NCBI GenBank assembly: GCA_030690405.1
Contig: JAUYGU010000137.1
Coordinates: forward strand, 1-31,712
Length of the DNA stretch: 31,712 bases
Source of the DNA: Dehalococcoidia bacterium
Lineage (GTDB): Bacteria > Chloroflexota > Dehalococcoidia > SM23-28-2 > RBG-16-64-32
Direction of reading: 5' to 3'
In this document: positions 1 to 31,712 of the stretch, piece after piece
How the letters are laid out: every line of letters begins with the position of its first letter
Numbering within the stretch: the stretch's first letter is position 1
Translations under genes and position numbers: made by a program
Notes under the pieces: model-generated
The model's database searches: none
Told to the model about the DNA's origin: nothing
The model's input: only the letters and a program-made list of their open reading frames with translations

Positions 1-1310
1 ACCGCCGCCCGGCGTGGCAGTCCCTGGCGCTGCCGCGCCTCGTCGTACCGGACACGCGTGCCGCGCTGGGGGCAGCCGCGGCGGCGCTCTTCGGCTGGCC
101 CGCGCGCCGGCTCACCGTCGTCGGTGTGACCGGCACCGACGGCAAGACCAGCCTGAGCCACCTCATCGCCCACCTGCTTAAGACGTCGGGCGAGAGCGTC
201 GGGCTCATGAGCACGGCGGAGAACCGCGCCGCCGGGCGGGAGCTGCCGGACAGCGGCCGCTTCACCACGCCGGAGGCGCCGGAGGTGCAGGCGATGCTCG
301 CCGCGATGGTGGAGGCCGGCTGCCGCTACGCGGTGCTGGAGGCGACCTCCCACGGCCTCGCCCTCCATCGCCTGGACGGCTGTGAGTTCGACGTGGCGGC
401 GATGACGAACGTCGGTCGCGACCACATGGACTTCCATCGCTCGCGGGGGGAGTATCTGGTGGCGAAGGGGACGCTGTTCCGGATGCTGGACGGCTCCGCG
501 GACAAGGACGTAGTCAAGACGGCCGTGCTCAACGCGGACGACCCCGCCCACGAGTACTTCCGCTCCCTGACGCGGGCGCGCGCGGTGACGTACGGCCTCC
601 ACTCTCCGGCGGACGTCGTCTCGGAGAACGTGCGGCGCGACGACTGGGGGTCGCGTTTCCGGCTCCGGACGCCGGCCGGGAGCGCGGAGGTGCGGCTGGG
701 GCGACCGGGCGAGTTCAACGTCGCCAACGCCCTCGCCGCCACGGCGATCGGCCTCTCGCTCAGCCTGGATCTCGACGCGGTCGTTCGCGGCCTGGAGTCG
801 TGGCCGGGGGCGCCCGGCCGCATGGAGCGCGTGGACGAAGGTCAGCCGTTCACCGTCGTCGTCGATTTTGCCCACGCGCCGGAGTCGCTGCGACGCGTCC
901 TTGCGGAGCTACGAAGCGCCAACCGCGGGCGGATCATCGCCGTCTTCGGCTGTATCGGCGAGCGGGACCGGGAGCGCCGTTACGCCATGGGCCGCGTCGC
1001 GGCGGAGTTCGCCGACTACACCTACGTCACGGACGACAATCCGTACAGCGAGGACCGCGAGGCGATCATCGCCGAGATCGCCCGGGGGCTGCGAGAGGCC
1101 GGGAAGCGGGAGGGCCACGACTTCTCCGCCGTCCCTGACCGGCGCGAGGCGATCGCCCAGGCGCTGGCGATGGCCGTGGACGAGGACGTGGTGCTGCTGG
1201 CCGGCAAGGGCCACGAGCGGGAGGTCCACCTGCCCGGCGGCTCCTACGAGTGCGACGACCGCGAGGTGGCGCGACGGGTCCTGCGGGAGCTGTTCCCGGC
1301 CCGCGCCTGA
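1..1310 (+). CDS. murE: MurE-type UDP-MurNAc-tripeptide ligase (5' end outside window)
   Basis: A Mur ligase that adds the third, diamino, residue to UDP-MurNAc-L-Ala-D-Glu in cytoplasmic peptidoglycan synthesis. The reading frame is open from base 3, so the start lies upstream of the window; the GTG at 126 is inside the P-loop and is not a start. Visible motifs in order: ATP loop GVTGTDGKT (123-149, Asp where Asn is usual), TTPEAPE, the TSHGLALHRLDG block, TNVGRDHMDFH, the C-terminal GKGHE and the DDREVA block near the end. These identify MurE rather than MurC, D or F. The third-residue specificity motif reads DNPY (1035-1046), where meso-DAP enzymes normally have DNPR. The diamino acid therefore cannot be predicted from this motif. 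The gene ends 35 bases before the next likely promoter. Confidence 0.9.
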   Translation, partial: RRPAWQSLALPRLVVPDTRAALGAAAAALFGWPARRLTVVGVTGTDGKTSLSHLIAHLLKTSGESVGLMSTAENRAAGRELPDSGRFTTPEAPEVQAMLAAMVEAGCRYAVLEATSHGLALHRLDGCEFDVAAMTNVGRDHMDFHRSRGEYLVAKGTLFRMLDGSADKDVVKTAVLNADDPAHEYFRSLTRARAVTYGLHSPADVVSENVRRDDWGSRFRLRTPAGSAEVRLGRPGEFNVANALAATAIGLSLSLDLDAVVRGLESWPGAPGRMERVDEGQPFTVVVDFAHAPESLRRVLAELRSANRGRIIAVFGCIGERDRERRYAMGRVAAEFADYTYVTDDNPYSEDREAIIAEIARGLREAGKREGHDFSAVPDRREAIAQALAMAVDEDVVLLAGKGHEREVHLPGGSYECDDREVARRVLRELFPARA

Positions 1311-1345
1311 CCGCTTCCGAAAAACTTCACTCTTCGCCGAGGCGC

Positions 1346-1374
1346 TTGTAGGGGGTTGACGGGTGTGTTAGCAT
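1346..1374 (+). promoter_or_regulatory. weak sigma-70-like promoter for the small unit before birA
   Basis: TTGTAG (1346-1351) and TAGCAT (1369-1374) are 17 bases apart, which would start a transcript near 1381, just before a very strong ribosome binding site. The -35 matches only three consensus positions, so the call rests mainly on position. Confidence 0.3.
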
Positions 1375-1400
1375 GCGCAGCAGGAAAGGAGGTGATGCGA

Positions 1401-1472
1401 ATGGGCGATAAATCTAGCGACGGCAGTAGGCCTGTCCGTTCGCACCGTCACCTCTCCGAGGTGAAGGTGTAA
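1401..1472 (+). CDS. 23-aa small ORF with near-perfect ribosome binding site
   Basis: ATG at 1401 follows AAAGGAGGTGAT (1385-1396), which matches almost the full anti-Shine-Dalgarno sequence and is the strongest such site in the window. The ORF encodes a hydrophilic peptide, MGDKSSDGSRPVRSHRHLSE followed by VKV, and stops with TAA. There is no signal peptide or cysteine motif. The peptide is followed 39 bases later by an intrinsic terminator and then by birA. I do not recognise it. Either a real microprotein or a leader peptide would fit. Confidence 0.45.
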   Translation: MGDKSSDGSRPVRSHRHLSEVKV

Positions 1473-1511
1473 TAGCTGAAAGGCGCGTGGACAGGTCTGC
1501 GTGCCTAGCAC

Positions 1512-1541
1512 AAAAAGCCAGCCCCCACGGGCTGGCTTTTT
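1512..1541 (+). terminator. intrinsic terminator, symmetric (works in both directions)
   Basis: A perfect 13-bp stem (AAAAAGCCAGCCC with GGGCTGGCTTTTT) encloses the loop CCAC. The stem ends in T5 on this strand and in T5 on the other, so it could stop transcription both ways. It isolates the small unit at 1381-1541 from birA. Confidence 0.93.
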
Positions 1542-1569
1542 GTTGCCCTCGTCCGCTATCCTCGCCTCA

Positions 1570-2346
1570 ATGGCAAACCTCCTGGATCGGGCGCTCGTAG
1601 AGCGGCGGCTCCGCACCCGCTACCTCGGGCGGAACCTCCTCTACCTCCAGACGACCTCCTCCACCCAGGACGTCGCCCGCGCGGAGGCGGAGCGGGGCGG
1701 CCCCGTGGGCACCGCCGTCCTCGCCGAGGAGCAGACCGCCGGCCGCGGCCGGCTGGGCCGCGCCTGGGTCTCTCCGGCCGGCAAGAACATTTACGTTACC
1801 CTGGTCATGCGGCCGCCGGCGCCCAAGCTCCGCGTCCTCAGCATCGTCTCGCCCCTGGCGATCGCGGAGGCGCTCGAGGGGATCGGGCTGGCGCCCCGCC
1901 TCAAGTGGCCGAACGATGTTCTGGTCGGCGGCCGCAAGATCGCGGGCATCCTCATCGAAACGGAGCTGTCCGGCGACGCCGTGAAGTACGCCCTCGTCGG
2001 CATCGGCCTGAACGTGAACTTCGACGTCGGGGCCGTGCCGGAGATCGCCGGCATCGCCACCAGCGTGCGCCGCGAGCTAGGCCGCGACGCCTCGCGCGAG
2101 GAGCTGCTGGCGGCGCTCCTGAACGCCTTCGAGGGTCGCTACGAGCAGGCGCTGGAGGGCGACGCCGTCTTTCGGGCCTGGCGGTCGCGGCTGGAGACGC
2201 TGGGCCGCCGCGTGCGCGCCACCTTGGGAGAGCGCGTGGAGGAGGGCGTGGCCGAGGACGTTGACGCCGAGGGCAACCTGCTCGTCAGACGCGATGACGG
2301 TTCCCTAGCTGTCGTGGAGGCCGGCGACGTGACGCTCAGCGCCTGA
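1570..2346 (+). CDS. birA: biotin--[acetyl-CoA-carboxylase] ligase, monofunctional
   Basis: Activates biotin with ATP to biotinyl-AMP and attaches it to a lysine of the biotin carboxyl carrier protein. The 258-residue product has the catalytic loop GRGRLGRAW (58-66), KWPNDV (112-117) and GGRKIAGILIE (120-130) with the conserved lysine at 123, then a small C-terminal beta domain. There is no N-terminal winged-helix domain, so it is a monofunctional ligase and not the BirA repressor. I chose ATG 1570. The same frame is open back to 1501, but that stretch includes the upstream terminator. No ribosome binding site precedes 1570; TATCCT (1557-1562) lies seven bases upstream, so a leaderless message is possible. 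The gene converges with the slipin gene. Confidence 0.95.
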   Translation: MANLLDRALVERRLRTRYLGRNLLYLQTTSSTQDVARAEAERGGPVGTAVLAEEQTAGRGRLGRAWVSPAGKNIYVTLVMRPPAPKLRVLSIVSPLAIAEALEGIGLAPRLKWPNDVLVGGRKIAGILIETELSGDAVKYALVGIGLNVNFDVGAVPEIAGIATSVRRELGRDASREELLAALLNAFEGRYEQALEGDAVFRAWRSRLETLGRRVRATLGERVEEGVAEDVDAEGNLLVRRDDGSLAVVEAGDVTLSA

Positions 2347-2357
2347 GCCCTGGCCGC

Positions 2358-3227
2358 TCAGTCTTTCTTCTCCTTCTCTCCCTCGATCGGCACCTGGCTG
2401 CGGCCGCCGCCCCCGCCCTGGCCGCCGTCCCCGCTCGTCTGCCGCATAAACATGCCGATGATATCTATCGGCACCGGGAAGATCACCACGCTGTGACGCT
2501 CGGAAGAGATCTCGGTGAGGGTCTGCAGGTAGCGCAGCTGGAGGGTGGTGGGGGTCGCGGCCATTATCTTGCCCGCCTCGGCCAGCTTCTCGGCCGCCTC
2601 GAACTCGCCCATGGCGTGGATGACCTTAGCGCGGCGGTCGCGCTCGGCCTCGGCCTGGCGGGAGATGACGCGGATCATCTCCGGGGGCAACCCCACGTCG
2701 CGCACCTCCACAAGGGTCACCTTGACGCCCCAGGGCTCCGTCGCCTCGTCGATGATCTCCTGTAGCCGCTGGTTGACATGCTCCCGCTTGCTCAGCAGCT
2801 CGTCCAGGTCGGACTGCCCTAGCACGCTGCGCAGGGTCGTCTGCGCCACCAGGGAGGTGGCGCGTATGAAGTCCACCACCTTCACCACGGCGTCTTCCGG
2901 ATCGGTCACGCGGAAATAGATCACGGCATCCACCTTGACGGTGACGTTGTCCTGGGTGATCACGTCCTGGCGGGGCACGTCCATGGTCACGATGCGCAGG
3001 TCTATCTTCACCATCCGTTCGACGATGGGGATGATGAAGAACAACCCCGGCCCGCGGGCGCCCACTAGACGCCCCAGACGGAAGATGACGCCTCGCTCGT
3101 ACTCCTGGACGATCTTGATCGCCATAGGGAAGAGCGGGATGGCCAGGAGATACCCCGTGGCGGTGAGAAGCCGCGCCAGCCAGTTAGGCCCCGGTGGCTC
3201 GGCGGTGGGTGCAGGCTGAGTGGACAC
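2358..3227 (-). CDS. slipin / stomatin-like SPFH-domain membrane protein
   Basis: A 289-residue SPFH (band 7) protein of the bacterial slipin type, which forms oligomeric membrane scaffolds. A proline-rich cytoplasmic start is followed by a hydrophobic hairpin (about 22-35). The hallmark slipin stretch follows: [11 protein letters not shown] (43-53), GPGLFFIIP, then the [15 protein letters not shown] block (83-97), followed by the helical [16 protein letters not shown] segment. The C-terminus is Gly-rich and highly charged. It begins five bases after the nfeD stop. This nfeD-slipin pairing is the classic arrangement in which the NfeD protease cleaves the slipin C-terminus. Pairing is known for the families; cleavage here is inference. 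Confidence 0.93.
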
Positions 3228-3232
3228 TTGAG

Positions 3233-4585
3233 CTAGCCTCCTTCCGGCTGCTGCCGTTTGACCTTCAGTTTAAGCCCGTGCACTTCCGTGATCACCACGC
3301 TCTCGCCGGGCTGGACCGGGCCCTCCTCGGACTCCGCCGCCCAGTACTCGCCGTCGATGAGCACGTAGCCGCTCGGGTCGAGTGGCGAGCGGGCGACGGC
3401 GGTGCGGCCGACTGCGGTCTCTACGCCGACCAGCGCCGGCATGGACCGTATGCGCAGGATGTTCACGAGCACGAACAGCACCATCGTTGCCATGGCGGCC
3501 GCCATGCCGATGACAAGCCAGCGTGAGATCTGGAACTCCGGTGGGTTGCCGCTGGTTAGCAGGAGGCCGCCCAGGACCAGGGCGACAGCTCCGCCGATGC
3601 CGAGGATGCCGTGGCTGGGGATGAATAGCTCCAGCCCGAACAGGACGAAGGCAAGGACGATGAGCGCCACGCCGGCCCAGTTGAACGGCAAGACGCTCAG
3701 GGCGAAGAACCCGATCAGGATGGAGATGCCGCCGAACACACCCGGGAAGATCGCCCCCGGGTGCACCAGCTCGATGAAGAGGGCGAGGGTACCTAACGAA
3801 AGCAGCATAAGAGCGATGTTCGGGTCCGCGATGAGGTCCAGGAACCGCTCGATGAAGTTCATGTCGTTGAATACTGCCTTCGCGCCCGCTGTCTGCAACT
3901 TGACCTGCTGGCCGCTCTCCAGCGTGACCTGCCTCCCGTCGACGTCCGCCAGGAGCCCGTCGAGATCGGCAGCCGTCAGGTCTACGACGTTCAGCTCCAC
4001 GGCCTCGTCCGCGTTCGCGGCGATGCTGTCCCGGACGGCCTTCTCGGCCCACTCTTCGTTGCGGCCGCGGAGCTTCGCGAGGGCGCGGATCTGGGCGGCG
4101 GCGTCGTTCGTGATCTTATCGTTCAGCGGGCCCTGGATCTCCTCGCCGCTGCTTCCCACTGGGTGGGCCGCGCCCAGGCGGGTGGCCGGCGCCATCGCCG
4201 CGACGTGCGCCGCCATCGTGATGAACGTCCCCGCGGACGCAGCCTGCCCTCCAGAGGGGCTAACATAAACGATAACAGGTACCTCCGAGGACAGGATCCG
4301 CTTCACGATCCCGTTCATCGAGGTTATCAGCCCGCCCGGCGTGTCCAGCCGTATGACCACCGCCGTAGCATCCTCGTCTTCGGCGGCTCCTATCCCCCGC
4401 TCCAGGTAGCGTTCCATCACCGGCCCGACGACTCCGTCGGCGGTGAGGACGTGGACGGAATCCGGTGGCGCGCCCGGGCCGCTGGCGCAGGAGAAGCTCA
4501 GCGCCCCTAGCGTGAGAAAGAGGAAGGCGAGCGCCGGGCGGAGCGCGCGGGTCGCGTAGGGCGCCGAAGTGCGAGTCACTGTCAT
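3233..4585 (-). CDS. nfeD: NfeD-family membrane-bound ClpP-class serine protease
   Basis: Long-form NfeD: an N-terminal signal/anchor (hydrophobic, about residues 18-36 from the alternative upstream TTG), an extracytoplasmic ClpP-like protease domain, a run of membrane helices and a C-terminal OB-fold. Counting from TTG 4594, the catalytic serine is S120 in [11 protein letters not shown] and the lysine is K160 in LNDKITND. The 40-residue gap is close to the Ser97/Lys138 pair of Pyrococcus 1510-N. I chose ATG 4585 (450 aa): a TATAAT at 4612-4617 places the transcript start near 4605, and neither start has a strong ribosome binding site. A Cys follows LSFS at the end of the signal, but the lipobox is poor. 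It is transcribed together with the slipin gene downstream. Confidence 0.93.
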
Positions 4586-4611
4586 GCGGGCCAAAGCACC
4601 AATGCAGGGCC

Positions 4612-4617
4612 ATTATA
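4612..4617 (-). promoter_or_regulatory. -10 element of the nfeD-slipin operon
   Basis: A perfect TATAAT on the minus strand, about 27 bases upstream of ATG 4585. No good -35 lies 17 bases further up. It sits back to back with the promoter of the divergent PPOX gene. Confidence 0.5.
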
Positions 4618-4644
4618 GCCGCTACCGGCCCGCTACGTATCCGT

Positions 4645-4674
4645 TTGACGCCCCCTTTCCCTGCACGGTAGAAT
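4645..4674 (+). promoter_or_regulatory. sigma-70 promoter of the PPOX-DinB-purS operon
   Basis: TTGACG (4645-4650) and TAGAAT (4669-4674), 18 bases apart, each match five of six consensus positions. Transcription would start near 4681, giving a leader of about 23 bases to ATG 4704. Confidence 0.75.
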
Positions 4675-4703
4675 GCGGGCGCCCCTCAGAGCCGGAAGTA
4701 GCC

Positions 4704-5120
4704 ATGCCCGTACCGATCTCCGCAGACGTCAAGGCCTTCCTCAGCCAGCCGCACGTCGCCGCCCTGGCCACAGTCCGCCCGGACGGCCGTCCCCACGTCA
4801 CCCCCGTCTGGTACGACTTCGACGGCGCTGAGTTCACGGTCGCCAGCTTCCGCACGACCCAGAAGCTGAAGAACGTGGCGCGGAAGGGGTTCGCGGCCCT
4901 CTGTATCTTCACCCAGGAGCCGCCTTACCGTAACGTCATCATCGAGGGCACCGCCCGCGTGGGCAGCCCCCTGGACAACGTCTGGCGCGAGCGGCTGGCC
5001 ACCCGCTACCTGGGCGAGCACGCCGGCCGCGTCTACGTTCAGGAGACCGCCGATTGGGACGTCATCGCCATTCACGTTCGCCCGCAGCACTGGACCTGCA
5101 CGGGTTTTTCCGATAGCTAG
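4704..5120 (+). CDS. PPOX-class (pyridoxamine 5'-phosphate oxidase-fold) flavin/F420-dependent oxidoreductase
   Basis: A 138-residue single-domain split-barrel protein. The family signature is clear: a start like FLSQPHVAALATVRPDGRPH with TPVWYDFDG, then FRTTQKLKNVARKGFAALCI, then YRNVIIEGTARV. Members bind FMN or F420 and reduce diverse small substrates. The VWYDFDG and KLKNVARK pattern is typical of the TIGR03618-like F420 group, but the cofactor cannot be proven from sequence alone. ATG 4704 is chosen because the family start aligns there and the promoter lies at 4645-4674; the frame is open further upstream. It is followed after ten bases by the DinB gene. Confidence 0.88.
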   Translation: MPVPISADVKAFLSQPHVAALATVRPDGRPHVTPVWYDFDGAEFTVASFRTTQKLKNVARKGFAALCIFTQEPPYRNVIIEGTARVGSPLDNVWRERLATRYLGEHAGRVYVQETADWDVIAIHVRPQHWTCTGFSDS

Positions 5121-5130
5121 AGGGAGCGTC

Positions 5131-5652
5131 ATGACCCAGTCCCCAGAGATCGCACAGCAGGCTCTCGCGTATGCCCGCCATCAGGCGGCGAAGAGCCTGG
5201 CCGACCTGGCGGCGCTCATGGAGCGCACCGGCTCCGACTGCGCCCGCTGTCTGGACGGCGTCAGCGACAGGCAGGCGTCCTTCAGCCACGGCGAGGAGTG
5301 GTCGATGAAGGAGGTGGTGGGGCACATGCTGGGCTCCGGCGAGGCGATCAATCGCGAGATCGCCGGCCTGGCGGCTGGTAGGGAGGCGTCGCCGCCGGGC
5401 CGCACCGGCCTGACCGCCGGCGGCGACCGGCCCATCGAGGAGCTGCGACGGGCGCTCGCCGGCCTGTGGGCGGAGACCGGCCGGCTGGTGGCGTCGCTGC
5501 CGGAGGACGGCAACCTGGAACGGACCTGGGACCACCCCTGGTTCGGGCCGCTCAACTTCAAGGAGTGGATCGCCTTCCAGCGGCTGCACACCATGGACCA
5601 CATCCAGCAGATGGAGCGGCTCAAGGAGCACACGGACTACCCGGAGGCATAA
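5131..5652 (+). CDS. DinB / maleylpyruvate-isomerase-like four-helix-bundle protein
   Basis: 173 residues with the DinB-superfamily pattern. The first metal-binding histidine is in VVGHMLGS (about residue 65) and two more are in RLHTMDHIQQ near the C-terminus (about 151-155). EEWSMKEVVGH matches the W-s-xx-E-xxxH start of helix 2. The superfamily includes metal-dependent, often thiol-dependent, transferases and isomerases; the substrate here is unknown. AGGGAG precedes ATG 5131. It lies between the PPOX gene and purS, with gaps of 10 and 3 bases, so it is in the same operon. Confidence 0.8.
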   Translation: MTQSPEIAQQALAYARHQAAKSLADLAALMERTGSDCARCLDGVSDRQASFSHGEEWSMKEVVGHMLGSGEAINREIAGLAAGREASPPGRTGLTAGGDRPIEELRRALAGLWAETGRLVASLPEDGNLERTWDHPWFGPLNFKEWIAFQRLHTMDHIQQMERLKEHTDYPEA

Positions 5653-5655
5653 CCG

Positions 5656-5910
5656 ATGTACCTCGCCCGCGTCTACGTCACCCTCAAGCCCACCGTTAAC
5701 GACCCGCAGGGCCTCACCATCCGCGGCGCGTTGCACTCGCTCGGCTTCTCGGACGTCGAGTCCGTGCGGGCGGGGAAGTACCTGGAGGTGCGGCTGGACG
5801 CGAAGGACAAGAAGCGGGCGCAGAAGCAGCTCGCGGAGATGTGCCGCAAGCTGCTGGCGAACCCCGTGATCGAGGACTCCCGCTTTGAGCTGGAAGAGGA
5901 CGGCCGCTAA
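5656..5910 (+). CDS. purS: phosphoribosylformylglycinamidine synthase subunit PurS
   Basis: 84 residues, the usual PurS length. The product matches the family along its length: YLARVYVTLKPTVNDPQGLT at the start, then ALHSLGFSDVESVRAGKYLE and a C-terminal NPVIEDSRFEL block. PurS bridges the glutaminase PurQ and the small-type PurL in step 4 of purine synthesis. Its usual partners purQ and purL are not adjacent and not in this window; instead it is the last gene of the PPOX-DinB operon, three bases after the DinB stop. Confidence 0.95.
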   Translation: MYLARVYVTLKPTVNDPQGLTIRGALHSLGFSDVESVRAGKYLEVRLDAKDKKRAQKQLAEMCRKLLANPVIEDSRFELEEDGR

Positions 5911-5920
5911 CACCGTCCAC

Positions 5921-6086
5921 TGTCATTCTGAGCGGCAAGTTCGCCGATAGGCGAACGTGAGCGAAGCCTGTCCTGTCGCCGAAGGCGACTCGACTAGTCG
6001 AGAGCCAGTCGAAGGGAATCTCGGCCTTGGCAATCGTCATTCGTTCCAGCGAGATTCTTCGTCGCTTCGCTCCTCAGAATGACAGG
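5921..6086 (+). repeat. modular palindromic intergenic repeat cluster
   Basis: The 242-base gap between the convergent purS and hisB holds no gene. It is bounded by an inverted pair, TGTCATTCTGAG (5921-5932) and CTCAGAATGACA (6073-6084). Between them are small perfect hairpins: TTCGCC-gata-GGCGAA (5940-5955), TCGCC-gaa-GGCGA near 5976-5988 and the palindrome CTCGACTAGTCGAG (5989-6002). The core GAGATTCTTCG...CTCAGAATGACAGGGC recurs at 24597-24628. This is a REP/MITE-like interspersed repeat. No T-tract follows any hairpin, so termination is uncertain. Confidence 0.75.
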
Positions 6087-6152
6087 GCGAGCGCACTCAG
6101 AAGCAGTGGCTGCTGCGGACCCGCTTCTAGGTTCTGGGTTCTGCGCAGCGCG

Positions 6153-6752
6153 CTACAGCGCCTCTTTGGTGCTCGGGATCTCGCCGCCCACGCGTTCGTT
6201 GATGGCGACCGCCTGGCGCAGCGCCAACGCCAGCCCCTTGAACGCCGCCTCTATCCGGTGGTGGTCGTTCCCCCCGGCCAGCTCCCGCACGTGCAGGTTG
6301 AGCCGCCCCTCGCTAGCGAAGGCGGCCAGGAAGTGGCCGATGTTTTCCGTTGGCAGTTGCCCCAGCAGCTCGCGTTCGAAGTTGAACTCGATTCCGGCGT
6401 GGGCGCGGCCGCCCAGGTCCAGCGCCACCAGCACCAGCGCCTCGTCCATCGGCACCACCGCGTGGCCGAAGCGGGTGATCCCCCGCCGCTCGCCCAGCGC
6501 CTTGTCCAGCGCCTGCCCCAGCACCAGCCCCACGTCCTCCACCAGGTGGTGCGGGTCGCGGTCGATGTCGCCGCTCGCGTCGACGGTCAGGTCCAGCAGT
6601 CCGTGCTTGGCCAGCTGCTCCAGCATGTGGTCCAGCATGCCGACGCCGGTCGAGACCTGGTAGCGGCCGCTGCCGTCCAGCGAAAGCTCCACGGACACGG
6701 TAGTCTCCCGCGTCTCCCTGCGGACGCTGGCCGTGCGGGCGCTCTCAGGCAA
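6153..6752 (-). CDS. hisB: imidazoleglycerol-phosphate dehydratase
   Basis: Dehydrates imidazole glycerol phosphate to imidazole acetol phosphate, histidine step 6. The 199-residue product has the two Mn-binding histidine blocks: DHMLEQLAKHG (41-51) with HHLVED (68-73), and later HAVVPMDEA with NDHHRIEAAFKGLA. It is the monofunctional dehydratase without a phosphatase domain. I chose TTG 6752, which overlaps the hisC stop (TTGCCTGA), follows GGAG about nine bases upstream and gives the normal family length. The frame continues upstream only inside hisC. It is the last gene of the his operon; the next his genes are not in the window. Confidence 0.95.
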   Translation of the reverse strand: MPESARTASVRRETRETTVSVELSLDGSGRYQVSTGVGMLDHMLEQLAKHGLLDLTVDASGDIDRDPHHLVEDVGLVLGQALDKALGERRGITRFGHAVVPMDEALVLVALDLGGRAHAGIEFNFERELLGQLPTENIGHFLAAFASEGRLNLHVRELAGGNDHHRIEAAFKGLALALRQAVAINERVGGEIPSTKEAL

Positions 6753-7854
6753 CGCCCGCTCCGATCTCCGCCAGCGCCTCCACCAGGCGGTCCGTGTCCT
6801 CCGGCCTGCCGACGCTGATCCGGATACAGCCGCGCACGCCCGGCGAATCGAAGTAGCGGACAAGCACGCCGCGCTCCCGCAGTTGCGACTGCACGTCGGT
6901 CGCCGGCCGGCCCTGCACCTGGCAGAGCAGGAAGTTCGCCTGCGAGGGGTAGACGCGCAGCCAGGGGAAGCGCCCCAGCGCCTCCGCCATCCGCCCGCGC
7001 TCTTCGACGATGCGCTCCACGTTGCGGGAGAGCGCCTCGCGGTCCTCCAGGGAGGCGAGCACGGCGGCCTGCGCGGCCACGTTCATGTTGTACGGCATCT
7101 TGATTTTGCGGATCGTCTCCGCGACGGCGGGGGGGAAAACCCCGTAACCGGCCCTGAGCCCCGCCAGCCCCGCCCACTTACTGAACGTCCGCACGACGAT
7201 AAGGTTATCGTGCTGCGCCGTCAGCGGGACGAAGCTGCCGCCGGCGAACTCCGCGTACGCCTCGTCCACCACGACCGCCGCCTCGTGGGCGAGCAGCCGC
7301 TCGAGCGCTTCAGGCGGGACGGCGTTGCCCGTCGGGTTGTTCGGCGAGGCGAGGAAGACCAGCTTGGCGCCGGCCGCAAGCGCCGCCTCCATGGCGTCAA
7401 CGTCCAGCCCGAAGTCCTCCCGCCGCGGCGCCTCGACAAGCTTGGCCCCGTAGGTGCGGGCGACGAAATCGTATATGCCGAACGTCGGCGGCGCGTTCAG
7501 CACGGCATCGCCCGGCGAGATGAACAGCCGGCCGGTGAGATCCAGCATCTCGTCGGAGCCGTTGCCGACGACGATCCGCTCCGGGTCCACACCCACGTAA
7601 CCGGCCACCGCCTCCCGCATGCGGCGCTGCTCGGGGTCGGGGTAGATGTGGTAGTTGGGGTAGCGCGCCATCGCCTCCCGCGCTTTGGGCGAGGGCCCGT
7701 ACGGGTTCTCGTTGCCGTCCAGCTTGACCAGCCGCTCCTCCGGGATGCCCAGCCGCTTCGCTAGGACGTCCGGCGGCTCCACCGGAGCGTAGGGCGGCAT
7801 CGCCACCAGGTCCTGGCGGGCCAGGCGCAGAAGGCCGTCGTCTTTCGAGCCCAC
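6745..7854 (-). CDS. hisC: histidinol-phosphate aminotransferase
   Basis: A 369-residue fold-type I PLP enzyme that converts imidazole acetol phosphate and glutamate to histidinol phosphate. Visible motifs: KLDGNENPYGPSP (44-56), VVGNGSDE (95-102), SPNNPTG (170-176), VDEAYAEF (197-203), and the PLP lysine K226 in TFSKWAGLAGLRAGYG. The start is GTG 7854, one base after the hisD stop. The stop overlaps the hisB start by eight bases. Confidence 0.95.
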   Translation of the reverse strand: MGSKDDGLLRLARQDLVAMPPYAPVEPPDVLAKRLGIPEERLVKLDGNENPYGPSPKAREAMARYPNYHIYPDPEQRRMREAVAGYVGVDPERIVVGNGSDEMLDLTGRLFISPGDAVLNAPPTFGIYDFVARTYGAKLVEAPRREDFGLDVDAMEAALAAGAKLVFLASPNNPTGNAVPPEALERLLAHEAAVVVDEAYAEFAGGSFVPLTAQHDNLIVVRTFSKWAGLAGLRAGYGVFPPAVAETIRKIKMPYNMNVAAQAAVLASLEDREALSRNVERIVEERGRMAEALGRFPWLRVYPSQANFLLCQVQGRPATDVQSQLRERGVLVRYFDSPGVRGCIRISVGRPEDTDRLVEALAEIGAGVA

Positions 7855-7855
7855 C

Positions 7856-9193
7856 TCAGCGCTCCTCTTCCAGCCGTCGCTCGATCGCCCGCGCGTGGCC
7901 TTCGAACCCCTCGGCGCGTGCGATCGCGGCCGCCGGCGGGCCGAGCTTCGCCAGCGCCTTCCGGTCGAGCGACACGACGCTCGTCGCCTTCAGGAAGTCT
8001 TGTACGCCCAGGGGTGAGGCGAAGCGGGCGCTGCCTCCCGTGGGCATGACGTGGCTGGGGCCCGCCGTGAAGTCGCCGATCGACTCCGCCGAGGCCGGCC
8101 CGGCGAACACCGCCCCCGCGTTCCGCACGTTGTCCAGCAGCCGCTCCGCCCGCTCCACGTGCAGGCAGAGGTGCTCCGGCGCGAACTCGTTCGCCAGCTC
8201 CAGCGCCTCCTTCACGTCGTCGACGATCACGATGCCGCCGCGCGCCTCCAGCGAGGCGCGGGCGACGGCCCCGCGTCCGATGGCGGCGATCTGCGACTGG
8301 AGCCTGCCGAGCACCGTCGTCCCTTGTTCCTCGGAAGTCACGATCAGGATCGCCGTGGCCAGCTCGTCGTGCTCCGCGCCGGCCAGCAGGTCGGCCGCCA
8401 CCATGCCGGCGTCGGCCCGCTCGTCGGCGATCACGACCGTCTCGGAGGGGCCGAAGATGCCGTCCAGGCCCACCGTCCCGTACATCTGGCGCTTGGCCTC
8501 GGTGACGAACACGTTTCCAGGCCCGCATATCTTGTCGACTCTGGGGATGGACTCCGTGCCGTATGCGAAAGCGGCGATCGCCTGGGCGCCCCCGGCGCGG
8601 AACACCCGGTCCACCCCGGCGATGTGCGCCGCCACCAGCTTGAGGGGCGACACGCTCGCGTCCGGCAGCGCCGGCGTCGCCATCACCAACTCGCGGACGC
8701 CGGCGGCCTTCGCCGGTATCGCCGTCATGAGCACGGTGGACGGGTAGACGGCTGTCGTGCCGGGCACGTAAATGCCCACCCTGGACAGCGGACGCACTAT
8801 CTGGCCCACGCCGTCCTTGCTGAAGCCGCGCAGGGCGTGCTCCAGCTGCTGCTTGTGGAAGCTCCGGATCTGGTCCGCCGCCTCGCGCAGGGCAGTCACA
8901 AGCGCCTTGTCCAGTTGTTCGTAGGCGCTCTCGATCTCCCCCTCGCTGACCTCCAGCAAGCGCGCGAGGTCGCCGTGCACGCCGTCGATCTCCTCGTTGA
9001 AGCGCACGACCGCCGCGTCGCCCTGCTCGCGCACCTCCCGCAGGATGCGCGCGACCACCTCGCCGACGCTGAGGTCGCCGCCGAAGGTGCGCCGGATCAC
9101 CTCGCGGACGGCCGCGGGCAGCTCCGCCGCCTCCACCGGCGTCCGCTTGAGGACGGTGGCCCTCGCCTCCTCCGCGCCGCGCGCTATACGCAT
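7856..9193 (-). CDS. hisD: histidinol dehydrogenase
   Basis: 445 residues, the full family length. The zinc enzyme oxidises histidinol to histidine in two NAD-dependent steps. Characteristic blocks: GIYVPGTTAVYPSTVLM, the FRAGGAQAIAAFAYGT segment, KICGPGNVFVTEAKRQMYG, GIFGPSETVVIADE and AGAEHDELATAIL. The C-terminal SHVMPTGGSARFASPLGV block carries metal and substrate ligands. ATG 9193 overlaps the end of the upstream PLC-like gene by ten bases, so the two are translationally linked. Confidence 0.96.
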   Translation of the reverse strand: MRIARGAEEARATVLKRTPVEAAELPAAVREVIRRTFGGDLSVGEVVARILREVREQGDAAVVRFNEEIDGVHGDLARLLEVSEGEIESAYEQLDKALVTALREAADQIRSFHKQQLEHALRGFSKDGVGQIVRPLSRVGIYVPGTTAVYPSTVLMTAIPAKAAGVRELVMATPALPDASVSPLKLVAAHIAGVDRVFRAGGAQAIAAFAYGTESIPRVDKICGPGNVFVTEAKRQMYGTVGLDGIFGPSETVVIADERADAGMVAADLLAGAEHDELATAILIVTSEEQGTTVLGRLQSQIAAIGRGAVARASLEARGGIVIVDDVKEALELANEFAPEHLCLHVERAERLLDNVRNAGAVFAGPASAESIGDFTAGPSHVMPTGGSARFASPLGVQDFLKATSVVSLDRKALAKLGPPAAAIARAEGFEGHARAIERRLEEER

Positions 9194-9942
9194 TCCAGGT
9201 ACTCCCTCACTGCCGTCACGCTGCCCTGCACGGCGCCGTCCATGAACTCCCGGACCCGTCCTTCCGTCAGATAGCGAAGCGTCTCGTCCGCCAGGTCGGG
9301 CAGCGACCGCACGAACTCCTCAAACTGCTCAGGCGTCTCGATCCCCGCCTCGCGCAGGTGCCGGCTCGCGACGTAGCGGAACCGCTCCCAGTCCGGCGCG
9401 TGGTCCACAACGTCCAGGATCAGCTCTCGCCAGCGGTGGAGCGTATCGCTGTCGATGAACTCTATCTCCAGCGCGAGGTCGGAGCGGGCCACTGCCTCTA
9501 GCACGTGGGCCATCAGTTCACGGTCGATGCGCTTCTCCCGGTCCAACGAGAACTGGATCGCCCGATCCATGATGTTGGCGCGCAGGTCGCCGCCCAGGGG
9601 AGAGCGCTGTCCGAAGAACGGCCGGTAGATGGTGTTGATCCAGAGCTCGTCCATCACCAGGTGAGTGACGTACCCCGCCACGAACGCCGCCGTCCCCGGA
9701 CGAAGGCTTCCCGGCTGTCCCAGCCGTGGATAGGCGCTGAACAGGCCCGCCACGCCGCTCTGCTCGTCGAAGTTGTGCAGGTCGAAGAAATGGGTGCGTC
9801 CGCGCTCCCAGCGCGTGATCACGCGGATATCGGGGGCGGTGGCGCCCAGGTACAGGTTCCCGCGCTCCGCGTCGAGCACGCGGTGGCGCAGGCGGTCGCC
9901 AACTTCCTTGGCGATGACGGTGTGCAGTCCCAGCGGTGGCAT
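9184..9942 (-). CDS. zinc-dependent phospholipase C-like protein inside the his operon
   Basis: 252 residues. The N-terminal half resembles the Zn-dependent phospholipase C family (PF00882 type): GLHTVIAKEV, then YLGATAPDIRVI, THFFDLHNF and FVAGYVTHLVMDEL. It has His and Asp residues spaced as in the metal site. The second half is helical and I do not recognise it. There is no signal peptide, unlike classical secreted enzymes, so a cytoplasmic hydrolase is more likely. It lies between hisG and hisD, 27 bases after hisG, and overlaps hisD. This suggests an operon-linked role, but none of the ten canonical histidine steps needs it. ATG 9942 has only a weak ribosome binding site. Confidence 0.75.
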   Translation of the reverse strand: MPPLGLHTVIAKEVGDRLRHRVLDAERGNLYLGATAPDIRVITRWERGRTHFFDLHNFDEQSGVAGLFSAYPRLGQPGSLRPGTAAFVAGYVTHLVMDELWINTIYRPFFGQRSPLGGDLRANIMDRAIQFSLDREKRIDRELMAHVLEAVARSDLALEIEFIDSDTLHRWRELILDVVDHAPDWERFRYVASRHLREAGIETPEQFEEFVRSLPDLADETLRYLTEGRVREFMDGAVQGSVTAVREYLECV

Positions 9943-9969
9943 CTCACATCTGACCCCGCGGCAATTGTA

Positions 9970-11391
9970 TCAGACTGCCCGGCGCGCATTCGCCGCCTGC
10001 TGCATGGCGCGGACCACCTGCTCGAACACGTCGCGGCGGCGGCCGTCCAGCCCTCCGTCCTTGCGGGCGATGAGGCACGTCGTCGACCGGAACAGCAGGT
10101 CGATCGGCTTCAGCCTGTTCTCCGTGAGCGTTCGGCCCGTCTCCGTCCCTTCGATCAGGAGCTCGGCGTCGGCGGGGACGAACCCTTCGGACGCTCCGGC
10201 AATCGGTATAACCCGGTACCGCCCCAGGTGGCGGCTGCGCGCGTAGGCGTCAGCGATGCCGGGGAACTCGGACGCGACCCTGATGGTCTGCCTGCCCTGA
10301 GTTCGCCAGTGCTCAAGGGCGCCGCTCAGGTCGGACGCCGGCACCGCCTCGCTGGCGACGGCGGCGAGGTCGAACTGGCCGCGCTGGAGGTCGGCGACCT
10401 CCTCCAGAGGGCTGGAGGGGAAGCGGCTCAGGTGCTCGGTCAGGCAGTCGCGGCCGGTGATCGCAAGGTCCATCTCACCTGTGGCGACGAGCTGGGGCAT
10501 GTCGTGCGGACGTATGACCTTGATCTCGAGGCCGGGCAGCGGGCTCACGGGACGCCGCAGGCACTGCGAGTCGTCGTAGCCCTGCGGCGGCAGCAGGCCG
10601 GCCTCTCCCAGCGCCGCTACGGCGTGGCGCTGCTGGTGGCCGTCCGGCAGCGCCATGCGCACCGTGTCAGCGCTTCGTGTCGCAGGTCCGGCGCCGGCGG
10701 AGGCCGCAACCAGGGGTGGCGGCAGCCGCAGCCGCGGCGTGGCGGCGCCGGCGGCGCCTGCCGCCAGCGGGTCCAGGATCGGCGCGAGCGCCTTCTTCGC
10801 CAGGCTTTCCGCGTTGGCGATCAGCCAGGCGGAGCTCTCCATCAGGCAGAGCAGCGGACTCAAGCCGTGGCCCGACACCGCGGCCTCGTCGGCGGCGGCG
10901 ATGACCGCCAGGTCGGCGTCCTCCGGCGGGTACGCCTCCGCCGCGCCCCACACGGCCAGCACGCGGTATGCGGGCAGCCGCGCCGCTAGCGCGAACGCCT
11001 CAGCGATGTTCGGGTACTCGCTGGCGATCCGCAGGACGCGGCCGCCAAATGTCGCGAGCGTCCGGCCGCCGTCGGCCGCCGACGCCACGTAAAGACCCGA
11101 GCGTCCCACGCCGAGGTCGCGCAGAGGCACGACCGGGTGGTGGGGGAACCTGGCCCGCAGCTCCTCCACCCAGGCCATGCCGCAGACGCCGAGGTCGTAG
11201 TTGCCGAGCGCGATCTGGATGGGGATGTCCTTCTCGCGGAAGACGCGCGCGACGACATCCGAATGTCCACCAACGCTGAGGATGTACGTGCGTGAGCCCT
11301 CGCCGTAGCCTTCGACGTTCAGGCCGGCGGCGCCGAGGACGCCGGCGACGGGTGTCCGCAGGTCGCCCGCCGGCAGGGCGAGCTTAATCAC
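9970..11391 (-). CDS. hisG: ATP phosphoribosyltransferase with two fused HisG domains
   Basis: First, committed step of histidine synthesis (ATP + PRPP). The 473-residue product is about twice the short-form HisG. Residues 1-210 and 241-446 are each HisG-like, joined by an Ala/Pro-rich linker (211-240). Equivalent blocks: KLALPAGD and RMALPDGH; DIPIQIALGNYDLGVCG (55-71) and DMPQLVATGEMDLAITG (297-313); RIASEYPNIAEAF (121-133) and RVASEFPGIADAY (371-383). The PRPP loop is kept only in the second copy (EGTETGRTL, 414-422); the first reads AADEAAVSGHGL. The usual KGRL near the start is absent in both. GTG 11391 overlaps the hisZ stop. Inference: one catalytic and one degenerate half, working with HisZ. 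No other hisG is in the window. Confidence 0.9.
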   Translation of the reverse strand: MIKLALPAGDLRTPVAGVLGAAGLNVEGYGEGSRTYILSVGGHSDVVARVFREKDIPIQIALGNYDLGVCGMAWVEELRARFPHHPVVPLRDLGVGRSGLYVASAADGGRTLATFGGRVLRIASEYPNIAEAFALAARLPAYRVLAVWGAAEAYPPEDADLAVIAAADEAAVSGHGLSPLLCLMESSAWLIANAESLAKKALAPILDPLAAGAAGAATPRLRLPPPLVAASAGAGPATRSADTVRMALPDGHQQRHAVAALGEAGLLPPQGYDDSQCLRRPVSPLPGLEIKVIRPHDMPQLVATGEMDLAITGRDCLTEHLSRFPSSPLEEVADLQRGQFDLAAVASEAVPASDLSGALEHWRTQGRQTIRVASEFPGIADAYARSRHLGRYRVIPIAGASEGFVPADAELLIEGTETGRTLTENRLKPIDLLFRSTTCLIARKDGGLDGRRRDVFEQVVRAMQQAANARRAV

Positions 11392-12610
11392 CGGCGGCTT
11401 CTCGCAGCGCCTCCGCCACGGCCTCCACGCTGTCCAGCTTGCGAGCCTTCCCCGCCGCGCCGGAGACGGTGAACATTTCGCCGGAGACCTCCACCCGCGC
11501 ACCGCCCTCCGCTGGCGACCGGGCGACCTGCACCGCCAGACCGCGCTCCCGCAGGGCGGCGGCCAGCCGGAACGCCGAGGCGAGCGACGCGCTATCGGCC
11601 GCCCGCGCCAAGACCGTGGCCGGCAGACGCCGCCGCCGCTCCTCGTCCGAGAGGAGGCCGGCGAGGACGCCTGCCTCCAGGGCGAAGCCCGACGCTGGCG
11701 CCTGCCGGTCGCCGATCAGCGATACGAGGGCGTCGTAGCGGCCACCGCCGCCGATCCGCCGGCCCGAGACTTCGAGCTGAAAGGCGGGGCCGGTGTAGTA
11801 CTCAAAGTTGCGCACCATTGCCGCCGAGATCAGGATGCGGCAGCCGAGCTCCTCCAGCGCCCCCGCGACGACGGCCAGCTCCTCCAGCGGCGTCTCCATC
11901 TCGGGGACGCTCTTGAGGAAGGCGCTGCGTATGTTGCTCAGGTAGGCGCGGCCTTCACCCTCGATGCCGAGTAGCATCTCCAGGGAGGCGCCGACCTCAG
12001 GCAGGAGTCCCTGCAGCTCCGGCAGCGCCGAGTCGTCTCCGTCCAGGATGCGGTCGTAAAGCGCCAGCTGTTCGGAGGCGTCCAGCCCCGCCCGCGAGAG
12101 CACCGCGCGCACCAGCCCCGGGTGTGAGAGCCGCACGTCCGCCTCGATGCCAAGCCGGCTCAGCACCTCCCGCGCCAGAACCACCAGCTCGATATCGCCT
12201 TCCGGCTGGCTTTCACCGATCAGCTCCACGCCGCACTGCCAGTCCTCCCGCGACTCGTCGCCTTCGGCGAACCGGAAGACGTTCTGGACGTAGAACAGCT
12301 TCGCCACGCGGCCGCCGTCCAGCGATTCGGCGTACAGCCGCGCCGCCGGGATGGTGGAGTCCGGCCGCATGACGACGCGTTCGCCGCTCCAGCCGTCCCA
12401 GTCCAGGAAGGAGTAGACGCGGCCCAGCAGTTGGGGGGAGAGGGTGCCCGCCGTGGTGAACAGGTGCAGGTGCTCCAGGACGGGGGTGCGCACCTCGTCG
12501 TACCCCCAGCCCAGGCAAACGGTCCGGAACGCCTCCTCCACACGGCGGAAGCGCCTCATCTCGTCCGGCAGGATGTCCCTCATGCCGGCGCAGCGCAAAG
12601 TTTGGTCCAT
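11384..12610 (-). CDS. hisZ: ATP phosphoribosyltransferase regulatory subunit (HisRS paralogue)
   Basis: 408 residues resembling the class II histidyl-tRNA synthetase core. It opens with CAGMRDILPDEMRRF, followed by MRPDSTIPAARLYAE (motif 2 region), YYTGPAFQLEV and GGGGRYDALVSLIG. The arginine needed for aminoacylation in the last block (GFAxGxER of HisRS) is absent: it reads GFALEAGVL. That and the adjoining hisG make this HisZ rather than HisS. A C-terminal segment of about 85 residues resembles the anticodon-domain fold. I chose ATG 12610, preceded by AGGAG nine bases upstream and by a good promoter at 12639-12667; the frame is open further back into purC but has no family similarity there. 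Confidence 0.93.
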   Translation of the reverse strand: MDQTLRCAGMRDILPDEMRRFRRVEEAFRTVCLGWGYDEVRTPVLEHLHLFTTAGTLSPQLLGRVYSFLDWDGWSGERVVMRPDSTIPAARLYAESLDGGRVAKLFYVQNVFRFAEGDESREDWQCGVELIGESQPEGDIELVVLAREVLSRLGIEADVRLSHPGLVRAVLSRAGLDASEQLALYDRILDGDDSALPELQGLLPEVGASLEMLLGIEGEGRAYLSNIRSAFLKSVPEMETPLEELAVVAGALEELGCRILISAAMVRNFEYYTGPAFQLEVSGRRIGGGGRYDALVSLIGDRQAPASGFALEAGVLAGLLSDEERRRRLPATVLARAADSASLASAFRLAAALRERGLAVQVARSPAEGGARVEVSGEMFTVSGAAGKARKLDSVEAVAEALREAAGD

Positions 12611-12638
12611 TGGCGAATCTCCTGGCGGGATGTGCCTC

Positions 12639-12667
12639 ATTCTAGCGCAGCGTCGTCCCCCATTCAA
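12639..12667 (-). promoter_or_regulatory. sigma-70 promoter of the his operon
   Basis: On the minus strand TTGAAT (12662-12667) and TAGAAT (12639-12644) are exactly 17 bases apart, 29 bases upstream of hisZ. The ten bases that include the -10 recur at 12678-12687 (GCGCTAGAAT in both), suggesting a duplicated element. The 89-base purC-hisZ gap therefore carries a separate promoter for the his genes. Confidence 0.7.
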
Positions 12668-12699
12668 CGAGGGGGCGATTCTAGCGCTGAGGTTAGCCT

Positions 12700-13601
12700 T
12701 TACGGCCGAATCAGCTCGCGCCCCGTTAGGCGATGGAACGCCTCGCGGTACTTCTCGCCGGTCTTCGCGGCGACCTCTGGCGGGAGCTCCGGCGCCGGCG
12801 GCGTCCGGTCCCAGCCGGTCTCGGTCAGGTAATCGCGGACGTACTGCTTGTCGAAGCTGGGCTGGACCTGCCCGGCCCTGTACCGGTCGGCGGGCCAGAA
12901 GCGGCTGGAGTCCGGCGTCAGGCATTCGTCGATGAGCGTCACCTCGTCGTTCAGCCAGCCGAACTCGAACTTCGTGTCGGCGATGATGATGCCCCGCTCG
13001 CGGGCGTAGTCGCGCCCGAAGCGGTACACGGCCAGGGAGCGCAGCGCCATGGCGTTCGCCGCCTGCTCGCCCGCCGTCTCAACCGCCTGCTCGAACGTGA
13101 TGTTCTCGTCGTGGCCCTCGTCGGCCTTCGTCGTAGGGGTGAATATCGGCTCGAACAGCTCCTGCGCCTCCTTCAGCTCCTTCGGGAGCTTGATCCCGCA
13201 GAGCGAGCCCGTCTCGTGGTACTCGGACCAGCCGGCGCTGCCAAGCACGGCATAGCCGCGGACGATGCACTCCACGTCCAGCCGCTGCGCCTTGTGGACG
13301 AGCATCGCCCGGCCGATGAGCTCGCGCGGCAGCTCCACCGGCACGCCCTCCATCCGGGTGGAGTCCACGACGCGGATGAAGTGGTTGGGGACGATGTCTC
13401 CGGTCTTCTCGAACCAGAACGCGGACAGCTGGGTGAGGACGAGCCCCTTGTCCGGGATGCCGGTGGGGAGGACGACATCGAAGGCGGAGATACGGTCGGT
13501 GGCGACGATGAGCAGCTTATCGCCGAGGTCGTAGACATCGCGCACCTTGCCGCGGGCGAACAGGGGCAGGTCGAGCGTCGTTTCGGTGAGGACGGCGGCG
13601 G

Positions 13602-13605
<4 letters not shown>
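12700..13605 (-). CDS. purC: phosphoribosylaminoimidazole-succinocarboxamide synthase (SAICAR synthetase)
   Basis: 301 residues, the longer type of SAICAR synthetase. It joins aspartate to CAIR with ATP. Recognisable blocks: ARGKVRDVYDLGDKLLIVAT (18-37), DRISAFDVVLPTGIPDKG, VECIVRGYAVLGSAG, and the metal/substrate block ADTKFEFGWLNDEVTLIDE. The ATG at 13605 overlaps the purB stop as ATGA, so it is translationally coupled to purB. The next gene, hisZ, has its own promoter. Confidence 0.96.
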
Positions 13606-14891
<1,286 letters not shown>

Positions 14892-15166
14892 CGGCGCTTC
14901 GCGGGAAACGGGAACGGAGAACAGAGAGCCGGGTTTGATTGAATTGCGGATGCCGCATCCGCCGTTTGATTGTTTTCTGATGAGAGTTTCGTCTGGCGGG
15001 CGCTGGAGATAGGGGAAGGCCGTGGTCTGTCTGATTGTTTGGCCCGGGCGGCCGCTTGGGCCGGTGTGGCTGCCACGCGACTATATTAGGACATGTCCGC
15101 GCGAGGTGGAAGGGGAGGGCGGCTCAGGGGAACAGGCTCCCTACCCACCATATTTGAGCCACCGCG
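14892..15166 (-). promoter_or_regulatory. purB upstream region with three repeated nonamers and a hairpin
   Basis: No gene lies in this 275-base gap between purB and the secreted-protein gene. On the plus strand GTTTGATTG occurs at 14933-14941 and 14964-14972, and GTCTGATTG at 15029-15037. A perfect hairpin, GCGGATG-ccg-CATCCGC (14946-14962), lies between the first two copies, whose starts are 31 bases apart (about three helical turns). A possible minus-strand -10, TAATAT, lies near 15085-15090 with a poor -35. The repeats could be operator half-sites; no known repressor box is recognised. Confidence 0.4.
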
Positions 15167-17641
15167 CTAGGGCGGTATGCAGATCTTGTTGAACACTGGG
15201 ATGTACAACATCACGTCCGCCAGCGTGATTCCGCCGCTCTGGTTCAGGTCGTACCGTGGGTTGTACGGTGGGTTCGGGTCGAAGCTGTTGAACACCGGTA
15301 TGTAGCCCATGACGTCCGCAAGAGCAGCCCGCTGGTTATCGTCAAAATCGAACGGCCAGGGGTCCGGGTTTTCGTCGTTGGCGGTGGCGGTGAGGGAGCA
15401 GCCATTCATCGGGTTGGTGCCCAGAAAGAGCGCCTCCGAGTCGTCGGTGAAGGTGTCGCCGTCGAAGTCGCCGCCGGGGGAGTCGTGGCAGCCGTCAACA
15501 TCGATGACGCCGTCGTAGTCCTCGAAGGTGAGCACGACGTCGTCGGTGGAGAAGGCGGCCTCGGGCGGGTCGTCGCGTTTCCCGTTATGGTTGAGGTCCT
15601 GGGGGGCGCCGAGCATGCCGTCGCCGCCAGCCAGAGAGTCCGTGCCGGGGCACATGTCGCCAACGTCGGGGTGGCCGTCGTTATCGTTGTCGGGCTCGGG
15701 GCAGCCGTCGGAGTCCTTGAAGGCGTCGACGTCCTCGGGGATGTTCTTGCAGTCGACAGTTGGCGAGGGGAGGGTGCCTGCGGGGTCGAAGACCATCTTG
15801 GCGGAGTCGGAGACGTCGGGGACGCCGTCGAGGTCATTATCGGTATCCGGGCAGCCGTCGCCGTCCTGGAAGCCGTCGTAGTCCTCGGGGTCGAAGGGGC
15901 AACCGTCCTCGGCGTCTGAGAGGCCGTCGCCGTCAGAGTTGGGCGCCGCGGCGAAGGCCGCCGAAAACTCGGAGGTGTTGCCGGCGGCGTCGGTGGCGGT
16001 GGCCGTGAGGTCGGCCAGCGGGTGCGCCACGCCGGAAAGGCTGAAGTTGCCGGCCGCGTCGGCACTGTCCGACCCCAGGTGGACGCGGCCCTCCTCGGCC
16101 AGGTCGTTGTAGACGTCCACGGTGCAGAGGGCGCAGGCGAAGCCGCTGACGGTGCCCCCGGCCACGGAGCCGATCGCGGGCGCCGGCAGGTCGAGGTTGC
16201 CGCCAACGGTGGTATTGATGCCCAGGAGCGAATTGGAATGGATAGAGTTGCCGCGAATAGTGTTGCGAACTCCTGAATCAACCCAGACGCCGGTGCCGTT
16301 GAAGGCTATGATGTTCGCCTCTCCCGCCGCCGTGCCGCCTATGATGTTGTCGTCCCCGAAGGCGCTCGCCCGGACGCCCGCGGTCGTGTTGCCCAGGGGG
16401 CCTGTGCCGGCGGCGTCGGTGCCTATCTTGTTGCCGATGACCGTGTTCGAGGAGGATACGGCGATGTAGACCCCCACGTCGTTCCCGGATATGAGGTTCC
16501 CCTCGCCGGGGCCGGCGCCGCCGATGGTGTTCCCCACAGCACCCACGGCGAGGCCCACACCCGCATCCGACATTCCCATGTCGACCGTGCCGCTGGCGTC
16601 TGTGCCGATGAAGTTGCCCACCACCTTGTTGCCCGTGGCGGCGCTGTAAAGACCGATGCCCACACCTACTGCGCCCTCACGGATGACGTTTCGCTGTCCG
16701 GAGAAGACGCTGCCGCCGATGACGTTGTCGTCACCGGAGATCGCGATGCTCGTGGCGCCTGCACAACGCCTGATCTGAAGCCCCTCGATGTGGTTGCCGT
16801 TCCCTATCAGACCGAAGCAGAAGATGTTGAGGTTCTGCCCATCGACGATGACGCCGGCGCCGATGCCGCTGACCACGTCCCCGTTGACGTCCATGTATGG
16901 CAGCTCGGAGCCGATGGCGATGGTAGAGGGAGTCGTCGGTGGGAACGTCGTGTAGTTGGCGAAGTGGATCAGGTCCGAGCCGGAAGCGCCGCCGGCGGCA
17001 CTGTTCAGCACCAGCGCCTGCTCCCCGGCATCCAGACTTCCGAAGGCAAGATCGCCTGCGGCCAGCAGCATGGCCTCGCGCAGGGTGATCGCCCCGTCCC
17101 TCGTGTCCGTGTCGGCGATGGAGTTGACGTATATCGCGGCGCCCAGGGACATGTTGAGCACGACGTTCCCCGTGGTGCCCGAGTAGCCACCCACCTGGAT
17201 GCGGTAGGTGGTGCTGGCGGCGTACGTCAGCGCTAAAGTTGACTGCACGGACTCTCGGGTGGAGGAGGGGAACAGGTCGTCGTTGCAGCCCACGTTGGTG
17301 AGCGGAAACCCGCTTCCCGTATAGACGGCGAGGACGGTGTCGAAGTCGCTGCCCCAGGTGTCGAAGACGACGGTGCCGGTGCTCGCCGGGCTGATCCAGG
17401 TGTACCAGACCGTAGCGCCGATGTCGCAGGGCTGGTTCTCGCTGCCCTCTGTGGTGGCGCCCACGTTGCTGCCGGTGGCGACGATGCCGGAGGTGGCGGG
17501 CGTCGCGATGGCGATGGCGTCGGCGAGGTTATCGTTGGCGGGGGCGGCTAGCGCGAGCTCAGGGGCCGTGGGAAGCATGACGAAGACGGCGGCCAGCACA
17601 GCCGCCGTCGCGAGGAGCCAGAGTCGTCTCGTGGTTAGCAG
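15167..17641 (-). CDS. large secreted beta-helix protein with TSP3-like and dockerin-like C-terminal repeats
   Basis: 824 residues as called. Order: signal peptide ending ELALA; a PPC-like beta-sandwich (NDNLADAIAI, VWYTWISPASTGTVVFDTWG) to about residue 170; a CSLREA-like start (YVNSIADTDTRDGAITLREA); a right-handed parallel beta-helix with NxIGG and GNxIGTDAxG rungs to about 510; a short Ig-like segment; Asp-rich TSP3-type calcium repeats (NSDGDGLSDAEDGCP and similar, about 566-700); and two dockerin-like repeats (LADVMGYIPVFN, LADVMLYIPVFN) at the end. It is likely a cell-surface calcium-binding protein; substrate unknown. The first GTG (17599) would leave a signal peptide without positive charge. 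CTG 17641 follows AGAGGGGA by seven bases and adds LTTRRLWLL, so I prefer it. A TTGACG lies at 17695-17700. Confidence 0.85.
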   Translation of the reverse strand: MLTTRRLWLLATAAVLAAVFVMLPTAPELALAAPANDNLADAIAIATPATSGIVATGSNVGATTEGSENQPCDIGATVWYTWISPASTGTVVFDTWGSDFDTVLAVYTGSGFPLTNVGCNDDLFPSSTRESVQSTLALTYAASTTYRIQVGGYSGTTGNVVLNMSLGAAIYVNSIADTDTRDGAITLREAMLLAAGDLAFGSLDAGEQALVLNSAAGGASGSDLIHFANYTTFPPTTPSTIAIGSELPYMDVNGDVVSGIGAGVIVDGQNLNIFCFGLIGNGNHIEGLQIRRCAGATSIAISGDDNVIGGSVFSGQRNVIREGAVGVGIGLYSAATGNKVVGNFIGTDASGTVDMGMSDAGVGLAVGAVGNTIGGAGPGEGNLISGNDVGVYIAVSSSNTVIGNKIGTDAAGTGPLGNTTAGVRASAFGDDNIIGGTAAGEANIIAFNGTGVWVDSGVRNTIRGNSIHSNSLLGINTTVGGNLDLPAPAIGSVAGGTVSGFACALCTVDVYNDLAEEGRVHLGSDSADAAGNFSLSGVAHPLADLTATATDAAGNTSEFSAAFAAAPNSDGDGLSDAEDGCPFDPEDYDGFQDGDGCPDTDNDLDGVPDVSDSAKMVFDPAGTLPSPTVDCKNIPEDVDAFKDSDGCPEPDNDNDGHPDVGDMCPGTDSLAGGDGMLGAPQDLNHNGKRDDPPEAAFSTDDVVLTFEDYDGVIDVDGCHDSPGGDFDGDTFTDDSEALFLGTNPMNGCSLTATANDENPDPWPFDFDDNQRAALADVMGYIPVFNSFDPNPPYNPRYDLNQSGGITLADVMLYIPVFNKICIPP

Positions 17642-17758
17642 GCAGATGTCCCCTCTGAGGTGGCACTAGCTATTGGGCCACAATCCGTGGCGCTCGTCAA
17701 TACGGGAAATGTTTCGCCGTTGCGGTTCCTCGGGTCGACGCCGACGTGGCCGGAGCCG

Positions 17759-18082
17759 TCAGCGGTACTCCTCCCGCGGCGGCGAGAAGATATCGACGCA
17801 GACGCTGGGCGCCAGCGCCGTGACCTGGTGGGGCAGGTTGGAGGGCACCAGCCAGCAGTCGCCCGGGCCAAGCTCGCACCTCTCGTCCCCCAGCTCGAAC
17901 AGGAAGCGGCCGGACACCAGGTAGCCGGTCTGCTCGTGGGGGTGCGTGTGCGTGGGGACGACGGCGGCGTCGTCCATCGTCACTTCGACCAGCATCAGCC
18001 GTTCGCCGGCGGTCAGCGTGCGGCGGACGACGCCGGGGAACATCTCGACCGGGGTTGCCGAGTCGTGCGGGATCAGGGGCAT
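17759..18082 (-). CDS. small cupin-domain protein
   Basis: 107 residues forming one cupin barrel. Motif 1 is THTHPHEQTGYLVSGRFLFE (residues 43-62), with two to three His and a Glu metal ligand; motif 2 is GPGDCWLVPSNLPHQV with the last His ligand. Such stand-alone cupins range from sugar isomerases to ligand sensors; the substrate cannot be told. GGAGGTG lies eight bases before ATG 18082, and a promoter overlaps the end of the broken methyltransferase upstream, so it is transcribed on its own. Confidence 0.88.
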   Translation of the reverse strand: MPLIPHDSATPVEMFPGVVRRTLTAGERLMLVEVTMDDAAVVPTHTHPHEQTGYLVSGRFLFELGDERCELGPGDCWLVPSNLPHQVTALAPSVCVDIFSPPREEYR

Positions 18083-18112
18083 GGCAACACCTCCAGTTGG
18101 GGGACTGCCGCC

Positions 18113-18141
18113 AGACTAGAGCAGCGCCGCCGCCGCGTCAA
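18113..18141 (-). promoter_or_regulatory. promoter of the cupin gene
   Basis: Minus-strand TTGACG (18136-18141) and TAGTCT (18113-18118) are 17 bases apart, about 31 bases upstream of the cupin start. The -10 is weak. The -35 overlaps the stop of the preceding pseudogene. Confidence 0.45.
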
Positions 18142-18950
18142 CGGGGGCGTTCCGCCACGAACAGCGCACGGCGTAGCAGCCCGGATTCGATGGCCCGTGC
18201 CTGCAGACGGTAGTCGCGCTGCCTCTCGTGAAACGGGGCTTCACCCTCCGCCTCGCTGAGCTGGCCGGCGTAGCGCGCTCTGGCTTCGTACCAGGCCCGC
18301 GTCGCCCGGAGGAAGGCCTCGGTCACGTCGATCTCCCTCACAGCGTTGAATCCGGCTGAGCGAAGCAGCTCGGCCTGCTGGCGCCCGCGCGAGGTCACCG
18401 CCGAGGGCCCGGCGCGGGCAGCGCGGCGATACTCAGCCTGAGAAAGGCCGGACGGTATGAAGATGGTGTAGAAGGCGATCCTTCCGGCCGGCCGCAGCAG
18501 CCGCTTGCAGGCTCTCAACACGGAGAGCTTGGAGCGTATTCATCACATCGTATCCGTGTGGACAACCGCGTCGAACACACCGGACGGGAACGGAAGGTGC
18601 TCCGCGGCGGCCCTCACGAAAGAGGCGCGATCGGAGATCCGCCCTTCGCGGGCGCGCTTGACGGCGGTGGCCAACCCCGGCGCTGGGATGTCGGCCAGGA
18701 CGACACGGCATCCGGTCTGCTGGGCCAGGTAGAGGCCCGGCCAGCCCCGTCCCGCGCCGACGTCGAGGAGCAGCGTCCGCGGTCGCAGGCGGAGCTCCGG
18801 TATGAGCGCGTTCGCCTGCGCCACGGTCGTATAGCCGCTGGCGCCCACGTTGGCGCCGATCACCTCCCTCTCGACGGCGAGCGCCGCGTCCGTGACGGGC
18901 AGGCTATAGCGGTCGTGGAACCTTCTGATTGTGTCCTTGTCGCGTGCCAT
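18138..18950 (-). pseudogene. SAM-dependent methyltransferase interrupted by two adjacent TGA codons
   Basis: The N-terminal part (to 18546) has the class I Rossmann SAM site LLLDVGAGRGWPGLYLAQQ, then VVLADIPAPG and FDAVVHTDTM. It is stopped by TGA TGA (18545-18540). The same frame then continues without a break: IRSKLSVLRACKRLLRPAGR, GRIAFYTIF, and a full C-terminal domain to 18138. Methyltransferases of this type run DAVxxxDxxxHxxDKxxxLRACxRLLRPGGR, so exactly the position of the two stops should be coding. A GTG at 18521 could restart the C-terminal half, but it would lack the SAM site. It follows purE by nine bases. Sequencing error, true pseudogene and restart are alternatives. Confidence 0.8.
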
Positions 18951-18959
18951 CGCTACCCC

Positions 18960-19412
18960 TTAGCCCTCCGACTGCTTCCGCCGGTAGGCCTCCAGCGCCT
19001 CGCGAACGCCTTCGTGCTTGAGGGCGAGGATGGCGGCAGCGTAGAGCGCGGCGTTCTTCGCGCCGTTCACGGCCATGCAGGCGACGGGCACGCCCGGTGG
19101 CATCTGGGCGATCGAGAGGAGCGCGTCCAGCCCCGACATCCCCGGCCTGCCGACCGGCACGCCGATCACCGGCAGCGCCGTCCAGGCGGCGACGACGCCC
19201 GGCAGGTGGGCGGCCATCCCGGCGGCGGCGATAATCACCTCGAACCCGCGCTCCGCCGCTGTGGAGGCGAACTCCTGCACCTTAGCGGGCGAGCGGTGCG
19301 CGGACATGACGTGCAGCTCGTGCTCGATTCCGAGCTCGCTCAGCGTTTGGAGGCAGGGCTCCAGCACGGCCACATCGGACTGGGAGCCGGCGAGGACGGC
19401 TACGCGGGGCAT
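18960..19412 (-). CDS. purE: 5-(carboxyamino)imidazole ribonucleotide mutase
   Basis: 150 residues, PurE length. The active-site pieces are present: AGSQSDVAVLEPC (8-20), MSAHRSPAKV (35-44), AAAGMAAHLPGVVAAWTALP and GVPVG with the SIAQMPPGVPVA block. This is the class I mutase that acts on N5-CAIR and normally needs PurK; no purK is in the window. Its ATG overlaps the stop of the short hicA as TGATG, so translation is likely coupled to the toxin-antitoxin genes upstream. Confidence 0.95.
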   Translation of the reverse strand: MPRVAVLAGSQSDVAVLEPCLQTLSELGIEHELHVMSAHRSPAKVQEFASTAAERGFEVIIAAAGMAAHLPGVVAAWTALPVIGVPVGRPGMSGLDALLSIAQMPPGVPVACMAVNGAKNAALYAAAILALKHEGVREALEAYRRKQSEG

Positions 19413-19561
19413 CAGTCTGTGAAGAAGTGTGGCCGAAGCTCGTCCGCGGAGGTTCGGCGGAGCTTGACGTGGCTCCCCCGCTGAGAGTGGACGTCGAAGC
19501 CGGAGCGCTTCAAGATCGCGATGACTTCCTTCCCTGACAGCCGCCGCAGTTTAGGCGACAC
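19412..19561 (-). CDS. hicA: HicA-like mRNA interferase, internally shortened (49 aa)
   Basis: GTG 19561 overlaps the hicB stop. The product begins MSPKLRRLSGKEVIAILKRS and continues GFDVHSQRGSHVKLRR, a textbook HicA N-terminus with the catalytic His in RGSHVKL. It then jumps to TSADELRPHFFTD and stops. Ordinary HicA proteins (60-85 aa) have a VP-x-H/N segment and a GTLRxIxRQ helix between these parts. The ending ELRxHF is a normal extreme C-terminus for some HicA proteins, so an internal in-frame deletion is the simplest reading. It is probably inactive as an RNase, or altered. The stop overlaps the purE start. Confidence 0.7.
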   Translation of the reverse strand: MSPKLRRLSGKEVIAILKRSGFDVHSQRGSHVKLRRTSADELRPHFFTD

Positions 19562-19781
19562 GCTCGAAAGGCTGAAGCTCCAGCGTCACCAAAAGCGTAG
19601 GGTCAGGGGCGAGGCCGAAGTCCTCCGGATCTTCTCCTTCCAGGTGCAGGGCGATGGCTTCCTCCAGATTAGCGATGGTTTCGTCCAGGGTCTTGCCCTG
19701 GGTGACAACCGAGACCTCCAGGCACTCGGCTACGTAGTACGCATCGCCTTTTCTTATGAACGCTTTGATTGTGCGCTGCAT
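19551..19781 (-). CDS. hicB: HicB-like antitoxin
   Basis: 76 residues with the partial RNase H-like HicB fold: FIRKGDAYYVAECLEVSVVT (8-27), TQGKTLDETIANLEEAIALH (27-46), and a short tail without a separate DNA-binding domain. HicB neutralises HicA. It is preceded by GAGGAGG and an extended -10 element, and its stop overlaps the GTG of the shortened hicA. Confidence 0.85.
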   Translation of the reverse strand: MQRTIKAFIRKGDAYYVAECLEVSVVTQGKTLDETIANLEEAIALHLEGEDPEDFGLAPDPTLLVTLELQPFERVA

Positions 19782-19800
19782 CTCTTAGCCCTCCTCACGC

Positions 19801-19809
19801 ATTCTATCA
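19801..19809 (-). promoter_or_regulatory. extended -10 promoter before hicB-hicA-purE
   Basis: On the minus strand TGATAGAAT fits the extended -10 pattern TGnTATAAT, about 20 bases before ATG 19781. There is no clear -35. It would give purE a local promoter in addition to read-through from purD. Confidence 0.5.
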
Positions 19810-19820
19810 TGCGTATACCT

Positions 19821-21101
19821 TCACTCCACGCGCGCGGCCTGGGCCGGGGCGGCGATGTCGCTACGGTAGTGGCGGCGGGAGAAGTGGATGCGCTGCACGT
19901 TGCGGTAGACCTTCGCCCGCGCCTCGGTCAGGCTCTCCCCCAGGGCGGCGACGGTGAGGACGCGGCCGCCGCTGGTGACAACGCCGCCGTCCTCCGCCAG
20001 CGCCGTCCCGGCGTGGAAGACGAGGACGTCCGGCTCAACCTGACCCAGGCCGGCGATCGGGAAGCCGGTGGCGTACTCCTCCGGGTAGCCGCCGGAGGCG
20101 AGGACGACGCCGGCGCAGGCCTGCTCCGACCACTCTATCTGAAGCTCGTGGAGGCGGTTGTTGACGACGGCGAGGCAGATCTCCAGGAGGTCGGTCTTGA
20201 GGCGGGGCAGGAGCACCTGCGCCTCCGGGTCGCCCAGGCGGCAGTTGAACTCCAGCACTTTGGGTCCGTCCGCCGTGACCATGATGCCGGGATAGAGCGC
20301 ACCGCGATAGGGCAGTCCCTCCGCCGCCATCGCAGCGACGGCGGCCGCCGTCACCTCCCGGTCAATCCGGGAGGCGGTGGCCTCGTCGAGCCAGCCGGGC
20401 GGGCTGTAGGCGCCCATGCCGCCGGTGTTGAGCCCCTCGTCGCCGTCCAGCGCCCGCTTGTAGTCGCAGGAGAACGGCATCGGGGCCGTCGTCCGGCCGT
20501 CGCTGAAGGCGTGGGCGGAGACCTCGCGTCCCTCCAGCCGCTCCTCGATGACGACCGTGCGGCCGGCCTCCCCGAACGCCGCCTCCTCCCCCATCATCGA
20601 GTCGATAGCTTGGAGCGCCTCCTCCTTCGACCCGCAGACGATCGCCCCCTTGCCGGCGGCCAGGCCGTCCGCCTTCACCACAGGCGCCTCGGCCAGCGCC
20701 TCGACGTAGTTGCGGGCGTCCGTGCGGTTGCTGAAGACGGCGGTGCGGGCGGTGGGGATGCCGTGGCGCTGCATCAGCTCCTTGGCGAACGCCTTGGAGG
20801 ATTCGATGCGCGCCGCCGCCCGGCTGGGGCCGAAGGCGGCGATCCCCGCCACGGCCAGCCGGTCCACCAGCCCGCGCGCCAGCGGCTCCTCCGGCCCCAC
20901 GACGACGAGCTGGCAGCGGTTATCGCGGGCGGCGCGGGCCAGCCCCTCCAGGTCGGCGGCGCTGAGGGGGAGGTTCGTCGCCAGGGTGGCGGTGCCGGCG
21001 TTCCCCGGCGCGACGAACAGGTCGGTCAGCCGGGGCGACTGGCGCAGCTTCCAGGCGATGGCGTGCTCGCGGGCGCCGGAGCCGACCAGCAGGACGTTCA
21101 T
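19821..21101 (-). CDS. purD: phosphoribosylamine--glycine ligase (GAR synthetase)
   Basis: 426 residues. It ligates glycine to phosphoribosylamine with ATP, purine step 2. ATP-grasp landmarks: NVLLVGSGAREHAIAWKL (2-19), VVGPEEPLARGLVD, SSKAFAKELM, VVKADGLAAGKGAIVC, LNTGGMGAYSPP and PKVLEFNCRLGDPEAQVLLP with the metal-binding Glu and Asn. It is complete and shows no damage. ATG 21101 overlaps the PIN toxin stop as ATGA. With no promoter in between, it is apparently expressed from the toxin-antitoxin promoter at 22008-22036. Confidence 0.96.
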   Translation of the reverse strand: MNVLLVGSGAREHAIAWKLRQSPRLTDLFVAPGNAGTATLATNLPLSAADLEGLARAARDNRCQLVVVGPEEPLARGLVDRLAVAGIAAFGPSRAAARIESSKAFAKELMQRHGIPTARTAVFSNRTDARNYVEALAEAPVVKADGLAAGKGAIVCGSKEEALQAIDSMMGEEAAFGEAGRTVVIEERLEGREVSAHAFSDGRTTAPMPFSCDYKRALDGDEGLNTGGMGAYSPPGWLDEATASRIDREVTAAAVAAMAAEGLPYRGALYPGIMVTADGPKVLEFNCRLGDPEAQVLLPRLKTDLLEICLAVVNNRLHELQIEWSEQACAGVVLASGGYPEEYATGFPIAGLGQVEPDVLVFHAGTALAEDGGVVTSGGRVLTVAALGESLTEARAKVYRNVQRIHFSRRHYRSDIAAPAQAARVE

Positions 21102-21517
21102 GCGATGAGACGGCTGGCGATACCCAGGGTGCGCGCGCTCTCGTGCAGTCCGCGATCCACGGTCACAACAGCGCAGTCTTGAATCTGGGCCACCGCGAGG
21201 TATTGTACATCATATGCCTTGGCGTGGCCGAGACGGCGCGCCAGGTCCAGGGCCCGCAGGTAGACCTCCGGTGTGTGCACGACGGATATCGGCAGCCGCA
21301 GGAAGCTGCCGAGGGCCGCCTCCGCCTCCTCGTGCAGGACGCCGCCCAGGTGGACGTAGCGGCGGAGCACGGAGGTGGTCTCGGCGAACAGCAGCGGCGG
21401 CGCCAGGAGCTGGCCGTCATCGTCCAGGGCTTCCGCCCAGAACGGCCGCACGGCCTCGCTGGAGGGGACGGGCAGCAGGAGGGGGATAACGGCGCTCGTG
21501 TCGACGCAGAACGTCAC
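21098..21517 (-). CDS. PIN-domain (VapC-like) ribonuclease toxin
   Basis: 139 residues with the four acidic active-site residues of a PIN nuclease: D6 in CVDTSA, E46 in FAETTSV, D103 in AYDVQYLAVA and D121 in VTVDRGL. VapC toxins cleave tRNA or rRNA. It starts three bases after the stop of its probable antitoxin and overlaps purD. All catalytic residues are intact, so it should be active. Confidence 0.88.
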   Translation of the reverse strand: MTFCVDTSAVIPLLLPVPSSEAVRPFWAEALDDDGQLLAPPLLFAETTSVLRRYVHLGGVLHEEAEAALGSFLRLPISVVHTPEVYLRALDLARRLGHAKAYDVQYLAVAQIQDCAVVTVDRGLHESARTLGIASRLIA

Positions 21518-21520
21518 GGG

Positions 21521-21880
21521 CTAGTGCTCTTCGCGGTCGATGCGCACCATCTCTACGGCGTCGACCGTCAGGTCGCGGCCCAGCCTCCTGCGGATCGCCT
21601 CTCTCCCGGCGTCGATCTCTCTCATCAGGCTTGTAGTCTTCCTGTCCATCGTCGTCCTCTCCAGTACGGCCGCCGGCTCCGCGATTCTCAAGGCGCCCGG
21701 CTTCGGCGCTGGATACCGGAACGGCCGGCCGGCCAGCGAGGCCTCATCTATGAACCACTGCTGGCCGATGCGCCGCCCCTTCAGCTTCCCCTCGCGGAGG
21801 TAGCGCCGCACCTGCTCGATAGAGCGGCTGAGGCGGCGCGCCGCCTCCTGTACGGTGATCATCCCTTCCGGTTCGTTCAT
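21521..21880 (-). CDS. HTH (excisionase/MerR-like) antitoxin of the PIN toxin
   Basis: 119 residues. Residues 7-45 (ITVQEAARRLSRSIEQVRRY and then LREGKLKGRRIGQQWFID) form the winged helix-turn-helix used by excisionase-like DNA binders. The C-terminal half is charged and helical, suited to wrapping a toxin. ATG 21880 is chosen because the HTH alignment begins just after it and GGAGAAGG lies upstream; the frame is open to 21937. Its position directly before a PIN gene and behind a palindromic promoter supports an autoregulating antitoxin. Partnership is inferred. Confidence 0.75.
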   Translation of the reverse strand: MNEPEGMITVQEAARRLSRSIEQVRRYLREGKLKGRRIGQQWFIDEASLAGRPFRYPAPKPGALRIAEPAAVLERTTMDRKTTSLMREIDAGREAIRRRLGRDLTVDAVEMVRIDREEH

Positions 21881-21961
21881 CCCGGTGCCTTCTCCTGTTT
21901 CGCCCCCCGCAGCGCTGCCTACACCACCCTGAAGCATTGCCTGTGGGGTCTCCGGCTCTTA

Positions 21962-21976
21962 GCGCCCTTAGGGCGC
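21962..21976 (-). promoter_or_regulatory. 15-bp palindrome in the antitoxin leader
   Basis: GCGCCCT-t-AGGGCGC is a perfect inverted repeat between the promoter and the antitoxin start. It could be a second operator or an RNA hairpin. Confidence 0.4.
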
Positions 21977-21992
21977 GGCACTGGGCAGTACT

Positions 21993-22036
21993 GTTGTTGC
22001 CATCAACAACATACAGGCAAGCGATGGACCTGTCAA
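21993..22036 (-). promoter_or_regulatory. promoter with overlapping operator for HTH-PIN-purD
   Basis: Minus-strand TTGACA (22031-22036, perfect) and TATGTT (22008-22013) are 17 bases apart. A perfect inverted repeat, GTTGTTG-ccat-CAACAAC (21993-22010), covers the downstream edge of the -10 and the start site. A repressor bound there would block transcription. This is the usual geometry of toxin-antitoxin autoregulation. The run of eight C just upstream on this strand is a possible weak spot for sequence accuracy. Confidence 0.75.
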
Positions 22037-22059
22037 GGGGGGGGTGGGGAGGCTAAGCC

Positions 22060-22422
22060 TCAGCTGATCTGGAGCACGACGATGACGAGGGCGGCGACGG
22101 CGGCCGCCAGCCCCGCCGTCCACTTCTGCCAGACCTGGAGCCGCTCCGACTGCCGCGAGTGGTGTTCCAGCGTGCGCTGAAGGCTCTCCGCCTGGGCGGC
22201 GATGGCGCGCTCGAACTGGCGAGCGTAGACGCGGCGGCCCTTCTCGAACTGCCGCAGCAGCTCGTGCTGAAGGTCCGCCACCTCCGTGAGGAGGCGGACC
22301 AGCGGCGCGTGCACGGCGGGCGCCGTGCCGTTCCCGCCGAGCCCGGTGCCGCAGTGCGGGCAGAAGCGGGCGCCGCGCAGGTCTTCGGCGTCGCAGTTGG
22401 GACAGGTGACGGTATCGATCAT
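22060..22422 (-). CDS. zinc-ribbon, coiled-coil, tail-anchored membrane protein
   Basis: 120 residues in three parts. A rubredoxin-like zinc ribbon comes first, with CPNC at 7-10 and CPHC at 21-24. A long helical segment rich in Gln, Glu and Arg follows (about 43-98), probably a coiled coil. A single C-terminal membrane helix (about 103-118) ends at QIS. There is no signal peptide, so the ribbon should face the cytoplasm. Function unknown. I chose ATG 22422; the frame extends four codons to a TTG. A GATGTT-actag-AACATC inverted repeat lies at 22458-22474 in its leader. Confidence 0.75.
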   Translation of the reverse strand: MIDTVTCPNCDAEDLRGARFCPHCGTGLGGNGTAPAVHAPLVRLLTEVADLQHELLRQFEKGRRVYARQFERAIAAQAESLQRTLEHHSRQSERLQVWQKWTAGLAAAVAALVIVVLQIS

Positions 22423-22480
22423 GGCTACCTGCAAATAGGGACGCGGCAGGCGCGCGCGATGTTACTAGAACATCCTTGCG

Positions 22481-23008
22481 CTACGCGCGGTCGAGCTCGA
22501 AGATGAGCTCTAGGCCGTCCTCATCGTCGATCTGCTCGCCGACCTGGCGGAAGCCCATCTTCGCCGCCATCGCCAGGGAGGGCGCGTTGTCCGGCGAGAT
22601 AGAGAGCCGGAACAGCCGCACGCCGTGCTCCCGCAGCGTCCAGTCCATCATCCCCCGGGCCGCCTCCAGCGCGTAGCCGCGGCGGCGGAACGGCGGCAAC
22701 ACCGTGTACCCCATCTCCGCCATCCCCCGCTCGTCCGGCGGGCCATGGAAGCCGATGTGGCCCAGCATCCCGCGCTCCCGGTCTCGCGGCACCATCGCCC
22801 GGACGAGCCAGGGCTGTACGGCGGCATCCTCCCGCATCTGGCGGAGCCGCAGGCGCAGGAACCGCTCGTCGTGGGGGTCCGGCCAGCCCTCCGCCAGCTT
22901 GAAGCCGGCGGCCGCTTCCGTCTCCACCCGCTGGCCCGCCAGCAGCGCCTCGATGAGCGCCGATGACATCGAGACGAGCTCCAGGCGTTCGGTGCGGATG
23001 GCGCTCAG
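22481..23008 (-). CDS. GNAT-family N-acetyltransferase, RimJ/RimL-like
   Basis: 175 residues from the start used here. The acetyl-CoA loop is RRRGYALEAARGMMDW, preceded by GHIGFHGPP and MGYTVLPPFR and followed by SISPDNAPSLAMAAKMGFRQ, a standard RimJ/RimL layout. The first ATG (22969) would remove the family's conserved first strand; immediately upstream in frame the sequence reads LSAIRTERLELVS, which is that strand. The nearest start-like codon is CTG 23008, overlapping the stop of the lipoprotein gene as CTGA, without a ribosome binding site. It probably depends on coupling to the lipoprotein gene. Substrate unknown. Confidence 0.85.
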   Translation of the reverse strand: MSAIRTERLELVSMSSALIEALLAGQRVETEAAAGFKLAEGWPDPHDERFLRLRLRQMREDAAVQPWLVRAMVPRDRERGMLGHIGFHGPPDERGMAEMGYTVLPPFRRRGYALEAARGMMDWTLREHGVRLFRLSISPDNAPSLAMAAKMGFRQVGEQIDDEDGLELIFELDRA

Positions 23009-23895
23009 GGGATCGCGAACGGCAACTCGCCCTGGACGTCGGCGCCGCCCGGACCGTACTTGCCCTTGAGGACGAAGGCGTACTCACCTTCGGGCGGGTC
23101 GTCGATCTCGAATCGGACGGAGAGGTCGGGGATGGTGGTGCCTTCCTTGCCCTGGAGCAGCTCGTTGACGTCGCTGACGCCGTCCGACCGCACGGCCACG
23201 GCGGTGCCATCGGGCAGTTTGAGGGCGACGTTCGGGTCCTGGAGGACGCCCTGCCCGATCTGGATTCCGGCGCTGGGCGTGGCGGAGAAGCGGATGGTCA
23301 GCGCCAGGTGGCCTTTCTCGACCTCCGAGTGCTTTTCCGGCAGGTCTGCCCGCAGCTCGTCGCCCTGGGGGCCCAGCGGTACCTTGGCCTGGTTGTTATC
23401 GGGGTTGCCGATGATGAGTGTGGCGTTGCCGAATCCGAACTCTTCGTCCGCGGAGAAGGCGAACACGCCCTTCCCAGAGAGGCCGCCGGGGACGGTTGGC
23501 AGCTCCTGCTCGAGGGCCGAGTCGGTGTAGCTCTGGCCGCCGGACGTCAGCGCGAGCTGGGAGTCGAACGACGCGTCCGACGAGCCCAGGTTCTCGAACG
23601 TGGCTTCGATGGTGACAGTTGTGGAGCCGAAGTCGCCGGCCGTGAGGGTTGCCTCGCCGAGGGTGACCTTCCAGCCGGCGTGCCAGAACGACTCGTCCAC
23701 CTGGACGGTGTCTTCCCCGCCCGCGGCCTCGGTGGGGGTCTCCTCCGCAGCCGGGCTGGGCTCTTTCGTCTCCTCGGCCTCCGGCTTGCTGCCGCCGCCG
23801 CAGGCCGCCAGCGCCAGCACGGCGATCAGCGTCGCCGCGAGGAGCGCGGCGCGCCGCAACCAGCCGATGGGATGCGTCTCTGAATCAATGTGCAT
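23005..23895 (-). CDS. lipoprotein with DUF4352-like beta domain
   Basis: 296 residues. Signal peptide with WLRR n-region and lipobox LALAAC (Cys32), then a Glu/Pro/Thr-rich linker, then a beta-rich domain (VTLGEATLTAG, VTIEATFENLGSSDASF, LALTSGGQSYTDSALEQELP). That pattern resembles DUF4352-type immunoglobulin-like lipoproteins, with a second, unrecognised beta region after it. ATG 23895 is chosen because AGGAGG lies eight bases upstream. That ribosome binding site is embedded in a perfect 24-bp hairpin (23896-23949) directly abutting the start codon, so expression may be strongly structure-controlled. Confidence 0.82.
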   Translation of the reverse strand: MHIDSETHPIGWLRRAALLAATLIAVLALAACGGGSKPEAEETKEPSPAAEETPTEAAGGEDTVQVDESFWHAGWKVTLGEATLTAGDFGSTTVTIEATFENLGSSDASFDSQLALTSGGQSYTDSALEQELPTVPGGLSGKGVFAFSADEEFGFGNATLIIGNPDNNQAKVPLGPQGDELRADLPEKHSEVEKGHLALTIRFSATPSAGIQIGQGVLQDPNVALKLPDGTAVAVRSDGVSDVNELLQGKEGTTIPDLSVRFEIDDPPEGEYAFVLKGKYGPGGADVQGELPFAIP

Positions 23896-23949
23896 GGTGG
23901 CCCTCCTCATTTGAGCGCGTGGCTGCGCGCTCAAATGAGGAGGGCCACC
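23896..23949 (-). repeat. 24-bp perfect inverted repeat covering a ribosome binding site
   Basis: Two perfect 24-base arms (23896-23919 and 23926-23949) flank a 6-base loop. The arm next to the lipoprotein start contains GAGGAGG; the other contains its complement. In the minus-strand message the hairpin would end at the base before ATG 23895 and bury the ribosome binding site. There is no T-tract on either side. Confidence 0.9.
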
Positions 23950-23957
23950 GAGAAGCG

Positions 23958-23983
23958 AACAGGGGCCCGATTGGGCCCCTGTT
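23958..23983 (-). terminator. terminator-like hairpin after the double zinc-ribbon gene
   Basis: AACAGGGGCCC and GGGCCCCTGTT form an 11-bp perfect stem around the four bases 23969-23972, 20 bases after the stop at 24004. No clear T-run follows on either strand, so termination efficiency is uncertain. Confidence 0.5.
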
Positions 23984-24003
23984 ACGCATGTCTGCTGCGA
24001 CGA

Positions 24004-24315
24004 TTAGTATCGGCGCGGCGCCGACGGCTGCTTGCTGAAGCAGTCGCTGCAATAGACCGGCCGCACTCCGCTGGGGAGAAACGGTACCTGCGTCTGCTTG
24101 CCGCACTGGGCGCACGTGGCCGGGTGCATCTCGCGCCTTTCGCTGGTGTACCCGCCGCCGTTACCGCCGCCGGAGCGGCGGCTGGCGCGACAGAGGGGAC
24201 AGCGCTTGGGCTCGTTGGTGTAGCCCTTCTCGGCGTGGTACTGCTGGTCGTCCGCGCTGAACGTGAACTCCTGGCTGCAGTCCTGACATGTGAGTGTCCT
24301 GTCTTCGTAGCTCAT
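24004..24315 (-). CDS. small protein with two zinc-binding ribbons
   Basis: 103 residues. The first module is LTCQDCSQEFTFSADDQQYH followed by KGYTNEPKRCPLCR (a four-Cys ribbon with a characteristic FTFSxxDQxxxxxKG core). A Gly/Ser/Tyr hinge with Arg and Glu follows, and then CAQCGK with PVYCSDCF as a second ribbon. Such proteins are common in Chloroflexota and some Firmicutes and are of unknown function; nucleic-acid binding is plausible. ATG 24315 has AAAGGAGG ten bases upstream. Confidence 0.85.
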   Translation of the reverse strand: MSYEDRTLTCQDCSQEFTFSADDQQYHAEKGYTNEPKRCPLCRASRRSGGGNGGGYTSERREMHPATCAQCGKQTQVPFLPSGVRPVYCSDCFSKQPSAPRRY

Positions 24316-24422
24316 TGATGATGGCCTCCTTTCCTTCGTATTTGGCAAAGGTTCGACCATCTGAGCCGAAGACGTCTGGGAACCAGGGTCACCGGGTAAG
24401 GGAAGAAACTGTTACCGTAGCA

Positions 24423-24431
24423 AGTGTAGCA
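24423..24431 (-). promoter_or_regulatory. possible extended -10 promoter of the zinc-ribbon gene
   Basis: Minus-strand TGCTACACT fits the extended -10 pattern. It would give a leader of about 100 bases before ATG 24315, long compared with other leaders here. No convincing -35. Confidence 0.35.
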
Positions 24432-24469
24432 CGCCGGGCGGGGTTTTCATAGTGCCGGACGCCATCGGC

Positions 24470-24690
24470 GCCCGCCCTTCGACAGGCTCAGGGTGAGCGC
24501 GGAGCGGGGAGGGGGCACCGCGCATTGAAATGCGCGGCTTGGTTGCCCGAAGCCGCCGCATTCATTCGGCGGGTGTCGGATCCCCTCCGGGAGCGCGAGA
24601 TTCTTCGCTGCGCTCAGAATGACAGGGCAGGCAGGCTCTCGCCCAGGCGAGTCGCCTCCGGCGACAGGCTGAGCGCTCAGGGCGAGCGGG
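24470..24690 (+). repeat. second modular palindromic repeat cluster
   Basis: The gap 24432-24717 has no gene. It contains CCCTTCGACAGGCTCAGGG-like sequence (from about 24476), a perfect hairpin CCGCGCATT-ga-AATGCGCGG (24518-24537), the GAGATTCTTCG...CTCAGAATGACAGGGC element (24597-24628, shared with 6049-6088), and the hairpins CTCGCC-ca-GGCGAG (24638-24651) and TCGCC-tcc-GGCGA (24652-24664). It is assembled from the same kinds of module as the 5921-6086 cluster. Confidence 0.7.
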
Positions 24691-24717
24691 GGTGAAGCCG
24701 GGGCCGGGAGCCGGCCG

Positions 24718-25554
24718 TCAGCGGCCCTCGAGCTTGCGTTGCTGCTCGGCGCGGGCGGCGACGCTCTCCGCGGTCATCCAGACGGCGGCGGTGCGGGCCG
24801 CTTCCTCCGGCGTCTCGGCCTCGATGCGGGCGACGGCCTCCGCCACGAGGGCGGCCTTGGTGTGGGCGTAGGCCTCGCGGGGGAAGGCGCCGAGGCGGGC
24901 GGCGCGCTCCATGACGGTCGCCTCGAAGGTGGCGGCCGGGAGCAACTCGGCGAGGACGCCGAGGGCGTCGCGCTCCATGACGGTCGCTTCGAACGTTCCG
25001 GCTGGGAGCAGCTCGTCGAGGACGCCGAGGCGGACGGCCTCGCCGGCGGGGTAGATGGCGGTGCCCAGCAGCAGCTCCGACGCCTGTCGGTGGGTGAGCC
25101 GCAAACGGGCGATCTCGAAGGCGGCCCTGGGGAAGGAGGCGCCGATGGCGACTTCGTTGAGGCCGATTCGGTACTCCGCATCGAGGCCCAGGCGGAGGTC
25201 GCAGGCGAGGAGGAGGATGAGGCCGCCGGCGATGGCGTGGCCGTTGACCATGGCGACGGTGGGTTTGGGGAAGGAGAGGAGCTTGAGGTGGGAGTCGCGG
25301 TAGAGGCTGAGGAGGAGGCCGGAGCGGAACTCCTCGGCGAAGCCGGCGGCGCGGAGGTCGAGGCCGCCGCTGAAGAAGCGCCCGGCGCCGGTGATGACCA
25401 CGGCGCGGACGCTTTCGTCTCCGGCGGCGGCGTCGAGGGCGGCCGAGAGGTCGCTGAGGAGGTCGCCGTTGATGGCGTTGGCGGGCGGCCGGTCCAGGGT
25501 GAGGAGGCGGACGCCCCGACTCGGGTCGGGGTCTTCGGCGCGGACGGTGGTCAT
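24718..25554 (-). CDS. enoyl-CoA hydratase/isomerase (crotonase) family protein
   Basis: 278 residues. Crotonase landmarks: RPPANAINGDLLSDL (18-32), VVITGAGRFFSGGLDLRA (oxyanion hole), GHAIAGGLILLLACDLR (second oxyanion hole), then LNEVAIG and ASELLLG. The last two carry Glu residues matching the two catalytic Glu of rat enoyl-CoA hydratase, so hydratase activity is plausible. The C-terminal part contains a 22-residue tandem duplication, which accounts for the excess over the usual 255-260 residues. ATG 25554 is chosen because the family alignment begins there; the longer frame runs back through hicA. It stands alone, with no other fatty-acid gene nearby. Confidence 0.92.
   Translation of the reverse strand: MTTVRAEDPDPSRGVRLLTLDRPPANAINGDLLSDLSAALDAAAGDESVRAVVITGAGRFFSGGLDLRAAGFAEEFRSGLLLSLYRDSHLKLLSFPKPTVAMVNGHAIAGGLILLLACDLRLGLDAEYRIGLNEVAIGASFPRAAFEIARLRLTHRQASELLLGTAIYPAGEAVRLGVLDELLPAGTFEATVMERDALGVLAELLPAATFEATVMERAARLGAFPREAYAHTKAALVAEAVARIEAETPEEAARTAAVWMTAESVAARAEQQRKLEGR
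24905..25036 (-). repeat. 66-bp in-frame tandem duplication inside the crotonase gene
   Basis: Units 24905-24970 and 24971-25036 share most bases and differ at about ten positions. They encode LGVLDELLPAGTFEATVMER and LGVLAELLPAATFEATVMER, each followed by two more residues. Divergence between the copies argues against an assembly artefact. Confidence 0.9.
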
Positions 25555-25592
25555 TGCGTGGGGATTATAGCAGGGGCTGGGCGGGGAGGCCG

Positions 25593-25808
25593 TCAGCCAA
25601 CCAGTTCGGCGAACTGATCGACCGTAAGGCCTGCCTTGCGGATCAGGGCGCGGAGCGTGCCCGGCTTGAGCTGGCGATGGTCGGGGACCGAGAGGGTTGC
25701 GGTGATGCCTGCCTTGACCATGACGATGTGGCTCCCTCGCTGCCGTCTGACCTCGAAGCCCGCTCTCTCGAAGGCTGCCACGGCCTGGCGACCGGATACC
25801 GTGGGCAG
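25593..25808 (-). CDS. hicA: HicA-type mRNA interferase toxin
   Basis: 71 residues from the start used here. FERAGFEVRRQRGSHIVMVK carries the catalytic His in RGSH, followed by LSVPDHRQLKPGTLRALIRK and AGLTVDQFAELV, the complete double-stranded-RNA-binding-like fold. The first standard start, GTG 25781, would cut helix 1 (SGRQAVAAFERAG). In frame upstream the sequence reads RLPTVSGRQAV after a TGA at 25817-25815, leaving CTG 25808 as the only start-like codon. Alternatively the ATG at 25818, overlapping the hicB stop and reading M-T-P in the next frame, was the start and a single-base indel has shifted it. Otherwise intact. Confidence 0.85.
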   Translation of the reverse strand: MPTVSGRQAVAAFERAGFEVRRQRGSHIVMVKAGITATLSVPDHRQLKPGTLRALIRKAGLTVDQFAELVG

Positions 25809-25817
25809 CCGGAGTCA

Positions 25818-26114
25818 TCAGACGGCGACCTCGGCCTCCACTTCGACTACGCGGGTCTCAATGGTGAGGGGCAGGCCTTCTTCAGCGCGGTCCTTGAGGC
25901 AGGCGCGGATCTCTTCCGCAACAACTTCCGGGGTCTCGGCGGGAAGAGGCAGGCTCTCCTCGTTGCGCACTTCCAGGCAGAGGAGGATCGCCTCGCGGAT
26001 GTTGGCCAGCGCCTCGTCCAGCGAGTCGCCCTGCGACACGCAGCCGGGCAGGGCGGGGCAGACGACGGAGTAGCCGCCGCCAGCTTCAGGCGAGAGGATT
26101 ACGGTGAACTTCAT
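25818..26114 (-). CDS. hicB: HicB antitoxin
   Basis: 98 residues: KFTVILSPEAGGGYSVVCPA, then LPGCVSQGDSLDEALANIRE AILLCLE, the conserved HicB partial RNase H fold, followed by a charged linker and a short strand-rich tail rather than an HTH or RHH domain. It is followed directly by hicA. A -10 element lies just upstream, divergent from the ribbon-helix-helix gene. Confidence 0.9.
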   Translation of the reverse strand: MKFTVILSPEAGGGYSVVCPALPGCVSQGDSLDEALANIREAILLCLEVRNEESLPLPAETPEVVAEEIRACLKDRAEEGLPLTIETRVVEVEAEVAV

Positions 26115-26125
26115 GGCGTGCGTCT

Positions 26126-26134
26126 ATGATAGCA
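26126..26134 (-). promoter_or_regulatory. extended -10 promoter of hicB-hicA
   Basis: Minus-strand TGCTATCAT combines the extended TGn with a five-of-six -10 hexamer, 12 bases before ATG 26114. No clear -35. The message would have an almost absent leader. Confidence 0.5.
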
Positions 26135-26168
26135 CGCGGAAAGGCGACCGTCGGATGCTGCGTTGGCA

Positions 26169-26205
26169 TTGACAAACCCCGTGTCACATTGTTACATTGT
26201 GACAC
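26169..26205 (+). promoter_or_regulatory. promoter with 25-bp palindromic operator for the RHH gene
   Basis: TTGACA (26169-26174, perfect) and TTACAT (26192-26197) are 17 bases apart. A near-perfect palindrome spans 26181-26205: outer arms GTGTCACA and TGTGACAC, inner TGT/ACA halves, and ACATTGT repeated directly within it. The palindrome covers the -10 and start site, so a bound dimer would repress. AGGAGGTGAG follows before ATG 26225. Confidence 0.85.
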
Positions 26206-26224
26206 AACAGGAGGTGAGTTTGTC

Positions 26225-26767
26225 ATGCCAACAATCCGAGTGGACGAAGAGGTATTCCGGGCTCTCCAGAGTCAGGCACAGCCGCTTGTGGATACGCCCA
26301 ATAGTGTCCTGCGGCGGTTGCTTGGATTGGACCCCCAGGCACAGCGGGCGCCCATTGATCAACAGCCGTCGCATGCGGGGCGGGATACAGGCGGTTTCCG
26401 GCCGGTTGATGACCTAAGCGTCAAATTCGGCCAACTCCCACCCAGAAAGCTGCGATTGCCGGATGGCGAAATTAAGGGTCTCACGTACTGGAATTCCTTG
26501 CTGCTTCAAGCAGCGCGGCATCTCGCCAAGATGGGTAAGCTCAGACCTGAGAGCTGTCCCGTTCAATTGCCAAGAGCACGCAACAGGTACCTCATTCACA
26601 CTGACACGCGACATCCTTCCGGAATGCCCTTCCGTCACCCGTTGGCGGTTGCCAACGGCATCTGGATCGAGGCGCATGCCAATGGGCCTGACCTTCACAG
26701 ACAGACCATAGCTCTGCTCCGTCAGTTTCGGGAGGACCCTTCGCGGTATGAGGTGGAGGTCGCTTAA
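26225..26767 (+). CDS. ribbon-helix-helix (SeqA-N-like) protein with an unrecognised C-terminal domain
   Basis: 180 residues. Residues 2-37 (TIRVDEEVFRALQSQAQPLV and DTPNSVLRRLLGLD) resemble the ribbon-helix-helix of SeqA's N-terminal oligomerisation domain. A Gln/Pro-rich linker leads to a domain from about residue 75 (LPDGEIKGLTYWNSLLLQAA, RNRYLIHTDTRHPSGMPFRH, NGIWIEAHANGPDLHRQT) that I do not recognise. ATG 26225 has AGGAGG at the right distance. The GC content is visibly lower than that of its neighbours, suggesting transfer. The palindromic operator suggests autoregulation. It is not next to an obvious toxin of its own; hicBA is divergent. Possible roles: transcriptional regulator, antitoxin-like factor, or chromosome-binding protein. 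Confidence 0.75.
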   Translation: MPTIRVDEEVFRALQSQAQPLVDTPNSVLRRLLGLDPQAQRAPIDQQPSHAGRDTGGFRPVDDLSVKFGQLPPRKLRLPDGEIKGLTYWNSLLLQAARHLAKMGKLRPESCPVQLPRARNRYLIHTDTRHPSGMPFRHPLAVANGIWIEAHANGPDLHRQTIALLRQFREDPSRYEVEVA

Positions 26768-26788
26768 CGCCGACTGAGCAGTTGCCGT

Positions 26789-26989
26789 TCACGCGGGCTG
26801 ATAGACGCGGCTGCGGGCGTTAAGGACCGTTAGGCCCACGATCTTGCCCTCGCGCAGGCGCACGATGACTCCCTGGTCCGTGACATCGGCGTCATCTGCG
26901 GCCTCGGGCTGGCCAAAGCTGATGTACAGGACATCGCCCTCTTCGTCGTAGTCTAGCTTGACGTCCTCTGCCGTCAGCTTCTTTGCCAT
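26789..26989 (-). CDS. DUF2283 family small protein, probable antitoxin partner
   Basis: 66 residues with the DUF2283 pattern: LDYDEEGDVLYISFGQPEAA, then VIVRLREGKIVGLTVLNARS. It overlaps the end of the upstream nuclease-like gene by 16 bases. DUF2283 proteins are often encoded beside small nuclease-like proteins; an antitoxin role here is inferred from that arrangement. Confidence 0.82.
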   Translation of the reverse strand: MAKKLTAEDVKLDYDEEGDVLYISFGQPEAADDADVTDQGVIVRLREGKIVGLTVLNARSRVYQPA

Positions 26990-27318
26990 AACACACCTCT
27001 CTTGAGCAACCTTTCGTGGCGTGAAACAAAGAACGCGGTGATTACGAACCCGTCGCCGTCAACCTCGCGGTAGACCACACAGAGGAACTTGGGCCGGGCC
27101 GGGGCGATCTCGCACCAGCGCAGCGCCATCTGCCCCTCGCCCCAGCCACGGACGACGTAATCGGGGTCTTCAATCGCGTTTCTGATCTCGTCGAGGTAGT
27201 CCTTCCTCGCTCTGAATTCCGGATGCTGCGTCTCTATCTTACGCCAGATCTTGGCAGTAAGTCTGATCTCTCTGGATGACCGCGAGCGGGCGACAAGGAC
27301 GTGATCGTCGGCCACCAC
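26974..27318 (-). CDS. PBECR/DUF4258-like small nuclease-fold protein, probable toxin
   Basis: 114 residues: IRLTAKIWRKIETQHPEFRA, then IRNAIEDPDYVVRGWGEGQM, RPKFLCVVYREVDGDGFVIT and AFFVSRHERLLKRG. The layout (W-xx-I-xx-HPE, then PDxV, then hydrophobic strands ending in a basic tail) matches BECR-fold RelE/Colicin-like proteins found with DUF2283. The exact family is not certain. GTG 27318 begins three bases after the guaA stop, so it may be co-transcribed with guaA. Confidence 0.65.
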   Translation of the reverse strand: MVADDHVLVARSRSSREIRLTAKIWRKIETQHPEFRARKDYLDEIRNAIEDPDYVVRGWGEGQMALRWCEIAPARPKFLCVVYREVDGDGFVITAFFVSRHERLLKRGVLWQRS

Positions 27319-27321
27319 CGC

Positions 27322-29001
27322 TCACTCCCACTCGATGGTGCCGGGGGGCTTCGAGGTGATGTCGTAGACTACGCGGTTCACCGCCGGCACCTCGTTCACG
27401 ATCCGGTTGGCGATGCGCGCCAGCAGGTCGTAGGGGAGGCGGGCCCAGTCGGCGGTCATGGCGTCCTCGGCGGTGACGGCGCGCAGGGCCACCACGTGGC
27501 CGTAGGTCCGGTAGTCGCCCATCACACCCACGGACTTCGTGTCCGTCAGCACCGCGAACGACTGCCACAGCTCGTGGTAGAGCGCCGCGCGCTTCACCTC
27601 CTGCATCACGACCCAGTCGCAGCCGCGCAGCGTCTCCAGCTTGTCGCGGGTGACCTCGCCGATGATGCGGATCGCCAGGCCGGGGCCCGGGAACGGCTGG
27701 CGGAACACCATCTCCTCCGGCAGCCCCAGGGCGAGGCCCACCTGACGCACCTCGTCCTTGAACAGGTAGCGCACGGGCTCAAGCAGCTCGAACGTCATCT
27801 CCTTGGGCAGGCCGCCGACGTTGTGGTGGGTCTTGATCTTGACCGCGGCGTTGTGGCCGACGGCGCTCTCGATCACGTCCGGGTAGGTCGTCCCCTGGGC
27901 GATGAAGTCGGCGCGCCCTCCGCCCAGGGCGGACTCGGCCTCCGCCTCGAACACGCGGATGAACGTCTCGCCGATGATGCGGCGCTTCTCCTCGGGGTCG
28001 GTGACGCCGGCCAGGCGATCCAGGAAGCGGTCGGTGGCGTCGACGTACACCAGGTTGATGTTCAGGTGGCGGCGGAAGGTCTCCTGGACGCGCTCCGGCT
28101 CCTCGCGGCGGAGGAGGCCGTTGTTGACGAAGATGCAGACGAGCTGGTCGCCGACGGCCTTGTGGACGAGGGTGGCGGTGACCGCGGAGTCGACGCCGCC
28201 GGAGAGGGCGCAGAGCACGCGCCCATCGCCGATCTGCCGGCGGATGCGCAGGATCGAATCGGCGATGAAGTTGCCGGGCGTCCAGTCGCCCCGGCAGCCG
28301 CAGATGCGCAGGACGAAGTTCTCGATCAGGGTCTGCCCCTGGGGCGTGTGCACCACCTCCGGGTGGAACTGAAGGCCGATGACGCCGGCGTCGTTGCCCA
28401 TGACGGCGATCGGTGAGCTGTCCGAGTAGGCGAGGGAGCGGAAGCCGGGCGGCAGGGTGACGACCTGGTCGCCGTGGGACATCCAGACGGGCATCGAGCG
28501 CGGGAGGCCCTCGAAGATGGCGGCGTCCGGCTCCTGGTGGATGATAGCGTGACCGTACTCGCGCAGGGGCGAAGGCGCTACCTGGCCGCCGAGCTGGTGG
28601 GCGATGAGGTTCATGCCGTAGCAGATGCCGAGGACGGGGAGGCCGGAATCGAAGACGTACGTCGGGGCGAGAGGCGCGCCCTCGTCGTAGACGGAGGCGG
28701 GGCCGCCGGAGAGGATGAAGCCGCGCGGGTTCAGCTTCTGCACGTCTTCCCATGGCGCGTCGAAGGGGACGAGCTCGCAGTAGACGTGGCACTCGCGGAC
28801 CCTGCGGGCGATCAGCATGCTATACTGTGAGCCGAAATCGAGGACGATTATGGTTTCCGGCTGGGCAGGCGCCGGGGGAGCGCCCTCGCGGGGCTGTTCG
28901 CCCTCGCGCTGGCGGGCGATCTCCAGGTAGGTGGAGACCTCCAGGTCATCGGAGGTGGGCACGCGGTGCGTGGTGTCGGGGGTGGCTTCGGTTTCGGCCA
29001 C
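27322..29001 (-). CDS. guaA: GMP synthase (glutamine-hydrolysing)
   Basis: 559 residues. It converts XMP to GMP. The class I glutamine amidotransferase domain starts at about residue 50 ([19 protein letters not shown]) with the nucleophile Cys in [17 protein letters not shown] and QFHPEV. The ATP-pyrophosphatase domain has [13 protein letters not shown], and the C-terminal dimerisation domain ends in [12 protein letters not shown] non-conserved, acidic N-terminal extension of about 49 residues precedes the usual start. GTG 29001 is chosen: AGGAGG (29014-29019) and a promoter (29027-29055) lie just upstream. The frame runs on to 29055, but beyond the promoter. Confidence 0.95.
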
Positions 29002-29026
29002 GGGGCAGATCGCCCTCCTTTCGCTG

Positions 29027-29055
29027 ATGGTAGCATCGTGACGGTTGCCGGTCAA
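29027..29055 (-). promoter_or_regulatory. sigma-70 promoter of guaA
   Basis: Minus-strand TTGACC (29050-29055) and TACCAT (29027-29032, preceded by TGC) are 17 bases apart. A second TTGACC lies about 15 bases further upstream. The transcript start falls at about the ribosome binding site, giving a leader of roughly 20 bases. Confidence 0.65.
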
Positions 29056-29150
29056 GGGTCGAAGGTCAAGCGCGTAGGTCGGTTAGCCGTTTCCATGAAT
29101 TGTCGCTATGGTTAGGTTATCTCGCGATAAGGCATGACGTCGTGGCCCAG

Positions 29151-29789
29151 ATGATCTCCGCCGCTGACCCGTACGCCCTCCAGGCGGCCGTGCACGTCCT
29201 CAGGGAGGGCGGGCTGGTCTGCTTCCCCACCGATACCGTGTACGGGATCGGCGCCGCCGCCGGCGATGACGCCGCCGTTCGGCGGCTGTTCGCGGTGAAG
29301 GGGCGGCCGCCGGACAAGCCGTTGCCGCTCCTACTGGCGGAGGCGGGCGACGCCACGCTGGTGGCAGAGCTGACGCCGCTGGGAAAGACGCTGGCGTCCC
29401 GCTTCTGGCCGGGAGCGCTCACCATCGTGATGCGGAAATCGCCCTCGTACCGCAGCCTCGCCCTGGCGGGCGGCGACACCGTGGCCCTGCGCGTGCCCGA
29501 CCAGGAGCTTGTGCGGCGGATGGTCCGCGACCTGGGAGGGCCGGTCACTGGCACCAGCGCCAACCGGGCGGGAGCGCGGGCGCCGGTCTCGGCGGCGGAG
29601 GTGGCGTTCCAGATAGGCGAGATGGTGGAGCTTATAATCGACGGCGGGCGCTCGCGGGAGCGGGCAGAGTCGACAGTGGTTGACATAACCTCCACGCCAC
29701 CTGAGGTCCTTCGCGAAGGCGCGGTGAGCAGGGGAGAGGTGGAGGAGGTCTTGAGGCGGGCCGTGGAATTTGCTAAGAGAGGAGCATGA
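29151..29789 (+). CDS. tsaC: L-threonylcarbamoyladenylate synthase (Sua5/YrdC/TsaC family)
   Basis: 212 residues. It makes threonylcarbamoyl-AMP from threonine, bicarbonate and ATP for the t6A modification of ANN-decoding tRNAs. Family blocks: GGLVCFPTDTVYGIGAAAGD, then VKGRPPDKPLPLLLAE, FWPGALTIVM, ALRVPDQELVRRMV and GPVTGTSANRAGARAP. It is a stand-alone YrdC domain without the Sua5 C-terminal domain. ATG 29151 is chosen because the family begins there; GTG 29142 and TTG 29100 are in frame. There is no clear ribosome binding site. TTATC-tcgc-GATAA (29117-29130) is a small inverted repeat upstream. It overlaps the downstream lipoprotein frame. Confidence 0.93.
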   Translation: MISAADPYALQAAVHVLREGGLVCFPTDTVYGIGAAAGDDAAVRRLFAVKGRPPDKPLPLLLAEAGDATLVAELTPLGKTLASRFWPGALTIVMRKSPSYRSLALAGGDTVALRVPDQELVRRMVRDLGGPVTGTSANRAGARAPVSAAEVAFQIGEMVELIIDGGRSRERAESTVVDITSTPPEVLREGAVSRGEVEEVLRRAVEFAKRGA

Positions 29790-30336
29790 CATAAGCACAC
29801 CGAGAATCCGATGGCTACTACTTCTAGGACTGGCAGCACTGGCGGCTGCTGCGCTTATCGCTTGCGGTGGGGGCAATAAGGCCAACTCCACAGTGACCGG
29901 CTCAACCGTGACACCCGCGCCGACAGCAACAGCCGTGCCCGTGGTGATAGATGAGGTATGGGCCGCCGAACAGGTAATGCCCGTTCTCAAGACAGGGCTA
30001 GAGTTAGCGCGCGACCAGGAGTGGAGCAAGTTCTACGATGGGATGTCCGCCGACTCAAAGACCCGTTGTTCTCGCACCGAGTTTGTCACCAACATGACGG
30101 GAACGTGGATACTCGCGGTGGGGTTCGGCGTGGACAAAATCCTAGAGGCTGAGCTTCAAGACATTGAGGACGGCACTCTTCGGTTGAGTTTCAGCGAAAT
30201 CTCGGCAGAGCGTATTACCTACAAAGCCACACCTGACGACGACCCAACCACGGTTGTTCTTGAAGATGGGGAGTGGCACAACGTAGATGACGGCACCTGC
30301 GGAAAGGCAACAGAGGACACGCCTACGGCTCAGTAG
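29770..30336 (+). CDS. lipoprotein of unknown function with a damaged or unusual start
   Basis: In the frame shown the product is 188 residues. RIRWLLLLGLAALAAAALIA precedes Cys32 (lipobox LIAC), then a Thr/Pro/Ala-rich linker and a domain of about 130 residues (EVWAAEQVMPVLKTGLELAR, WSKFYDGMSADSKTRCSRTE) that I do not recognise. Two Cys (in TRCSRTE and DGTCGK) could form a disulfide. The proper start is unclear. GGAG followed by ATG 29786, overlapping the tsaC stop as ATGA, would be ideal, but that frame stops after two codons. A one-base insertion there would yield M-T-x-S-T-P-R-I-R-W. The TTG at 29770 is the only standard in-frame start. GC content is lower than in the surroundings. Confidence 0.7.
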   Translation: MLREEHDISTPRIRWLLLLGLAALAAAALIACGGGNKANSTVTGSTVTPAPTATAVPVVIDEVWAAEQVMPVLKTGLELARDQEWSKFYDGMSADSKTRCSRTEFVTNMTGTWILAVGFGVDKILEAELQDIEDGTLRLSFSEISAERITYKATPDDDPTTVVLEDGEWHNVDDGTCGKATEDTPTAQ

Positions 30337-30365
30337 CCCACCGCGCTGTCCTGACAGAGAGGGAG

Positions 30366-30494
30366 ATGAGAGAAGAGTGGCTGACTCGGCTTGTGGCTGC
30401 CTTCAACCGTATCCTGAGCCGTGATGGAGCGGTGGTGATAGAACTCCGCACGAAGGAGGATATCGACCGGTGGCGCAAGACGCTCAGACAATGA
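30366..30494 (+). CDS. 42-aa hypothetical protein
   Basis: ATG 30366 after AGAGAGGGAG opens a complete ORF: MREEWLTRLVAAFNRILSRD, then GAVVIELRTKEDIDRWRKTL RQ. It is a single amphipathic helix, a short strand and a basic helix. It lies 29 bases after the lipoprotein stop, shares its lower GC content and may be in the same operon. Not recognised. Confidence 0.5.
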   Translation: MREEWLTRLVAAFNRILSRDGAVVIELRTKEDIDRWRKTLRQ

Positions 30495-30580
30495 TAACTA
30501 CCACTGCCGCAACCCGCTTCGAGAGCACGCCGGGTGCTCGCCGGTCGTTGAGCGCGCAGGCGTAAGCAGGAGGTCTGGAG

Positions 30581-31712
30581 ATGCCGATGGGTAGGACGCT
30601 ACGGAGGACGGCGCTGGGTGCGCTGGTGGCCGCGGGAGCGGTGTCTGCGGGGGCGTACTACCTCCTGCAGCGGCCGGTGCCGAAGGCGAAGGGAAGGGTG
30701 AAGCTGCGGGCCATCAGGGCGGAGGTGGAGATACTGCGCGACCGCTGGGGCGTCCCCCACATATACGCCGGCAACGTCCACGACCTGTTCTTCGCGATGG
30801 GCTACGCCCAGGCCCAGGACCGGCTGTGGCAGATGGAGTTCAACCGGCGGCTGGCTTCTGGGGCGCTGGCGGAGGTGCTGGGAGAAGGGACGCTGGAGAT
30901 CGACCGTCTGATCCGCAGGATCGGCTTCCGGCGGATAGCTGAAGCCGACTGGCCGGAGGCGGAGGCCACCGAGAAGGCGGTGCTGGAGGCGTTCAGCGCC
31001 GGCGTCAATGCCTACATCGAGCGGGGCCGCCTGCCGGTCGAGTTCGGGCTGCTGCGCTACCGGCCTCGGCCCTGGCAGCCGGTGGACACGATGAGCTTCG
31101 GCCGCTATATGGCCTGGACGCTCTCGGGGAACTGGGACACGGAGATCCTCCGCTCGTGGACGGTTGAGCGGTTCGGCGCTCAGGTGGCGGACGAGCTCGA
31201 GACGCCATACCCGAAGGGGATGCCGCTGGTCGTGCCGCCGGGCACGGAGGCGAAAGGCTCCGGCCCGTCCCTGGACGACGACTACGCCGCCGCCGCGGAG
31301 CTGGTGGGCGCCCTGGCCGGCCGTGGCCTCAGCAACAACTGGGCCGTCAACGGCAAGAAGTCCGCGACCGGCAAACCGCTGCTCGCGAACGACCCTCACC
31401 TCCCCCTCCAGATGCCTTCGATCTTCTGGGAGTGCCACCTGGACTCGCCGGAGCTCAAGGTGACGGGTGCGGCCCTTCCCGCTACGCCCGGCATCGTCAT
31501 CGGCCACAACGACCGCGTGGCCTGGGGGATCACGGCTGGCATGGTGGACGGCGACGACCTGTTCGTGGAGAAGGTGAACCCGGACAACCCTTCCCAGTAC
31601 GCCTTCGGGGACGATTGGCGGGACGGGGAGCTGGTGCGGGAGGAGATCAAGGTGCGCGGCCGCACCCGGCCCGTCGTCGAGGAGGTGCTGGTCACCCACC
31701 ACGGTCCCGTGA
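30581..31712 (+). CDS. penicillin acylase family (Ntn-hydrolase) protein, 3' end outside window
   Basis: The frame is open from ATG 30581 to the window end (377 codons). An N-terminal membrane/signal segment (about 9-29, TALGALVAAGAVSAGAYYLL) is followed by VEILRDRWGVPHIYAGNVHD and YAQAQDRLWQMEFNRRLASG, typical of the alpha chain. The self-cleavage site is at S251 in GLSNNWAVNG, the N-terminal nucleophile of the mature beta chain, followed by ANDPHL and PGIVIGHNDRVAWGIT. Members hydrolyse amide bonds of beta-lactams, acyl-homoserine lactones or other N-acyl compounds; the substrate cannot be told. AGGAGG lies before the start. A GAGCAC-gccgg-GTGCTC hairpin (30523-30539) sits upstream. Confidence 0.93.
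   Translation, partial: MPMGRTLRRTALGALVAAGAVSAGAYYLLQRPVPKAKGRVKLRAIRAEVEILRDRWGVPHIYAGNVHDLFFAMGYAQAQDRLWQMEFNRRLASGALAEVLGEGTLEIDRLIRRIGFRRIAEADWPEAEATEKAVLEAFSAGVNAYIERGRLPVEFGLLRYRPRPWQPVDTMSFGRYMAWTLSGNWDTEILRSWTVERFGAQVADELETPYPKGMPLVVPPGTEAKGSGPSLDDDYAAAAELVGALAGRGLSNNWAVNGKKSATGKPLLANDPHLPLQMPSIFWECHLDSPELKVTGAALPATPGIVIGHNDRVAWGITAGMVDGDDLFVEKVNPDNPSQYAFGDDWRDGELVREEIKVRGRTRPVVEEVLVTHHGPV

Follow-up and report, generated by a model that had tools for sequence, protein, structure and literature searches.

ATP phosphoribosyltransferase has been studied extensively as an allosteric enzyme. Its short form, HisG(S)/HisZ, is a hetero-octamer in which four HisZ join four HisG, and a dimer of short HisG holds two active sites, each combining one subunit's PRPP loop with an arginine that extends from its partner. 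Two architectures of the enzyme have been described so far, HisG(L) and the pairing of HisG(S) and HisZ (PMC10795190). In PaHisGS, the Arg56 of one subunit crosses the dimer to the pyrophosphate of the PRPP held in the other, and activity falls 25-fold in R32A, 42-fold in R56A and about 24-fold in R56K; HisZ, about 20 Å away, sets the active-site arginines of HisG by a mechanism that is still under study (PMC9734150). A further arginine, Arg73, contacts the gamma-phosphate of ATP (PMC10795190). Gene elongation, in which tandem duplication, divergence and fusion leave two paralogous halves, is described for hisA and hisF in a paper that also examines hisB and hisD and names hisG, in the part available, once and in operon order (PMC7284861). 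The hisG described here appears to have taken the same course, with the difference that its halves would split one active site between them. We found no description of a hisG–hisG fusion in the literature searched, which was mostly open access and of partial coverage; a hisZ–hisG fusion, a different arrangement, is named in passing in the available part of PMC9413887, and the corresponding part of a paper on his gene fusions mentions hisG twice, both times in operon order (PMC1963479).

The window analysed, the whole stretch of 31,712 nucleotides from a Dehalococcoidia bacterium, carries the fused hisG at positions 9970–11391 on the minus strand, as do all the parts of it located below; the gene starts with GTG and encodes 473 amino acids followed by a stop codon. 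An earlier note, made from the letters of the sequence, had claimed a tandem HisG fusion in one chain, with the PRPP loop only in its second half and a short-form partnership with HisZ, and had asked for a PF01634 profile check and a search of relatives for the same fusion. The profile check confirmed the tandem fusion, the chain matching the curated family models PF01634 and TIGR00070 over their cut-offs with two HisG domains. Domain 1 (residues 1–212; 10756–11391) retains the trans arginine and is without a PRPP loop: Arg34 (11290–11292) is the equivalent of Arg56 in PaHisGS, as set by aligning half 1 to two PaHisGS chains, wild-type 5m8h_E and 7z6r_C, which bears R56A, and at residues 164–172 (10876–10902), the place of the PRPP loop, the motif is lost. 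A fast-evolving linker (residues 213–243; 10663–10755) leads to domain 2 (residues 244–473; 9973–10662), in which the PRPP loop is present (EGTETGRTL, residues 414–422; 10126–10152) and the Arg56 place, located by alignment to 11te, is taken by an unconserved Gln276 (10564–10566), with Arg279 and Arg280 (10552–10557) beside the lost trans arginine. The PaHisGS numbering was checked, the letters R32, R56, K57, C115 and D179 agreeing with PMC9734150.

The fused chain has the HisG catalytic fold common to HisG(S) and HisG(L), and is predicted to be an ATP phosphoribosyltransferase forming PRATP. With the HisG(S)/HisZ systems of Psychrobacter arcticus, Acinetobacter baumannii, Lactococcus lactis and Thermotoga maritima, it shares the HisG fold, the lack of HisG_C and the adjacent hisZ, and its molecule, as in HisG(S), contains both a trans arginine and a PRPP loop. 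Unlike them, it has two HisG units per chain with reciprocal losses and a histidine for the KGR arginine in the PRPP half, and it is predicted to have one site per pseudo-dimer where HisG(S) has two; in place of a single-domain chain forming a homodimer with two equal sites, we find two diverged domains. The fusion seems to work like, and to descend from, HisG(S)/HisZ and to differ from it in the single-domain homodimer feature. The catalytic core fold is also that of HisG(L) (Escherichia coli, Mycobacterium tuberculosis, Campylobacter jejuni), but the fusion comes with HisZ and without the HisG_C regulatory domain, which the profile search found neither in the window protein nor in any of eight fusion genomes (0/8). 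HisG_C-bearing HisG does occur in the same class: in the class of genome G001, 11 of 12 sampled single-HisG genomes have the domain, 10 of them over the cut-off. That class mixes fused HisG plus HisZ with HisG carrying HisG_C, and replacement between the two is possible.

In many Chloroflexota, Dehalococcoides included, HisG consists of two fused copies, and the active-site part that has been lost differs between them. The search of relatives found the fusion whole, in one open reading frame, at 87 loci in many assemblies, these being the sum of 53 and 34 from two sources in which the same species may occur twice. The search of genome contigs matched 59 loci, with both halves in one frame in 53 and only a part, at contig ends, in 6. 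The best 120 of 3157 protein matches were all PF01634-tagged and 385 to 495 aa long (113 of them 460–486 aa), and the organism-named records among these 120 were from Dehalococcoidia or Chloroflexi; single long HisG may be among the 3157 matches, a figure that is no count of fusions. Across the phylum sample, HisG was present in 310 of 400 genomes and fused in at least 36 of the 310 (34 plus G001 and G005). In the class of G001, HisG was found in 221 of 245 genomes, with two matches in 142, one in 78 and three in 1, the figure of 142 being a count of matches for most of which placement in one frame is unconfirmed. The fusions fall into two clades, A and B, split by one half-2 column in agreement with the first-half tree; B is the less diverged, the window sequence belongs to A, and named protein records of Dehalococcoides mccartyi and Dehalogenimonas carry the clade-B form. 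Two loci titled Dehalococcoides mccartyi (L025, L032) and one titled Thermoflexus hugenholtzii (L055) hold clade-A sequence, unlike the D. mccartyi protein record, and are probably mislabelled MAGs.

The fusion is the sole HisG in all 44 fusion-bearing relatives searched (10/10 and 34/34), none having another PF01634 match at E <= 1e-3, and is thus the only candidate that fusion genomes offered for the catalytic chain of ATP phosphoribosyltransferase. A HisZ partner is also encoded beside it. In the window, a hisZ-like gene (11384–12610, minus strand, start codon picked by eye) overlaps by 8 bases, its stop running into the start of the fused hisG; its product scores under both family cut-offs (TIGR00443, 198 against 271.65 bits; TIGR00442, 189.9 against 286.75) and is therefore a diverged HisZ. 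A hisZ-like frame, in some cases only partly within the locus, lies at most 400 bases upstream on the same strand in 86 of the 87 fusion loci, and at the one locus without it, the upstream sequence amounts to 172 bases. A separate HisRS over the cut-off was found in 21 of 22 fusion genomes.

The common origin of the halves was addressed with a tree of 92 rows, comprising 36 fusion proteins with two rows each, 18 of 19 single HisG and two solved chains. Clades A and B share one group of first halves (support 100/100) and another of second halves (100/96), whereas single HisG and the solved chains group on the opposite side of a 100/98 branch. With any root among the ordinary HisG, this grouping implies that a single duplication and fusion preceded the separation of clades A and B, and on the tree both halves trace to one duplication, with the qualification that branch lengths are large (1.03 for the one leading to the first halves) and long-branch effects possible. 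Selection holds the two halves almost alike. Between the window gene and four relatives, dN/dS is 0.145–0.184 in half 1 and 0.111–0.140 in half 2, the higher values making half 1 slightly looser; in the computable clade-B pairs the ranges are 0.017–0.052 and 0.014–0.038. By these ratios, the constraint on domain 1 nearly equals that on domain 2.

What the two domains have kept and lost was counted in 324 fusion proteins (323 distinct; clade A 177, clade B 147), made up of the 87 loci and 237 of 241 database proteins, four short ones having failed the filter for both halves; the proteins are related, and the counts hence nonindependent. Arginine stands at the Arg56 place in the first halves of 176/177 clade-A proteins, the remaining one having a gap, and of 137/147 in clade B, against 22/177 and 20/147 second halves (42/324 in all). 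The threonine and glycine of the PRPP loop show the reverse: they are present in 324/324 second halves, as the earlier note had it, and in 4/324 first halves (0/177 in clade A, 4/147 in clade B). The joint pattern, arginine in domain 1 and the loop residues in domain 2, is found in 313/324 proteins (176/177 and 137/147, the latter rising to 142/147 if lysine is allowed at the Arg56 place), and the converse pattern in 0/324. Within clade A, the Arg56 column is invariant in domain 1, the gap aside, and in domain 2 comes 223rd of 224 by conservation. The Arg73 equivalent is kept in domain 2 (Arg294) in 324/324 and in domain 1 (Arg52) in 154/177 clade-A and 0/147 clade-B proteins. In 19 rows of single HisG, arginine occurs at the Arg56 place in 16 or 13, depending on the alignment, and G181 in 19/19 either way. 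Over the 324 fusions, then, each half tends to lose what its partner supplies.

The correspondence with PaHisGS is not complete. The KGR arginine (Arg32 of PaHisGS) is a histidine in domain 2 of all 323 proteins with a letter at that position, and catalysis must thus differ in detail from that of PaHisGS. In clade B, the same arginine stands in domain 1 of 129/147 proteins, though the loop residues are mostly gone from that half, and this retention falls outside what a composite site explains; the KGR motif is seen in domain 1, the half without a PRPP loop, in the clade-B loci L082–L106. The D. mccartyi fusion has a lysine at the Arg56 place of domain 1. Beside the lost trans arginine, Arg279 and Arg280 of domain 2 are mostly conserved, being present in 176/180 and 167/180 clade-A and in 23/28 and 28/28 clade-B sequences. 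By these features, the chemistry does not simply copy that of PaHisGS.

We consider it quite probable that the fused HisG is a covalent pseudo-dimer with one composite active site, run together with HisZ. A short ancestral HisG would have duplicated in tandem and then fused; domain 2 would give the PRPP loop and the ATP-side Arg294, domain 1 the reaching Arg34, and the mirror-image second site would have decayed on both sides, leaving one working active site per chain at the interface of the two domains. HisZ may bind the pseudo-dimer as it does a normal HisG dimer, and the predicted assembly joins two fused chains to four HisZ and contains two active sites where HisG(S)/HisZ would have four. 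Couplings between the halves, from a mean-field analysis that is weak at this length with an effective number of sequences (Neff) of about 150, in part support such an interface. The pair Tyr36–Thr421 ranks second among 47,508 between-half cells, and Ile37 and Thr35 couple with Phe340, the place of Cys115 in PaHisGS. The mean of the top five couplings between the arginine loop of half 1 and the site of half 2 is 5.43 against 2.27 for the mirror image when all rows are used and 5.42 against 3.15 in clade A alone; clade B alone gives no signal (2.45 against 2.15). Control windows, which slide and include overlaps with the tested one, were equally high in 4/206 cases for all rows, 2/207 for clade A and 65/207 for clade B. 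The tested windows were chosen once a first ranking had been seen, and further couplings between the halves, without known meaning, rank equally high.

Whether the site would form within a chain or between chains bears on this reading. A domain swap, in which domain 1 of one chain and domain 2 of another make up the composite site in a dimer of fusions, fits the residue pattern as well as cis pairing does, the pattern by itself being unable to separate the two, and the linker of about 31 residues, predicted with low confidence in the second of two AlphaFold models, might permit it. Against it, both models, single-chain predictions for two distant members of the fusion family, reach a high pTM (0.89 and 0.88), which we read as the halves being confidently placed within one chain, and we regard the swap as rather unlikely.

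The earlier note had seen in the first half a degenerate, noncatalytic pseudo-enzyme that might serve allostery. In a fuller form of that idea, the emptied pocket of domain 1 would bind AMP, ATP or histidine and control domain 2, the arginine being kept for that purpose. Domain 1 is indeed strongly conserved without a PRPP loop, with motifs of its own (WGAAEAYPPEDAD), and its ATP-side Arg52 is mostly kept in clade A (154/177). Yet the same arginine is missing from 147/147 clade-B proteins, the frequent loss of the trans arginine from domain 2 is left unexplained, and HisZ is retained in 86/87 loci, so that a new histidine sensor would be unneeded. The degenerate and noncatalytic labels fit poorly with a domain that keeps the trans arginine mostly lost from its partner and is constrained nearly like it, and domain 1 is better read as supplying a part of the active site; a purely regulatory domain 1 seems improbable to us, while an added allosteric role could coexist with the composite site. 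That two adjacent hisG genes were joined into the long frame by an assembly error or a frameshift, or that the frame is a decaying pseudogene, has nothing in its favour but the oddity itself and is refuted, to near certainty, by the 87 one-frame loci, among them one with chromosome in its record title (L048) and contigs 1.4–2.1 million bases long, by dN/dS of 0.014–0.184 in both halves of the 12 pairs, out of 14, for which the two values were computable, and by the fusion being the sole HisG in 44/44 genomes.

If the composite pseudo-dimer with HisZ is right, its predicted assembly may amount to a third architecture of the enzyme, a HisZ4(HisG–HisG)2 hetero-hexamer with two composite sites, its halves locked as arginine donor and PRPP/ATP binder, HisZ acting through two unequal interfaces and the direction of the allosteric signal fixed; on this extension our judgment is evenly divided. 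In a homodimer, each mutation strikes both roles together. In the natural fusion the donor and acceptor halves are separate, and thus each role, and each HisZ interface, could be altered alone. In a wide group of bacteria to which Dehalococcoides belongs, an apparently sole metabolic enzyme seems to have changed from a homodimer with two sites into a pseudo-heterodimer with one.

The his cluster continues downstream of the fused hisG on the minus strand, with hisD at 7856–9193, a class I/II aminotransferase (PF00155) in the hisC position at 6745–7854, the name hisC coming from context, and hisB, an imidazoleglycerol-phosphate dehydratase, at 6153–6863, its true start being uncertain. Between hisG and hisD in this cluster lies a 252-aa frame (9184–9942, minus strand) with a weak match to PF00882, zinc-dependent phospholipase C (21.8 bits, cut-off 26.8). 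Elsewhere in the window, an 810-aa protein (15167–17599, minus strand), for which a Pfam search at 1e-5 returned zero matches, shows acidic DxDxDG-like repeats by eye and is perhaps secreted.
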